Shown: positions 1 to 64,000 of the stretch, piece after piece
Layout of the letters: every line of letters starts with the position of its first letter
Numbering within the stretch: the first letter of the stretch is position 1
Source: an uncultured Alphaproteobacteria bacterium
GTDB taxonomy: Bacteria > Pseudomonadota > Alphaproteobacteria > Methylaequorales > Methylaequoraceae
DNA length: 64,000 nt
Assembly (NCBI GenBank): GCA_902537615.1
Contig: CACBBU010000001.1
Location: 1-64,000 of the forward strand
Direction of reading: 5' to 3'
Notes under the pieces: model-generated
Told to the model about the DNA's origin: nothing
The model's input: only the letters and a program-made list of their open reading frames with translations
Databases searched by the model: none
Program-made: the position numbers and the translations under genes

Positions 1-19
1 TAATATAGAATTACAACCG

Positions 20-988
20 ATGGGCCATGACAAAAAAATCAGTCTTATTGGGGCTGGAAATATAGGAACAATACTAGCCTTTAGTATATCTAGAAAGAGA
101 TTAGGAAATATCACACTCATTGACAGAGTAAAAGGATTAGCCGAAGGAAAGTGCTTAGACTTATCTCAAAGTCTCTCAGCTGAAAACCTAAATACAAAAA
201 TATTAGGTACTGATGATGTTTCTAAAATCAAAAATAGTGATGCAATAATTATTACTGCTGGAATTCCAAGAAAACCAGGAATGTCCAGAGACGACCTAGT
301 TGAAACTAATTTTTCAATTATGAAAGAGCTAGGGAACGCAATCAAAGAATATTCTCCTAATGCTTTTGTAATTTGCGTAACAAATCCACTTGACGCTATG
401 GTTTGGTCTCTTAAAGAAATTGCAGGTATTAATAAAAGAATGATTGTGGGTATGGCTGGAATATTAGACTCTGCGAGATTTAAGTTTTTTCTCTCCAATG
501 AGTTAGCAATTTCAACTGATTCAATACAAACAATGGTTTTAGGTGGGCATGGAGACTCAATGGTACCGTTATTAAGATTTACATCTGTATCTGGTATTCC
601 TATAGATGAATTTATTAAAAAAAAAAGAATAAGCAAAGACAAAGTTGAGGAAATTATTTCTAGAACAAGAAATGGTGGAGGTGAAATTGTTGCCTTGATG
701 AAAAACAGTTCTGCTTTTTTTTCACCAGCTGCAAGTGCCATAGAGATGCTTGAATCTTATTTATTTGATAAAAAAAGAATCTTACCATGCAGTGCTTATC
801 TTGAAGGTGAATACAATGTTAAAGGGTTATGTGTTGGAGTTCCCGTTGTTATAAGTAAGAATGGTGTAGAGGAAATAATTGAGCTAGATTTAAAAGGTTC
901 TGAAAAAAATGAGTTTGATAATTCTGTGGGAGCTGTTGATGAGCTTGTACAAAAATGTAAAAAGTTACTTGTCGCAAATGAAAACTGA
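20..988 (+). CDS. mdh: malate dehydrogenase
   Basis: NAD-dependent oxidation of malate to oxaloacetate in the TCA cycle, cytosolic. The 322-residue product opens with a Rossmann dinucleotide motif (GAGNIG, about residues 11-16). It carries the LDH-like MDH landmarks: ITAGIPRKPGMSRDDL substrate loop, VTNPLD, and the catalytic GGHGD histidine region at about 174. The length fits the family. The frame stays open to the left window edge, but Met at position 20 gives the normal MDH N-terminus, so I take it as the start. No clear Shine-Dalgarno is visible. sucC and sucD follow on the same strand, the usual alphaproteobacterial TCA order, but sucA and sucB do not follow here. Confidence 0.95.
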   Translation: MGHDKKISLIGAGNIGTILAFSISRKRLGNITLIDRVKGLAEGKCLDLSQSLSAENLNTKILGTDDVSKIKNSDAIIITAGIPRKPGMSRDDLVETNFSIMKELGNAIKEYSPNAFVICVTNPLDAMVWSLKEIAGINKRMIVGMAGILDSARFKFFLSNELAISTDSIQTMVLGGHGDSMVPLLRFTSVSGIPIDEFIKKKRISKDKVEEIISRTRNGGGEIVALMKNSSAFFSPAASAIEMLESYLFDKKRILPCSAYLEGEYNVKGLCVGVPVVISKNGVEEIIELDLKGSEKNEFDNSVGAVDELVQKCKKLLVANEN

Positions 989-1049
989 TATTTTTTTGCT
1001 TTAAAGTATTACTTTTTATTAAAACTGTTTCAAATAATTTATTTTTAAG

Positions 1050-1055
1050 TATAAT
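1050..1055 (+). promoter_or_regulatory. possible -10 box upstream of sucC
   Basis: A perfect TATAAT lies 20 bases before the sucC ATG in the 87-base mdh-sucC gap. No good -35 is seen at the expected distance, and in DNA this AT-rich such hexamers arise by chance, so this is a weak call. If real, sucCD and the ACT gene could be transcribed separately from mdh on a very short leader. Confidence 0.25.
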
Positions 1056-1075
1056 CGCCATCTAGGAAATTAGAT

Positions 1076-2245
1076 ATGGATATACATGAATATCAACCAA
1101 AACAACTATTGTCAAAATTTGGTGTGGTGGTCCCACCTGGAGAAGTAGTCTATCAAACACATGAAGCAGAAAATATTGTTTCATGGTTAAATGAAGAAAA
1201 AATAATCGTAAAAGCTCAAGTTCATGCAGGCGGTAGGGGCAAAGCAGGTGGGGTAAAACTATGTAAAAACAATGAAGAGGTTGTAGAAACAGTTGACAAA
1301 ATGATAGGAATGAAAATTATTACACCTCAGACAAGTGAAGAAGGAAAAACAGTTAGGAGAGTTTATTTAGAAAAAGGTTATGAGATTGAAAAAGAGCTAT
1401 ACTTTTGTATAACTGTAGACAGAGAAACTGGAGGAAATACAATTATCACCTCAAAAAAAGGTGGTGTTAACATTGAAGAAGTTGCGGAGAAAAACCCTGA
1501 TGAGATTCATAAATTAAAAATTTCCCCTGGAGGTGACTTACTTACCCACCATGCTAGAACAATAGCTTATAATCTTGGTCTGACTGGGGTAGCAGCAAAA
1601 AAAGCTCAAAAAAATATCTTAGGTATATACAAAGCGTTCACCTCGCTTGACGCAGCTCTTATTGAAGTCAACCCTTTCGCCGTAGTAAAAGGTGGAGACG
1701 TTGTAGTTTTGGATTGTAAAGCCTCTTTTGACGATAATGCACTCTATAGACAAAGACAAGTTGCTGAAATGAAAGATGAAAATGAATATGATCCTCTAGA
1801 GCTTGAGGCAGCTAGACATGACTTAAACTATGTTAAGTTAGACGGGAATATTGGCTTGATGGTCAATGGTGCTGGTTTGTCAATGTCAACTATGGATATA
1901 ATTAAATATTATGGTGGAGAGGCAGCAAACTTTATGGACGTTGCAGGTGCTGCCACACCGACAAGAGTTGCCGCTGCGTTTAAGCTAATTTACAAAGATC
2001 CAGACGTCAAAGGAATTTTAATTAACATTTTTGGGGGTATGATGAGGTGTAACGACATTGCACAAGGTCTAGTGGATGCATCTAGAGAAGTTGGTTTAAA
2101 TAAACCCCTTGTAGTAAGACTAGAAGGAACAAACGTAGAAATGGGTATGGATATTCTCAATAACTCTGGCTTCCCAATAAAGCCAGTTGAAACAATGGAA
2201 CAAGCAGCCCAAGATATAGTAAATTTAGTTAAGGATATAAAGTAG
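1076..2245 (+). CDS. sucC: succinyl-CoA synthetase beta subunit
   Basis: ADP-forming succinate-CoA ligase, beta (nucleotide-binding) subunit; makes succinate plus ATP/GTP from succinyl-CoA in the TCA cycle. The 389 residues match the family length. An ATP-grasp domain begins at [12 protein letters not shown], with [17 protein letters not shown] around residues 44-60. The C-terminal CoA-ligase domain has the MVNGAGL motif and [15 protein letters not shown]. The stop overlaps the sucD GTG start by one base, so the two subunits are translationally coupled. Confidence 0.97.
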
Positions 2246-3123
2246 TGGCGGTTTTACTTACAAAAGAATCTAAAATAATTTGTCAAGGATTTACAGGAGC
2301 CCAAGGGACATTTCACTCTGAAAGAGCTATTGAATACAATACCAACATAGTTGGGGGCGTTACACCAGAAAAAGGAGGCTCTAAACATCTAGATGTTCCA
2401 GTTTTTAATACCGTTGCTGAAGCAAAGAAAAAAACTGGTTGTAATGCAAGTGGGGTTTTTGTTCCTCCTCCATTTGCAGCTGATGCAATACTTGAAGCAG
2501 TTGAAGCTGAACTTGATCTCGTTGTTTGCATCACTGATGGAATTCCCACAAGTGATATGCAAAGAGTTAGAAGGGAAATGAAAGGTTCCAAAACAAGACT
2601 TGTTGGACCAAATTGTCCGGGAGTATTAACACCAGGAATAGGAAAAATTGGTATTATACCTGGTCATATATGTAAACCCGGAAGAATAGGAGTTGTTTCA
2701 AGATCTGGAACTTTATCATATGAGTCAGCTGTACAAACTGCTCAGTTAGGTCAGTCAACTATTATCGGTATTGGTGGAGACCCTGTTAACGGTACAAATT
2801 TTGTAGATGCATTAGAACTATTTCTCAATGATTCTGAAACCGACGGAATAGTATTAATTGGTGAAATAGGAGGTACCGCAGAAATTGAAGGTGCTGAATT
2901 TATAAGAACCTGGAGTAGTAAGTTCAAGAAACCTGTTGCTGCTTTTGTAGCCGGCGCAGCAGCTCCCAAAGGGAGAAAGCTTGGACACGCAGGAGCAATT
3001 GTTAATAGTGGTGCAGAAACTGCTGATGCAAAGAAAGAAGCACTTAAATTAGCTGGTGTTGAAGTAGCTGAAACTATAACAAAAATTGGTGAAGCAATGA
3101 AAGTTTCAATGGGAGTTTCATAA
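2245..3123 (+). CDS. sucD: succinyl-CoA synthetase alpha subunit
   Basis: Alpha subunit of succinyl-CoA synthetase, which binds CoA and carries the phosphohistidine. The 292-residue protein has the CoA-binding Rossmann fold ([15 protein letters not shown] at about 12-26). The active histidine lies in [11 protein letters not shown] near residue 250. The GTG start shares its G with the sucC TAG stop, which fixes the start. The next gene begins directly after the stop. Confidence 0.97.
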
Positions 3124-3648
3124 ATGACTGAAAATGTTTTAATTTCTTACCTAGGAGAAAATAAACCAAACCTTATATCTCAAATAACTTCACATTTAAC
3201 AGAGATTGGTGGTGAATTCTCAGGTGTTACTTTCGCTACTTTAGGAAGAGTATGTGAGTTGACAATGGTTTATCAAACTACTAACAAAATAAACCTAGAC
3301 AATCTTCAAAAAGATGTTTCAAATCTCTCATCCTTAAAAGATGGACAAACACAAATAAAAAAACTTCCGCTAAATACAGACACAGGTCCTACTTCAAAAA
3401 TTACACACAGAATTGTTTTATCAGGTGACGATAAAAAAGGTTTACTTCATAGAATAATAAAAACACTTGACGATAATAATGCATTAATAATTAGAATGAA
3501 CACTGAAAAGATCTCTTTTCCTGAAAATACTCAATATATATCACGATTTGCAATTTCAATTAGAGACGAAAACGCTCCTGAGTGTTTAGCGCAAATAGTT
3601 AAAGTTGCTGGCGAAATGAAACTTACATTCAGGTACGAAACATCTTAG
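3124..3648 (+). CDS. tandem ACT-domain protein, GcvR-like
   Basis: The 174 residues form two ACT domains. The first opens at LISYLGENKPNLISQITSHL and the second at HRIVLSGDDKKGLLHRIIKTL. This is the layout of the glycine cleavage regulator GcvR and related amino-acid sensors. There is no DNA-binding domain, so it would act by protein contact. It starts immediately after the sucD stop and is probably cotranscribed with the TCA genes. The actual ligand cannot be read from the sequence, and GcvR function is inferred from family only. Confidence 0.7.
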   Translation: MTENVLISYLGENKPNLISQITSHLTEIGGEFSGVTFATLGRVCELTMVYQTTNKINLDNLQKDVSNLSSLKDGQTQIKKLPLNTDTGPTSKITHRIVLSGDDKKGLLHRIIKTLDDNNALIIRMNTEKISFPENTQYISRFAISIRDENAPECLAQIVKVAGEMKLTFRYETS

Positions 3649-3654
3649 TAAAGA

Positions 3655-4560
3655 TTATGATCTTGGATGATTTTTTTCAATAACTTCCTTTAGTCTCTCC
3701 TGGCTTACTTTGGTGTACTTTTGAGTTGTTGATAATGAAGAGTGACCAAGTAGTTCTTGAATGGATCTTAAGTCAACCATTTGTTCTAAAAGATTTGTTG
3801 CAAAAGTGTGCCTTAGAGAATGGGGTGAGGCTTTTTCGTGAAGGCTCAGTTCATTTCTTATATTTCTCATTAATCTCTGAATAATCTCTGGTTTCAATTT
3901 TTTTCCTCTTTCTCCTAAAAAAACAAAATCATTATTAACTAAATTTCCAGGAGAAATTTCGCTTAATTTTTTTAAAAGATTTAAAGTATCTAATGACACT
4001 GGAATAATTCTACTTTTATTTCCTTTACCAATTATTACTAAATCAGAACCATTTAACTCACTCTTTTTTATATTTAAAACTTCGCTTATTCTCAGACCGT
4101 AACCCCACATTAATATAATTATTAAAAAATTTCTCAAAACTACCCATTCTTTGTTTCCTTTACAAATTTTTTCAACGATTTTGGTTACCTGACTCTGTGA
4201 TAGTGGTCTAGGGAGTTCAAAATTAAATTTTGGTCCTTTCAATCTTAAAATTGATGAAAAGTTAATAAATTTATTTTTTACTAAAAAACTTAAGAAACTT
4301 TTTACAGACGAAAGTGACCTTGCATTACTTCTATGACTTACTCCACTTTTAATTCTTGATACAAACCATGATGTGATAGAATCTGAATCAAGGTATTCCA
4401 AGTCATTCAATTGTATAGATTTATTTTTATATGATTCTAAAAAGTCCAAAAAACAAAACAAATCTCTTTGATAGGATTTTTGAGTATTTAAACTCAACCT
4501 TTTTTCCGAAGTTATCCACTCTAACCAATATCTAATTTCTTCATTTAACATTGAATTCAT
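3655..4560 (-). CDS. xerC: tyrosine recombinase, XerC type
   Basis: Site-specific tyrosine recombinase expected to resolve chromosome dimers at dif. The 301 residues contain an N-terminal SAM-like core-binding domain (about 1-95) and a catalytic domain. The catalytic residues are visible: Arg in GLRISEVL, His-x-x-Arg in HSLRHTFATNLL, His in LGHSSLSTTQ, and the terminal Tyr in QKYTKVS. It overlaps the DUF484 gene by four bases (ATGA junction), a pairing common in proteobacteria. XerC and XerD are hard to separate by eye. It could in principle serve mobile elements too, but its context is housekeeping. Confidence 0.85.
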   Translation of the reverse strand: MNSMLNEEIRYWLEWITSEKRLSLNTQKSYQRDLFCFLDFLESYKNKSIQLNDLEYLDSDSITSWFVSRIKSGVSHRSNARSLSSVKSFLSFLVKNKFINFSSILRLKGPKFNFELPRPLSQSQVTKIVEKICKGNKEWVVLRNFLIIILMWGYGLRISEVLNIKKSELNGSDLVIIGKGNKSRIIPVSLDTLNLLKKLSEISPGNLVNNDFVFLGERGKKLKPEIIQRLMRNIRNELSLHEKASPHSLRHTFATNLLEQMVDLRSIQELLGHSSLSTTQKYTKVSQERLKEVIEKNHPRS

Positions 4561-5210
4561 ATAAGAAGTTTTTCTAATTTAAACTGAATTATTTTAGAAA
4601 GAAATAATATCAAATCATATGCTCTATTACTTACAAAATGTTTATCCACACTTGCAAAAATCAATAGAGGAAAATAATCAAAAGATTTTATATTTAAGGA
4701 AAAGATTGCATTAGAGTTTATTTTTTTTTTTGTATTGTTATATAAAATTGATTGATCATCAACTGCATCCATAATAAAGTGGTTATTTAAGCGATAATGT
4801 TTATCAACATCACTTTCCTCAATAAAAATTAAATTATATTTAGAACTTAATTTCTTATTTGTAGATACAATATTGACAACTTCCAAATGAAAAATTTTAG
4901 GTAATTCAATGTTTACATAGGTGAAAAACTCTTTTAAATCACTTATATAAATTATTGAGATCACTGCTTGATGAATTTTTTTTTGTGTTAAATAATTATA
5001 TTTTGCATTTTCTATTAACCCTTCTTTTTCAAAACGCAAATTATTAATTAACCAGTCTTTGAAGGATATTACCTTATTTCCTAAACTATTATTCTTTTCT
5101 AAAGAAGGAAACTTTAGACCTTCAAGAGCTTTAGGTTGATCAATAAAAAAATTAGGGTTTTCAGAAAGAAATTTTTCAATATCTTCTATTTTTATTTTTT
5201 TACCCAACAT
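4557..5210 (-). CDS. DUF484 family protein
   Basis: The 217-residue protein begins with the DUF484 pattern (IEKFLSENPNFFIDQPKALEGLKFP) and continues into a GAF-like middle. DUF484 genes are commonly found just upstream of xerC, as here, but their role is not established. It has no signal peptide and no membrane segments. It lies head to head with priA, with a 66-base gap that must hold both promoters. Confidence 0.75.
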   Translation of the reverse strand: MLGKKIKIEDIEKFLSENPNFFIDQPKALEGLKFPSLEKNNSLGNKVISFKDWLINNLRFEKEGLIENAKYNYLTQKKIHQAVISIIYISDLKEFFTYVNIELPKIFHLEVVNIVSTNKKLSSKYNLIFIEESDVDKHYRLNNHFIMDAVDDQSILYNNTKKKINSNAIFSLNIKSFDYFPLLIFASVDKHFVSNRAYDLILFLSKIIQFKLEKLLI

Positions 5211-5276
5211 AAAAAAAAAATTTAATGATACAATACTTTAATGTTTCCGGGTAAATTTCAAGTTTAATTTAAAAAA

Positions 5277-7241
5277 ATGATTCTAGAAATTCTTTTAGCC
5301 CTTCCAATTAATGATAAAACTTTTTTCTACAAAGAAAAATTATTGGAAAAAAGCAAACCAAAAATTGGCCAAATTGTAAAAGTTAAGTTTAGAAATAAAA
5401 AACAAATCGGTATAATTCTTAATAAACCAGAAAGAATTGGGATAAAGAAAAAGTTAGCTGAGATTGAGTATAATTATTGCGATTATTTTTTTAATGAAGA
5501 AATCATTAAAAGTATAAATTTTCTCTCTAAATACACATGCAATTCTTTATCAATTATATTGAAAAATTTTTTATCAGGATTTAGTGAAAATTTAAATAAA
5601 CTTGAACAATTAGATTATCGTCACGACTTTAAACTGCCAATTTTATCTGAAGAGCAAAAAAAAGCTCTTTTTAGTTTTAAAAAAAAAAATATAAATTCTT
5701 TCGGTGTAATATCACTTAATGGAGTCACAGGCTCAGGTAAAACAAGAGTTTATATGAACATTGTAAAGGAAAAACTTGAAAAAGAATTTCAATGTCTGAT
5801 TTTAGTACCTGAAATAATTTTAACTAAAGAATGGGTGAAAGAAATTTTTACAGATTTTGGAATAAAAGCTGAAATTTATCATTCATCAATAAAGGCTAAA
5901 CAAAAAGCAAAAATTTGGAATCATGTAATTTTGAATAAATCAATTCTCATAATTGGCACTCGATCTTCTTTATTTCTACCATTTAAAAATTTAGGAATAA
6001 TCGTAGTTGATGAAGAACACGACCCATCTTACAAACAAGAAGATAAATTAATAATAAATGCCAGAGACTTTGCTATAGTTAGAGCTAAAAATTCTGATTG
6101 TCCAATTATTCTAAGTTCAGCAACACCATCAATTGAAAATTTTTACAACTGTAAAAAAAAAAAATTTGAAGAAGTTCAAATGTCCAAAAGAGTAAATGGA
6201 GTTCCTCTTCCAGAAATTCAAATATTAGATATGAAAAAAGAGAAAAATATAATTTCAAATAACCTTTTAGTTGAAATTAAAAAAAATTTAAATTCAAAGC
6301 TTCAAACAATGATTTTTGTAAATAAAAGAGGCTATACTTCATTTATTCTTTGCAAAAAATGTGGGTTTATTAAACAATGTCCAAACTGTAATGTATCTTT
6401 GGTTCTGCATAATTTCACGGATAAAGAAAGTTTTTTACTATGTCATCATTGCTCCTATCGTGAAAAGTTTAAAAATTATTGCGATAATTGCAAATCAATG
6501 AATTCTATAATTTTTCCTGGAGAGGGTATTGAAAAAATATATGAAGAGATTAAAAAAAAGTTCCCAAAATCAAGAAGTATATTTATTTCTAGCGATTCAA
6601 TGAAAAATAAAGCAAATTTGAATTCTATACTTAAAAAAATAATTAATAATGAAGTAGATATAATTATTGGAACACAAATTTTATCAAAAGGACATAATTT
6701 TCCCCACCTAAAAACAGTTGGAATTTTAAATATTGATCATTTCTTAAATGATTTTGATTTCAGATCTTTTGAAAAATGTTTTCAGCAAATAATTCAAGTT
6801 TCTGGAAGAGCTGGCAGAAAAAATCAAGTAGGAAATGTTCTTATTCAAACCTTTCAGCCAGAACATTTAGTTTTTAAAAATTGTAAAGAATACTCCTTTA
6901 ATAATTTTTATGATGATGAGATTGAAAGAAGAAAAAAATTTGAACATCCACCTTTTTCAAATTTTATATCTTTGATAATCACCTCAATTAGTGAAATTAA
7001 ATGTAGGCAATTTAGTGATTTTTTATCTCGTAATCTTAAGAAAAATTTCAGTAATACTGATATTTTTGGGCCAGCACCTGCTGTGATCTCAATGAAAAAT
7101 AAAAAATATAGATATAGACTATTAATCAAATTAAAAAAAAATTTTGCTTCACAATCTAACATTAAAGAATTTATCAAAAAATTTAAAGTTCCACCAAAAA
7201 TTAAATTACATATTGATGTTGATCCAATTAATTTTTTATAA
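5277..7241 (+). CDS. priA: primosomal protein N', replication restart helicase
   Basis: 3'-5' superfamily 2 DNA helicase that reloads the replisome at stalled forks. The 654 residues show the N-terminal DNA-binding domain, Walker A (NGVTGSGKTRVY, about 149-160), Walker B DEEH (VVDEEHDPSYKQED) and motif III SSATPS. Zinc-binding cysteine pairs follow (CKKCGFIKQCPNCN, CHHCSY, CDNC), then GTQILSKGHNFPHL and the QVSGRAGR motif VI. It is slightly short for the family but complete. It lies directly upstream of the F1 ATP synthase cluster. Confidence 0.95.
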   Translation: MILEILLALPINDKTFFYKEKLLEKSKPKIGQIVKVKFRNKKQIGIILNKPERIGIKKKLAEIEYNYCDYFFNEEIIKSINFLSKYTCNSLSIILKNFLSGFSENLNKLEQLDYRHDFKLPILSEEQKKALFSFKKKNINSFGVISLNGVTGSGKTRVYMNIVKEKLEKEFQCLILVPEIILTKEWVKEIFTDFGIKAEIYHSSIKAKQKAKIWNHVILNKSILIIGTRSSLFLPFKNLGIIVVDEEHDPSYKQEDKLIINARDFAIVRAKNSDCPIILSSATPSIENFYNCKKKKFEEVQMSKRVNGVPLPEIQILDMKKEKNIISNNLLVEIKKNLNSKLQTMIFVNKRGYTSFILCKKCGFIKQCPNCNVSLVLHNFTDKESFLLCHHCSYREKFKNYCDNCKSMNSIIFPGEGIEKIYEEIKKKFPKSRSIFISSDSMKNKANLNSILKKIINNEVDIIIGTQILSKGHNFPHLKTVGILNIDHFLNDFDFRSFEKCFQQIIQVSGRAGRKNQVGNVLIQTFQPEHLVFKNCKEYSFNNFYDDEIERRKKFEHPPFSNFISLIITSISEIKCRQFSDFLSRNLKKNFSNTDIFGPAPAVISMKNKKYRYRLLIKLKKNFASQSNIKEFIKKFKVPPKIKLHIDVDPINFL

Positions 7242-7302
7242 ATTATTAAATAATCAGTGATTGAATAGATCTAATTCTTGTGATAAAAACCCTAAATAAA
7301 TA

Positions 7303-7878
7303 TTGATAGAACTTATTTTGACAAACAAATCTACATATAAAACTGAAACTGCAAATAGATATGCTAAGGCACTACTGTTATCATGTAATAATAATGATTC
7401 AGATGTAAAAAAAACAAAAAGTAACTTTGATGATTTCATAAAGATGTATAATAAACTGGACGAATTAAAACTTTTTTTTCAAACACCTTTAATAAATCCA
7501 ACTAAAAAAAAAAAAATACTATTAGAGATCTTAAGAAAAACAAATCTTTGTGAAAATTTTTCAAGTTTTTTGGTAACATTAGCAAATAACGGAAAACTCT
7601 TTTTGCTAAAAAAAATATTTATTGAATTTAATAACCTACTAGACAAAAAAAATGGTGTATTAGAAGTTACTGTTACAACGGTAGACTCAATTGACAAAAC
7701 TGTACAAAAAAAAATTCAGTCCTCTCTAGAAAAAACACTTAATTGTAAAATAAAGCTTAAGCAAATAAATGATAAGAGTATAATTGGTGGAATTATTTTA
7801 AAAGTTAATTCTATAATGATAGACAACTCTATAAGAAATAAATTGCAAGATTATAATTTTAATGAAAGGTTAAATTAA
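7303..7878 (+). CDS. atpH: F1 ATP synthase delta subunit
   Basis: Peripheral stalk subunit linking F1 to the F0 b subunits. The delta signature ANRYAKALL is near the N-terminus, and the C-terminus has the typical [20 protein letters not shown]. No ATG precedes the conserved region. Either TTG at 7303 or TTG at 7318 must be the start; neither has a Shine-Dalgarno, and 7318 gives the more usual N-terminal length. It is the first gene of atpHAGDC. The alphaproteobacterial habit of keeping F0 genes elsewhere explains their absence here. Confidence 0.88.
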
Positions 7879-7880
7879 TC

Positions 7881-9413
7881 ATGTCCATAAATGCATCTGA
7901 AATATCATCTATCTTAAAAAAAGAAATAAAAGATGTAAGTGATGAAGCAAAAGTCTCTGAAGTCGGAACCGTCCTTACTGTTGGAGATGGTATTGCTAGA
8001 GTTTACGGTTTAGATAATGTTCAGGCTGGAGAGATGGTTGAATTTCCTGGCAAAGTTAAAGGTATGGCGCTTAACCTTGAAGAAGATAACGTTGGCGTTG
8101 TTATTTTTGGAAGTGATAAATCTATCAAAGAAGGCGATGTTGTAAAAAGAACACAATCTATTGTAGAAGTTCCAACCGGTAAGTCTCTTCTTGGAAGAGT
8201 TGTTGATGGGCTTGGGAACCCAATTGACGGGAAAGGTCCTCTCAAAGATGTAAAAATGAGAAGAGCAGAACTGAAGGCACCTGGTATAATACCTAGAAAA
8301 TCAGTTAATGAACCTATGCAAACTGGTTTAAAAGCTATTGATAGTCTAATACCAATAGGGAGAGGACAAAGAGAGTTGATCATAGGTGATAGGCAAACTG
8401 GAAAAACAGCTGTGATCATAGACACAATTCTAAATCAAAAAGAAACCAATGAATCGGACGATGAATCAAAAAAACTTTATTGTATTTATGTTTCAATAGG
8501 CCAAAAAAGATCTACGGTTGCACAAATTGTTAAAACGCTGGAAGAAAATGATGCACTCAAATATTCAATCGTTGTAGCAGCTACAGCTTCTGATCCAGCG
8601 CCCCTTCAATTTTTAGCCCCTTATACCGGATGTGCAATGGGTGAGTTTTTTAGAGATAATGGAATGCATGGGGTAATTTTTTACGACGATTTATCTAAAC
8701 AGGCCGTAGCCTACAGACAAATGTCTTTACTTCTAAGAAGACCTCCGGGTAGAGAAGCATTTCCAGGCGATGTTTTTTATATTCACTCAAGACTTTTAGA
8801 AAGAGCTGCAAAAATGAGTGATGCTAACGGATCTGGTTCTTTAACCTCATTGCCTGTAATTGAAACTCAGGCGGGAGACGTGTCTGCTTATATCCCTACT
8901 AATGTAATTTCTATTACAGATGGACAAATTTTTTTGGAGACAGAACTTTTTTTTAAGGGAATAAGACCTGCGGTAAACGTTGGTTTATCCGTCAGTCGTG
9001 TTGGATCTGCAGCTCAAATTAAAGCAATGAAACAAGTTTCAGGATCAATTAAACTTGATCTGGCACAATTCAGGGAAATGGAAGCCTTTTCGCAATTTGC
9101 ATCTGACCTTGACCAATCAACTAGAAACCTTCTTGAGAGAGGAAGGAGGCTGACTGAAATCCTTAAACAGCCTCAATACACACCTTTGAAAGTAGAAGAG
9201 CAGGTTGTAGTAATCTTTTCAGGTGTTAAGGGCTTCTTAGATAAAATTGAAATTTCAGAAATAACAAAATTTGAAGGTTTTTTACTTAAAAAGTTACGAA
9301 GTGATGGTAAAGATATTCTTAAAACCATCAAAGACCAAAAATCCTTATCTGAAGAGACTGAATCAAAACTTAATAAATTTCTTGAATCAACTACTAACGA
9401 ATTTTTACAATAA
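7881..9413 (+). CDS. atpA: F1 ATP synthase alpha subunit
   Basis: Non-catalytic nucleotide-binding subunit of the F1 hexamer. The 510 residues carry the P-loop [11 protein letters not shown] at about 170-180, the alpha signature [14 protein letters not shown], and the alpha-type arginine finger in SVSRVG. It starts two bases after atpH and is followed four bases later by atpG. It is full length with no oddities. Confidence 0.98.
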
Positions 9414-9417
9414 ATAA

Positions 9418-10287
9418 ATGCCAAGCCTAAAAGATCTTAGAAATAGAATATCAAGCGTAAAATCAACAAAAAAAATAACATCTGCAATGAAAATGGTTGC
9501 AGCAGCAAAATTGAAAAGAGCACAAGATAATGCAGAAAAATCAAGGCCTTACGCAAATAAAATGAAAGATATTGTTCTGTCTCTTATCTCTCGATCCAAT
9601 ACAAATAATCTTAAGTTTAGTAAAACCATTAACAAAAAAACAGTCTTACTAATTGTTTGTTCTGCAGATAGAGGGTTGTGCGGAGGGTTTAACGGCTCAA
9701 TAATCAAGCATACAAAAAATTTAATAAACATACTTAAGAAAAATGGAAAAGACTTTAAATTTTTATTTGTTGGTAAAAAAGCCTACCAAGCCCTTAGAAG
9801 GCACTACAAAGATTTAACAATTGATTTAATCTCTGACTTTGCAAACCCTAGAATTGAATTTGAGGTTGCAAGTTCAATTAGGGACAGTGTTCTTAAACTT
9901 TTTTTTAATAATGAAATCTCAGAATGCTATTTGATATATACTAAATTTAAAAGTGCAATTTCACAACATGTTGAGTCTCAAAAACTCCTTCCTGTTGAAA
10001 AAGATAATAAATCAGAAAATCAAACAAAATCTATTATGTATGATTTTGAACCAAATGAAGAAGTAATTTTAGATGACATAATTCCTAAAAACATTGCAAT
10101 CCAAATTCATTCAGCTCTACTTGAAAACTTAGCAAGTGAACAAGGCTCAAGAATGACAGCGATGGACAATGCAACAAGAAATGCAAATGATATGATTGAT
10201 AAGCTTACTCTGTTTTATAACAGATCTAGGCAAGCTCTCATTACAAAAGAGCTAATTGAAATTATTTCAGGAGCTGAGGCAGTTTAA
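9418..10287 (+). CDS. atpG: F1 ATP synthase gamma subunit
   Basis: Central rotor shaft of F1. The 289 residues begin with the gamma pattern MPSLKDLRNRISSVKSTKKITSAMKMVAAAKLKRAQ. They end with the conserved rotor helix DNATRNANDMIDKLTLFYNR(S)RQALITKELIEIISGAEA. The length is normal. It sits between atpA and atpD, four bases after the atpA stop. Confidence 0.97.
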   Translation: MPSLKDLRNRISSVKSTKKITSAMKMVAAAKLKRAQDNAEKSRPYANKMKDIVLSLISRSNTNNLKFSKTINKKTVLLIVCSADRGLCGGFNGSIIKHTKNLINILKKNGKDFKFLFVGKKAYQALRRHYKDLTIDLISDFANPRIEFEVASSIRDSVLKLFFNNEISECYLIYTKFKSAISQHVESQKLLPVEKDNKSENQTKSIMYDFEPNEEVILDDIIPKNIAIQIHSALLENLASEQGSRMTAMDNATRNANDMIDKLTLFYNRSRQALITKELIEIISGAEAV

Positions 10288-10291
10288 ACTT

Positions 10292-11718
<1,427 letters not shown>

Positions 11719-11724
11719 ATTATA

Positions 11725-12060
11725 ATGTCATTTAATCTTGAAATAATTTCACCACAGCAAACCATCTTTAATGACGAGATTGACCTTTGTATCTTGCCAG
11801 GAATAGAAGGAGATTTTGGTATATTAAAAAACCACATGCCCTTCCTAACTACTCTCAGAACTGGTATTGCTTATATATACCAAAATAAAAAAATGGTTGA
11901 AACTTTTTTAGTAAATGGAGGTATTGTTGAGGTTTCAGAAAATAAATGCACGCTCTTAAGTGAGGATATTTTAAAAACTTCCGACTTCAAAGTTGAAAAA
12001 ACTGATGATAAAAAAGAAGCTGAAAAAATGAGGATTTCTAAGAAATTATATTACTCTTAA
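11725..12060 (+). CDS. atpC: F1 ATP synthase epsilon subunit, short form
   Basis: Epsilon subunit of the rotor. At 111 residues it covers the N-terminal beta-sandwich (FNLEIISPQQTIFNDEIDLCILPGIEGDFGILKNHMPFLTTLR split over residues 3-45). It has only a stub of the C-terminal helical hairpin that inhibits hydrolysis in other bacteria. Short epsilons are known in alphaproteobacteria. It ends the operon and overlaps the convergent rppH by four bases. Confidence 0.93.
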   Translation: MSFNLEIISPQQTIFNDEIDLCILPGIEGDFGILKNHMPFLTTLRTGIAYIYQNKKMVETFLVNGGIVEVSENKCTLLSEDILKTSDFKVEKTDDKKEAEKMRISKKLYYS

Positions 12061-12515
12061 TAAAGGTTCTCAAAACCTTTTAAAACATCTTTATATAGTT
12101 TTTTTTTAAACGGAACAACTAATTTCAAAGCGTCCTTTGGCTTTATCCATTTCCAATCCTCAAATTCGGGTTTATGAGTTTCAAGATTAAACTCTTCGTC
12201 TTTTCCAAAAAACCTACAAGCAAACCATTTTTGAATTTGACCTACATATTTTCCATCCCAAACAATTTTTTTAAGAGAACTTGGAAGTGAATATGACAGC
12301 CATCCTTCAAGCTCCATAATAATTTCGTAGTTTTTTTTAATTCCAACCTCCTCTCCTAGTTCTCTTATCATAGCTTGTTTTGGGTTTTCATTATTATCAA
12401 TACCACCTTGTGGCATTTGCCAATAGTCATTTTTAAAATCTATTCTTTTTCCAACCCAAAGTTTGTTATTCTGATTAATTAGGAACACACCAATTCCTTT
12501 TCTAAAAGCTTTCAT
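12057..12515 (-). CDS. rppH: RNA pyrophosphohydrolase (Nudix)
   Basis: Removes pyrophosphate from 5'-triphosphate RNA ends to start decay. The 152 residues show the RppH N-terminus (FRKGIGVFLINQNNKLWVGKR), the substrate region DYWQMPQGGID, and a complete Nudix box (G-x5-E-x7-REL-x-EEVG, about residues 37-59). The WKWIKPKD tail segment is also typical. It heads a long minus-strand run shared with ctpA. Confidence 0.92.
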   Translation of the reverse strand: MKAFRKGIGVFLINQNNKLWVGKRIDFKNDYWQMPQGGIDNNENPKQAMIRELGEEVGIKKNYEIIMELEGWLSYSLPSSLKKIVWDGKYVGQIQKWFACRFFGKDEEFNLETHKPEFEDWKWIKPKDALKLVVPFKKKLYKDVLKGFENLY

Positions 12516-12530
12516 ATTTTTTTGGGAGAC

Positions 12531-13793
12531 TTATTGTTGTCTATAGTTACTATTTGCCATATCAAGAGCAAGTATAAGATCAAAAGCTCTACTCAATTGG
12601 TAATCGTTTGAAGAATCTTCTACTTTCTTTTTACTAGGTTCTTTTTCTTTAGTTGAATTTTGATCATTTTCTATAGCACCTCTTAGATCTGCTTCTTTTC
12701 TTGAAGGAATTTCAGATTCTGACAACTTTTTTAATTCTGCTTGTTCAACTAAAATATCAGGATCAATTCCAGTTTTTTGGATAGATCTTCCAAGTGGTGT
12801 ATAATATTTAGCAGTGGTAAGTTTTAAAGCAACATTTTCTCCGGATGGAAGAATAGTTTGAACTGAGCCTTTTCCAAAAGATTTAGTACCCATAATAATT
12901 GCTCTCTTATGATCTTGTAAAGCTCCTGCTACAATTTCTGAAGCTGATGCACTACCTTGGTTAATCAAAACTACTAAAGGTAGGCCATCCGTCAGATCTT
13001 TTTTAACGGAATTAAATCTGCTGCCGTCTCTTTCAAATCTTCCTCTTGTTGAGACAATTTCTCCTCTACCTAAGAAAATATCTGTTACATTGACAGCCTG
13101 ATCAAGTAGACCACCAGGGTTATTTCTCAAATCAAGGACATAACCTATAATTTTATTGTCCTTTTTGAACTTGCTTATAGCTTTAATAATTTCAGTATCA
13201 ACCTTTTGATTAAAAGATGATACTCTTATATATCCGATATTATTTTGAACTTTTGCTTTTACTGCTTTCAATTCTATCACAGCTCTTGTAATTACAATTT
13301 GAAGAGTTTTATTTTCTTCTCTATTTACAGTTAATTTAATTTTTGATCCAGCTTTGCCTCTCATTAGGGAGACAGCTTCAGACAATGTCATTCCCAAAAC
13401 TGGCTCGTCATCTAAATGAGTAATGAGATCTCCTGCCAAAATTCCTGCTCTTGAAGCTGGAGTATCATCAATAGGTGAAATTACCTTAACAAAACCATTT
13501 TCTAAAGTAACTTCTATGCCTAATCCACCAAATTCTCCTTTTGTTTGAACTTTAAGTTCTTTTAATTCATCTGTATTTAAAAAGGTAGAGTGAGGGTCAA
13601 GAGAACTTAACATTCCTTCAATTGCTGCTTCCACTAATTCCTTAGATGAAACTTCTTCTACATAATTATTTTTTATTTTTTCAAATGCTTCGCCAAATAG
13701 ATTTAAATGTTTATATACTTCTTTGTCATCTTCAGAGTTCACATCTGAAAAATTAAGTGATAATAAAAAGATATATACTAAAAGTTTGATCAT
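12531..13793 (-). CDS. ctpA: carboxyl-terminal processing protease (S41)
   Basis: Periplasmic serine protease that trims envelope proteins. The 420 residues comprise a signal peptide (about 1-20), a PDZ domain (GLGIEVTLENGFVKVISP onward, about 92-160) and the S41 catalytic core. The nucleophile Ser lies in QGSASASEIVAGAL and the general-base Lys in GTKSFGKGSVQ. The C-terminal stretch is charged and low in complexity. Its upstream neighbour encodes an EnvC-like activator, a common alphaproteobacterial pair for cell separation and envelope remodelling. Confidence 0.93.
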   Translation of the reverse strand: MIKLLVYIFLLSLNFSDVNSEDDKEVYKHLNLFGEAFEKIKNNYVEEVSSKELVEAAIEGMLSSLDPHSTFLNTDELKELKVQTKGEFGGLGIEVTLENGFVKVISPIDDTPASRAGILAGDLITHLDDEPVLGMTLSEAVSLMRGKAGSKIKLTVNREENKTLQIVITRAVIELKAVKAKVQNNIGYIRVSSFNQKVDTEIIKAISKFKKDNKIIGYVLDLRNNPGGLLDQAVNVTDIFLGRGEIVSTRGRFERDGSRFNSVKKDLTDGLPLVVLINQGSASASEIVAGALQDHKRAIIMGTKSFGKGSVQTILPSGENVALKLTTAKYYTPLGRSIQKTGIDPDILVEQAELKKLSESEIPSRKEADLRGAIENDQNSTKEKEPSKKKVEDSSNDYQLSRAFDLILALDMANSNYRQQ

Positions 13794-13813
13794 TGTTTGA
13801 TTATGCAGTTTTT

Positions 13814-14827
13814 TTATAAAATCTCAACTTTTGATTTGGGATTAACAATTTTACCATTCAATCTTAACTCAAAATAAAGTTGACTATTTTTTCCAGTATT
13901 TAACTTTGCAATAGGTTCTCCCTTTAAAACTTCAATACCTGATGAAATTAAAATATTTTTCATTCCAGACAAAATACAGTAAAAGCCTTCATCGTTTTCT
14001 ATTATCACTAGATTTCCATAGCTCCTAAATTGGTTAGCATAAACAACCATACCATTTATAGGTGATGTTACAAAAGAATCTTTTGAAACTTTAAACACTA
14101 TGCCATTCTTTGACTCTCTTATATCTTTTCCTTCTCCATAATTAGAAATAATTTCACCTCTTACCGGATATTGAATATTACCACTTATAGATATTTTACT
14201 TTTTTTTTTTTTTTCAACACCACTGACTAATTCATTTAGATTTTTTGCTTTTTCCTTAAGTTTTTTCTCTTTTATCTTTAAAGCTACATCAACTTTTACC
14301 TTTTTTTGTAATTTGGATACTTCTTTCATTTTTTTCTCTAAAGTTTTTAATTTTCTTCTTAAGTCTTTCTTTTTCTTTTCAAAAACTATAATTTTCCCAT
14401 TCAATTCTTTTTTGATTTCCTCAATTCCCTCAATACTTTCAAGAAACTGATTTATGTTTGTCTTTGCTTCTTTAAGGAAAAACTCCCTAATAATCTGTTT
14501 AGTAATTAGGTCGTCGGACTGAATTGTTAAGCTTTTTATAAATTTATTAATAGGAGAAATATAAATTTTATCTTGTAATAAAAGAAAAAGTCTTCTACTT
14601 ACAATTTCCTTGTCCTTTATATGTTTTTCAAAGATTGTCTTTTTTTGACTATTTCTTTCAATGTCAATTTTAATTTTTTTAAGCTCGTCATCATTCTTTA
14701 GAATGTCATTATGTATAGTAACCGTTTGCTTTTTTAAAGCTGAAAGTTTTTTTTTAAAATTTTTATCTTCTAAACAAAAACAAACATCGTAAATAAGTAC
14801 GAATAATGAGAATATTATTAATCTCAT
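13814..14827 (-). CDS. murein hydrolase activator, EnvC-like
   Basis: Secreted protein of 337 residues with a signal peptide (about 1-18), a long coiled coil (about 22-210) and a C-terminal LytM/M23-like domain. The zinc ligands of active M23 peptidases are absent: the usual HxH is replaced in YFELRLNGKIVNP and the first His is missing from SNYGEGKDIRESKNG. This matches EnvC-type activators, which bind amidases rather than cut murein. It overlaps gpmI by four bases and precedes ctpA. Confidence 0.82.
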   Translation of the reverse strand: MRLIIFSLFVLIYDVCFCLEDKNFKKKLSALKKQTVTIHNDILKNDDELKKIKIDIERNSQKKTIFEKHIKDKEIVSRRLFLLLQDKIYISPINKFIKSLTIQSDDLITKQIIREFFLKEAKTNINQFLESIEGIEEIKKELNGKIIVFEKKKKDLRRKLKTLEKKMKEVSKLQKKVKVDVALKIKEKKLKEKAKNLNELVSGVEKKKKSKISISGNIQYPVRGEIISNYGEGKDIRESKNGIVFKVSKDSFVTSPINGMVVYANQFRSYGNLVIIENDEGFYCILSGMKNILISSGIEVLKGEPIAKLNTGKNSQLYFELRLNGKIVNPKSKVEIL

Positions 14828-16326
14828 ATTAAAAGACTACAACCATTCATACTTCTTGGCTTTTCTAACTTCATTAGATCTAAAATTGTTGGTGCAATAT
14901 CTGCCAAAATACCTTCTTTTTTTTTTAGTTTAACTTTTTCACAAATTATAAAAGGCACAGGGTTTATTGAGTGGGTTGTACAAGGAATAGATTTTTTTTC
15001 ATCATACATCAAATCTGCATTTCCATGGTCAGATGTTAAAATTAAAGTATAACCACTTTTTTTACATTGTTCTAAAATTTTTCCTATACAAATATCAACT
15101 GTTTCAACAGCTTTTACAGTGGCCTCAAAATTGCCCGTGTGGCCTACCATGTCAGTATTTGCAAAATTAGTTACTATTAAACTATATTTTTTCTTTTTAA
15201 CCCTATTTACTAACTCTTTAGTCAGTTCTATTGCTGACATTTCTGGTCTTTGATCATAAGTTTCAACCCTAGGAGAGGGAATCAAAACTCTATCTTCACC
15301 CTCATAATTATCTTCAACACCTCCATTAAAAAAATAAGTAACATGAGCATACTTTTCTGTTTCTGCAATACGAAGTTGACTTAATTTTTTTTTAGAAAAA
15401 ACCTCACCTAAATTATCCCGAACTATCAATGGCTTAAGCAAAGGAGTTATTTTTTTTTTAAGTCTTTTTGAATATTCAATCATACTAATAGCCGAAGAGA
15501 AATCTGCAATTTTATTTCTTTTAAAATAATTAAATTCTTTATCAAAAATTGCCGTTAAAAGTTCCCTCACTCTATCAGCCCTATAGTTAGTGATAAAAAA
15601 ACCGTCATTTTTTTTTACGCCTAAATAATTAGAAAAATTTTTGGGTTTAAAAAATTCGTCTGTAATCTTTTCACTATAGCTTTGTTTAATGGATTTAAGA
15701 GGGTTTTTTTGATGATCTGCAGAACCTTCAATTATGGCTTTATAAGCTAAATTAATTCTATCCCATCTATTGTCACGGTCCATTGAATAAAATCTCCCAC
15801 AAATACTTGCTATTTTAATGTTTTTTTTATTTTTAATTTTTTTCATTAAATTTAACATGTTATCATAGCCTGAAATTGGAGAGCTATCTCTACCATCTAA
15901 AAAACAGTGTATTAAAATTTCTTTCTTTTTTTTTTCTAATATCTCAATGATTTTAAAAAGATGGTCTTGATGGCCATGAACACCTCCTGGTGACAAGATA
16001 CCTAAAATATGAATTCTTTCAGATTCTTTAATCATTTTTAAAAAATTAAAATCATTTTCAATATCACCGTTTTTAAAAGATCTATCAATTCTTAAAATAT
16101 CTTGAAGAATTATTCTTCCTCCACCAATATTCATGTGGCCTACTTCAGAGTTTCCAAACTGCCCATTAGGTAAACCTACCTTCTTTTCAGATGCATATAG
16201 CCTTCCCATGTCAAACTTTTTGGCAATAGCGTCAAAATTCTTAGTTTTTGCTACATCTATAGCATTATATTTATTTTTTTTTCCAAGTCCCCATCCATCT
16301 AAAATACATAATAAAATTTTTCTCAT
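14824..16326 (-). CDS. gpmI: 2,3-bisphosphoglycerate-independent phosphoglycerate mutase
   Basis: Interconverts 3- and 2-phosphoglycerate in glycolysis and gluconeogenesis, using two metal ions. The 500 residues include the metal site DGWGLG at the N-terminus, the phosphoserine loop GNSEVGHMNIG (about 58-68), LDGRDSSP, and the second metal cluster ANTDMVGHTGNF and TSDHGNAD. The length is normal. It is in a minus-strand operon between rlmH and the EnvC-like gene. Confidence 0.96.
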   Translation of the reverse strand: MRKILLCILDGWGLGKKNKYNAIDVAKTKNFDAIAKKFDMGRLYASEKKVGLPNGQFGNSEVGHMNIGGGRIILQDILRIDRSFKNGDIENDFNFLKMIKESERIHILGILSPGGVHGHQDHLFKIIEILEKKKKEILIHCFLDGRDSSPISGYDNMLNLMKKIKNKKNIKIASICGRFYSMDRDNRWDRINLAYKAIIEGSADHQKNPLKSIKQSYSEKITDEFFKPKNFSNYLGVKKNDGFFITNYRADRVRELLTAIFDKEFNYFKRNKIADFSSAISMIEYSKRLKKKITPLLKPLIVRDNLGEVFSKKKLSQLRIAETEKYAHVTYFFNGGVEDNYEGEDRVLIPSPRVETYDQRPEMSAIELTKELVNRVKKKKYSLIVTNFANTDMVGHTGNFEATVKAVETVDICIGKILEQCKKSGYTLILTSDHGNADLMYDEKKSIPCTTHSINPVPFIICEKVKLKKKEGILADIAPTILDLMKLEKPRSMNGCSLLI

Positions 16327-16336
16327 TCCTTTACTT

Positions 16337-16789
16337 CTATTTGTGATAAGAACTGTTTTTAATGATTTCTAATGATCTATAAATTTGCTCAATCAGCATA
16401 ATTCTTATTAATTGGTGCGGCCAAGTTTTTTTTCCAAAGGAAATGATTTGGTGAGATTTTTTAATAGATACGTCTAAACCTAGCTCACTACCAATTAAAA
16501 AACAAATTCTCTTAGTTCTTTCTATCATTTTTTTTTTTAAAAAAACTGAAAAGTCTTTACTTGAAAGCATTTTACCATCTTTATCAAGTACCACAATATA
16601 GTCTGATGCTTTAAGATGCTTTGTAATTTCGTTTTTTTCAAATAATAACTTTTTTTTCTTTTCAAAGTTAAATGTTTTGACTTCTTTTAGATCAATATTA
16701 AGGTTTATTCTTTTTTTATAATAATTAAAAATCTCGTTGAAGGGTGTGTTTTTTTTAAACTTTCCGGGGGAAATAATACTTATATTCAT
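16337..16789 (-). CDS. rlmH: 23S rRNA pseudouridine-1915 N3-methyltransferase
   Basis: SPOUT-class methyltransferase acting on the assembled 70S ribosome. The 150 residues show the C-terminal SAM knot: FLIGSELGLD in place of the usual IGGPEG, then SFGKKTWPHQLIRIMLIEQIYRSLEI. It abuts rsfS with no gap, the usual pairing of two late ribosome factors. Confidence 0.93.
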   Translation of the reverse strand: MNISIISPGKFKKNTPFNEIFNYYKKRINLNIDLKEVKTFNFEKKKKLLFEKNEITKHLKASDYIVVLDKDGKMLSSKDFSVFLKKKMIERTKRICFLIGSELGLDVSIKKSHQIISFGKKTWPHQLIRIMLIEQIYRSLEIIKNSSYHK

Positions 16790-17143
16790 CTAACCAAAAC
16801 TTATTTTTTCATCCTCTAAGTCAGATTGCCATATTTTTTCTAAGGAATAATGTTCTCTGGTATCTTGTTTGAAAATATTCAAAATAATATCTCCAAAATC
16901 AACAATTACCCACTCAGTAGATTTTAAGCCCTCAACAGAAATTACTTTTTTTTTGTAATTCTGAATGATTTTTGTAGCTATAGAGTTGATGTGTCTTTTT
17001 GAGTTTCCTGTTACAATTAATAAAAAGTCACCAAGAGCACTCCTATTTTTTATATCTATGAATTTGATATCAATAGCCTTTAAATCATTCAAATCTTTTA
17101 TAATTTTTTTTAACAAATTTTTAATATCTTTATGATGATTCAA
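16790..17143 (-). CDS. rsfS: ribosome silencing factor
   Basis: RsfS/YbeB binds L14 and blocks subunit joining in starvation. The 117 residues carry the family core: LKAIDIKFIDIKNRSALGDFLLIVTGNSKRH and EGLKSTEWVIVDFGDIILNIF. It overlaps nadD by 14 bases and precedes rlmH. Confidence 0.94.
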   Translation of the reverse strand: MNHHKDIKNLLKKIIKDLNDLKAIDIKFIDIKNRSALGDFLLIVTGNSKRHINSIATKIIQNYKKKVISVEGLKSTEWVIVDFGDIILNIFKQDTREHYSLEKIWQSDLEDEKISFG

Positions 17144-17714
17144 CTTTTTTTTGCCTTATTTTTGATGAGGATTGTAAATGAGTTAAGCCAGTTATAAACG
17201 ACCACTTAGGTGTCTTCATATATTTTAAATTTTTTGACAATTTACTATTAATTCTATCTTCCTTAAAATATGATATCGCTTTTGATTTAGATATAAATAA
17301 AGAGTAAGATGGGCGATCAAAAATTGCAATCGGAATATTATAAAAAATTTTTTTCCAGTCTCTCCATAAGTGAAAGTTAACGAGACTATCAGCTCCCATT
17401 AGCCATATAAATTTTTTATGTGGAAATTTTTTAAATAAATACTCCAGAAGGTCTACTGTATAAATATTTTTGGACAAATCCTCAATTTCTAAAACTTTAA
17501 TATTTTGATTTGTCAAAAAACTTTTCACTTTTTTTAATCTTTTTTTATAATTAATCCTATTTTTTTTTAAAGGGTTATTTGTTGTGACTATCCACCAAAC
17601 TTCATTAATATCTAGTTTTATTTTTGCAAATTTACTTATAAATAGATGCCCATCATGTGGTGGATCAAATGATCCTCCTAATATACCTACAAACTTTTTT
17701 TTTGAATTAAACAA
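17130..17714 (-). CDS. nadD: nicotinate-nucleotide adenylyltransferase
   Basis: Transfers AMP to nicotinate mononucleotide in NAD synthesis. The 194 residues begin with the nucleotidyltransferase motif GILGGSFDPPHDGHL (the HxGH signature) and contain WLMGADSLVNFHLWRDW. They end with a shortened version of the ISSTxIR motif (QSSSKIRQK). It lies between proA and rsfS, as in many alphaproteobacteria. Confidence 0.94.
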   Translation of the reverse strand: MFNSKKKFVGILGGSFDPPHDGHLFISKFAKIKLDINEVWWIVTTNNPLKKNRINYKKRLKKVKSFLTNQNIKVLEIEDLSKNIYTVDLLEYLFKKFPHKKFIWLMGADSLVNFHLWRDWKKIFYNIPIAIFDRPSYSLFISKSKAISYFKEDRINSKLSKNLKYMKTPKWSFITGLTHLQSSSKIRQKKVESS

Positions 17715-17715
17715 T

Positions 17716-18977
17716 TTATGGACGAATCTGACCTGAGCCCTTAACTTTATACTTAAAACTTGTTAGCTGAGCAACGCCGACAGGTCCTCTCGCATGAACT
17801 TTAGAAGTAGAAATTCCAATCTCAGCTCCCATTCCAAATTCTCCACCATCTGCAAATTGAGTAGAGGTATTGTGCATAACAATTCCACTGTCTACATTAT
17901 TTAAAAAAAAATTAACTGCACTCTCATCCTCAGAAAGGATTGCATCCGTATGACCTGATCCGTATAGGTTTATATGATTCACAGCTTCCTCAACACCATT
18001 AAAAATTGTCTTGATAGATACTATTTTGTCTAGATATTCTGTATGCCAGTCTTTTTCATTCGCAAGCTTTAAAGAATTATTTATTTCTAACACATGTTCA
18101 TCACCTCTAATCTCGCAATTCATTTCAGTCAAAGATTTTATGATACCAGGCAGATGTGTTGATAGTATCTCTTCGTCAATAAGAATAGTTTCTGTAGCTC
18201 CACAAATACCCGGTCTTCTCATTTTTGCATTTACCGCCACCTCTTTTGAAAGATCAGGAGTAGATGTTTTGTGAATATAGGTGTGACAAATACCATCTAA
18301 GTGTCTAATTACATGAACTTTACTTTCATTAATTACTCTTTCAATAAGAGACCTACCTCCCCTTGGAATAATAACATCTACGAAGTTATCCATCCTTAAA
18401 AGATGACCGACGGCATTCCTGTCTTTTGTTGGAATATATTGTAAAACACCAGTGGGTAGTTTAAAATTTTCATAGGAACGATTTATTATTTCAACTATTT
18501 TACTTGAAGAATTAAAACTTTCAGATCCTCCACGCAGTATAAGTGCATTTCCAGACTTCAAACAAAGTCCAGCAGCATCAGCTGAAACATTTGGTCTTGA
18601 TTCGTAAATCACACCAATTACACCTAACGGAATAGACATTTTTTCAATTTTTAATCCGTTTGGTCTTGACCATTTTTCAATTATTTTTCCAACTGGATCT
18701 TCTAGTCTAGAAATCTCAACTAATCCGTTACTAATTGATTCTATTCTTTTCTCATCAAGAATAAGTCTATCAAGCGTTGCAGAATTAAGTTTATCTTTAT
18801 TTTCTTCTATATCTTGTTCATTAGCTTTTATAATTGATTTTTTATTTTTTAACAAGTTCTGAGCAGCGGCGCAAAGTATCTCATTTTTGGATTTTGTACT
18901 TAATTGAGACACAAATCGTGATGCTTCTTTAGCTTTTTTTCCTATTTGTAAAATATTTTGTTCTAAGTTTTCAAGAT

Positions 18978-18981
<4 letters not shown>
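17716..18981 (-). CDS. proA: gamma-glutamyl phosphate reductase
   Basis: NADPH-dependent reduction of glutamyl-5-phosphate, second step of proline synthesis. The 421 residues have the aldehyde-dehydrogenase-like fold with PLGVIGVIYESRPNVSADAA, LRGGSE, and the catalytic Cys in RPGICGATETILID. The start overlaps the proB stop by four bases. Confidence 0.96.
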
Positions 18982-21342
<2,361 letters not shown>

Positions 21343-21353
<11 letters not shown>

Positions 21354-21723
21354 CTGAAACCTCTTTCTTAGATTGATTATCTTTAGGTTTTTTATTAGAA
21401 CTTGAAGATGTAATAATTTCCTCTATTTTGACTAGAGTTAAATCTTGTCTGTGACCAATTTTTCGTCTGTAATTGTGTCTTCTTTTTTTTTTAAAAACAA
21501 TAATTTTATTATCTCTTATTTGATCAATCACTTTTGCTTTTATTTTCACATCTTTAATAGTTGGTGTGCCGATAATTATACCATCATCGTCTGATTTCAT
21601 TAGAACAATATTTTCAAGTGTAAGAACATCATTTTTTTTCAAATCCGAGGATTTTGGTAGTTTTAATATATCGCCCTTAAAAACTTTATATTGTTTGCCT
21701 TTGTGATTAAAAATAACGTACAT
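21343..21723 (-). CDS. rplU: 50S ribosomal protein L21 with C-terminal tail
   Basis: The L21 core is clear: [18 protein letters not shown] and [17 protein letters not shown]. At 126 residues it exceeds the usual ~103 by a Ser/Lys/Asp-rich tail (about 104-126) with no recognisable domain. Tails of this sort occur in other alphaproteobacteria. It is the first gene of rplU-rpmA-obgE-proB-proA and stands divergent from phaA across a 144-base AT-rich gap that must contain both promoters. Confidence 0.95.
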
Positions 21724-21867
21724 GTCAAAATCCTGATTTTCTTTGTTTTATACTACTAAGATATTAAATTATCAAAACATTTTTATAAAAATAAATTTTA
21801 ATGAATTTATTTATTATATTGAAAATTGAAGCAATTTTGTGTTATTGAAGCTCATTAAGGTATTTTT

Positions 21868-23043
21868 ATGACTGACATTGTAATAACAGCCGCAAAAAGA
21901 ACAGCGATTGGAAAGTTTATGGGAAGTCTATCTGGTTACTCAGCCCCCGAACTTGGTAAACTAGCTATAGAGGCGGTTTTAAATGAAAATAATTTAGATA
22001 AAAATCTGGTTGATGAACTAATAATGGGACAAGTTCTCACAGGCGGTTCAGGTCAAAACCCAGCTAGACAAAGCTCATTATTAGCGGGTCTGCCTATTGA
22101 AAAAAGTGCTTTGACTATAAATCAGGTTTGTGGATCAGGCTTACGAGCTATTTCATTAGGAGCACAATCTATTATGACAAATCAATCAGACATTGTGATT
22201 GCTGGTGGTCAGGAGTCAATGACTAATGCACATCACACCATAAATGTTAGAAATGGACTTAAAATGGGTGATGGTAAGCTGAAAGACAGTATGATTATTG
22301 ATGGATTATGGTGTGCGATGAATGACTATCACATGGGTACAACCGCAGAAAATATTTCAGAGAAATATAAGATAACCAAGCAAGATCAAGACGAATTCGC
22401 TACATTGTCACAAAATAAAGCTGAAGAAGCTCAAAAAAAAAATAAGTTTGATAATGAAATTTTAAGTGTTTCTGTAAAACAAAAAAAAGAGACCGTTGAC
22501 TTCAACAGTGATGAATTCCCAAGACACGGCTCTACACTGGAAAAAATCAGCTCACTTAAGCCAATCTTTAAGAAAGATGGAACTGTTACGGCTGGTAACG
22601 CCTCTGGTCTTAATGACGGAGCTGCCGCCGTAACATTGATGAGTGAAAAAACCTCAAAAAAGTTAAATATCACCCCCCTAGCTAGAATTATTTCTTGGGC
22701 TAGCACGGGTGTTGACCCTGCAATAATGGGAATTGGACCAGTTCCATCTACAAAAAAGGCCTTGAAAAATGCTAACTGGAAACTTGATGATATTGATTTA
22801 ATAGAAGCTAACGAGGCATTCGCAGCTCAATCACTAGCTGTATCTAAAGAAATGGAATGGGATATGAATAAGGTAAATGTCAATGGTGGCGCTATAGCAC
22901 TTGGTCATCCCATTGGAGCTTCTGGAGCTAGAATATTGGTAACCTTAATTCACGAATTAGTTAGAAGTAATAAGAGTAAGGGGTTAGCAACGCTATGCAT
23001 TGGTGGCGGGCAAGGAATTACTCTATGTATTGAAAGGATATAA
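21868..23043 (+). CDS. phaA: acetyl-CoA C-acetyltransferase (thiolase)
   Basis: Condenses two acetyl-CoA to acetoacetyl-CoA. The 391 residues show the thiolase active sites: acyl Cys in NQVCGSGLRAI (about 88), NEAFAAQS, GHPIGASGARI, and the second Cys in TLCIGGGQGI. It is followed by phaB. With ccrA and the mutase further along it can feed the ethylmalonyl-CoA pathway, and also polyhydroxybutyrate if a synthase exists elsewhere; none is in this window. Confidence 0.96.
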   Translation: MTDIVITAAKRTAIGKFMGSLSGYSAPELGKLAIEAVLNENNLDKNLVDELIMGQVLTGGSGQNPARQSSLLAGLPIEKSALTINQVCGSGLRAISLGAQSIMTNQSDIVIAGGQESMTNAHHTINVRNGLKMGDGKLKDSMIIDGLWCAMNDYHMGTTAENISEKYKITKQDQDEFATLSQNKAEEAQKKNKFDNEILSVSVKQKKETVDFNSDEFPRHGSTLEKISSLKPIFKKDGTVTAGNASGLNDGAAAVTLMSEKTSKKLNITPLARIISWASTGVDPAIMGIGPVPSTKKALKNANWKLDDIDLIEANEAFAAQSLAVSKEMEWDMNKVNVNGGAIALGHPIGASGARILVTLIHELVRSNKSKGLATLCIGGGQGITLCIERI

Positions 23044-23050
23044 TCATATA

Positions 23051-23806
23051 ATGACATCTGATAATCAAGAAACATCAATGACTTCTAATAGAGTTGCTCT
23101 TGTTACAGGAGGTACTAGAGGCATTGGCCAGGAAATATCAAAAAAATTAAAAAAAGATGGTTATAAAGTTATTGCAAACTACGCAACTAATGATCAAAAA
23201 GCGTCTGATTTTTCAAATGAAACAGGTATTGAAACAATTAAATGGGATGTCAGCAACCATGAGGAATGTTCTACCCACATAGAAAAGATCTATGATAAAC
23301 ACAAAACCATTGATGTTCTAATAAATAATGCTGGAATTACCAAAGATGCACCATTACACAAGATGTCACTTGAACAATGGCATAAAGTTATTGAAGTTAA
23401 CTTAACTTCTGTTTTTAATGTTACATCTCTTGTTATAAATAAAATGAGAGAAAATTCCTTCGGAAGAATTATTCATATTTCATCAGTTAACGGACAAAAA
23501 GGGCAATTTGGTCAAAGTAATTATGCCGCAACTAAGTCTGCATTAATTGGTTTTTCAAAATCTTTAGCCCTGGAAAGCGCTTCAAAAAATATAACATCAA
23601 ACGTAGTTTGCCCTGGATATATTAATACAGAGATGGTCGCAGCAATTAGAGAAGATATATTAAAAAGCATTATTGACACTATACCTGCAAAAAGACTTGG
23701 TAATTCTGAAGAAATTGCCGAGTTAGTTGGCTACGTTGTCTCCGAAAAAGCAAGCTACATAAACGGAGCAACTCTATCCATTAACGGTGGACTTTGGATG
23801 GATTAA
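23051..23806 (+). CDS. phaB: acetoacetyl-CoA reductase
   Basis: NADPH-dependent short-chain dehydrogenase reducing acetoacetyl-CoA to 3-hydroxybutyryl-CoA. The cofactor motif TGGTRGIGQE, the INNAGITKDAPLHKMS segment and the catalytic Ser/Tyr/Lys (ISSVNGQKGQFGQSNYAATKSA) are visible. I place the start at ATG 23051, eight bases after the phaA stop; ATG 23078 is also possible, and an extension back into phaA is unlikely. The stop overlaps gloB by four bases. Confidence 0.93.
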   Translation: MTSDNQETSMTSNRVALVTGGTRGIGQEISKKLKKDGYKVIANYATNDQKASDFSNETGIETIKWDVSNHEECSTHIEKIYDKHKTIDVLINNAGITKDAPLHKMSLEQWHKVIEVNLTSVFNVTSLVINKMRENSFGRIIHISSVNGQKGQFGQSNYAATKSALIGFSKSLALESASKNITSNVVCPGYINTEMVAAIREDILKSIIDTIPAKRLGNSEEIAELVGYVVSEKASYINGATLSINGGLWMD

Positions 23807-24567
23807 AAGTTATCTTTCATTTCTCTGATAACCCTAAAATTTTCAATATTAGATTTCTTTTTCAATCCAATTGACTTCACAAAATTTTCGTTATCAAATC
23901 TTAGAAAAGGATTAAGAATTTTTTCCTCTCCTAAAGTTGAAGGAATCGTTGAGAGTCCTTTTGACCTCCTGTTCTTAATTTGTTCAATTTTCATTTTTAA
24001 TTTCTCGTTTTTGGGTTCAAGACTAAGTGCAAAGTTTGCGTTATTTAAAGTATATTCATGCGCACAGTAGACTTTTGTATTATTGGGGAGAGACCTTATT
24101 TTTAGTAATGATTCAACCATTATATCTGGTGTTCCTTCAAATAATCTTCCACAACCCAATGAAAAAAGAGTGTCACCACAAAAAATTAAACTTTCTTTAG
24201 AAAAATGATAACAAATGTGTCCTATAGTGTGTCCTGATACTTCAATTACATTGCATACAGAATCTCCAAGTTTAAATTTGTCACCTTCATTTACGAAGAT
24301 ACTAATTCCAGGAATACGTTCTTTATCTTTTTCGTTGCCGACAATTTCACATTTATATTTTTTTTGAAGTTTTAAGTTTGCGCCTACGTGATCATAATGA
24401 TGATGCGTATTTAAAATGAAGTCTAATTTTCTATCTTGTTCTTCAAGTTTTTCTATAACAGGCTCATGCACTGCTGGGTCAACGCATGCAGTCTTGCCAG
24501 TTTTAGCGTCTATAATTAAATAAATATAGTTATCATTCAAAACAGGAATTTGGAAAATTTCTAACAT
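23803..24567 (-). CDS. gloB: hydroxyacylglutathione hydrolase (glyoxalase II)
   Basis: Metallo-beta-lactamase-fold thioesterase that splits S-lactoylglutathione. The 254 residues show the binuclear metal motif NTHHHYDHVGAN, EVSGHTIGHICYH, FCGDTLFSLGCGRLFEGTP, and YCAHEYTLNNANFA. The C-terminal substrate-binding domain ends at RVIREMKDNF. It sits next to metW, as in many alphaproteobacteria. Confidence 0.94.
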   Translation of the reverse strand: MLEIFQIPVLNDNYIYLIIDAKTGKTACVDPAVHEPVIEKLEEQDRKLDFILNTHHHYDHVGANLKLQKKYKCEIVGNEKDKERIPGISIFVNEGDKFKLGDSVCNVIEVSGHTIGHICYHFSKESLIFCGDTLFSLGCGRLFEGTPDIMVESLLKIRSLPNNTKVYCAHEYTLNNANFALSLEPKNEKLKMKIEQIKNRRSKGLSTIPSTLGEEKILNPFLRFDNENFVKSIGLKKKSNIENFRVIREMKDNF

Positions 24568-24588
24568 ATTTGGATAGTAATCAAAAAA

Positions 24589-25194
24589 CTATTTTTTTGA
24601 AACACAAAAAATAACTTGATAAGTAAGTAAGTTTTTTAAAAAACTTTTTGACCATAATCTTTTACCATCCTCATTTAGTAAAACCTTGTCAATTATTTTA
24701 ATTCTATTTTTATCACAAAGATGAATGAAGTCGTTAACTGAACACAAATGAATGTTAGGCGTATTAAACCACTCATATGGCAAAATTTTATTTTTAGGCA
24801 TCTTTCCAGAAAAAAAAAAATCCCTTCTAACCTTCCAAAAACCAAAATTAGGAAAAGAAATTATAGCTTTTTCACCAATTCTAATTAAGTTTTTAATAAC
24901 TCTTTCCGGAAAAATTGTTGCCTGAATAGTTTGACTTAAAATTACCGTAGAAAAAGAATTATCTGAAAAGTCATTTAGATCATAGTTGGCATCACCTTGA
25001 ACAACCGACAAACCTTTTTTTAAGCAAAAATTCATTTTTTCTAACTCTATTTCAATCCCCTTACAATCAACATTTTTCTTTTTTGATAAAAATTCAATAA
25101 GACTTCCGTTACCGCAACCAACATCCAATACCTTTTCGTTTTCACTAATAAAACTGGAGATTATTTGTAGGTCATTTCTGAGAGTTTTTTTCAT
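24589..25194 (-). CDS. metW: methionine biosynthesis protein MetW
   Basis: Class I SAM-methyltransferase-like fold of 201 residues: VLDVGCGNGSLIEFLSKK motif I, QGDANYDLNDFSDNSFSTVILSQTIQ, FPNFGFWKVRRDFFFSGKMP. MetW works with MetX in homoserine acylation, probably as an accessory subunit. It overlaps metX by four bases, so the pair is coupled. Confidence 0.93.
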   Translation of the reverse strand: MKKTLRNDLQIISSFISENEKVLDVGCGNGSLIEFLSKKKNVDCKGIEIELEKMNFCLKKGLSVVQGDANYDLNDFSDNSFSTVILSQTIQATIFPERVIKNLIRIGEKAIISFPNFGFWKVRRDFFFSGKMPKNKILPYEWFNTPNIHLCSVNDFIHLCDKNRIKIIDKVLLNEDGKRLWSKSFLKNLLTYQVIFCVSKK

Positions 25195-26340
25195 ATTTTA
25201 AACTTTTTTTTTTGACCAGATATAAAAGATTTTAATGTTGAATGAAAGCTTGGTTCATCAAGTAAAAAAGCATCATGACCTTTATCTGTTCTTATTTCTG
25301 CAAAGCTTACTTTGGTATTTGATTGATTTATAGATTTTATAATGGTTTTTGTTTCAGATGTTGGAAAAAGCCAATCAGAGGAAAATGTAATGAAACAATA
25401 TGATAAATTTTTATCGCTAAATGCCTCAGTCAATCCCCCTTTTTTAATGGAAAGGTCAAAATAATCCATCGCTTTTGTAATATACAAATAACTGTTAGCA
25501 TCAAATCTTTCAACGAATGAAATACCCTGATGTTTTAAATAACTTTCAATTTGAAACTCAGTTTCAAATTCAAAAGAAAAAAACTTACTGTTTTGCAGGT
25601 TTCTTCCAAACTTTCGTTGTAACGCTGATTCAGACAAATAAGTTATATGTGCAATCATTCTAGCTACTGACAATCCTCTTTTTGGATATTTTTTTGTATA
25701 ATAATAAGCACCTTTTTTCCAATTAGGGTCAGCCATTATAGCCTGCCTCCCTATTTCATGGAATGCAATATTTTGTGCTGAATGTCTATAAGAAGAAGCA
25801 ATTGGTATAACAGAATTAACCTTATGACCAAAAGAAGTTGCCCATTCTAGTGCCTGCATTCCACCCATTGATCCCCCAATAACAGCAAATAACTTCTTAA
25901 TATTCAAGGCTTCAACTAATCTATTTTGAACCTTTACCATATCATTTATTGTTATCACTGGAAATCCTAAACCATAAGGTTTTTTGGTATCAGGATTAAT
26001 GGATTCTGGTCCAGTTGTACCCATACAACCACCTAACACGTTACTACAAATTACAAAAAAAAAATTTGTATCAATCACTTTTCCTGGTCCAACTAAAGAA
26101 TTCCACCAACCATTTTTATTATTAATAGGATTTTTTAAAGAACAAAATTGATCACCTGTTAAAGCATGACAAATAAAAATTGCATTACTTTTTTTTTTAT
26201 TTAATTTACCGTAAGTTTCATAAGCAATTTCATATTCTGATAAAATTTTTCCAGAATCTAAAATAAGTTGCTCAGAAATATGGATCTTTTTAATAATTTT
26301 TTTTTTTTTAATTTTTTTTTTTTGATTTAAAAGAAATCAT
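25191..26340 (-). CDS. metX: homoserine O-acetyltransferase, frame broken at a poly-A run
   Basis: Acylates homoserine for methionine synthesis. The alpha/beta hydrolase parts are clear: nucleophile Ser in GGSMGGMQALEW and Asp/His in DKGHDAFLLDEP. The simple reading frame starts only at a GTG at 26078. Upstream, however, the same frame continues without stops and encodes the conserved MetX N-terminus (ILSEYEIAYETYGKLN, ICHALTGDQF, NGWWNSLVGPGK). An ATG at 26340 is one base out of frame because of a run of 12 A (minus strand, 26312-26323). With 11 A the protein would be about 382 residues, normal for MetX. I therefore annotate the full span with an apparent one-base indel, either sequencing error or slippage. 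Confidence 0.85.
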
Positions 26341-26390
26341 AACTATGTTGGATGAGTAGTCAAAATAAATTTATTTGATAATATGCGATT

Positions 26391-27491
26391 ATGCAAAATA
26401 AGATTATTACAAAAATTGTCAAACCAACAATTAATCAGATAGCAAAATATATTCCTGGAGAATCATCTATTGACGGGAAAGAAAATGTAATAAAATTATC
26501 ATCTAATGAGTCACCCTTCAAAGTACCAAATAAAGTTTCAGTAATATCTAAAAAACTTATTTCTAAATTTAACCTTTATCCAGATGGTGATTCAAACATT
26601 CTAAAAAAATCACTTTCCGAAACTTTTAAAATAGATTTTTCTCAAATTATTTGTGGAAACGGTTCTGACGATATTTTATCTTTAATTGCTCAAGCATTCT
26701 CCGACGAGAGTTCAGAAATTATCTGCAGTCAATATGGTTTTATCTACTATCCAATAGTTGCCAAAATTTCTGGAGCTAGAGTTTTAACAGCAAAAACTAG
26801 TGGACTTAACATTAGTTGTGAAAACATACTCGGTCTAATCACAAAAAAAACAAAAATTATTTTCTTTGCAAACCCCAACAACCCGACAGGAACAGTTATT
26901 CTTAGAAACGAATTAATAAAATTTATTTCAAAGGTGCCAAAGAATATAATTATTGTTATTGATGGTGCTTACTCAGAATTTGTCACGAATAAAAGTTATT
27001 CTGATGGCTTAGACCTTGTAAAGAAATTTCCAAATATAATTGTGACAAGAACTTTTTCAAAAATTTATGCCCTTGCAGGTCTTCGTTTAGGATGGGGCTA
27101 TAGCTCAAAGTCAATAATTGAACTATTAGAGAAAATTAGAGGACCTTTTAATGTTAATTCAATTGCTCAAAACATAGGTGCTTTGATTCTCAAAGAAAAA
27201 CAATTTTTAATGAAATCAATTAATCATAATAAAAAGTGGCAAAAAAAGTTACCTCAATTAATTAATTCTCTAGGATTAAAAGCACACGGAACCCACGCAA
27301 ACTTTATTCTTGTAGAAGTTAAAGAGCAAAACAATAAAAACAAAATAATATCTGAACTCTTAAAAAAAAGAATTATTATTAGGGATCTATATAATTACGG
27401 TTTAAAAAATTTTTTGAGAGTTTCTATTGGAACAAATTCTGAAATGAATGTTTTTATAAAAGCCTTAAAATTAATTCTGAAAAAATTATGA
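26391..27491 (+). CDS. hisC: histidinol-phosphate aminotransferase
   Basis: PLP enzyme of 366 residues making histidinol phosphate, and probably also serving aromatic amino acids given its link to tyrA. Visible are the fold-type I landmarks KLSSNESPF, NPNNPTGTVI, the PLP lysine in TRTFSKIYALAGLRLGWG, and RVSIGTNSEM. It is divergent from metX with a 50-base gap and overlaps tyrA by four bases. Confidence 0.94.
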   Translation: MQNKIITKIVKPTINQIAKYIPGESSIDGKENVIKLSSNESPFKVPNKVSVISKKLISKFNLYPDGDSNILKKSLSETFKIDFSQIICGNGSDDILSLIAQAFSDESSEIICSQYGFIYYPIVAKISGARVLTAKTSGLNISCENILGLITKKTKIIFFANPNNPTGTVILRNELIKFISKVPKNIIIVIDGAYSEFVTNKSYSDGLDLVKKFPNIIVTRTFSKIYALAGLRLGWGYSSKSIIELLEKIRGPFNVNSIAQNIGALILKEKQFLMKSINHNKKWQKKLPQLINSLGLKAHGTHANFILVEVKEQNNKNKIISELLKKRIIIRDLYNYGLKNFLRVSIGTNSEMNVFIKALKLILKKL

Positions 27492-28369
27492 AAGATATAA
27501 AATTTAAAGAAATAACTATAATTGGGCCTGGATTAATAGGAGCATCATTAGGCTTAATTCTCAAAAATAAGAGAATTGCAAAAAAAATTGTTGGAATTGA
27601 TAATTCTAAAAAAAATATAAAGGATGCAATAGACAATAAGTCAATTGATGAAGGAAGGTTAAAAATTGATGAAAAAATAGGAAGAAGTGATGTAATTTTC
27701 ATATGTACACCAGTCAGCTTAATAGATTCAATTGCTAACCAAATTTATCCTTATTTATCAGATCATAGTATTGTAACTGATGTTGGTTCAGTTAAGAATT
27801 GCTTTTCTGCGAAAACTATAAGCCTATACGATAACAAAAAATCTTTTTTATTACCTGCTCATCCAATTGCTGGAACCGAACACTCTGGCGCTAAATCAGC
27901 ACAATTGAACTTATTTTTAAATAAATGGTGCATCCTAACCCCCCAAAAAAAAAAAAAAAAGCAAGTATCAATTATTTCAAGTATTTGGAAAAAAATCGGG
28001 GCAAAAATATCTATAATGTCTGCAGATCAGCATGATAAAATAATGTCAATAACATCACATTTACCTCATCTTATAGCATTTACAATAGTAGGTACTGCTT
28101 TTAAAATTGATCTTAAAAAGAAGAAAGAATTAATAAATTTTTCTGCAGGTGGTTTTCGTGATTTTACAAGAATCGGCTCATCAGATCCAAAAATGTGGGT
28201 TGATATTTTTATTCATAATAGAAAATATTTGCTTAAAACTCTTAAAAATTTTTCTTCAGATATAAAAACTCTTGAAAATTCTATTAAGAACTGCGAGGAA
28301 AAAGAAATTTTTAATATTTTAAAAAAAAATAAGGAAATTAGAAAGAGTATTCTTAAAATTAGTGATTAG
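27488..28369 (+). CDS. tyrA: prephenate/arogenate dehydrogenase
   Basis: Oxidative decarboxylation towards tyrosine. The 293 residues start with a Rossmann motif (IIGPGLIGASLGLIL). They carry DVGSVKN, HPIAGTEHSGA, DQHDKIMSITSHLPHLIAF, and AGGFRDFTRIGSSDP. No ACT or chorismate mutase domain is present. A run of six C and 16 A (27939-27960) is read through in frame as a lysine stretch. The ATGA junction couples it to hisC. Confidence 0.93.
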   Translation: MKDIKFKEITIIGPGLIGASLGLILKNKRIAKKIVGIDNSKKNIKDAIDNKSIDEGRLKIDEKIGRSDVIFICTPVSLIDSIANQIYPYLSDHSIVTDVGSVKNCFSAKTISLYDNKKSFLLPAHPIAGTEHSGAKSAQLNLFLNKWCILTPQKKKKKQVSIISSIWKKIGAKISIMSADQHDKIMSITSHLPHLIAFTIVGTAFKIDLKKKKELINFSAGGFRDFTRIGSSDPKMWVDIFIHNRKYLLKTLKNFSSDIKTLENSIKNCEEKEIFNILKKNKEIRKSILKISD

Positions 28370-29063
28370 AATTCTCACAATAAAAGTAATTTTTTAATTC
28401 ATTAAAAAAGGTCTTCTTATCTTGAGTTTTTAACTCCGGAAAGATATTCATTTGAATTGATCCTTGCGTTTTTAGAAACTTTTTGTTGTGCCAATACTCC
28501 CCTGAATTATGTACAACAGGTATAATGGGTAAATCTAGTTTTTTTTTTATAGCAAAGACACCTGGAGTCAGTAGTTTTTTTTTCTCTCCAGGTAAAAGCC
28601 TTGTACCTTCAGGAAAAATTATAAAGGTTTTTGGACTTTTATCCTTTAATTTTTTAATTGAATTAATGATATGTTTTAAAGAACTTAGTCCTTTTCTTCT
28701 ATCAATAAAAATAAACCCAAGCTTCTTAAAATACCATGACATAATTGGAATTAATCTTAACTCTTTTTTTAAAATAAAAATGGGGTCTTCAAAAAGAAAA
28801 GTAAAAAAAAAGGTTTCCCAGGCTGATTGATGATTACTCGCCACTAAGATTGATCTGTCTTTAGGTATATTATTCATTCCATAAACAATAGTACTAACTC
28901 CAAGAATTCTCTCACACAAGAAATTTACTGCTGATGACCATATATTTGACAACTTAACTACAAAATTTCTTGTAAAAAATTTTACTGGAGAAAAAACTAT
29001 GAAAAATATAATTGTCCATGTGAAAAAAAAAACATAAAAGAAAGTGGTTCTAATTATTCTCAT
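28359..29063 (-). CDS. plsC: 1-acyl-sn-glycerol-3-phosphate acyltransferase
   Basis: Membrane acyltransferase making phosphatidic acid. The 234 residues have an N-terminal hydrophobic segment (about 5-30), the catalytic NHQSAWETFF (NHx4 motif; Glu replaces the usual Asp), FIDRRKG, and the FPEGTR phosphate-binding motif. It overlaps tyrA convergently by 11 bases and the YdcF-like gene by four. Confidence 0.9.
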   Translation of the reverse strand: MRIIRTTFFYVFFFTWTIIFFIVFSPVKFFTRNFVVKLSNIWSSAVNFLCERILGVSTIVYGMNNIPKDRSILVASNHQSAWETFFFTFLFEDPIFILKKELRLIPIMSWYFKKLGFIFIDRRKGLSSLKHIINSIKKLKDKSPKTFIIFPEGTRLLPGEKKKLLTPGVFAIKKKLDLPIIPVVHNSGEYWHNKKFLKTQGSIQMNIFPELKTQDKKTFFNELKNYFYCENSNH

Positions 29064-29659
29064 CTTATTAATACAATTGTGTATATTACCTTTAAATATT
29101 CAGAGATTATTAATCTTATGTGAAAAAAGAACTGATTTCTGAAATTGATATTTTGGATAGCAGGTTTTGGATAAATTTTTACGTTAGAATTAATTTTTTT
29201 TTCAAAAATCATGATACTTCTTGGTAAATGATAGTAAGAACTTACAAGAATTATAGATTTTATTTCTTCATTTTCACTGAGCCATTTATCCACCTCTTGT
29301 GAGTTTTCTAATGTGTTCTTAGATTTTTCATCAAAAAAAACACAACATTTAAATAACTCATTTTTTTCTTTTTCAAGGCTAAATTTAGCTTCAATTTCTG
29401 TGGGCATAAAAACTCCGGATATTAATAATTTATTACCATACCCTTTAGAAAGTAAATCCAGACCTTTTTCAATTCTATTTTTTCCACCTGTGAGTACAAT
29501 GATTCCTACACTATCTGATTTTTGAGAGGGATTGTTTAAATAAAGTTTCTTCGGGAAGGTATTAAATAATAGTAAGGTCCACCATAGAAAGCCAGCTAAT
29601 AGCGAAAATAAGAAAAAACTAAAAATTTTTTTAAAACTTTTCAAAAAATCTACTCTCAA
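29060..29659 (-). CDS. YdcF/SanA-like DUF218 membrane protein
   Basis: The 199 residues have one N-terminal membrane segment (about 12-33) and then a DUF218 domain with VGIIVLTGGKNRIEKGLDLL, LLISGV, and ILVSSYYHLPRSIMIF. DUF218 proteins are implicated in envelope and murein processes, but the reaction is unsettled. It overlaps the end of ftsX by 29 bases and is probably cotranscribed with ftsE-ftsX. Confidence 0.82.
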   Translation of the reverse strand: MRVDFLKSFKKIFSFFLFSLLAGFLWWTLLLFNTFPKKLYLNNPSQKSDSVGIIVLTGGKNRIEKGLDLLSKGYGNKLLISGVFMPTEIEAKFSLEKEKNELFKCCVFFDEKSKNTLENSQEVDKWLSENEEIKSIILVSSYYHLPRSIMIFEKKINSNVKIYPKPAIQNINFRNQFFFHIRLIISEYLKVIYTIVLIR

Positions 29660-30530
29660 AAAAATTAAACAAATATGTTGTTAAAAAAAATAAAAAAATA
29701 ACTGTAAAAATTACTATAAATGCTGAGAGTAATAAAAAATTTGATATTAATAATTGTGAAAAATATGCTGAATCAAAAAAATTAAAATTTGATCCTAAAA
29801 TTCTTATCAAAATTATGCTTATTAAAAAAATAAAAAATAAACCAAGTAATGTTCCTGGCAAGATCTTCTTAAAAATACTTACAGAAATATTCTTAGCAAG
29901 TTCAAGGCTGCTTGCCCCCATGACTTGAAGCATACTAACAAAGTTTAGGTTAGCAATCAGGGCTGCCTTCACTATGTTCATTACCAAAAAAGAAAAAAGA
30001 ATTAATACAAATAATAACATTATAAAAATTATAGATTTAATTCTACTTACAATCATACCTATCTCATACAACTGATCTTCATGTTCATGTTTTTCAACCA
30101 ACCTATTTTCAGATATATTCAATAAATTATTATACACCTCATCAATCACTTTTTGTTTATCAGAGACAACCTGAAAGATTAGCGGTAAATTTAAACCAGA
30201 AAGATTACTTACTCCATTTAAGCCAAGACTTTCTTTGATAATGTCGGATTCTAAAATTTTAAAATCTTCAAGATTTTCATTATTAACTAGATACTCAACT
30301 ATATTTTCTTTAATACTTAAAGGAATCTCCTTTTCTTCAAAGTTATTAGTTAGTATAAAGGTTGTCTTCTTTGACTCTAACTCAATCCAATTACTTGAAA
30401 ATTTATAAAAATTAAAATAAATAACAATATGAATAGCTATTAAACTTGTAATAATAAATGACAATCCGTGAAAAAAATTTTCCTCCTCTTTCAACAAAAT
30501 ATTCTTTAAAACATTTTTATAGTTAATCAT
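29631..30530 (-). CDS. ftsX: cell division protein FtsX
   Basis: Permease-like partner of FtsE that signals to periplasmic murein hydrolase activators. The 299 residues show an N-terminal membrane helix (about 20-45), a periplasmic loop, and three C-terminal helices (about 165-195, 215-245, 258-290) in the FtsX/MacB arrangement, with VMGASSLELAKNISVSIF. An EnvC-like gene, the natural target of FtsEX, is present at 13814-14827. Confidence 0.88.
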   Translation of the reverse strand: MINYKNVLKNILLKEEENFFHGLSFIITSLIAIHIVIYFNFYKFSSNWIELESKKTTFILTNNFEEKEIPLSIKENIVEYLVNNENLEDFKILESDIIKESLGLNGVSNLSGLNLPLIFQVVSDKQKVIDEVYNNLLNISENRLVEKHEHEDQLYEIGMIVSRIKSIIFIMLLFVLILFSFLVMNIVKAALIANLNFVSMLQVMGASSLELAKNISVSIFKKILPGTLLGLFFIFLISIILIRILGSNFNFFDSAYFSQLLISNFLLLSAFIVIFTVIFLFFLTTYLFNFFESRFFEKF

Positions 30531-30535
30531 TTTTC

Positions 30536-31171
30536 TTATTTATCTAAATTTATAGTTTTATAATTCACTGTAATTATTTTTTCTAGGTTTGAAGTAATAA
30601 TTACAGTCGTACCTTGTTTATTCAAAGATTCAAAAAGAAAAAAAACTTTTTTAACAGTCGTTCTATCCAGAAAATTTTCTGGCTGGTCTGCTATAATTAT
30701 ATCTGGTTTGTTAATTAGCGCTCTTGCAATTACAACTTTTTGTTTTTCTCCTTTTGATAGTTTATCCACCTTAGTATTTTCAATCTCTTTAAGACCTAAC
30801 CAGTCAAGAATTTGATTTATTCTTGACTTAAAATCGCTTTTATAATTTTGTATTTCGCTGGCTAGTTCAATATTTTCATAGACTGAAAAAAAAGGTATTA
30901 AGAAATCATTTTGCAAAATCACACCGATTCTTTTTCTGTATTCCAAAATAGACTTTTTATCTTTTGACCCAATTTTTTTTTCGTTTAAGTAAAAATTTCC
31001 TCTAGTCGGCAAAATCTTTAAACAAAATAATTTTAGTAACGTTGACTTACCAGTAGCATTTTTACCATTAATAAGAAGAAAATCACCATTTGTAATTTTC
31101 AAATTTAAATTATAAATTTGCTTCTTTTCAAGAATTAAAGAGACATTTTTTAAATTTATAATTTCATGCAT
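30536..31171 (-). CDS. ftsE: cell division ATP-binding protein FtsE
   Basis: ABC ATPase of 211 residues: Walker A NGKNATGKSTLLK, Q-loop VILQNDFLIPF, signature LSKGEKQKVVIARAL, Walker B IIIADQPEN, and a C-terminal segment without the common H-loop (ITSN). The usual DEPT after Walker B is DQPE, so the normal catalytic Glu position is Gln. This lowers expected hydrolysis and may reflect a signalling rather than transport role. It is paired with ftsX, five bases apart. Confidence 0.88.
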   Translation of the reverse strand: MHEIINLKNVSLILEKKQIYNLNLKITNGDFLLINGKNATGKSTLLKLFCLKILPTRGNFYLNEKKIGSKDKKSILEYRKRIGVILQNDFLIPFFSVYENIELASEIQNYKSDFKSRINQILDWLGLKEIENTKVDKLSKGEKQKVVIARALINKPDIIIADQPENFLDRTTVKKVFFLFESLNKQGTTVIITSNLEKIITVNYKTINLDK

Positions 31172-31176
31172 TTTTT

Positions 31177-32391
31177 TTAAAAAATTTTATTACCATCAAT
31201 TAAAACCTCATTAGCAAATCCTCTCAAATTGTAATCTGAAGACATTGATGAACCGTAGGCACCAACTGAGCAAATAATTATTAGATCATTTTTTTCTTGT
31301 TTAGAAAGTGCATAACTTTTTCTAAAAATGTCACTTGTCTCACATATAGGACCAACTACATCGTATTTAGTTTTTTTGTTACTAGATTTAACAGGAAAAA
31401 TTGAATGTTTGGAATTATAAAGTGATGGCCTCAAAAGATTATTCATTCCCGCATCTACTATCAAGAAATCTTTTCTTTTTCCTTTTTTTACTCTTATCAC
31501 CTTAGAAATTAATACACCGGATGCTCCAACTAAGAATCTTCCCGGCTCAATAATGATTTCAATACCAAGGTCAGAAAAATTTTCTTCTACTAAATGAGCA
31601 TAATCAGATATCTTAAAAACTTTATCCTTATTTACCTCATAAATAATTCCTATACCTCCTCCTATATCTAAACAGTCTATAAAAATATTCTTTTTTTTTA
31701 ATGATAAAATTAAATTTCGTATCTTTTTAAAAGCTTTTTTAAACGGCGAAATTTTACAAATTTGAGAGCCAATATGGATTGACAATCCGTTAATATTCAA
31801 ATATTTACTTTCTTTGTAATGTTTAAGAAGCTTTTCAACCTTCTCTTGGCTAATTCCAAATTTATCCTCTGATCTTCCAGTGGAAATTTTATCGTGTGTT
31901 TGAGCATCAACATTGGGATTTACTCTAAGACTTATATTTATTTTTTTTTTTAAAGACTTAGCTTGGTTTTCTATTTCTTCCAGCTCCTCTTCACTTTCAA
32001 CGTTAATCTGTTTGATATTTTTTTTTAGGGCAAATTTTATTTCTTCATCAGTCTTTCCAACTCCTGAAAATACAATTTTATTATTTTTAATCCCACATTT
32101 TAGGGATTCTTTTAATTCCCCTTTTGAAACAACATCAATACCAAGGTTATTTTTGGCCATTAGCTTTACAATTTCCTTATTAAAATTTGCTTTCATTGCA
32201 TAACAAATAAATGGTTTAATTTTTGAAAATGAATTTTTAAGATTATGTAAATTATCTTTAATTTGATTAGCTGAATAACAAAAAGTTGGCGTTCCATATT
32301 TCATCGCGATATCTTCTAAAAAAATATTCTCAATTCTTAGTCTTCCAGATTTATATGATAAATATTTATTATAATTGGAAATATTTTGCAT
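31177..32391 (-). CDS. lysA: diaminopimelate decarboxylase
   Basis: PLP enzyme for the last lysine step. The fold-type III marks are present: YAMKANFNKEIV (PLP Lys), HIGSQI, DIGGGIG, EPGRFLVG, CETSDIF. The frame could extend to 32463, but that region codes for the lipoprotein in another frame. ATG 32391 directly follows the lipoprotein stop and gives a normal 404-residue enzyme. Confidence 0.94.
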   Translation of the reverse strand: MQNISNYNKYLSYKSGRLRIENIFLEDIAMKYGTPTFCYSANQIKDNLHNLKNSFSKIKPFICYAMKANFNKEIVKLMAKNNLGIDVVSKGELKESLKCGIKNNKIVFSGVGKTDEEIKFALKKNIKQINVESEEELEEIENQAKSLKKKINISLRVNPNVDAQTHDKISTGRSEDKFGISQEKVEKLLKHYKESKYLNINGLSIHIGSQICKISPFKKAFKKIRNLILSLKKKNIFIDCLDIGGGIGIIYEVNKDKVFKISDYAHLVEENFSDLGIEIIIEPGRFLVGASGVLISKVIRVKKGKRKDFLIVDAGMNNLLRPSLYNSKHSIFPVKSSNKKTKYDVVGPICETSDIFRKSYALSKQEKNDLIIICSVGAYGSSMSSDYNLRGFANEVLIDGNKIF

Positions 32392-32392
32392 A

Positions 32393-32512
32393 TTAATTGA
32401 TTTGCTCTTTATATTCATTAAATTCTGGATACTGCTCAAGTGACGACCTTTTTCCACACCCAAAGTTCAATAAAATAAAAAAAATAAGGATTAAACTCAA
32501 AAAAATCTTCAT
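32393..32512 (-). CDS. small lipoprotein, LptM/YifL-like
   Basis: A 39-codon gene in the argH-lysA gap. It has a hydrophobic signal (residues 4-17) ending in a lipobox-like LNFGC, then KRSSLEQYPEF and a short charged tail. Tiny lipoproteins between argH and lysA are widespread in proteobacteria; in Escherichia coli the equivalent LptM assists maturation of the LPS export protein LptD. Its ATG is three bases from the argH stop, and its stop is two bases from the lysA ATG. The lipobox and the position are seen; the LptM function is inferred. Confidence 0.75.
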   Translation of the reverse strand: MKIFLSLILIFFILLNFGCGKRSSLEQYPEFNEYKEQIN

Positions 32513-32514
32513 TT

Positions 32515-33903
32515 TTATATTCTTTTTTTAGCTCTTTTTAATGCCTCAACGACTTTTTTTAAAGAAGTTCCCCCATATGATTTCTTATGAGATATTGATT
32601 TTTCAGGTAACAATATATCATAGACATCTTTGTTAATTTTAGGTTCAATTTTTTTAAGACAATCTAAATTTATTTGATACAACATTTTTTTCTCTTTCTC
32701 AGCCAGTAAAACAATTTTACCTGTTCTATGATGGGCATCTCTAAAGGTTAGACCAATTTTTCTCACCATCCAATCCGCTAAATCTGTTGCAGTTGTATAA
32801 CCTTTATTTGATTCCTGATACATCCTTTCTTTATTGATTTTTATAGATTTTATCATTTCATCCGCAACATTTAAAATTATTTCAATTGAATAATATGCAT
32901 CAAACGTCGGTTCTTTATCTTCCTGTAAATCTTTACTATAGCCACTTGGTATACCTTTTTGAATGATAAGTAAATTTGAAAGTGAACTAAAAACTCTCCC
33001 TGTTTTTGATCTTATAAGCTCAGCGGCGTCAGGATTTTTCTTTTGAGGCATTATTGAAGATCCAGTGCATAAAGAATCAGGAAATTTAATAAATTCAAAC
33101 CCTCCACTGGCCCAAATAATAAAGTCTTCAGATAGCTTTGATAAATGCATACTAATGAGGGAAAGAATTGTTAAAAATTCAACTACGTAGTCTCTGTCTG
33201 AAACACTGTCAATTGAGTTTTCAGTAGGTTTTTCAAAACCTAACTTTTTAGCAATAAAGAATCGATCAATTTCAAAAAAATTTGTTCCTGCTATTGCACC
33301 TGAACCAAGTGGACATTCATTCAAATTTTCAATAAGTTGTAAAGATCTTATTTTATCTCTATTAATCATTTCAAAAAAAGAAAGTAAATAGTGCGAAAAT
33401 AAAATTGGTTGTGCGTTTTGTAAATGGGTAAAACCAGGCATTATTACATTTATGTTTTCTTCAGCTTTTTTTATTATTGTTTTTTGAATTTGTTTAATCC
33501 TTTTTATAATTTCATCTAACTTTTCTTTGATCCACATTTTTAAGTCAGTTGATACTTGATCATTTCTTGATTTACCTGTGTGCACTTTGCCGGCTATATC
33601 GCCAACCTTTGACTTTAGAGCCATTTCTATATTCATATGAATATCTTCGTAAGAGTCAGAAAATTTAAATTTTTTATTTTTTAATTCCTGATATATTTCA
33701 TTTAATGCTTTTATAATTTTGTCTTTCTCATTTTTTGAAATCACCTTAGCCTTAAATAAGGCTTCTGAATAAACCTTGTTAAGTTTAACATCCTGAAATG
33801 CTAGTTCGTAATCAAATGATATTGAGTTATTAATTTTTTTTAATAATTCAGAATTTTCGTTTTTAAATCTTCCTCCCCAAACAGGATTTATTGACTTTTT
33901 CAT
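32515..33903 (-). CDS. argH: argininosuccinate lyase
   Basis: Last enzyme of arginine synthesis. The 462 residues show the fumarase/aspartase superfamily blocks VHTGKSRNDQVSTDL, PGFTHLQNAQP, and the signature GSSIMPQKKNPD (about 281-292). It is divergent from the thioredoxin-like gene with only 22 bases between the starts, a conserved alphaproteobacterial arrangement. Confidence 0.96.
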   Translation of the reverse strand: MKKSINPVWGGRFKNENSELLKKINNSISFDYELAFQDVKLNKVYSEALFKAKVISKNEKDKIIKALNEIYQELKNKKFKFSDSYEDIHMNIEMALKSKVGDIAGKVHTGKSRNDQVSTDLKMWIKEKLDEIIKRIKQIQKTIIKKAEENINVIMPGFTHLQNAQPILFSHYLLSFFEMINRDKIRSLQLIENLNECPLGSGAIAGTNFFEIDRFFIAKKLGFEKPTENSIDSVSDRDYVVEFLTILSLISMHLSKLSEDFIIWASGGFEFIKFPDSLCTGSSIMPQKKNPDAAELIRSKTGRVFSSLSNLLIIQKGIPSGYSKDLQEDKEPTFDAYYSIEIILNVADEMIKSIKINKERMYQESNKGYTTATDLADWMVRKIGLTFRDAHHRTGKIVLLAEKEKKMLYQINLDCLKKIEPKINKDVYDILLPEKSISHKKSYGGTSLKKVVEALKRAKKRI

Positions 33904-33925
33904 TAATTTTCTCTATTTAAATAAA

Positions 33926-34435
33926 ATGTACATAAACAAGATAATATTTCTTTCATTTTTATTTGTCTCAAACTTATCTTATTCGGATAACAACAATCAA
34001 CAACTATTAATCAAAGATCCAAAAAAAATAGAAATTTTTTCCATAAAGGATATTTATGATAATGAAACAACTATATCAAATAGTGAAAATAAAATTTTAT
34101 TATTTAATTTTTGGGCAACTTGGTGTGCCCCTTGTATTAAAGAGATTCCAGAATTGATAGAATTAAAAGAAAGATTTAAAAATAGTCTTGAAGTTTATTT
34201 TGTCTCAGTAGATTTTAATGTAAAAAAAACTGTTCCTAAATTCTTAAAAAAAAATAAGCTTGAAAATTTACCAATATTTAACGACGAAAAACTTGAAATT
34301 TCCAATAAATTTGGGGTAAAAGTCATGCCGACTACGGTCATTATCAACAAGAATTTTGAAGAAATTGCTCAGGTGAAAGGTTATGTTGATTGGTTAAGCC
34401 CTCAATATATTAACTTTATTAAAAAGTTATTGTAG
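33926..34435 (+). CDS. TlpA-like thiol:disulfide protein
   Basis: Periplasmic or membrane-anchored thioredoxin-fold protein of 169 residues: signal or anchor at about 1-18 and a redox centre FWATWCAPCIKE (WCxPC). The cis-proline loop is KVMPTTVII. TlpA-family proteins reduce cytochrome c or copper-site cysteines. Which partner it serves is not visible. It overlaps etfA convergently by nine bases. Confidence 0.88.
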   Translation: MYINKIIFLSFLFVSNLSYSDNNNQQLLIKDPKKIEIFSIKDIYDNETTISNSENKILLFNFWATWCAPCIKEIPELIELKERFKNSLEVYFVSVDFNVKKTVPKFLKKNKLENLPIFNDEKLEISNKFGVKVMPTTVIINKNFEEIAQVKGYVDWLSPQYINFIKKLL

Positions 34436-35365
34436 CTTTTTTTCTAACACCGGCAATGCCTCAAACAGATCAGCAACAAGTCCAAAATCAGAAAATTTAA
34501 AAATTGGTGCTTCCTCATCTTTGTTTATACATACAATAAACTTTGAATCTTTTATTCCCGCTATGTGTTGAATTGCACCAGATATTCCTACCGCAATGTA
34601 CAAATCTGGAGCTACTATCTTTCCAGTTTGTCCCACCTGCCAATCATTAGGAACAAACCCAGCATCAACGGCTGCTCTACTTGCACCCATAGCTGCACCT
34701 AGTTTATCAGCTATACCTTCAAGTAATTTAAAATTTTCTCCGTTTTGTAGTCCTCTACCGCCTGAAATTATTATTTTAGCGGAAGTTAATTCTGGTCTAT
34801 CTGATTTTGATTCATCATAATTCACAAAATTAACTAATTCGTTTTTAGATAACTCAGAAGACATGTTTTCAACTTCAACCTGAGAGTCAAGCTTACAAGG
34901 CTCAAAACATGTTGAACGAACAGTAACTACTTTTATAGAATCGTTAGATTTAACTTTAGCTATTGCATTTCCTGCATATATTGGTCTCTCAAAAGTATTA
35001 TCATCAATTATGTTGATTATATCTGAGATTTGTTGAACGTCTAATTCAGTTGCAATTTTAGGCGATAGGTTTTTACCAAACGTTGATGAGGGAGTAAAAA
35101 CATGAGTGAAGTCTTTATCTTTTAAAAATTTTACGATTTCATCACAAAAATTTTCAGCTATTGGTTTGCTTAAAATTTCTTTATCAACTAAATAAATTTT
35201 TTTCAAATGATCACATTTTTTTAATTCATCAACGGCTGTATCTAAATTATGACCAAGTATTAAAGCATAAACATCTTCTGAAATTTTTGAAGCTGCAGTG
35301 ACCGTTGAATATGTTGTTTGTTTAATAGAGTCATTATTGTGCTCAACTATAACTAAAGTTTTCAT
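34427..35365 (-). CDS. etfA: electron transfer flavoprotein alpha subunit
   Basis: FAD-carrying subunit that passes electrons from acyl-CoA dehydrogenases to ETF-ubiquinone oxidoreductase. The 312 residues have the C-terminal FAD domain with AAMGASRAAVDAGFVPNDWQVGQTGK and YIAVGISGAIQHIAGIKDS. The ATG overlaps the etfB stop by four bases. The nearby methylsuccinyl-CoA dehydrogenase is a likely electron donor. Confidence 0.96.
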   Translation of the reverse strand: MKTLVIVEHNNDSIKQTTYSTVTAASKISEDVYALILGHNLDTAVDELKKCDHLKKIYLVDKEILSKPIAENFCDEIVKFLKDKDFTHVFTPSSTFGKNLSPKIATELDVQQISDIINIIDDNTFERPIYAGNAIAKVKSNDSIKVVTVRSTCFEPCKLDSQVEVENMSSELSKNELVNFVNYDESKSDRPELTSAKIIISGGRGLQNGENFKLLEGIADKLGAAMGASRAAVDAGFVPNDWQVGQTGKIVAPDLYIAVGISGAIQHIAGIKDSKFIVCINKDEEAPIFKFSDFGLVADLFEALPVLEKKLQ

Positions 35366-36117
35366 AAAATTTTCGCCTCATTTTTAAGTTTATCAACTAA
35401 GGAGTCAATATCAGGTACAACAATACCTGGTTTTCTCTCCGGTGGATCGTTTACTTCTAATATTTCCACTCTTTTTTTTAAATCAAGAGAAAGTTCGTTA
35501 ATATCTAAAATATCAATTTTCTTCTGTTTTGCTTTCATAATATTAGGCAAAGATGCATATCTAGGTTCATTAAGTCTGAGATCAGTAGTAATAACGCATG
35601 GGATTTTAACTTTTATAGTCTCCAGACCACCATCAACCTCTCTTGTAACGTTAAGTGTATTGTCGTTATTTTTTTCTACTTTTGATGCAAAAGTTGCTTG
35701 AGGATACTTCAGCAAGGTAGCAAGTATTTGACCAGTTTGATTACAATCATCATCTATTGCCTGCTTACCTAAAATAATTAGATCAGGGTTTTCCTTATCA
35801 CAAATATTTTTAATTATTTTTCCTACGTTTAGAGGATCAATATCTTCATCAGAGGATTTTACCAGAATGCCTCTGTCACCTCCCATTGCTAGACCAGTCC
35901 TAATAGTTTCTTGCGATGATTCTGTACCAATAGACAATACGACAATTTCAGTTAAAGTTCCCTTTTCTTTTAATCTTACAGCTTCTTCAACAGCTATCTC
36001 ATCAAAAGGGTTCATTGACATTTTTACATTATCTTTTTCAACACCTGATTTGTCAGATTTGACTCTTATTCTTACATTATAATCAATTACTCTTTTAACA
36101 CACACTAAAGCTTTCAT
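35362..36117 (-). CDS. etfB: electron transfer flavoprotein beta subunit
   Basis: AMP-binding ETF subunit of 251 residues: MKALVCVKRVIDYNVRIRVK, MNPFDEIAVEEAVRLKE, DLIILGKQAIDDDCNQTGQ, and the ETF-beta signature VTREVDGGLETIKVKIP-CVITTDLRLNEPRYASLPNIMKA. It heads the etfBA pair, downstream of the cobalamin adenosyltransferase. Confidence 0.96.
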   Translation of the reverse strand: MKALVCVKRVIDYNVRIRVKSDKSGVEKDNVKMSMNPFDEIAVEEAVRLKEKGTLTEIVVLSIGTESSQETIRTGLAMGGDRGILVKSSDEDIDPLNVGKIIKNICDKENPDLIILGKQAIDDDCNQTGQILATLLKYPQATFASKVEKNNDNTLNVTREVDGGLETIKVKIPCVITTDLRLNEPRYASLPNIMKAKQKKIDILDINELSLDLKKRVEILEVNDPPERKPGIVVPDIDSLVDKLKNEAKIL

Positions 36118-36138
36118 AATTAACCAACCATTTTTAAT

Positions 36139-36687
36139 TTAAGTTTTATTAGGAACCCAAAGTATATCACCATCTTTAATATTCTCAATCCTTGCTGCTA
36201 CAAAAAGAAAATCGGATAAACGATTTATATATTTAACAATATCTTGATTTATTTTCTCCTTTGAACTCAATTCTACGATTGTTCTCTCACATCTTCTTGT
36301 AACAGTTCTTGCATAATGAAGGAAAGAGGATGCTTTGGTTCCACCAGGTAGTATAAAAGAGTCTAATTTTTTTAATTTATCATTCATTTTGTCTAATTCA
36401 TTTTCTAAAAAAAGAATGTTTTTCATGTCCAGTTTTATCTTATTTTCTTTCAATCCAGGAATACATAAATCAGCACCAATATCAAATAAGTCGTTTTGTA
36501 TTTTTAAAATTATTTTTTTTAGAAATTTATTACAATAGCAAACCACAACTCCTAAAATTGAATTAACTTCATCAACTTCTCCATATGCTTTGATTCTAAG
36601 AGAATGTTTCTCTATTCTCTTCCCATCACCGAGACTTGTAAGACCTGAATCACCACCTTTAGTATAAATTTTGTCAAGTTTTACCAA
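36139..36687 (-). CDS. cob(I)alamin adenosyltransferase, PduO type
   Basis: Makes adenosylcobalamin from cob(I)alamin and ATP. The 182 residues begin with the PduO motif YTKGGDSGLTSLGDGKRI and contain RTVTRRCERTIVEL, the ATP/cobalamin-contacting helix. Placement beside the ethylmalonyl-CoA genes makes sense, because the mutase at 39954 needs this cofactor. No cobalamin riboswitch is apparent in the small upstream gap. Confidence 0.92.
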   Translation of the reverse strand: MVKLDKIYTKGGDSGLTSLGDGKRIEKHSLRIKAYGEVDEVNSILGVVVCYCNKFLKKIILKIQNDLFDIGADLCIPGLKENKIKLDMKNILFLENELDKMNDKLKKLDSFILPGGTKASSFLHYARTVTRRCERTIVELSSKEKINQDIVKYINRLSDFLFVAARIENIKDGDILWVPNKT

Positions 36688-36698
36688 AATGTCTAAAC

Positions 36699-36890
36699 CT
36701 ATTTAAAGTACAAAGCAAGAGTCAATATTAAAATACTTGCGAACTGAATAAAAACTCTGTACCGCATAAATTTATTTACACTATTGTTTTTTTCGTCACC
36801 AGATCTTGCAGTGTGTAATAATCCTAGTAGTAAAGCTAAAAACGTCGTAATTAGACAAATTACGATAATTATATTGAAAAAAAGATTCAT
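36699..36890 (-). CDS. twin-transmembrane small protein (HIG1-like)
   Basis: A 63-residue protein with two membrane helices (about 4-26 and 44-62) joined by a polar loop (HTARSGDEKNNSVNKFMRYRV). Small twin-TM or HIG1-like genes commonly sit near pduO-etfBA in alphaproteobacteria. HIG1 proteins associate with respiratory complexes in mitochondria, but a function here is not known. It starts right after the dehydrogenase stop. Confidence 0.75.
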   Translation of the reverse strand: MNLFFNIIIVICLITTFLALLLGLLHTARSGDEKNNSVNKFMRYRVFIQFASILILTLALYFK

Positions 36891-38576
36891 TTACTTAACC
36901 AGAAGGCCTTTTATGACTATTTGAGCTTGTATTTCTGCTGCGCCCTCAAAAATATTCAGAATTCTTGCATCACATAAAACTCTGCTGACTGGATACTCAA
37001 GTGCATAACCGTTTCCTCCATGGATTTGTAAGGCACTATCTGCGTTTGACCATGCAACCCTGGCGGCTAAAAGTTTAGCCATGCCTGCTTCAATATCACA
37101 TCTTACATCATTGTCCTTTTCACGAGCGGAAAATAATGTTATTTGTCTGGCTATCGTTGTTTCAACGAGCATCCATGCTAGTTTATTAAAAATTCTAGGA
37201 AATCTTATGATTGGTTTACCAAACTGGCTTCTATCCTTCGCATAATTTAAGGCTAATTCAAGTGCGTTTTGAGCGACTCCCACCGCTCTTGCGGCAGTTT
37301 GTATTCTAGCGGATTCAAATGTTTCCATAAGTTGCTTGAATCCCTTTCCTTCTTCTTCTCCAAGAAGATTTTTTTTGTCAACCTTAATACTGTCAAGTGC
37401 TATTTCGTACTCCTTCATTCCTCTGTAGCCAAGTACTTCAATTTCACTTCCAGACATACCTTTCATTGGGAAAGGGTTTTCACAATTTCCTCTAGGCTTT
37501 TCAACTAAAAACATGCTAAGTCCTCTGTAACCTTTTTGAGAGGAATCCGTTCTAGCCAAAACGGTCATTAAATCAGATCGTGCCCCATGAGTTATCCAAG
37601 TTTTATTGCCATTAATTGTATATTGATCTCCGTCAAGTTGAGCTCTTGTTGATAAGCTCCCTAGATCGGATCCGGTGTTTGGTTCAGTAAATACTGCAGT
37701 TGTAAGTAGGTTCCCGGAGGCAATCTCTGGAAGATATTTTTGTTTTTGCTCTTCAGTTCCACCTAAACGGATAAGTTCTCCGGCAATTTCAGCCCTAGTA
37801 CCAAGAGATCCAGCAGCAAGAAAGCCTCTAGATAGCTCTTCTGTAACAACACACATTGCAACTTTTCCCATACCTAAACCACCATAAGATTCAGGAATTG
37901 CAATGCTAAAGACACCTAATTCAGCCATTTTAGATAGTATCTGGTCGGGAATTAAATCATCTTTTAGATGCCATTCATTTGCATGTGGTATAATTTCCTC
38001 ATCAGTGAATTTTTTAAACTGATCTTGAATCATATCTAGCGTATCATCATTAAGACCTAAATTTGGAAAGATACCATTTTCAATAGAATTTATCATAGTT
38101 TGTTTGACTGACTCAGAAATTCCATAAGAAATAAGTTCTTTAACTTCTGGTGAATCACAGAACGAAAATCTAGTGTCCTCAATACCAAGAGTAGATGGTC
38201 TTACGACTTCTGACTGGCTTATCATAATGCCATGCCGCATTTGGTTTAAATATTCTGAAAAAGCATAAACGAGTATACTTGCTTCTAGTTCAGAATCTTT
38301 ATCCTGCTTTTTTAATACGTTATACCAACTTAACGTCTCTCGTAAAGAGAATCTGTATGTTTCAAACCATGCAAAGCCGTGCGCTTCATGTTGAAATTTT
38401 TCAAGGAGTGTATTATCAATCTTTCCGTTATGACCAACTTTCTGATGTAATATCTCTTTTGCGACATTTGAGATGGACTCTAATTCGCTGAGAATTTTGT
38501 CAAAAACGTGAGAGCTTTGGGAAACAAATTCTTTTGGAACAATAGGGTTTTTTTTTATTTCTAGTGAACTATCCAT
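36891..38576 (-). CDS. mcd: methylsuccinyl-CoA dehydrogenase
   Basis: Flavin acyl-CoA dehydrogenase of 561 residues. It has an extra N-terminal helical domain (about 1-160) ahead of the normal ACAD fold (AIPESYGGLGMGKVAM, TEPNTGSDLGS, GNKTWITHGARSDLM, FEGAAEIQAQIVIKG at the C-terminus). The long N-terminal domain and the neighbours ccrA and the ethylmalonyl-CoA mutase point to methylsuccinyl-CoA dehydrogenase of the ethylmalonyl-CoA pathway rather than a fatty-acid enzyme. Electrons would pass to EtfAB nearby. Confidence 0.88.
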   Translation of the reverse strand: MDSSLEIKKNPIVPKEFVSQSSHVFDKILSELESISNVAKEILHQKVGHNGKIDNTLLEKFQHEAHGFAWFETYRFSLRETLSWYNVLKKQDKDSELEASILVYAFSEYLNQMRHGIMISQSEVVRPSTLGIEDTRFSFCDSPEVKELISYGISESVKQTMINSIENGIFPNLGLNDDTLDMIQDQFKKFTDEEIIPHANEWHLKDDLIPDQILSKMAELGVFSIAIPESYGGLGMGKVAMCVVTEELSRGFLAAGSLGTRAEIAGELIRLGGTEEQKQKYLPEIASGNLLTTAVFTEPNTGSDLGSLSTRAQLDGDQYTINGNKTWITHGARSDLMTVLARTDSSQKGYRGLSMFLVEKPRGNCENPFPMKGMSGSEIEVLGYRGMKEYEIALDSIKVDKKNLLGEEEGKGFKQLMETFESARIQTAARAVGVAQNALELALNYAKDRSQFGKPIIRFPRIFNKLAWMLVETTIARQITLFSAREKDNDVRCDIEAGMAKLLAARVAWSNADSALQIHGGNGYALEYPVSRVLCDARILNIFEGAAEIQAQIVIKGLLVK

Positions 38577-38617
38577 GAAACATTAAATTTAATAATTTTT
38601 ATAATATTTTCAAGTTA

Positions 38618-39850
38618 TTATTTTATCTCATTTAGACTTTTCATTCCAGTTTTTTTCGCTTGAACTAAAGCGGCCATATTTCCTGGCAAATGTTGATTGT
38701 TCATCATTTTAGTGTGTGCTAATGGAATCTGGTCCCACTGGAAACATTCAGACATTAGAGGATTAATAAGTTTTTGAATCATCATTTCATTTGCCTGATT
38801 AGCTTGATAAAGATTAGCGAAGTGACTTCCTTGTATTCTTTTTTGTCTCATCCAAATATATCTAGCATCCATTGTTAGGTTGTATCCAGATGTTCCAGCG
38901 CAAATAACAACCATTCCCCCAGTTTTAACTAAATAACATGACACAGGAAAAGTTGATTCACCAGGATGTTCAAAAACTATATCTACATCTTTTTTTCCTG
39001 TAATATTCCAGATATCTTTGCCTAAAACTCTGCATTTTTTGATAAAGTCTGAATATTCTTTTGGATCTTTCACATCAGGCAATTGTCCAAAACATTCATA
39101 TTTTTTTCTGTTTAAAACACCAACTGCACCCAGTTTCTCTACAAAAGGAATTTTATCGTCATCAGACACTATCCCTATGGCGTTAGCGCCTACAGCCTTA
39201 CAAATTTGAACAGCCATGCTCCCAATGCCACCTGATGAGCCCCATACCAAAACGTTCATTCCTGGCCTTAATGCATGGGGTGGATGACCAAACAACATCC
39301 TGTATGCTGTAGCTAATGTTAGTGTGTAGCAACCACTTTCCTCCCAGGAAAGATGAACAGGTTTTTTTAAAAGCTGCCTAGATTGTACAGTTGTAAATTG
39401 AGCAAATGAACCATCATTAGTTTCGTAACCATAAATTCTTTGTGATTTTGAATACATCGGTTCACCGCCATTGCATTCTTCGTCATCTCCATCGTCACGG
39501 TTACAGTGAACAATTACTTCATCGCCAACCTTCCAACGTTTTACATTATCTCCAATAGCCCATACAATACCCGATGCATCAGACCCTCCAATATGGTAAC
39601 CTGTATCTTCGCCTATTACAGAAATAGGAACTCCTTGAGATGCCCAAACGTTATTATAATTAATTCCAACAGCCATCACCATAACCAACACCTCGTCCTT
39701 CCCAGGTTTTTGAACGGGCATCTTTTCAATCTGCATGGCCTTCTCAGGAACTCCAAGCCTATCTTCCCTAATTACCCAAGCATACATTTCATCAGGCACT
39801 TCACCCATTTGAGGTATCTCACCAATTTCATAAATTTTCTTTGCAGTCAT
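38618..39850 (-). CDS. ccrA: crotonyl-CoA carboxylase/reductase
   Basis: NADPH-dependent reductive carboxylation of crotonyl-CoA to ethylmalonyl-CoA, the hallmark step of the ethylmalonyl-CoA pathway. The 410 residues are a medium-chain dehydrogenase with GINYNNVWASQGVP, DASGIVWAIGDNVKRWKVGDEVIVHC, the cofactor motif VWGSSGGIGSMAVQICKA, and the CCR-specific FEHPGESTFPVSCYLVKTGGMVVICAGTSG. It is divergent from the mutase gene with a 103-base gap. Confidence 0.94.
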   Translation of the reverse strand: MTAKKIYEIGEIPQMGEVPDEMYAWVIREDRLGVPEKAMQIEKMPVQKPGKDEVLVMVMAVGINYNNVWASQGVPISVIGEDTGYHIGGSDASGIVWAIGDNVKRWKVGDEVIVHCNRDDGDDEECNGGEPMYSKSQRIYGYETNDGSFAQFTTVQSRQLLKKPVHLSWEESGCYTLTLATAYRMLFGHPPHALRPGMNVLVWGSSGGIGSMAVQICKAVGANAIGIVSDDDKIPFVEKLGAVGVLNRKKYECFGQLPDVKDPKEYSDFIKKCRVLGKDIWNITGKKDVDIVFEHPGESTFPVSCYLVKTGGMVVICAGTSGYNLTMDARYIWMRQKRIQGSHFANLYQANQANEMMIQKLINPLMSECFQWDQIPLAHTKMMNNQHLPGNMAALVQAKKTGMKSLNEIK

Positions 39851-39953
39851 AACTTCCTCTGTGATAATTTAAAAAAGGTTTTATACCACTTATTTTAAAA
39901 AAATACATAATTTTCTTGTCCAATGTTAATATTAGTATTATTTAACAGTTTTT

Positions 39954-41937
39954 ATGAATCAAATAAAAGATAAACCTTGGTTAATTAGAACTTATGCTGG
40001 TCATTCTTCAGCAAAGGCGTCTAATTCATTGTATAGAAAAAATTTGGAAAAAGGACAAACGGGTTTATCAGTAGCTTTTGATCTTCCTACTCAAACTGGG
40101 TATGATTCGGATCACGTTTTAGCAAAAGGCGAGGTAGGAAAGGTTGGGGTTCCAATAAGTCATATTGGAAATATGGAAGAATTATTTAACAAGATTCCTC
40201 TTGAAAAAATGAACACATCAATGACCATAAATGCTCCAGCAACATGGTTATTATCTTTGTACGTAGCAACTGCTGAAAAACAAGGGACAAAAAAGAATCT
40301 TCTATCAGGGACAACACAAAATGATATAACCAAAGAATACTTATCTAGAGGAACTTATATTTTTCCTCCAAAGCCTAGTTTAAAGTTATCAACAGATTTG
40401 ATTGAATACACCACAAAAGAAATTCCAAAGTGGAACCCGATAAATATTTGTTCATATCATCTTCAAGAAGCTGGGGCCACTCCTGAACAAGAATTATCTT
40501 TCGCATTAGCAACTGCTATTGGTGTGATTGAGAATTTTTCTAATAACGCGAAAATAAGTAGAGGGTTATTTGAAAAAATAGTCGGAAGAATTAGCTTTTT
40601 TGTTAATTCAGGTATGCGCTTGATAACTGAAACTTCAAAAATGATTGCTTTCACAGAAATGTGGGATGAAATCTGTAAAAAAAGATTTAAAGTAAGCGAG
40701 CAAAAATTTCGAAGATTTAGATATGGGATGCAAGTAAATTCTTTGGGATTAACAGAAACCCAACCCGAAAACAATGTTTACAGAATACTTATACAAATGC
40801 TTCCTGTTGTAATAGCAAAAAGATCAAGAGCTAGAGCTGTTCAATTACCAGCATGGAACGAAGCTTTGGGCTTACCGAGACCTTGGGATCAACAATGGAG
40901 TTTAAGACTTCAACAAATCATGGCTTTTGAAACGGATTTATTAGAATATGAAGACATACTTCTTGGTTCTAAAGTCATCAATAAGAAAGTAAAAAATTTA
41001 AAAAAATCTGCATATGACGAACTAAAAAAAATAGATGAACTAGGTGGTTTAGTTGAGGCCATAGAAAAAGGTCATATGAAAAGCAGGCTTGTAGAATCTC
41101 AAACAATTAGACAAAAATCAATAGAAAACGGTGTGCAAAAAGTTGTAGGAGTAAATTGTTTTTCTGGAGGAGAGAAATCTCCACTTACCAATGAAAATGA
41201 TGGTGGATTTATGAAGGTTGATGAGAACTCTGAAAAGAAGCAAATTGCTAATGTTCAAAATTGGAAGAAAAGAAGAGATAATAAATTAGTTGAAAAATTG
41301 TTAAAAGAATTAAGACAAAAAGCAACTGAGAATCAAAATATAATGGAAATATCAATTAAATGTGCTCACGCTGGTATCACAACAGGTGAATGGTCTGATA
41401 TTATGCGCGAGGTTTATGGAGAATACAGAGCTCCTACAGGAATTGTTTCATCTAGCATTTTAAGGCAAAAAATTAAAAATGATGAAATTGAATTTTTACA
41501 AAAACAAGTAGAAAAATTAACAAAAAAAATGAAAAGACGCCCTAAAATTCTTGTTGGCAAACCTGGACTTGATGGGCATTCAAATGGAGCTGAACAAATT
41601 GCAGTCAGAGCAAGAGATATTGGATTTGAAGTGGTGTATGATGGAATAAGATCTACACCAGAACAACTAGTTGCTGCATCAATTGAAGAAGGTGTACATA
41701 TGATTGGGTTATCAATTCTTTCAGGGTCACATGTTCATCTTGTCAAACAAATTGTTCAACTTTTGAAGAAAAATAATTATTCAAAAATACCAGTTGTTGT
41801 TGGGGGGGATTATTCCTCCTGTAGATGCCAAAAAACTAATTTCTATTGGCGTCAAAGCAGTTTTTACTCCCAAAGACTTTAGAATTGAAGAGATAATGTC
41901 TAATCTAGTAAATATTATTAGAAATTCTGATGAGTAA
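39954..41937 (+). CDS. ecm: ethylmalonyl-CoA mutase, frame broken at a G7 run
   Basis: Adenosylcobalamin-dependent isomerisation of ethylmalonyl-CoA to methylsuccinyl-CoA. It has an N-terminal CoA-binding barrel (TYAGHSSAKASNSLYRKNLEKGQTGLSVAFDLPTQTGYDSD over residues 14-54) and a C-terminal B12 domain with the base-on His motif GLDGHSNGAE and SILSGSHVHL. As given, the frame shifts at seven G (41802-41808) and stops at 41882 with an unrelated tail. Removing one G restores VVVGGIIPPVDAKKLISIG, continuing to a stop at 41937 (660 residues), the expected family C-terminus. I therefore annotate the full span with a one-base indel. Confidence 0.88.
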
Positions 41938-41991
41938 AAAAAAACTCTTGAATTAACCATTGAGCTTCTTCGGAATCTTTTTGATTATAGA

Positions 41992-42798
41992 TTGGATAAT
42001 TACTTACCAATTGATTACCAAAAAAAAAAATTAGGCTGGATCAATAAAAAAAATATTAAGTTTCTTAAATCTATGTCCTTAGATACGGATCTAATTGATG
42101 GTCAAAACCTATTTGATAAATTAAAAAAAAAATCAGAATTTGCGAATATTAAAATTGAAAATAATGAAATTTGCCCAGTTTTCAATTTTAATTCTTTGAA
42201 ACCAAAACTTGACTTTTGTCACAAAAAGCCTTTTGGAATAAAAAACATTTTTGAGATAGACAGACAACTTCTTTCAATTTTGGGATTACCACAATATGGA
42301 ATTCATGGAAATGCATGGAGTATAAAAAAAAATAGAGTAATTTTTCATTTTGCTAAAAGGTCATCCAATCTTGATGATTTTCCAGGTTATTATGATAATT
42401 TATTTGCTGGCGGACAACCTTTAGGAATTTCAATTTTAGATAATTTAAAAAAGGAAGCTTATGAGGAGGCTGGCATAAAAAAAATAATAAAAAAAAATCT
42501 TACCAAAGGCAGCACCATAAATTATTTTCACGAATATCAAGATAAAATTCATTCTGGAATAATTTTCAACTATCATTTAAAGATAGATAACAGTAATTTC
42601 TGTAACATGGATGGTGAAGTTGAGAGCTTCATATCTGTGGATGCTCTAGAAATATATAAATTATTAGAGTCAAACACTTTGAAACCTAATTGTATTATAC
42701 CAATTGCTGATTTTTTTTTAAGAAATATGAGTGATTTATTTTCCAAAAAAGGTATTTTAGAATTAAAAAAATTACTAGGAAATGAGCAAAAAACTTAA
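41992..42798 (+). CDS. Nudix hydrolase with N-terminal DUF4743 domain
   Basis: The protein has an N-terminal DUF4743-like region and a Nudix domain whose box reads as a variant (GGQPLGISILDNLKKEAYEEAGIK). Substrates of these thiamine-pyrophosphokinase-linked Nudix proteins are unproven. The start is uncertain. The frame is open back to 41938 and only TTG 41992 is available. ATG 41930, overlapping the mutase stop, would come into frame if the A9 run at 41936-41944 had one more A, giving MSKKKTLELTIELLRNLFDY. The gene overlaps the next by 17 bases. Confidence 0.75.
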   Translation: MDNYLPIDYQKKKLGWINKKNIKFLKSMSLDTDLIDGQNLFDKLKKKSEFANIKIENNEICPVFNFNSLKPKLDFCHKKPFGIKNIFEIDRQLLSILGLPQYGIHGNAWSIKKNRVIFHFAKRSSNLDDFPGYYDNLFAGGQPLGISILDNLKKEAYEEAGIKKIIKKNLTKGSTINYFHEYQDKIHSGIIFNYHLKIDNSNFCNMDGEVESFISVDALEIYKLLESNTLKPNCIIPIADFFLRNMSDLFSKKGILELKKLLGNEQKT

Positions 42799-43432
42799 AG
42801 ATTACAAAATAAAACCCGAAAAAGAAATTAAAAATGCCGTAATTTTTTTGCACGGCTATGGCGCTAATGGAAAAGATCTAATTGAAATTGGGAATATTTG
42901 GAAAAAAAATCTCCCTAACACTGTTTTTCTATCACCAAATGCGCCCTTTGAATGTCCATGGGGTGGTGAATCATTTCAATGGTTTGAATTAACTTCAATT
43001 GCCCCAGAAAAAATTGGGGAAGGCTTAAAATTAGCAGGTCCATTTTTGAACAATTATATTGACGATGTTTGTAAAGATTACAGCTTACCAAATGACAAGA
43101 TCTTTTTCGTAGGATTTTCTCAAGGAACAATGATGGCACTTTATCATCTTTGTAAAAGAAAGACTGAGTGTGGAGGACTGGTTGGGTTTTCAGGACTTTT
43201 GTTTGAAGATGAAAATTTTGATAACAACATTTTGTCTAAATTTCCAATTACTCTTTATCACGGTAAAAATGATGAAGTAATCAATTATGAGTTTACCTTA
43301 AAAGCATATGAGAAATTAAGAAGTTTAGGATTTGAAATAAATTATAATTTAAGTGATTTGTTAGGTCATGGTATTGACGAAAAAGGCATTAGTATAGGAG
43401 AAAGTTTCATTAAGAAATTTTTTTATATTTAA
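42782..43432 (+). CDS. carboxylesterase/phospholipase family hydrolase
   Basis: Alpha/beta hydrolase of 216 residues in the YpfH/lysophospholipase-like carboxylesterase family. It has AVIFLHGYGANGKDLIE (oxyanion region), nucleophile Ser in FVGFSQGTMMALY, Asp in LYHGKNDEVI, and His in LLGHGIDEKGI. No signal peptide, so cytoplasmic. The natural substrate is not evident. It is translated from a start inside the Nudix gene. Confidence 0.88.
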   Translation: MSKKLKDYKIKPEKEIKNAVIFLHGYGANGKDLIEIGNIWKKNLPNTVFLSPNAPFECPWGGESFQWFELTSIAPEKIGEGLKLAGPFLNNYIDDVCKDYSLPNDKIFFVGFSQGTMMALYHLCKRKTECGGLVGFSGLLFEDENFDNNILSKFPITLYHGKNDEVINYEFTLKAYEKLRSLGFEINYNLSDLLGHGIDEKGISIGESFIKKFFYI

Positions 43433-43463
43433 ATTTTAAAAAAAAATACAATATAATTCTATT

Positions 43464-44024
43464 ATGTCACTTAGATCAAACAGCTGTCCCGCACTAGTTT
43501 TAAATGCTGACTATCAACCACTCAGTTATTTCCCTTTATCAACATGGTCCTGGAAAGATGCTTTAAAAGCTGTTTTCTTGGATAGAGTTAACGTTGTATC
43601 TGAGTATGATCAAATGGTAAGATCACCCTCTATTGAACTTAGACTTCCCAGTGTAGTCTCATTAAAAGATTATGTTCCTTTACCTGATAAAGTCGCTTTT
43701 ACAAGATTTAATGTTTTTTTAAGAGATAAATTTACCTGTCAATATTGTGTTCAAAACTTCAAAGTTGAGCAACTTACCTTTGATCATGTAATACCCAGAT
43801 CTTTGGGAGGAAAAACAACTTGGGACAATGTTGTCACATCTTGTCGGCGCTGCAATACATTCAAAGGGAATAAATTAGTAAATAAAACAAACCTTAGATT
43901 GAACAAGCAACCTTATGTTCCAAACAATTATGAATTAAAAGAAATTGGCAAGCTTTTTCCACCAAACTTTTTACATAAAAGTTGGAATGATTTTCTCTAT
44001 TGGGATTCAGAACTAGAACCGTAA
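43464..44024 (+). CDS. HNH endonuclease family protein
   Basis: The 186 residues contain a classical HNH domain: CQYC, then LTFDHVIPRSLGGKTTWDNVVTSCRRCNTFKGNK, with the zinc cysteine pairs flanking the catalytic His. A single-copy HNH protein of this length is widespread in alphaproteobacteria and its role is unknown. It does not look like part of an intron or phage here; the neighbours are core genes. Confidence 0.88.
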   Translation: MSLRSNSCPALVLNADYQPLSYFPLSTWSWKDALKAVFLDRVNVVSEYDQMVRSPSIELRLPSVVSLKDYVPLPDKVAFTRFNVFLRDKFTCQYCVQNFKVEQLTFDHVIPRSLGGKTTWDNVVTSCRRCNTFKGNKLVNKTNLRLNKQPYVPNNYELKEIGKLFPPNFLHKSWNDFLYWDSELEP

Positions 44025-44552
44025 TTAAACCCTCTTTGAGATTTCAATAGCAGCTTTAGTTCCTAATTTTGTAAAACTCTTAAAAACCTTCAACCCAAAA
44101 CTTTCCTTTTTTGGTTTAGAATTGATGGCGTCCTCTTTATGGTCATGTTCTTCTTTACAAAATTTTTCAATTTTTCTTTTAAGTTCACTATTGATTTTTT
44201 GACTTTTAAAAAAATTTATCTGTTTTTTATAATGCTCTACTATAACCTCTTCAACTGACTCAGTACATGCATTAACATAATCTTCACCTAACCTTGAGCT
44301 CACAACTCCAAGTGTAGTTCCTAAAATATTCCATAATGGGCTCATCAGGGTTGGTCTAACTCTTTGTTTAATGATTAGTTCATCAAAGTAATCAAAGTGA
44401 ACTTTTTCTTCGCTAGATATTTTTTCTAGCTTTTTTTTCAACTTGCTGTTTTTACAGAATCTTATTTGCCCATTATAAATTTTTTGCGCACCATATTCTC
44501 CAGCGTGATTTACTCTAATAATTTGTTTTACAGAATTTTCAAATTTTGTCAT
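44025..44552 (-). CDS. coq7: 3-demethoxyubiquinol 3-hydroxylase
   Basis: Di-iron hydroxylase of ubiquinone synthesis. The 175 residues carry the ferritin-like iron ligands: NHAGEYGAQKIY, SSEEKVHFDYFDEL, ESVEEVIVEHY, and KEEHDHKEDAI. It overlaps the dsbB-like gene by 14 bases and ends directly against the convergent HNH gene. Confidence 0.93.
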   Translation of the reverse strand: MTKFENSVKQIIRVNHAGEYGAQKIYNGQIRFCKNSKLKKKLEKISSEEKVHFDYFDELIIKQRVRPTLMSPLWNILGTTLGVVSSRLGEDYVNACTESVEEVIVEHYKKQINFFKSQKINSELKRKIEKFCKEEHDHKEDAINSKPKKESFGLKVFKSFTKLGTKAAIEISKRV

Positions 44553-45024
44553 CTCTTAGTATAAATAAAATATTTATAATTATCAGTAAAGTTAAAACAA
44601 TAAGATTGATATTTGCTAAAGACAATCCCATCACAGAAAAAATTATCTCATCACATTTGGCTATAGGAGTATTTTCTAGAGATTGTCTTAGAGATTCAAT
44701 ATCTTCAAAGTTATTATTATTAGAAGTACAACTACTACTGTAGTTTACAAACCCTCGTTCTACTAAACTATGAAAAAAAGAAAGTAAAAAGTTAATTACA
44801 AAAAGAATTAATGCTAATAAAAGAAATACTTTTTCTTTTTTTAAAATAAAAAATATAACTCCAAAAAAAACCACAAGAAAATATGGAATTCTTTGATAGA
44901 TACATAGTTCACAAGGAGGAACCTTAGCAAAAATTTCTACAATGTAAGCTAAAAAAATTATCAATGCACTTAATAAAGATATCTTACATATTTTATTTTG
45001 AGTAAGTTGTTTCAAATGATTCAT
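44539..45024 (-). CDS. dsbB: disulfide bond formation protein DsbB family
   Basis: Four-helix membrane protein of 161 residues that passes electrons from DsbA to quinone. The first periplasmic redox pair CELC is followed by IYQRIPYF, and the second cysteine pair sits in the loop with SSSCTSN and IAKCDE (C...C). The hydrophobic segments fit four helices. Pairing with coq7 is frequent in alphaproteobacteria. Confidence 0.88.
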   Translation of the reverse strand: MNHLKQLTQNKICKISLLSALIIFLAYIVEIFAKVPPCELCIYQRIPYFLVVFFGVIFFILKKEKVFLLLALILFVINFLLSFFHSLVERGFVNYSSSCTSNNNNFEDIESLRQSLENTPIAKCDEIIFSVMGLSLANINLIVLTLLIIINILFILRDDKI

Positions 45025-45102
45025 ATTCTCAATTATAACGTAAATTATTCTAATTTTTTTTTTAACTTTATTAATATAAAGATTTAAGCATTTTTTTTAT
45101 TT

Positions 45103-45684
45103 TCAAAGATAAAGTAAATAAACTACGAAAAATGCAGCAAATATAAAACTTATAAAGTTTATATATTTGCCAATTATTATTTGTGTCTTCTCACCATATT
45201 TGTAAACAAAAAATGATACTAAGAAAAATCTAAAGAATCTTGAAACAAAAGAAAAAAAAATAAAAATAAAAATATTAATTCCAATTATTCCTGAACCAAG
45301 ACAAGTTATTTTGTAAGGAAATGGAGAAAATCCTCCAATAATAATCAAAATAATTCCCACCTCTAAATATTGGTTCGTAAAATTATTTAATTTAAAAATA
45401 AATCCTGGATAATACTCAGACAATGTTGGAGAAATTATATTCCATAAAAAATAACCAAGAAAGTAAGCTATAACACCTCCCAAGACTGAAAAAATAGCTA
45501 TATTAATCGCTATTTTAATATAATTTTTTTTTTTGGCTAAAATGTATGGAAATAAAAAAACATCAGTGGGAATTGGAAAAAAAATAGATTCAATAAGTGA
45601 AATAAAATAAAGATAGAATTCTGAATTTTTTTTTTCACAGAAATTTATGCTGCGATCCATAATACTCTCATATATTTTTCTCAC
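45103..45684 (-). CDS. YqaA/DedA-like VTT-domain membrane protein
   Basis: 193 residues with the SNARE-associated (VTT) domain: SLIESIFFPIPTDVFLFPYIL re-entrant loop, GGVIAYFLGYFLW, and GGFSPFPYKITCLGSGIIGIN. DedA/YqaA-family proteins are linked to lipid carrier flipping and proton-motive homeostasis. It has four or five membrane segments. It is the last core gene before the tRNA-Leu and runs opposite to it. Confidence 0.85.
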   Translation of the reverse strand: MRKIYESIMDRSINFCEKKNSEFYLYFISLIESIFFPIPTDVFLFPYILAKKKNYIKIAINIAIFSVLGGVIAYFLGYFLWNIISPTLSEYYPGFIFKLNNFTNQYLEVGIILIIIGGFSPFPYKITCLGSGIIGINIFIFIFFSFVSRFFRFFLVSFFVYKYGEKTQIIIGKYINFISFIFAAFFVVYLLYL

Positions 45685-45731
45685 CTTTACCTTATAACAT
45701 TAAAATGTATAAATTGAATATTATATTCCTT

Positions 45732-45818
45732 GCCCCTATGGCGGAATTGGTAGACGCGACGGATTCAAAATCCGTTGAACTTCGGTTCATGTCCGTTCGA
45801 GTCGGACTAGGGGTACCA
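45732..45818 (+). tRNA. tRNA-Leu (anticodon CAA)
   Basis: An 87-base class II tRNA with encoded CCA. The acceptor arms GCCCCTA and TAGGGGT pair (with a G-T first pair). The D arm has GGCGGAATTGGTAGACGC, and the anticodon stem ACGGA/TCCGT encloses loop TTCAAAA with anticodon CAA. A variable arm (GAACTTCGGTTC) follows, then the T arm GTCCG TTCGAGT CGGAC. It decodes UUG. A tRNA-Leu(CAA) gene, leuX, is a classic integration hot spot in enterobacteria. Here its 3' 57 bases are repeated four times downstream. The gene is intact. Confidence 0.97.
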
Positions 45819-45865
45819 TTCACATTAGAAAGAAGTATTCCGTTTTCAATTTACTTATTTAAGGT

Positions 45866-46381
45866 TCATAAATCTTTAGGTTTTATATAAAAATTTATTT
45901 TTGATATAGATTTGTCAATGTCAAACCATTCTTTACACTTAAAGCTAACATTAAAACAAGCAGAAGTTGTAAATTCTTCAATGGCATTTTGATAATATTT
46001 ATTGTTGCTTCCACTAAAAAAACTTTCAATTGAAGTAGAGAGTAAAGGTTCATGTGATACTACTAAAACTCTGTTTAGTTTTGCGTGCAACATAACTGTA
46101 TCAAAAATATTTATTCCTGATGAATGATATAAGTCGTCTAAATAATAGATCTTCGGGTCATTGGAAATTTTTTCTAATAATAGTTTTAATGTTTCTTTGG
46201 TTCTTCTCGATGGAGAACAAAAAATTTCTTTAAATAATATTTTTTTTTCTTTTTTTTCTAAAAATTTTAGTATTTTTTCAGTTTTTTTTTTACCTTTCGT
46301 TGAAATAGGTCTTGACATATCGTCTCCATCAAAATTAGTCCAATCTGACTTGGCATGCCTAATTAGTGATAAATTTAACAT
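45866..46381 (-). CDS. SixA-like histidine phosphatase (unit A)
   Basis: The 171 residues belong to the histidine phosphatase superfamily: phosphohistidine motif LIRHAKSDW at the N-terminus, FCSPSRRTKETLKLL, and the second catalytic His in VVSHEPLL. SixA-type enzymes dephosphorylate phosphohistidine in Hpt domains, but the substrate here is unknown. It is the only gene of the first unit, ending 48 bases after the tRNA and starting 33 bases before the arm of the next repeat. Confidence 0.85.
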   Translation of the reverse strand: MLNLSLIRHAKSDWTNFDGDDMSRPISTKGKKKTEKILKFLEKKEKKILFKEIFCSPSRRTKETLKLLLEKISNDPKIYYLDDLYHSSGINIFDTVMLHAKLNRVLVVSHEPLLSTSIESFFSGSNNKYYQNAIEEFTTSACFNVSFKCKEWFDIDKSISKINFYIKPKDL

Positions 46382-46413
46382 AAAGTATAGATTAACAATT
46401 TAGACAAAAGTTT

Positions 46414-46522
46414 GATAGTAAAATTTATTTGTATTTAAATCAATGACTTACAACCAAACGCAACTGATTCAAAATCCGTTGAACTTCGCTTCATGTCCGT
46501 TCGAGTCGGACTAGGGGTACCA
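46414..46522 (+). repeat. tRNA-Leu 3' repeat copy 2 with upstream arm
   Basis: The 57-base core (46466-46522) differs from the tRNA gene at one position (C for G in the variable arm) and includes the CCA. The preceding 52 bases form an arm starting GATAGTAAAATTTAT and containing CAATGACTTACA. This arm is also found before copies 4 and 5 but not before the tRNA itself. It reads as a hybrid attachment site closing unit A. Confidence 0.9.
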
Positions 46523-46570
46523 TGAAATTATTTTTCTTAAATTTGTAATATTTAAAGTTTATATTTAATT

Positions 46571-48028
46571 ATGTTTTTTTTATTATTATTATTAATAACC
46601 TTTAGTCAATTATCAGCTAACCCACAAAAGAATTATCAAAGTTTTAATGATGGTCAATCATTTATTAAAAATCAAATTCAAAAAAAAATTAATAAGAACA
46701 AAGCTAAAAATGTGATTGTTATCGTTGGTGATGGTTATGGCATTACTACAAACTATATTAACAGATTGAATCAAGGACAAATAAATGGTGGACTTGGAGA
46801 TGAATTTGTTTTACCACACGAAAAATTAGACCATTTGGCTTTAATAAAAACTTACACTACTAATGGACAAACGCCGGATTCTGCAGGAACATCAACAGCA
46901 ATACATAGTGGTATTAAAACTAAATCTGGAATTATTGGACTAACAGATAGTTCTATACGTGGCGATTGCATGTCCAAAAGAACTGAAGTGGAAAGTATTA
47001 GTGATATATTTAAAAAATTAGATAAGAGTGTTGGAGTTGTTACAAATACTAGAATAACGCACGCAACTCCCGCGGCATTATACGCCCACTCGTTTGACAG
47101 AAATTGGGAAGATGACTCCAAAGTTCCTAAAGATTGTTCACAAGATGATATAGCTTTGCAGTTGATCAATTCTGATATTGATCTTGCATTAGGTGGTGGC
47201 AAAAGACATTTCTTACCTTTAGAAATTGTCAGTCAAAAAGGAAAAAGAACTGATTCAAGAAACCTGATTGAGGAATTTAAAAATAGCGGGGGAATTTATC
47301 TAAATAATGAAAATGACTTCCAAAACTATAAAATTGATACTAAAAAAAGATTAATCGGTCTTTTTGCTGATTCGCATTTTCCTTATTTAGCAAAGGAAGA
47401 AAACAAACCTTCTCTTTTAGATTTATCAAATTTAGCTATTGAATATCTTAATAAAAACAAAAATGGTTATTACCTATTAATAGAGGCCGGAAGAATTGAT
47501 CACGGACATCATGCAGGAAAACTAAATTACGTTCTCAGACAAACCCAACAATTCAATAAACTTATTCAAAATATAATTCAAAAAGTAAATCTACAAGAAA
47601 CGTTGTTAATCGTTACCGCTGACCATGCTCATTCTCTTGGTGTCAATGGGTATTGTGGAAGAGGATCAAAAGTAAATGGTATATGTTATAGAATTAACCC
47701 CAAAGAATCTAAACATCAAAGTAAACCTAATTTAGGTTTAGACGGGAAACCTTTTTCAGTTGTAAACTACCTGAATGGACCTGGAAGTGTTTTTGAAAAA
47801 AAATATTTTTTACAATATGCTTTTCGAAAAAGGTTATCTGATTTTGATTATGATGATATTGAATTTGACCATGAAGCTCTTATACCACTTTTTAAAGAAT
47901 CTCATTCTGGTTTAGATGTAGTTGCATATGCCTCCGGTCCTTTTTCATTTCTATTAAATGGAACTATTGAGCAGAATTTTTTATTTCACATTATTAATTA
48001 TGCAATAAAAAATTCAAATATTAATTAA
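46571..48028 (+). CDS. phoA: alkaline phosphatase (unit B)
   Basis: Periplasmic phosphomonoesterase for phosphate scavenging. The 485 residues have a signal peptide (about 1-16) and metal site VIVIVGDGYG. The nucleophile Ser lies in GQTPDSAGTSTAIHSG, and EAGRIDHGHHAGK, TADHAHSLG and ESHSGLDVVAYASGP supply the zinc ligands. The length fits PhoA. It starts 48 bases after repeat copy 2 and shares the unit with ornithine-lipid genes, both typical responses to phosphate starvation. Confidence 0.93.
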   Translation: MFFLLLLLITFSQLSANPQKNYQSFNDGQSFIKNQIQKKINKNKAKNVIVIVGDGYGITTNYINRLNQGQINGGLGDEFVLPHEKLDHLALIKTYTTNGQTPDSAGTSTAIHSGIKTKSGIIGLTDSSIRGDCMSKRTEVESISDIFKKLDKSVGVVTNTRITHATPAALYAHSFDRNWEDDSKVPKDCSQDDIALQLINSDIDLALGGGKRHFLPLEIVSQKGKRTDSRNLIEEFKNSGGIYLNNENDFQNYKIDTKKRLIGLFADSHFPYLAKEENKPSLLDLSNLAIEYLNKNKNGYYLLIEAGRIDHGHHAGKLNYVLRQTQQFNKLIQNIIQKVNLQETLLIVTADHAHSLGVNGYCGRGSKVNGICYRINPKESKHQSKPNLGLDGKPFSVVNYLNGPGSVFEKKYFLQYAFRKRLSDFDYDDIEFDHEALIPLFKESHSGLDVVAYASGPFSFLLNGTIEQNFLFHIINYAIKNSNIN

Positions 48029-48124
48029 TCTTTAATCATTATATTTGCAGGTAAATTAAATAAAAATTTAAATCTTTAATAATTTCACAATGTTGTAACA
48101 AAAAAAAATAACTTGGTTAATTTT

Positions 48125-48943
48125 TTACAAGAATTTTAGTTCATGAAGTTTGAGTTTATTATTAATCTCTAAAGAACGATGGTCATTATTAAGTTGTTCA
48201 GATATTTTTTCATAACAAAAAAAGCATGCATCTTTTCTATTTGAGAATGAAGAAAACTTTTTAGCTTTGTGAAAGGTAACTTTAACTTCACTTGTGCCCA
48301 AGCCTAAGAATTTCCAAAGATGAGAAAATAGAGCCATTCCTCCAAACCAAGCCAAGAAGGGTTTATAAAATTTATTCATTGGGAGACCATCAAGTTTATT
48401 ATATGATAGTGAAATGGGTTGGATGTAAAATTCTCCTAGACCCTTTGAATCAACTATGGAAAATAAAGAGCTCTTAAACCTGAGAACTTTAGATCCATCA
48501 CTGGATGTTCCCTCTGGAAAAAAAAGTACATTAGTATCTTTTTGAAGAGATTTTTCAATTAATGAAATTTGATTTCTTAATGATCTAATATTATTTCTTT
48601 CTACAAATATTGTTTTTGCAATAGTACAAAGTTTATTAATTATTGGCCATTTTTTAATTTCTGACTTAGCGACAAAAACTGTATTTATTAGTGATCCATA
48701 TACTATTATATCGAGGTAAGATATATGATTTGAAACAAATAAAGTCTTTCTTTTCTCCTGCAAACCAGAAACATTAACTTTAACTCCAATTATGTTTATT
48801 ATACCCTTAAAAAATAAACTAAAGAAAAAAGAAAAAAATCTTTTAGAAATTAAAGAAACAATCAAATGGATTGATGAAATAAATAAAATCCATGGAATCA
48901 ATATTGCTAGTCTTAAAGTTGATAGTATTGGTGAGTAAAGCAT
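48125..48943 (-). CDS. olsA: lyso-ornithine lipid O-acyltransferase (unit B)
   Basis: PlsC-like acyltransferase of 272 residues: N-terminal hydrophobic helix, SNHISYLDIIVYG (NHx4D motif), IFVERNNIRSL, and FPEGTSSDG. By itself it could be any lysophospholipid acyltransferase. Its one-base overlap with the upstream olsB-like gene makes OlsA, which adds the second acyl chain of ornithine lipid, the best reading. A separate plsC is at 28359. Confidence 0.85.
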   Translation of the reverse strand: MLYSPILSTLRLAILIPWILFISSIHLIVSLISKRFFSFFFSLFFKGIINIIGVKVNVSGLQEKRKTLFVSNHISYLDIIVYGSLINTVFVAKSEIKKWPIINKLCTIAKTIFVERNNIRSLRNQISLIEKSLQKDTNVLFFPEGTSSDGSKVLRFKSSLFSIVDSKGLGEFYIQPISLSYNKLDGLPMNKFYKPFLAWFGGMALFSHLWKFLGLGTSEVKVTFHKAKKFSSFSNRKDACFFCYEKISEQLNNDHRSLEINNKLKLHELKFL

Positions 48944-49893
48944 TAATGTATATTTTTTAAATATAGTTTAGAGTATTTTTTTTGGATTTTTTTTGCTTCT
49001 AATATAACTAGGACATCAGTAGTATTAAATTCTTTATCCACAATTGCACCAGAACCTACAAATGCTCCAACTCTGATGTAAGCTTTAATCAAAGGGGGTA
49101 GCTTTCTAAACTCTTCATCAGAGTCAAGCAATTTTTTCTTAATTGGTTTAAAATTTACTTTTAATTGCTTTAGGGGGGTTGTTTTCAAATGATGTGGGGA
49201 TGAATGAAAGTGTCTTAAGTATGAAAGTTGATTTCTAAACAAATTATGATTACTTGAGGGGAAGCTTGCACAGCCAAAAACTATATCAACTTTATTTTTA
49301 GCAATATAAGTAGCAAGCCCCCTCCATAATAGTTTTATTATTTTTCCATCCCTATAATTTTTATGAACACATGATCTGCCCGCTTCTAAAAGAGTTAAAG
49401 AATTTTTTTTGGTTAACTTAGAAATATTAAACTCTGTTTGGCTGTAGAATCTTTGTGATTTCACAAATCTTGGTTTTAAAAGTAACCTGTATGTTCCCAC
49501 TACGAAATCATCAGAAATTGATTTATCAATTGCTACTAAATGGTCACATAATTTATCAAATTCATCTGAGTCGTAATTATTTTTTTCTGATTCACCAAAA
49601 AAAGTTTCGTATCGTAGTTTCTTAACTTTGTGTATTAATTTATCTGTATCGTCAATTATTTTTAACTCAATAGAACCTTGATTGAAATTTAGTGTTCTGG
49701 AGTGGGTGGAAAAATTATTTTCAGTTTTTATTTTCCCCAATAATCTAGAATTCCTAGACCAACTTCCTACATAAATTACGTTCTTAGCAACAAATTTAAC
49801 TTTCTTTAGAATTATTTTAATTTTTTCAATTCTATTACTAAACCTTGGACCTTGGTTATTTTCTTGATTGTTTTTTTTAAATCGAAACGGCAT
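48943..49893 (-). CDS. olsB: L-ornithine N-acyltransferase (unit B)
   Basis: Transfers a 3-hydroxyacyl chain from acyl carrier protein to ornithine, first step of phosphate-free ornithine lipids. The 316 residues have the OlsB/hemolysin-like GNAT core: KLRYETFFGES, FDKLCDHLVAID, VVGTYRLLLKP, LLEAGRSCVHKNYRDGKIIKLLWRGLA, DIVFGCASFPS. The extra N-terminal ~70 residues are basic. It precedes olsA in an operon, and its upstream gap faces the membrane protein at 50054. Confidence 0.88.
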   Translation of the reverse strand: MPFRFKKNNQENNQGPRFSNRIEKIKIILKKVKFVAKNVIYVGSWSRNSRLLGKIKTENNFSTHSRTLNFNQGSIELKIIDDTDKLIHKVKKLRYETFFGESEKNNYDSDEFDKLCDHLVAIDKSISDDFVVGTYRLLLKPRFVKSQRFYSQTEFNISKLTKKNSLTLLEAGRSCVHKNYRDGKIIKLLWRGLATYIAKNKVDIVFGCASFPSSNHNLFRNQLSYLRHFHSSPHHLKTTPLKQLKVNFKPIKKKLLDSDEEFRKLPPLIKAYIRVGAFVGSGAIVDKEFNTTDVLVILEAKKIQKKYSKLYLKNIH

Positions 49894-50053
49894 ATTTTGT
49901 AATAAGTCTAACTATTACTAACTACATGTTGAATAATGAATATTTGTTTCAGTTTTATAAAATATTTATGGCAAAAAAGTTTGAGTGGAAGGAAAAGCTT
50001 TCTAGTTGAATCTTAATTCATAAATCTGTAACAAAATTATAACATTATTAGTA

Positions 50054-50602
50054 ATGGCTTCTGTAAAATCTGATAATATAGACAAAGAAACAATTGGGAT
50101 GCTTCGAACAATTCATCAAAAGCAAGTTCAATTAATCTCCCTAGCTGATCAGAAAGCCAACATACTGATGGGCGTAATCATAATTGGTCTCAGTATAATC
50201 GCATCTAATTTTTTTAAATACGACTATCAAAATAATTCAAATACACAAAATTTTTTAATTTTGTGTTTTTCATTGTTAGAGCTAATTTCTCTACTCTTTG
50301 CTGTTTGGGTTATTACACCAAGATTAGTTAAGGAAAAAAAAAATCAGGATATAAGTAAAAGTAAAAATCCTTTATTTTTTATGGAATCTTCAAATATTAG
50401 CGAGGATACATATGTTAAGTATATGCTTGAACAGATTAGAAGTCCTAAAAGAGTATATGAACTATTGCTTATTGATTTTTATCAAATAGGGTTTGTTCTT
50501 AAGGAAAAATATAAATATTTAAGTATTTCATATATGCTAGCAATTCTTGGAATTGTTCCTGCAGTGATTTTAATAATTTTAGTTTTCCTTAACAAAAGCT
50601 AA
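50054..50602 (+). CDS. Pycsar-effector-like (DUF5706) membrane protein (unit B)
   Basis: The 182 residues have an N-terminal helix with QLISLADQKANILMGVIIIG, resembling the ADxKAxxLL pattern of the PycTM/DUF5706 family, then membrane helices at about 36-55, 68-92 and 155-181. PycTM proteins are membrane-damaging effectors triggered by cyclic pyrimidine nucleotides in Pycsar phage defence. No nucleotide cyclase lies next to it, so it is either an orphan, a cargo protein of other function, or partnered elsewhere. The family call is by eye from the motif and topology. Confidence 0.55.
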   Translation: MASVKSDNIDKETIGMLRTIHQKQVQLISLADQKANILMGVIIIGLSIIASNFFKYDYQNNSNTQNFLILCFSLLELISLLFAVWVITPRLVKEKKNQDISKSKNPLFFMESSNISEDTYVKYMLEQIRSPKRVYELLLIDFYQIGFVLKEKYKYLSISYMLAILGIVPAVILIILVFLNKS

Positions 50603-50659
50603 AAATGATTAATTCTTAGTATTTACCGAATCATTATTATGTAAAAGATAATTATTAGT

Positions 50660-50689
50660 AAAAAACTTCTGTTAGTATTAACAGAAGTT
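50660..50689 (-). terminator. rho-independent terminator for the MFS gene
   Basis: A perfect 11-bp inverted repeat (AACTTCTGTTA, loop of four, TAACAGAAGTT) is followed on the minus strand by six T. It lies downstream of the minus-strand MFS gene, but on the far side of repeat copy 3, in the outer end of unit B. On the plus strand it lacks a T tract. Confidence 0.7.
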
Positions 50690-50781
50690 AAATTGAAGGT
50701 TTTTGAGTATAAAAGTGTGAGATTGTGTGTGAGAGTGAATTTAAAAACCGTACTCACATTGACTTACAGAGGGACCGAATG

Positions 50782-50838
50782 GATTCAAAATCCGTTGAAC
50801 TTCGGTTCATGTCCGTTCGAGTCGGACTAGGGGTACCA
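50782..50838 (+). repeat. tRNA-Leu 3' repeat copy 3
   Basis: All 57 bases match the tRNA gene 3' end, plus one more G upstream. The arm before it differs from copies 2, 4 and 5, keeping only a short resemblance (CATTGACTTACA). This suggests a related but distinct element closed unit B. The MFS stop codon lies five bases further on. Confidence 0.9.
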
Positions 50839-50842
50839 TTAT

Positions 50843-51997
50843 TTAAAAGTTTCTGAGCCTATTCGGATTTAGCATCAAAATACTTGACAAAATCATGCAA
50901 GAAATGGCCAAAAAAATTGAGCTCTTGTAGTTATTTTCTAAATCAATGAGAATACCGGAAGCATATGGCCCAATTATTTGACCAATACTAAAAGCAGTGG
51001 TCATTATAGCGACAGAAATATTAACATTACCAATGAATCTTTTTTTTCCTTCAACTAAAATTAATGCAACGGATCCAGGAACGCCTAAACCATAAAGTAA
51101 ACAAGCAAGAAAAAAGTAACTAACATTGTTAAAAAATAAAAATGCAACACCTAGAGTAACTGTCGAACAAGAAAAAAATAATAACAAATCTGTGCTAATT
51201 TTTCTAGATAACCAATCCCAAACTAAAACCGAAGGAATTGCAAATAATCCTACTATTATCCATGACATATACTGATAAAAAGAAACTTCAAATGAATTTA
51301 TAGCTATTGCACTTATAAATGTTCCGAAAATTATATAACCAATACCAAAGAAAAAATATCCCAATGAAATTACGATAAAATTTATTTGCAGTTTACTTTT
51401 AACTGAATTTCTATCTTCGTTTTTATAATCTAATTTCTTAGGGATAAGAATAATAATGCCCGTACAAAGTAATGCTCCAATCAAACCTACAAAAATCCAT
51501 TGGTGAGTCCATAGAAGATCTATGGTCGAAATTATCCATACAATTGTAGTTCCAGTAACTATGCCCAAACCAATTCCAGAAAAGTGATAAAGTTGTAAGG
51601 TTTTGTTTAAAGATTCTTTAAAGAAATTAAACATCAATGATATTGTGTATACAAAACTTAGTGCACTCGAAATCCCACATATAAATCTTAATGTACAAAA
51701 TATTCTTAAATCTGTGGTACATCCCATTAAACAAATTGTAACCACAGAAATAATTGAAGAAAAAATAATCATTTTTCTGAAATTATTATATTTCCAAATA
51801 ATTGGGATTATTGATCCAATAAGATAACCAAAATAGTTAAATGAGGATATCATCCCCATATTTGTTGAATTTAGATATAATTCATTTTGCATATTGGGCA
51901 ATATAGGTGTGTATATAAACCTTCCAAAACCGATAGCTATTAAGGTCGAAAAAATACCTGCAATAATAATATTAAAATTTGCCTTTGAAAATTTCAT
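50843..51997 (-). CDS. MFS transporter, YbfB/YjiJ type (unit C)
   Basis: The 384 residues contain about 12 membrane helices. The N-terminus GFGRFIYTPILPNMQNEL resembles the YbfB/YjiJ group of the major facilitator superfamily, and the stretch NYFGYLIGSIIP is also typical. Substrate unknown. Its stop codon is five bases from repeat copy 3, and its transcript would run through the repeat to a terminator at 50660. Confidence 0.85.
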   Translation of the reverse strand: MKFSKANFNIIIAGIFSTLIAIGFGRFIYTPILPNMQNELYLNSTNMGMISSFNYFGYLIGSIIPIIWKYNNFRKMIIFSSIISVVTICLMGCTTDLRIFCTLRFICGISSALSFVYTISLMFNFFKESLNKTLQLYHFSGIGLGIVTGTTIVWIISTIDLLWTHQWIFVGLIGALLCTGIIILIPKKLDYKNEDRNSVKSKLQINFIVISLGYFFFGIGYIIFGTFISAIAINSFEVSFYQYMSWIIVGLFAIPSVLVWDWLSRKISTDLLLFFSCSTVTLGVAFLFFNNVSYFFLACLLYGLGVPGSVALILVEGKKRFIGNVNISVAIMTTAFSIGQIIGPYASGILIDLENNYKSSIFLAISCMILSSILMLNPNRLRNF

Positions 51998-52022
51998 CTG
52001 AGTATTTAATTAATACATATAT

Positions 52023-52811
52023 ATGACTATAAATAAATTTTGTTGGTTTTTTAATTTTTCTATAAAATTATTTTCATTTTTTACTATAATATATCTAGCT
52101 TTTTCATTCCCTATAAAAGCTCATCACAAAATAGATAATCCAACAATAAAATTTTCCGAATCCCCAGAAATCAGAAATTTTTTTTTTGAATGGAGGGGGC
52201 ATATAAATCTTGATAGAAAAAAAGAAAATCATGAAACATATCATCAAGTATTAGAATTCGTTAAAGGATGGAATAAAAGCTATGAAACAGATTTTGAATT
52301 ACATATTGCTGATTTAAAAAATAGTTCATTAGCAATTCCAAAAGTAAAATTTCAAAATAAATATAATTTTATTAATAACAAAAATTTTCTATTCTCAACT
52401 TTTTTTTCATTTAATTTAGCCACTGAGAAAAATAGTTCAGATCAAATAGAATATAAATTTCTATTTCAAAATAAATTTAAGTATTTTGTTTTTAATAATG
52501 GTTTTGGTTTTTATAAAAATATCAATGGAAAAAGTTCAAAAAACACGGTTTTAAAATATTTTCCATTAATTTACTTTAAAAAACCTATTATATCCGATAT
52601 TCATTTGGCAATCGCAGGAAGTAGTGATTTCGGGAAAATTTCAAAGTTTAGCACATACACTAATCAAAAACATCAATACGGACTAGGGATTAAAAAAACT
52701 TTTCAAAAAAATACACCGCACGAAGTTGATATAACAATTGCATATTTAAAAGGTCTTAATTCAAATTCTTTTGATCAATCACTAATTTGGTATGTAAATA
52801 AATCATTTTAA
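52023..52811 (+). CDS. putative outer-membrane or secreted protein (unit C)
   Basis: I do not recognise a family. The 262 residues have an N-terminal hydrophobic signal (about 14-36), then alternating aromatic strands (KFLFQNKFKYFVFNNGFGFYK) and a C-terminal Phe. All of this suggests a small outer-membrane beta barrel. It is divergent from the MFS transporter, 25 bases between starts, so the two may be co-regulated for uptake or export of one compound. Confidence 0.6.
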   Translation: MTINKFCWFFNFSIKLFSFFTIIYLAFSFPIKAHHKIDNPTIKFSESPEIRNFFFEWRGHINLDRKKENHETYHQVLEFVKGWNKSYETDFELHIADLKNSSLAIPKVKFQNKYNFINNKNFLFSTFFSFNLATEKNSSDQIEYKFLFQNKFKYFVFNNGFGFYKNINGKSSKNTVLKYFPLIYFKKPIISDIHLAIAGSSDFGKISKFSTYTNQKHQYGLGIKKTFQKNTPHEVDITIAYLKGLNSNSFDQSLIWYVNKSF

Positions 52812-53295
52812 TAATCGTTAAGTTCATTTCTTTTAAACAGAGTTTGTGTCCATTTTGGTAGGAAAATAAGACTACATATCAATCAATTTTATAATAATGA
52901 ATATTAAAAGTTGGTTAGAACAACATAAACACTTTGATGCTTTAGTTTCCTAAATTTACCATAGCAAAATACTCCTTTTAATAATGTAAAATTAATTCAT
53001 AATTTACAACAACTCAATTAACTTTACTTAAAGATACAACCTTAACATCCTTGTTTTTTAAGGTGAATGCTTTAACATTCATAGGAGTATTCTTAGAGAT
53101 TTTGAAAAAAAAGTGTGATAGTAAAGTGTGATAGTAAAATTTATCTGTTGTTAAATCAATGACTTACACACTAACGCAACTGATTCAAAATCCGTTGAAC
53201 TTCGGTTCATGTCCGTTTGAGTCAGACTAGGGGTAAAATTTAAGAAAAAAATTATTTAAAACGATCAAGAAACTAAAAGTCTGTTATTTTACATT
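52812..53295. other. non-coding right end of unit C
   Basis: No gene of normal size is present in this 484-base stretch. It holds an 18-codon open frame starting at 52897 (MNIKSWLEQHKHFDALVS) that may be a gene remnant. There are also short inverted repeats (CCTTAA...TTAAGG near 53040-53065; TGAATG...CATTCA near 53063-53080), the tandem 13-base repeat GTGTGATAGTAAA at 53113-53138, and repeat copy 4. Confidence 0.6.
53130..53238 (+). repeat. tRNA-Leu 3' repeat copy 4 with upstream arm
   Basis: The core 53182-53238 has four mismatches to the tRNA, two of them destroying the CCA. The 52-base arm 53130-53181 is closely similar to that of copy 2. The arm start is duplicated as the 13-base tandem just upstream. 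Two of its T-arm changes are shared with copy 5. Confidence 0.88.
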
Positions 53296-54330
53296 ATGAG
53301 TTTTCAAAGAAAAAAAGGGTCTCGCTCCAAAGAAATAAGTATAATTTTTAGTTTTTTTAAAAATCCAAAGTTACTTTTGGATTTTATTAAAGAAAATCCT
53401 AATGGTGCTAAATTTACTTTAGAAAATATAACTGTTGAATATGGAAAAATTCAAGGACTTATTAAAGATTTAGATTCAAACGAAAAAATGGATAGACCAT
53501 TTGATATTAACCCCAATTATATTGGACACATAGATAATCTGAATAATGAAAAAAAAAAATTAATAGAAAAAAAGTTTAATTTAGAAAAAGATTCACTTTC
53601 TTCAAAAACATCAAAAGTAGACTTATTAATAATTGATAACAATAAAGATATTTTCTATATTTCTTATAAAGATGAAACTACAACTAAGCTTGGTCAATTA
53701 AGTAAAACTAACTCATACGGGAAAGCTGAGTTATGTGGTTCGTTTGACAGTTTCAATATAATCAAAATGTTTTCCAATAGAATCCCTCAAAATTTGAAAT
53801 TTAGTGATACTTCTTTAACAGACATTCAGTTCAGTAAACTTAATGAGAAGGATAAAAAATTGGCCTTTATAAAAAAATCTTTTCCAAAAGAATGGTATAA
53901 AATTTGGAATGAAGAATTAAATAATGCTTATATTCAGTTGGAAAAATTTGGAAAGGTTTTGAAAGATGATAAAGATAGTTTGATAGAATTTATTAAATAT
54001 ACCTTTTCAGGAAATCAAAAAGATCTTGAAAATTTTTATCTTGTTTTTGGTAAAAAATCTTTCAAATTTTCTAAAATTTTAAAAAAATTAAAAGAAATTG
54101 ATCTATACGTCAATTCAAAAATATATGAAAGTGAAAAAGGAAAAAAATCATTATTAGTTTCAATTAAAATAAAAAATCAAATTTATGGATTAACAAAAAT
54201 AGAACCATCTTTTGATGGATTGAGAGATAATGTAAGTCAAACTAAAGGTATTATTTTTTATTTTCAAGACTATCCAGAAAACAAAAAATTGGGAAATAAT
54301 TTTAAAAGACTATTTCAAGATATAGTTTAA
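53296..54330 (+). CDS. probable type II restriction endonuclease (unit D)
   Basis: No family is recognised from sequence. The 344 residues are soluble and rich in Lys. They contain a stretch resembling a PD-(D/E)XK core: Asp109 in KVDLLIID followed by a strand IFYISYKDE with Lys125. The 3' end overlaps that of a cytosine-5 methyltransferase by 21 bases in convergent orientation. A lone methyltransferase paired with an unknown ~340-residue neighbour in a mobile unit is best read as a restriction-modification pair. Confidence rests on context more than motif. Confidence 0.6.
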   Translation: MSFQRKKGSRSKEISIIFSFFKNPKLLLDFIKENPNGAKFTLENITVEYGKIQGLIKDLDSNEKMDRPFDINPNYIGHIDNLNNEKKKLIEKKFNLEKDSLSSKTSKVDLLIIDNNKDIFYISYKDETTTKLGQLSKTNSYGKAELCGSFDSFNIIKMFSNRIPQNLKFSDTSLTDIQFSKLNEKDKKLAFIKKSFPKEWYKIWNEELNNAYIQLEKFGKVLKDDKDSLIEFIKYTFSGNQKDLENFYLVFGKKSFKFSKILKKLKEIDLYVNSKIYESEKGKKSLLVSIKIKNQIYGLTKIEPSFDGLRDNVSQTKGIIFYFQDYPENKKLGNNFKRLFQDIV

Positions 54331-55500
54331 AAGATTATCAGCAATCTCCCTTATAACTTTTACATTTACAGAATTACCTGCATGTTGATAGGCACAAGTG
54401 CTTTTTTCATGAGTAAAAAAATCTTCGGGAAAACCCTGTAGTTTCATTACTTCATTGATTGAAGCTTTTCTAAAATAACCTTTTCCATAAAATCTATTAG
54501 GTTCAAAATGACTAACATTGATTTTTGGAAGATTTTCTTTTTCATGTGGAAAATATATCGGCATAAATTTTGACCAAACTAAAGTTAGTGTAGGAACTAA
54601 GCCATAGGCATGATACCCTTGTCCAACGTTACCACCCTTACATAAATATGCTTGACCTACTCTTCTCATTCCGTCTTTATGGGCTGGTCGTTTATGCATA
54701 AAAGATCTGATGTTGGCACATTGTGATGATGAAAGCTCCAAGTCTTTAATGCGTATTTTTTTCACTACAGACATAAATGGATTTTTTTTATAAGGCTTCA
54801 AATTGAATTGAAGATTACTTGAAAAATCCTTGTGAACACCAATTATATAGACTCTCTTTCTTACTTGTGGCGAGCCTAACGTACTTGAGTCAATTTCCAA
54901 CCATCGTATATTATAATCTGATAATTTTTTAAGATTTTCCTCAATGAAATTCATTGTTTTGCCAACTATTTGAGGTTGAAATGATAATTTTGAAATGAAA
55001 TTACCTCCACCGTTTTTTTTTATACCTGGGACATTTTCAAGAATAAAACTTTTTGTTCTAAATTTTTTGATGAATTCCTCAATTTTATAATAAAACTGTC
55101 CTCTTTTATCTGTTAAACCTTTTTTCATTCCAGAATTTGAAAATGGCTGACAAGGAAAACCAGCCGTTAAAATATCTGCATCAAAATTATAGTCATTAAT
55201 ATTTATTTTATTAATATCTCCTTGTACGTCACACCTAAAATTTTTTTTGTAGACATTTCTACAACTTTTTTCTATTTCAGATGCTAAAACAACTTTAACT
55301 CCTTTATTTTTTTTTGATGAAGAAGCTAATAGACCCAAATGAAACCCACCTATACCAGAAAATAAATCAACGAGTTTTATATTACTCTCAAAGGGAGTAT
55401 GTATTAAATTTTCTACATAAGGTTTTTCTATTATTAGTTGATCATCAAATAGTTGTGGATCAAAATTTTCTTCAAATAAGTTTTTTTTTTGGGGTTTCAT
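54310..55500 (-). CDS. DNA (cytosine-5) methyltransferase (unit D)
   Basis: The 396 residues hold the C5-methyltransferase motifs in order: I (LVDLFSGIGGFHLGL, about 43-57), IV with catalytic Cys117 (AGFPCQPFSNSG), VI (ENVPG), VIII (QVRKRVYIIG), a variable recognition region, and X (GNSVNVKVI). The target sequence cannot be read. Methylation would protect host DNA from the product of the convergent gene. Confidence 0.93.
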   Translation of the reverse strand: MKPQKKNLFEENFDPQLFDDQLIIEKPYVENLIHTPFESNIKLVDLFSGIGGFHLGLLASSSKKNKGVKVVLASEIEKSCRNVYKKNFRCDVQGDINKININDYNFDADILTAGFPCQPFSNSGMKKGLTDKRGQFYYKIEEFIKKFRTKSFILENVPGIKKNGGGNFISKLSFQPQIVGKTMNFIEENLKKLSDYNIRWLEIDSSTLGSPQVRKRVYIIGVHKDFSSNLQFNLKPYKKNPFMSVVKKIRIKDLELSSSQCANIRSFMHKRPAHKDGMRRVGQAYLCKGGNVGQGYHAYGLVPTLTLVWSKFMPIYFPHEKENLPKINVSHFEPNRFYGKGYFRKASINEVMKLQGFPEDFFTHEKSTCAYQHAGNSVNVKVIREIADNLLNYILK

Positions 55501-55570
55501 TATTTTCTAATGTTACTTCATTAATTTTGATAATTAAACTAAACATTGAAAAGTATAAAATTAAAATGTA

Positions 55571-55678
55571 TTAGTAAAATTTATCTGTATTTATATCAAT
55601 GACTTAGACACCAACACAACTGATTAAAAATCCGTTGAATTTCTGTTCATTTCCGTTTGAGTCAGACTAGGGGTACCA
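55571..55678 (+). repeat. tRNA-Leu 3' repeat copy 5 with upstream arm
   Basis: The most decayed copy: six mismatches over the core 55622-55678, though the CCA is kept. The arm 55571-55621 still matches the arms of copies 2 and 4. It marks the outer limit of the recognisable cassette array. Confidence 0.85.
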
Positions 55679-55692
55679 TAATTTTGTTGTTA

Positions 55693-56916
55693 TTAGTAAA
55701 GAGCTACCAACCTTTTAGATAGATTATTTTTATCAAGTTTTCTAAATAAATTAATAAGTTCATGTGTTGCTTTAGATGAATGATTAATGCTCTTTAAAAC
55801 AGCCGATAATACTTCTACGTAACTACTAATCGTTAATTTTTTATTATCTTCAAATAATTGACAAACGAGAAGAAAATCTGTCAAAGTTATAAAAAACACT
55901 ATACTTCTAATGAAATTATTTAACGAATTTTTAGAATTCATTATGCTATCAATATTTTTTAAAAATTCATTTATAAAGTAGTTTTTAAAAATAAAGTCAT
56001 TCTCTTTTCTAAATTTTTGGAATTTTGTATTGTAAATATTAGTAAATTGTTCAACAAAAGTTGTTTTAGGTGAAAACAAATAGTCACTTTTAAAAGCTGA
56101 TTTTTTACAGATCTTCCTAAATCTTGAATCTCTGAATTCGCCTTTACTATCAGCAAGACCATTAGAACTTTGACTCCCCAATTTACTTCTATCAACTAAT
56201 TTGGAAAAACAAAATGTTGCCAAAATATTTGCATCCGTATGAAGCAACTTTTTTTTTATTTTTTCATTTTCACTTTTTGAAAAATTATTAATGGAACTTT
56301 CACTACTATTTATTTTATCATAGGAGATGATTATTCGTTTAAGAGTTTTGAAAATCGTACTATTATCATTTATTTTAGAAAATACTTCTTCTACAAACCT
56401 TAATTTTTTATCAGATAATTTTTTTTTAGTTTGAAGTGAGAAAACATTATGAGAGTTAAAAATATTTGGTAATTTTTTTTTTTTTAATGTTTTAATGTTT
56501 AAATTTCTTTTACTTAAGCATAATCTAGCAATTTCAGGACATGATAATGAGCCTGAAATAAAACCTATTTTATCAAATGTTGTTATTTCTCTGGGATAAG
56601 TTGAACAACCAATTGATAAACTTTGCTGTCCCATTAACTTAAATGCATTACATAGTTTTTCCTTAGTTAAAAAGGGGCAACAATTATTTTCGTTAACTAA
56701 CTTTCCGTAATTAATATTTGATTTTAGATCGTCTTTAATCAAAGACTTTTGAGAGATTGATTTTATTTCTTTATTAGTTGAATTTTTATATTTTTTATAT
56801 GTTGCTTTATCAATTTTTATATTCCAACCAACACAACAAGAATCAATGCAGTCTTTTCCTATACATTTGAAGTCTTGTATATATTCGGGAAGGAAGAAAT
56901 TCTGATTTGTTTGCAT
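55693..56916 (-). CDS. fliB: FliB-like lysine-N-methylase family protein
   Basis: The 407 residues begin with the cysteine-rich FliB pattern FKCIGKDCIDSCCVGWNIKIDKATYKKY (about 10-38). CCPFL, CNAFKLMG and GCSTYPRE follow, likely metal or Fe-S ligands. FliB methylates flagellin lysines in Salmonella. No flagellar gene is in this window, so either the target is elsewhere or the homolog acts on another protein. It stops 14 bases after repeat copy 5, so it may belong to a fifth, older unit whose outer repeat is lost. Confidence 0.8.
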   Translation of the reverse strand: MQTNQNFFLPEYIQDFKCIGKDCIDSCCVGWNIKIDKATYKKYKNSTNKEIKSISQKSLIKDDLKSNINYGKLVNENNCCPFLTKEKLCNAFKLMGQQSLSIGCSTYPREITTFDKIGFISGSLSCPEIARLCLSKRNLNIKTLKKKKLPNIFNSHNVFSLQTKKKLSDKKLRFVEEVFSKINDNSTIFKTLKRIIISYDKINSSESSINNFSKSENEKIKKKLLHTDANILATFCFSKLVDRSKLGSQSSNGLADSKGEFRDSRFRKICKKSAFKSDYLFSPKTTFVEQFTNIYNTKFQKFRKENDFIFKNYFINEFLKNIDSIMNSKNSLNNFIRSIVFFITLTDFLLVCQLFEDNKKLTISSYVEVLSAVLKSINHSSKATHELINLFRKLDKNNLSKRLVALY

Positions 56917-57236
56917 AATTATTAAGATTTTCGCAATATTAGTGCCAACTAAGCAAAATGAGAAAATTTAAAAAAAGAAGAATTTTTAGAAATGAAATAG
57001 AGTATAAATTTATACTGAAGCTAGATTTAATGTATAATAAACTTCAATAAAAACTATTATTTTTCCAATTTATTAAATTTAATTGTTTACTTTTTACCTT
57101 CTTGGTGCAACCAATATTCTTCCATAAATTTCTAATAAGGAACTGTTATTTTTTTTCTTATCATCTTGATTATAATTTCTATCAAATTATACATCTGAAT
57201 AATTATCTAGACGCAAACTTTACGAAGTTCTCAAAT
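56917..57236. other. non-coding stretch upstream of fliB
   Basis: I see no convincing gene in these 320 AT-rich bases. A 30-codon frame from 56958 and a 31-codon stop-bounded frame on the minus strand near 57094-57186 are no longer than chance predicts at this base composition. The region must contain the fliB promoter and the end of the secreted-protein transcript. No clear hairpin terminator was found. Confidence 0.5.
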
Positions 57237-58079
57237 TCATCTTAATTCTTCAATTTCATAGATTGTAAAAAAAAAAGTTTGGTTATCTAAGTCTGGCTCC
57301 GCATTAAAAACACTAGCATCCAAACATTCATTTTCACTCATTTTTCCTCTTTTAAAACTACCTGAAAACTTTACAAAACTTGATACCTCTAAATTATAAT
57401 TAAAAAGTCCTGCTTCTTTGAAATTTAAGGCTTTTTTGATTAGTTTGCTATTTAGATTCGTATCCCAGATTGTATTGCCGAAATCATTTATATTTATTTC
57501 AATTTGGATCTCTCCACTATCATTTGCTATAACGCTTTTTACATGTCCTACCCAATTTTTTTTTGGGGCGAAAGCATCAAACTCATTAGATGAACACAAT
57601 TCTTTACTTGCTTGAATCCACATATATTTTTCTTTTGCTGAGTTAATATTTTTAGACATTTTTTGTTTTGTTGAATAAATCAAATTATTCATAAATTTTT
57701 GATCAGCAGGAGCGTCATTGTATCCGACAGTGTTTACATTATTTGATACTTTAAAAGACTCTTGTTTGTTTATCTTATCATCAATTGATTTGTTAGTTAT
57801 TTCTTGAGGTTCGTTGGATTGTTGAAGGGTCATCTTTGAACTTTTTGTAGTATTGATATTTTGTTTTGATTGTAATTTTTCTAGACAGAGCTTACAAATA
57901 TTATTTTCATTCCAACTTCTCACGGATGAATAATTTTTCAAATATTCAAGTCTTTCGTCAGTTTTACATGTATAAAACTCTGTTAATAAATCTATTTTTA
58001 AATTTTGAGGGTTACAAGTATCAGCGAAGGACTGAGAAAATAAATAAAAAAAAAATACACAAAATAGAAAAATAAACAT
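57237..58079 (-). CDS. secreted protein of unknown function
   Basis: The 280 residues have a clear signal peptide (about 1-19, ending SFADT) and a short Cys-containing region (TCNPQ, YTCKTDE, NICKLCLEKL) that could form disulfides. A polar low-complexity linker (about 75-130) follows, then a C-terminal domain of about 140 residues rich in beta strands (IQIEININDFG, LEVSSFVKFSGSFK, FFFTIYEIEEL). No family is recognised. It lies divergent from the PEGA/FGE operon, with 144 AT-rich bases between, and may be a periplasmic partner of it. Confidence 0.65.
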   Translation of the reverse strand: MFIFLFCVFFFYLFSQSFADTCNPQNLKIDLLTEFYTCKTDERLEYLKNYSSVRSWNENNICKLCLEKLQSKQNINTTKSSKMTLQQSNEPQEITNKSIDDKINKQESFKVSNNVNTVGYNDAPADQKFMNNLIYSTKQKMSKNINSAKEKYMWIQASKELCSSNEFDAFAPKKNWVGHVKSVIANDSGEIQIEININDFGNTIWDTNLNSKLIKKALNFKEAGLFNYNLEVSSFVKFSGSFKRGKMSENECLDASVFNAEPDLDNQTFFFTIYEIEELR

Positions 58080-58223
58080 TTTGTTATTTTAATGAAATCT
58101 AGTGAAAAAAAAAATGAAAAAATAAAGATTAAAAAAAATTTTAAATTTAGTAATATTTAAAAAATTTTTGTAAAATTTAAGGAGTGTTTTTTATTCAAAG
58201 TTAGAATTTTTTAAGAGAAATTT

Positions 58224-60218
58224 ATGAATGACATCAATACTGTTTTACAAAGAGAAAGAGAAAAATACAAAGTTAGATCTTTTTATTTACTAGGTTTTAT
58301 TGGATTTATCTCAATCTTTGTCTATTTTTTTTTACTTCTCTCAAATGGTACTAAAATAATTGTTTTACCCGAAGAAGCAAAATTGAACGCAAAAGTAAAA
58401 TCTAAGAATTTTTTAGACCTAAGTTTTAACAATTATATTTATTCATTTTATTCAAAACCTGTTTTTTCCGTATCATCAAAAGGGTATAAAAAAATTATTG
58501 AAACCATTCCTCAAGAAAACAAAGGAAAATTTCACGAGGTTTTGATGACTGAACTTCCAGGTATTTTAAATGTAAATACCAATAATAAAAATAAAAATAC
58601 CCAATGGTTTCTTAATGATGAATTTATTTTTCAAGGAGAAAAATTAGAAATAAGCTTGCCTGCCGGACAATATAATTTAGCAGTTAATAACCCTTTTTTT
58701 GAAAGAAAAAATACTAATGTGATTATTGAAAAAGGGGAACCCAAAAACCTTGATTTAGAACTGAAAAATATAAATGGCTTTATAAAAATAGATTCAGAGC
58801 CTGCTAATGCAAATGTATTTATTAACCAAAAAAAAATTGGACAAACCCCAATAATTTTTAAAGATCAGGGCGGTGAATACATGATTGAAATTAAAAAAAA
58901 GAATTTTGAAAAAATCAATGAAACCATAATTATTACAAATCAAAATAAAGTAAACCAAAGAGACTATATTTTAGAACTTATTGAAGCAAAATTAAAAGTC
59001 ACAGCGAAACCAAAAGGGGGGATTTTAAATATTAATGGTCTGGTTTTTCAAACTGATAAATTTATAAACCTTAAATCTAATAATGAATATATTGTTTCAT
59101 ATGAAAAACCTGGTTTTAAAAAAAAATCTCTAAATTTAAATTTAAAACCTAATGAAGAAAGAACTGAGACCATTAATTTGGAAGAAGAATATGGTGCTGT
59201 TGAAATTATTTCACAACCAGAGGCAGAAATTTGGATTAATGGAAAATTATCTGGTCAAACACCTAAACTTGTTAAACTGAGAACCATCCAACAGACTATT
59301 GAAATTAAAAAAAAAAACTTCAGGTCTGTAATCAATAATATTTTGCCCAACGCAGATAAAAAAAAAATTTTAAATATTAATCTTATTGATGAAAAATTAG
59401 CAAGATTACAAGAGGCAAAACCCTCCTACAGTAATTCTATTGATATAGAAATGAAATTATTTAATCCAAAGGGTGATGTATTACAATTAGGGGCCAAACG
59501 CCATGAAAAAGGGCAAAGAGCAAATGAAATTTTGAGAAAAGTGAATCTTACTAAACCCTTTTATGTCTCTTTATACGAAGTATCAAATGAAAATTTTGCC
59601 AATTTTAAAAAAAATAAATCATCTGCAAATATAAACTTCCCTGTAAGTAATGTTTCTTGGATTGAAGCTGCAGCTTTCTGCAATTGGTTAAGTAAAAAAG
59701 AAAAACTTGAGGAATTTTATGTCATAAAAAATGGCAAACTAATTGATTTCAAGGAAAATGCAAATGGTTATAGATTACTAACTGAAGCTGAATGGGAATG
59801 GTTATCAAGAAAAGCCAACAAGAAAAAATCAACCAAATTTAGTTGGGGTGATAGTTTTATAATTCCCGATAATTATCTTAATATTGCTGATGAAAGTGCT
59901 CAAAGCAATCAAAGGAACTATGTAAAAGATTATGATGATGGTTATGAAAATCTTGCAGAAATTGGCAGTTTCAATAAGGAAAAATCTGGATTATTTGATT
60001 TATCAGGTAATCTTAGTGAATGGGTTCATGATTATTATACAGTTACTTTCTCCGATAAAATAGAAAAAGATCCATTAGGTAAGAAAAAGGGGTCCAGTCA
60101 TGTAATTAAAGGTGCAAACTGGAGTTCTGGTACATTAACAAAAATTAGGCCTAGCTATAGAGAAAATGGTATAAATGGAAATGAGACAACTGGTTTTAGA
60201 ATAGCAAGATATTTATGA
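58224..60218 (+). CDS. membrane-anchored PEGA and FGE-like domain protein
   Basis: The 664 residues run: one membrane helix (about 19-40) with a cytoplasmic N-terminus, an extracytoplasmic part with about three PEGA repeats (about 186-252, 256-320, 323-390), and a C-terminal formylglycine-generating-enzyme/SUMF1 fold (about 405-664). Landmarks of the last are YEVSNENFANF, VSNVSWIEAAAFCNWLS, YRLLTEAEWEWLSRKA, FDLSGNLSEWVHDYY, and GFRIARY. The catalytic Cys pair of true FGE is absent: HVIKGANWSSGTLTKIRPSYR has Ser where Cys is expected. A binding or sensing role is therefore likelier than catalysis. Its stop overlaps the start of the next small gene (ATGA). Confidence 0.85.
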   Translation: MNDINTVLQREREKYKVRSFYLLGFIGFISIFVYFFLLLSNGTKIIVLPEEAKLNAKVKSKNFLDLSFNNYIYSFYSKPVFSVSSKGYKKIIETIPQENKGKFHEVLMTELPGILNVNTNNKNKNTQWFLNDEFIFQGEKLEISLPAGQYNLAVNNPFFERKNTNVIIEKGEPKNLDLELKNINGFIKIDSEPANANVFINQKKIGQTPIIFKDQGGEYMIEIKKKNFEKINETIIITNQNKVNQRDYILELIEAKLKVTAKPKGGILNINGLVFQTDKFINLKSNNEYIVSYEKPGFKKKSLNLNLKPNEERTETINLEEEYGAVEIISQPEAEIWINGKLSGQTPKLVKLRTIQQTIEIKKKNFRSVINNILPNADKKKILNINLIDEKLARLQEAKPSYSNSIDIEMKLFNPKGDVLQLGAKRHEKGQRANEILRKVNLTKPFYVSLYEVSNENFANFKKNKSSANINFPVSNVSWIEAAAFCNWLSKKEKLEEFYVIKNGKLIDFKENANGYRLLTEAEWEWLSRKANKKKSTKFSWGDSFIIPDNYLNIADESAQSNQRNYVKDYDDGYENLAEIGSFNKEKSGLFDLSGNLSEWVHDYYTVTFSDKIEKDPLGKKKGSSHVIKGANWSSGTLTKIRPSYRENGINGNETTGFRIARYL

Positions 60219-60346
60219 ACTTAAAAAAAAAAATAATAATTTTTATCATGTTAATTTTTACATGTTTTATATGCTACAATATTATTGAGGCTGGAGGCCT
60301 GAGTATTTCGTTAAATACTCCAATTTCTTTTCCGGTTGATATTTAA
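60215..60346 (+). CDS. 43-residue small membrane/secreted protein
   Basis: A short frame between the PEGA/FGE gene and the channel gene. It starts at an ATG overlapping the upstream TGA and ends with a TAA that shares its last A with the next ATG. The product is a basic N-terminus, a hydrophobic helix (about 7-24), then AGGLSISLNTPISFPVDI. The exact fit into both overlaps argues it is translated. It could be a small subunit or leader of the channel complex. No family is recognised. Confidence 0.65.
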   Translation: MNLKKKIIIFIMLIFTCFICYNIIEAGGLSISLNTPISFPVDI

Positions 60347-61101
60347 TGAATAATTTACTCAAGAACTCTTTATTTTTAATTTTTATAGTTATCATTGTAC
60401 ATTTTATTTTTTCTGGTTTTATAAGACCTGAAGCAAACTTGATAATTGAAACAGCCAAGAACACGCAAACGTCTGTCCCTAGAAATTTCTATATTATTGT
60501 AAAAGACATTGAACAAGAAATTTGTTTCATATTGTTAATTTGGGGAGTTTTTTTAATACTTCAAAAATGTCTTAAAATTATCAATTCAAACTATCTTTTT
60601 AATATTGACCTTATTGAAAGACAAATTGAAACTAAAAAAACAGCAGAAGAAGTTATTAACAAATTAAATAATCAGCTTGATAAAAATCTTAAAGAAACCC
60701 CCCTTATCGAATCTATAAATCTTGCATTACTTAGATACTCTCAAACAAAAAATGTTCAAAATGTTTCGGATTCAATTAAAAGTAGTATTGAAATGCTATC
60801 AACAAAACAAGATAGTGATAACGCAATGATTAGATATTTAATATGGGCCATACCTTCTGTTGGTTTTATTGGAACTGTCAGAGGCATTGGATTAGCATTA
60901 TCAAATGCTGATAAGGCAATTGCGGGAAATATTTCATTAATGACTGAAAATTTGGGAATAGCTTTTAATTCAACTTTTGTTGCATTAATCATTAGTTTAA
61001 TTTTAATGCTTTTTTTCCATCAGCTACAAAAGCTACAAGATGAAAATTTAGTTGATATTCAAGAATATTGTGAAAAATATCTTTATTCTAAATTTACATA
61101 A
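60346..61101 (+). CDS. MotA/TolQ/ExbB-type channel protein
   Basis: The 251 residues have membrane helices at about 7-24, 57-74, 165-187 and 206-226. The family signature is in the third and fourth helices: IPSVGFIGTVRGIGLALSNAD and NLGIAFNSTFVALIISLIL. Proteins of this family form the pentameric stator that channels protons or sodium ions, driven with a MotB/TolR/ExbD partner. The next two genes have N-termini that could supply this partner helix. The cytoplasmic loop (about 75-160) is helical. Confidence 0.88.
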   Translation: MNNLLKNSLFLIFIVIIVHFIFSGFIRPEANLIIETAKNTQTSVPRNFYIIVKDIEQEICFILLIWGVFLILQKCLKIINSNYLFNIDLIERQIETKKTAEEVINKLNNQLDKNLKETPLIESINLALLRYSQTKNVQNVSDSIKSSIEMLSTKQDSDNAMIRYLIWAIPSVGFIGTVRGIGLALSNADKAIAGNISLMTENLGIAFNSTFVALIISLILMLFFHQLQKLQDENLVDIQEYCEKYLYSKFT

Positions 61102-61104
61102 ATT

Positions 61105-62175
61105 ATGAAAAAGAAGAAACGTAACAATGATTTTAGCTTATCATTTTTAGACATTATGGCGTGCGGTTTAGGCGGAGTAATAATAATTTTTTTATTATTA
61201 GAAAATAAACCTACTTTCAAGATTAAAAAATCAAATACTAATAATGAAATATTAATAGAGCAAATTGAAAGCCTTACTAGTTCTAATCAAGAACTAAGTA
61301 TTGCTAATCAACAATTAGAGTTAGATATAGAAAATGAAAAGAATAAATTGTCCGCTATAAATAAGCAATTTGTAACTTTAGAGAAAACAATTGAAAGTGC
61401 AAACAAAAATACTCAAGATGTCAACAAAGAGGTCTCTCAACTGAAAGAAAAAATATCTAAAATGCCGCAGCAAATTATTGAAGATCCTATTTCAAATGAT
61501 GAATTTTATGAAGAAAATTATATTGAGGGTCTTACAATAGTAGGAGAAAAAATTTGTATATTACTTGATTCTAGTTCATCAATGACAGATGAAAAATTAT
61601 TAGAAATTATTAAAAGGAAGAATCTACCTGACGAAGAAAAAAAAAAAGGTCCAAAGTGGAAGAGAAGTTTAGAAATTGTAAAGTGGATTTTAGCTAGAGC
61701 ACCAAAAGACAGTGATATTGCTGTAATACGGTTTAGTGAGACAGCAAAATATATTGCCAAAGAATCCTTCCAAACCAAAAATAAAAATGATTTAAGAAAA
61801 ATTTTTTTAGGTTTAAATAATATAACTCCTGACGGGCCCACAAATTTGTTATCTGCTTTAATACAGGCAGCAAAATTTAAACCAACAAATATTTATCTAA
61901 TAACAGATGGATTACCAACTTTTGGTGGAGAAAGATTCAAAAGTTTGAATCCATTTAATAAATGTGATTCTATTATTGGTTCCTCAAATAAAATATCTGG
62001 TGATTGTAGAGTAAAATTATTTAATCAGAGTATAAAATATGTAAGCACCAATGGAGCAAAAATAGATATAATTCTACTACCCGTGGAGGGAGATCCCCAA
62101 GCCTCACCTGAAATGTGGAAATGGGCCTCTGACACAGGTGGTATATTAATAAGTCCAGCAAAAAGTTGGCCATAA
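61105..62175 (+). CDS. TM/coiled-coil/vWA-domain protein 1
   Basis: The 356 residues have a basic N-terminus, one membrane helix (about 13-33; SFLDIMACGLGG) with an Asp near its start as in MotB, TolR and ExbD, a coiled coil (about 47-120), and a von Willebrand A domain. The vWA part has a perfect MIDAS (LLDSSSSM, Asp155-x-Ser-x-Ser) and a Thr/Asp region (ITDGLPTFGG). This suggests a stator subunit whose peptidoglycan-binding domain is replaced by a metal-dependent binding domain outside the membrane. It starts three bases after the channel gene. Confidence 0.85.
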   Translation: MKKKKRNNDFSLSFLDIMACGLGGVIIIFLLLENKPTFKIKKSNTNNEILIEQIESLTSSNQELSIANQQLELDIENEKNKLSAINKQFVTLEKTIESANKNTQDVNKEVSQLKEKISKMPQQIIEDPISNDEFYEENYIEGLTIVGEKICILLDSSSSMTDEKLLEIIKRKNLPDEEKKKGPKWKRSLEIVKWILARAPKDSDIAVIRFSETAKYIAKESFQTKNKNDLRKIFLGLNNITPDGPTNLLSALIQAAKFKPTNIYLITDGLPTFGGERFKSLNPFNKCDSIIGSSNKISGDCRVKLFNQSIKYVSTNGAKIDIILLPVEGDPQASPEMWKWASDTGGILISPAKSWP

Positions 62176-63110
62176 TGAAAAAAAAAAGGGATTTAGAAAA
62201 TACACTTTTTTCATTCTTAGATGTTATATCTTGTGGGTTTGGGGCTATTGTCATGTTGGTGTTAATTTATAAATTTAATCCCAGTGAAAATATTGAAAAT
62301 TATGACGAAGATAATGAGAGTTACATTTTTAAAATAAATGAATTAAGAGAAATTAATGATCAATTAAAGAAAACAAAAGAACAATTAAATAATAAGATTT
62401 TAGAAATTAATAAAAAATTTTTAGAGGTTAAGAATTCTATACAAAATAAACAAAATTCACTCACATCAATTGAAGAAAAGAAAAAAGATCTTAAAGATTC
62501 TGCAGAAGCGTTAAAACTTGTTGAGAATAATCTCAAGTCCTATTCACTGAAAAAGAAAAAGGAAATTGTAAGGGATATTGAAGTTGGTGGAATTCCTGTA
62601 GATAGCGACTATGTCATTTTTATAGTTGATACATCTGGAAGTATGTTGACGATCTGGGATAAAGTTTCTAACAAAATTGAAAATATTTTAAAAATTCACC
62701 CAAACGTCAAGGGTTTTCAAATATTGAATGATATGGGAGTTCCTCTCATTTCTGGTTACAAAAATAAATGGATACCAGATACACCAACTTGGCGTAAAAA
62801 TTCATTAAAATTGTTCAAAATGTGGGTTATTGCCTCAAACAGTAGTCCTCTAGAAGGTATTGAATGGGCACTTATAAAATATTCAGATCCTAAAAAGTCT
62901 GTAGCAATTTATGTGATGGGAGACGATTATACAGGCGGAGATTATGACATAGCAATTAATAAAATAACAAATTTAAATAAAAAGAAAAAATTCAAGACAA
63001 GAATTCATGCAATTGGTTTTCTTGCTCAAGATACAACAGATAGATTTTCAATTATTATGCGTGAAATAACGAAACAAAACAACGGAACTTTTATCGCTTT
63101 GCCCAGGTAA
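62175..63110 (+). CDS. TM/coiled-coil/vWA-domain protein 2
   Basis: Paralogue in layout of the preceding gene, 311 residues. It has a membrane helix with SFLDVISCGFGAIVMLVLIY (note the shared SFLD-x3-CG-x-G pattern), a coiled coil (about 45-125) and a vWA domain with MIDAS FIVDTSGSM (Asp152). The frame could extend to a TTG at 62166, but ATG 62175, overlapping the upstream TAA by one base, mirrors the junction at 60346 and is preferred. The C-terminus ends at FIALPR. Confidence 0.83.
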   Translation: MKKKRDLENTLFSFLDVISCGFGAIVMLVLIYKFNPSENIENYDEDNESYIFKINELREINDQLKKTKEQLNNKILEINKKFLEVKNSIQNKQNSLTSIEEKKKDLKDSAEALKLVENNLKSYSLKKKKEIVRDIEVGGIPVDSDYVIFIVDTSGSMLTIWDKVSNKIENILKIHPNVKGFQILNDMGVPLISGYKNKWIPDTPTWRKNSLKLFKMWVIASNSSPLEGIEWALIKYSDPKKSVAIYVMGDDYTGGDYDIAINKITNLNKKKKFKTRIHAIGFLAQDTTDRFSIIMREITKQNNGTFIALPR

Positions 63111-63114
63111 TTTT

Positions 63115-64000
63115 TTAAATCTTTTCCAGGCAAATAATTTTCAATTGAACAGGCTCATTTTCCGTCAAATTGATATCTAAAAAAATATCTCTAAAACCTT
63201 TTTTTTTTCCTATAAAGTAATATTTTCCTGGAGGAAGCTGAATAATTTTTTCTTCTACTTTCCCAACTTTACCAATACCTCTAATTTCTATAAGAGTTTC
63301 GTTATCTGAAAAAATTTTTACATTAATTTTTGTTTCAGATTTTTTAATAATATCAGAGACCTCAAGATAATTTTTTTGAAGCGATGGACTTATATCCAAG
63401 TATTTTTCTGAACTTTTAAGATCACTGAGAACCGCGTTTTTAAATTTTTGATTCGTTAACCTATGTAAGTTTTTGGAATGACTTTTTAAACTTTTTTTTA
63501 AAGATAAAATTTCCTCTGTCATTTCAATTTTTTCTCTAATAAAAGCATCATTACTTTCTAGTTTTTCAATTTTCTTGAGATTAAGCAATGAACTTTCCCA
63601 ATCATCATTAGTGGAAGCAACATTAAAATTAGTAAGTAAATCTTTTTTTATTTTTTCTTCTTTAAGTTTATCTAATTTGTCCTCAAATAAGTTTATCTCA
63701 GGTCTATTTGGTAAAATTTTTTTTGCTTTGATTAGGAAGTTTTCTGCATCTTTAATATTTCCATCTTTAAAAAATTTTTCTGCTTTATTCATTTTCTTTG
63801 CAAATTCTAATTTAGCTATTGTGAGACTTAAATTTTTTATTTCATCATCTAATTCAGTGTTTCTTTCTATTTGACTGAGCTTTTGCATTAAAAGTAATTC
63901 TTTTTTTTTATTATTCTCGCTTCTGGCGGTCTCTAAGCTTTCAAGAATTTGAATTTTTTCTGGAAGCACTTTTATCTTAGTTCTTAATTTTTTAGCCTCT
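63115..64000 (-). CDS. coiled-coil/TPR-like protein with C-terminal PEGA-like domain, partial
   Basis: The frame is open to the right window edge (an apparent GTG start at 63969 is internal), so the N-terminus lies beyond the window. About 295 residues are visible: helical, TPR-like repeats (KAEKFFKDGNIKDAENFLIKAKKILP) and a C-terminal ~75-residue beta domain resembling PEGA (VEEKIIQLPPGKYYFIGKKKG). It converges on the vWA operon with four bases between stops. The PEGA-like end suggests it belongs to the same system. Confidence 0.75.
   Translation of the reverse strand, partial: EAKKLRTKIKVLPEKIQILESLETARSENNKKKELLLMQKLSQIERNTELDDEIKNLSLTIAKLEFAKKMNKAEKFFKDGNIKDAENFLIKAKKILPNRPEINLFEDKLDKLKEEKIKKDLLTNFNVASTNDDWESSLLNLKKIEKLESNDAFIREKIEMTEEILSLKKSLKSHSKNLHRLTNQKFKNAVLSDLKSSEKYLDISPSLQKNYLEVSDIIKKSETKINVKIFSDNETLIEIRGIGKVGKVEEKIIQLPPGKYYFIGKKKGFRDIFLDINLTENEPVQLKIICLEKI

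Follow-up and report, generated by a model that had tools for sequence, protein, structure and literature searches.

Few kinds of 5:2 ion-driven motor have a known job, namely those of flagella, Ton, Tol, gliding/T9SS and Zorya. Williams-Jones et al. (2025; PMC12204202) predicted a further kind, in which a TolQ-like pentamer is combined with paired vWA proteins that bear a proton-binding Asp. In the sections of that paper on which we draw, these TPH-vWA/TolQ-like motors are described from Proteobacteria as lacking tolR/exbD and as relying on heterologous vWA proteins that come in pairs and are each tethered by a TM helix with an Asp, an AF3 model of this homologous motor type is presented, and a TPR gene is mentioned solely for another vWA family. 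It was the sole relevant paper in our literature search for an ExbB-type channel joined with PEGA, FGE or SUMF1 and vWA. The locus that we describe here lies at the end of the window, a stretch of 64,000 nucleotides from an uncultured alphaproteobacterium. An initial annotation had proposed it as a candidate new system; for the motor core this cannot be upheld, since the core has already been described and modelled in the sections referred to above (PMC12204202).

Results

Five genes on the forward strand, G1 to G5, follow one another with an ATGA overlap between G1 and G2 (60215-60218), a TAATG junction between G2 and G3 (60344-60348), a 3-base gap between G3 and G4 (61102-61104) and a further TAATG between G4 and G5 (62173-62177). 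Our ORF and Pfam analysis matched the reading frames, junctions and domains that had initially been assigned to these genes. While the five genes were thereby confirmed, their presentation as a complete system was wrong in its extent, as the set does not end at position 63110 and three more genes run past the window edge. These are C3 (539 aa), an ORF on the reverse strand that occupies positions 63115..64000 of the window and continues to contig position 64734, followed on the same strand by the ORFs C4 (contig 64764-65987) and C5 (contig 66033-66602). A DNA methyltransferase gene is found near the locus.

The eight genes occur in a fixed order in 27 of 27 loci from Alpha- and Gammaproteobacteria, a count restricted to distinct loci that are uncut by a contig end. 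Because the identical gene order recurs in these 27 complete loci, the arrangement is not due to chance. Co-conservation of the first five genes, including the small one, on which the initial annotation had staked its proposal beforehand, thus held in the related loci. Orthologues of C4 and G3 are present in the identical 10 of the 385 genomes sampled from the class, and they also co-occur in the family sample, where the lone exception is a contig that ends before C4. The eight genes are under purifying selection; dN/dS is below 0.4 for each of them relative to the window locus, with the value for the 43-codon G2 resting on few changes and one non-window pair standing at about 1.

The distribution of the set is sporadic, covering about 3-4% of the sampled genomes, and its function is therefore dispensable. 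The tree implies that the set has spread between the classes, and its genomic site is variable; in genome G002, the same site is occupied by sugar-biosynthesis genes. Carriage by phages or plasmids was rejected, as tblastn gave no match in plasmid or phage collections and there were no relatives in viral contigs.

G3 (60346..61101, forward strand) encodes a channel subunit of the MotA/TolQ/ExbB family, with a match to MotA_ExbB (PF01618) that lies over the cut-off (E=1.8e-12; 47.5-49.3 bits versus 22.9). The MotA/ExbB-like motifs of TM3-TM4, GFIGTVRG and AFNSTFVAL, are conserved, as are the Thr, Gly and Pro motifs of the pore-lining helices (IPS-GF-GTVRGIG and AFNST-VAL). Two residues, Thr177 of the GTV motif (60874..60876) and Thr210 of the AFNST motif (60973..60975), are invariant in both the A1 and the family alignment; we take them to occupy the pore-Thr position of ExbB/TolQ and the second pore-Thr position, respectively. 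Nothing meaningful was returned by a search of the PDB with the G3 profile. Second-tier relatives of this channel protein adjoin FHA, Ser/Thr kinase and PP2C-like genes, as assigned by eye, and the genome of the window also carries a separate motA-like gene (L020:8934-9704).

G4 (61105..62175) and G5 (62175..63110), both on the forward strand, each encode a single N-terminal TM helix, a coiled coil and a vWA domain. Within the helix, the motif (S)FLD-x3-CG-x-G carries Asp16, which is present in every member examined of both families and corresponds to the MotB/ExbD/TolR-type proton site. In G4, it is found at 61150..61152 (FLDxMxCGLG), also in those few loci in which the gene starts with CTG; in G5, it is found at 62220..62222 (SFLDVISCGFGA) and is invariant in 19 sequences. 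No ExbD or OmpA/MotB domain following the TM helix was matched by Pfam or NCBIfam in either protein, nor was an ExbD, TolR or MotB gene recognised by these resources among the conserved genes of the loci. The vWA domain of G4 matches VWA_2 with E=7.7e-6, its 26.9 bits being just below the Pfam cut-off of 27.0, and its MIDAS is complete: D155, S157 and S159 of the DxSxS motif (DSSSS; 61567..61581), T246 and D268 are all invariant. By sequence alone, the vWA domain of G5 is weak (E=0.002), and the protein is a full-length homologue of G4 in profile-profile comparison (hhalign probability 99.6%), while its AF2 model matches vWA structures, among them ANTXR2 (E=1.2e-7). Its MIDAS is a variant, with an invariant DTSGS motif (62628..62642), a GDD and an SNSS replacing the Thr loop; metal binding at such a noncanonical site is doubtful. 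Searching the PDB with three profiles produced one weak vWA-type match for G4 (8s05, 2e-5) and otherwise mostly chance matches to coiled coils. Both genes are present at every complete locus, and profiles tell them apart. Collectively, these data support the initial view of an ion-channel stator whose vWA partners are of two kinds, each with a proton-binding Asp in its TM helix.

G1 (58224..60218, forward strand) encodes a protein of 664 aa that is kept at all related loci and consists of a TM anchor (residues 22-40), a beta domain, three PEGA repeats (E=2e-23 in Pfam, three stretches) and a C-terminal FGE-fold domain (FGE-sulfatase, E=1e-31 in Pfam). The catalytic Cys pair of FGE, expected near the C-terminus, is not conserved in the alignment of G1, which holds a single mostly-Cys column at position 486 (Cys in 19 of 24 sequences). 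An identity as a catalytic FGE (formylglycine-generating enzyme) was consequently rejected, and the FGE-fold domain probably serves as a binding module rather than as an enzyme.

The small gene G2 (60215..60346, forward strand), of a kind easily missed by annotation, encodes an exported microprotein of 43 aa with a signal sequence and an SLNxPxSFPVDI tail. It was found at 32 distinct contigs and at every related locus with an uncut small-gene region, always between the FGE and ExbB genes. The C-terminal pentapeptide FPVDI (60329..60343), which ends in the free C-terminus, or its variant FPxxM, recurs at every locus; a [FY]PxxI/M C-terminus is present in 37 of 37 small genes, against none of 5009 other ORFs of 30-100 aa at the same loci. 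This conservation rules out a spurious ORF and marks G2 as a real gene, and its tail is probably a docking motif for assembly or gating.

The remaining three proteins point to the periplasm and outer membrane. C3, which is clustered with other genes of the set at all related loci, is predicted to be a helical, TPR-containing periplasmic protein, for which Pfam matches to TPR were obtained in the L112 homologue, and it ends in a conserved, beta-rich C-terminal tail. C4 has an invariant lipobox Cys and is a lipoprotein of the outer-membrane type. The modelled N-domain of C4 resembles TolB and PelC in a partial match (Foldseek probability 1.00, with a best E-value of only 0.0028; TM-score to PelC 0.51), and its glycine-rich hydrophobic segment is of low confidence in the model. 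C5 is a small exported protein of 189 aa.

Discussion

In the reading that we consider reasonably likely, the genes specify an accessory trans-envelope machine driven by protons, in which a heterodimeric vWA axle within a pentamer is coupled to a scaffold in the periplasm and at the outer membrane. Five copies of G3 would form the inner-membrane channel of a 5:2-type motor, and one G4 and one G5 would place their Asp-bearing TM helices inside the pentamer, so that we infer a 5:1:1 assembly. Protons passing the Asp residues and the Thr ring would turn or flex the axle, and this motion would be transmitted through the coiled coils to the two periplasmic vWA domains, which may grip their partners partly by means of the MIDAS sites. 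Likely partners are a scaffold formed by G1, the TPR protein C3 and C5, which would reach the outer membrane via C4 with its TolB-N/PelC-like domain and glycine-rich hydrophobic segment. Exported G2 would dock through its tail for assembly or gating, and the output may be the remodelling or moving of something at the cell surface. In its boldest form, which we regard as possible but rather improbable, this model sees in the set a horizontally spread and distinct class of eight-part trans-envelope ion-driven machine, whose motor is licensed or gated by the docking of the FPVDI-tailed G2, perhaps onto a vWA MIDAS.

Alternatively, the motor might power the passage of a substrate through the outer membrane, in the manner of GldLM/T9SS or ExbBD/Ton import; the cargo could be the G2 peptide or a polymer of the cell surface. 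An FGE-fold protein beside a 5:2 motor parallels GldK/GldLM of the T9SS hub (PMC12635249), the modelled C4 is reminiscent of PelC, a component of Pel polysaccharide export, and the sugar-biosynthesis genes in G002 share the genomic site of the set. However, no outer-membrane barrel, substrate gene or GldM/N homologue was recognised as conserved in the set, and FGE is a large superfamily in which the match of the GldK model to the FGE part of G1 (2.6e-18) reaches 66 bits, far under the model's own cut-off of 350; we thus judge transport or secretion to be unlikely. Less likely still is a sensor in which the vWA pair gates the channel upon meeting a ligand in the envelope, for instance the tail of G2 or a damaged part of the envelope itself, and signals by ion flow or a change in shape. 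The MIDAS sites, the ligand-like tail peptide of exported G2 and the kinase-associated neighbourhoods of the second-tier channel relatives would suit such a role, but the eight genes include no cytoplasmic output protein, and none of the proton-path residues that typify force-generating 5:2 motors has been lost.

A Zorya-like anti-phage defence, in which the vWA proteins detect phages at the cell envelope, would fit the sporadic distribution, apparent horizontal spread and variable site of the set as well as the nearby DNA methyltransferase. Yet PADLOC gave only weak coiled-coil or chance matches with G1-G5, the loci share no recurrent defence neighbourhood, and the conserved set holds no nuclease, helicase or other effector, just as the initial annotation had remarked for the first two; Zorya and other defence systems were therefore rejected as highly improbable. 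Equally hard to credit is a role in replacing Tol-Pal where a lineage has lost that system, suggested by the modelled TolB-like N-domain of C4 and the TolQ-like channel, as hosts and non-hosts alike retain TolB (22 of 23 genomes tested) and ExbD/TolR (21 of 23), the exceptions being incomplete assemblies.

With the eight-gene set, a predicted, uncharacterised motor type gains a full list of co-inherited parts, among them the easily missed microprotein and a likely route leading to the outer membrane. If real, the heterodimeric axle, with its two distinct binding domains, would constitute a natural asymmetric rotor in which motor-load coupling is testable, and the role of the set is genetically testable in related cultured genera such as Methylophaga.

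Like the MotAB flagellar stator, the system has a channel of this family and an Asp in the TM helix of the partner, but an OmpA-like/MotB domain is missing from the set. With ZorAB it shares the combination of an ExbB-family channel and an Asp-bearing single-TM partner, whereas it has no PADLOC match to ZorA/ZorB and no ZorC/D/E. Tol-Pal likewise combines an inner-membrane ExbB-family motor with an outer-membrane-linked partner, the likeness of C4 to the TolB-N fold being a partial one seen in its model; in contrast, no TolR, TolA, Pal or TolB propeller was recognised in the set, which coexists with Tol-Pal genes in the same genomes. GldKLMN/PorKLMN is also a 5:2-type motor cluster with an FGE-fold envelope protein, but there the latter is a lipoprotein, whereas G1 is TM-anchored and carries PEGA repeats; the axle domains are of the vWA type, the set resides in Proteobacteria, no GldM-type or GldN protein was recognised, and none of the GldK/L/M/N or PorK/L/M/N models was matched over its cut-off, the FGE part giving sub-cut-off matches only. 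The section on TPH-vWA/TolQ-like motors in PMC12204202 makes no mention of an FGE-PEGA protein, microprotein, lipoprotein or 189-aa protein; the motors described there have in common with ours a TolQ-like gene beside a heterologous pair of single-TM, Asp-bearing vWA proteins and the lack of tolR/exbD/motB. Relative to the searchable literature, the motor core is thus not new, and the whole eight-gene set is.

The gene set and its order

Our re-reading of the sequence agreed exactly with the five ORFs of the initial annotation at 58224-63110 (plus strand) and with their junctions. The set itself proved incomplete, however, as ORF clustering around related loci revealed three further families that travel along: the TPR protein C3 (539 aa; 63115-64734 on the contig, partly within the window, minus strand), whose homologue in the related locus L112 gives TPR matches at 1e-12; the lipoprotein C4 (407 aa; 64764-65987, minus strand) with an invariant lipobox Cys; and C5 (189 aa; 66033-66602, minus strand), which carries a signal-peptide-like N-terminus and the conserved C-terminal motif WNEYRKYKGLP. 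The contig runs on to 161,787 and was examined as far as position 76,000. All eight genes are present in each of the 27 distinct loci uncut by contig ends, so that the five originally described genes, the small one included, occur together in 27 of 27. The order C5-C4-C3-G1-G2-G3-G4-G5 on a single strand is found in 22 of these loci, while C3-C5 are inverted behind G5 in the other five, all from the window's own family; in this count, G2 was assigned by hand at L046, L111 and L112, where the small gene is divergent. With the window copy as reference, synonymous changes outweigh amino-acid replacements in every gene within this family (dN/dS 0.04-0.37), the estimate for the 43-codon G2 resting on few changes and one pair without the window copy giving about 1.

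Two large gammaproteobacterial genomes (G515 and G721; loci L111 and L112) encode an extra protein of 434-451 aa between G3 and G4 that has no Pfam match and, judged by eye, an actin/Hsp70-like appearance. Also encoded in their operon are two lipoproteins, an M48 peptidase and a TPR protein that weakly matches TonB_C.

Co-inheritance, hosts and genomic site

G3 orthologues (E below 1e-60) were detected in 10 of 385 genomes sampled across the class, and an independent profile search for C4 returned exactly the same ten and none besides, neither gene occurring without the other. As the hosts span eight genera, these are not ten fully independent events. The two genes also agree in a sample of 60 relatives, bar one contig ending before C4, and G4 is present in 15 of 398 genomes of the phylum sample, all 15 having both vWA genes. 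Among the hosts with a name, the alphaproteobacteria comprise marine 'Rickettsiales' and other MAGs/SAGs; the remaining ones are Methylophaga and MAGs of Methylococcaceae, Porticoccaceae and Crenotrichaceae, the contig of the last being truncated. Tol-Pal and ExbD/TolR genes are retained by the hosts; the window's genome is a 79%-complete assembly of 46 contigs.

Alpha- and gammaproteobacterial rows are intermixed in the G3 tree, and well-supported branches force at least three changes for the gammaproteobacteria, a pattern for which inter-class transfer is the best explanation. Searches of plasmid and phage collections and of viral contigs gave no match. A genome of the same genus, G002, has seven unrelated genes in place of the cassette (L116:4742-12946), flanked by a shared ABC permease gene on one side and a FliB-like gene on the other. 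Several of the seven are for sugar biosynthesis, and they include genes for an epimerase and a glycosyltransferase, an asparagine synthase-like gene and methyltransferase genes. Past FliB, the genes match those of the window at 98-100% identity. At least in this genome pair, the eight-gene set thus occupies a variable spot holding surface-related genes.

In the window, the site is bordered by the FliB-like flagellin lysine methylase gene (55693-56916). Divergent from G1 lies a 280-aa signal-peptide-like ORF of no known family (57237-58079) that was seen only in the window's closest relatives (54% identity in genome G001). At 53296-55500, a cytosine-5 DNA methyltransferase gene (dcm-like) faces a convergent 344-aa ORF that has no match, the two possibly forming a restriction-modification pair.

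Channel, vWA pair and microprotein

G3 (60346-61101) scores over the MotA/TolQ/ExbB cut-off (E=1.8e-12) and keeps the Thr of both pore helices (T177 in GTV, T210 in AFNST). The Asp in the single TM helix is kept in both G4 (61105-62175) and G5 (62175-63110), likewise where G4 begins with CTG; these are the established proton-path residues of MotAB/ExbBD/TolQR. The G4 vWA domain (VWA_2, E=7.7e-6) scores 0.1 bit below the cut-off. G5 matches vWA weakly by sequence and is a full-length homologue of G4 (profile comparison: 99.6%, E=3e-24); its AlphaFold2 model (mean pLDDT 76) consists of a TM helix, a long coiled-coil helix and alternating strands and helices, and it resembles vWA structures (best E 1.2e-7). 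The MIDAS is complete in G4 and variant in G5. In several loci (L039, L040, L044, L113-L115), G4 appears to begin with the rare start codon CTG, and in others with TTG or GTG; the rare start may keep G4 scarce compared with the pentameric channel.

G2 (60215-60346) is a real gene: wherever this part of the locus is not truncated, an ORF of 38-95 aa lies between G1 and G3. By eye, the product starts with a hydrophobic segment resembling a signal sequence, in many cases with a site of the AxA type. It ends, always at the very C-terminus, in [FY]P[VI]DI; one gammaproteobacterial group has FPxxM instead. Of the 5046 ORFs from all loci that are 30-100 aa long, 37 have the ending [FY]PxxI/M, and all 37 are G2 (five are duplicates, leaving 32 distinct contigs). 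The distance between signal and tail varies widely, as would be expected of a docking tail. A conserved GGIPVDSDY just ahead of the first vWA strand of G5 (62586-62609; residues 138-145, GGIPVDSD) resembles the G2 tail SFPVDI, a likeness that may be due to chance.

G1, the lipoprotein and a working model

G1 (58224-60218; 664 aa) combines an N-terminal TM helix, PEGA repeats in three stretches (E=1.7e-23) and an FGE-fold domain (E=1.3e-31) in which a conserved Cys pair was sought and not found; this domain therefore probably serves in binding, not in catalysis. The model of C4 has a mean pLDDT of 75 and is predicted well at residues about 40-280. It matches PelC and the N-domain of TolB (probability 1.00, E about 3e-3), and a glycine-rich hydrophobic segment follows the matching part; we regard this likeness as a lead and not as proof. 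The models cover two of the eight proteins, G5 and C4, each as a single chain.

The conserved genes all resemble membrane or envelope proteins, and no cytoplasmic enzyme domain was recognised among them. Together with the retained proton-path residues, the MIDAS, the C4 model and the FGE domain without its Cys pair, this points to a motor linked to the envelope. The eight genes probably encode a proton-driven 5:2-type motor built on G3, in which G4 and G5 would form a heterodimeric vWA axle and G1, C3 and C5 would connect it to the outer-membrane lipoprotein C4; stoichiometry, motion and contacts are inferred.

Relation to other channel systems

Among second-tier G3 relatives (L018, L048-L053), an ExbB-like channel gene has, by eye, neighbours of the FHA, Ser/Thr-kinase and PP2C types, and most of these loci also contain one or two vWA genes; no FGE or small gene was found there, and this is apparently a different, signalling-linked system. 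The window's own genome has a further ExbB-like gene on contig C23 (L021:1551-2859); next to it comes a gene for a small protein whose single TM helix carries an Asp. The ExbB-like gene and its neighbour are not closely related to the eight-gene system.

Searches of the open-access literature found one relevant paper (PMC12204202, Mol Biol Evol, June 2025) and no other. PEGA, formylglycine and SUMF1 are absent from its text, and its section on vWA/tolQ-like motors names neither a lipoprotein nor a microprotein for them. The paper describes vWA proteins tethered by a TM helix whose genes accompany tolQ-like genes in the absence of tolR/exbD, mostly as heterologous pairs and with the proton-binding Asp present, and it reports AF3 models that put their helices inside the pentamer. 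The central idea of an ion channel with paired Asp-bearing vWA proteins, initially annotated as a candidate new system, has consequently already been published.
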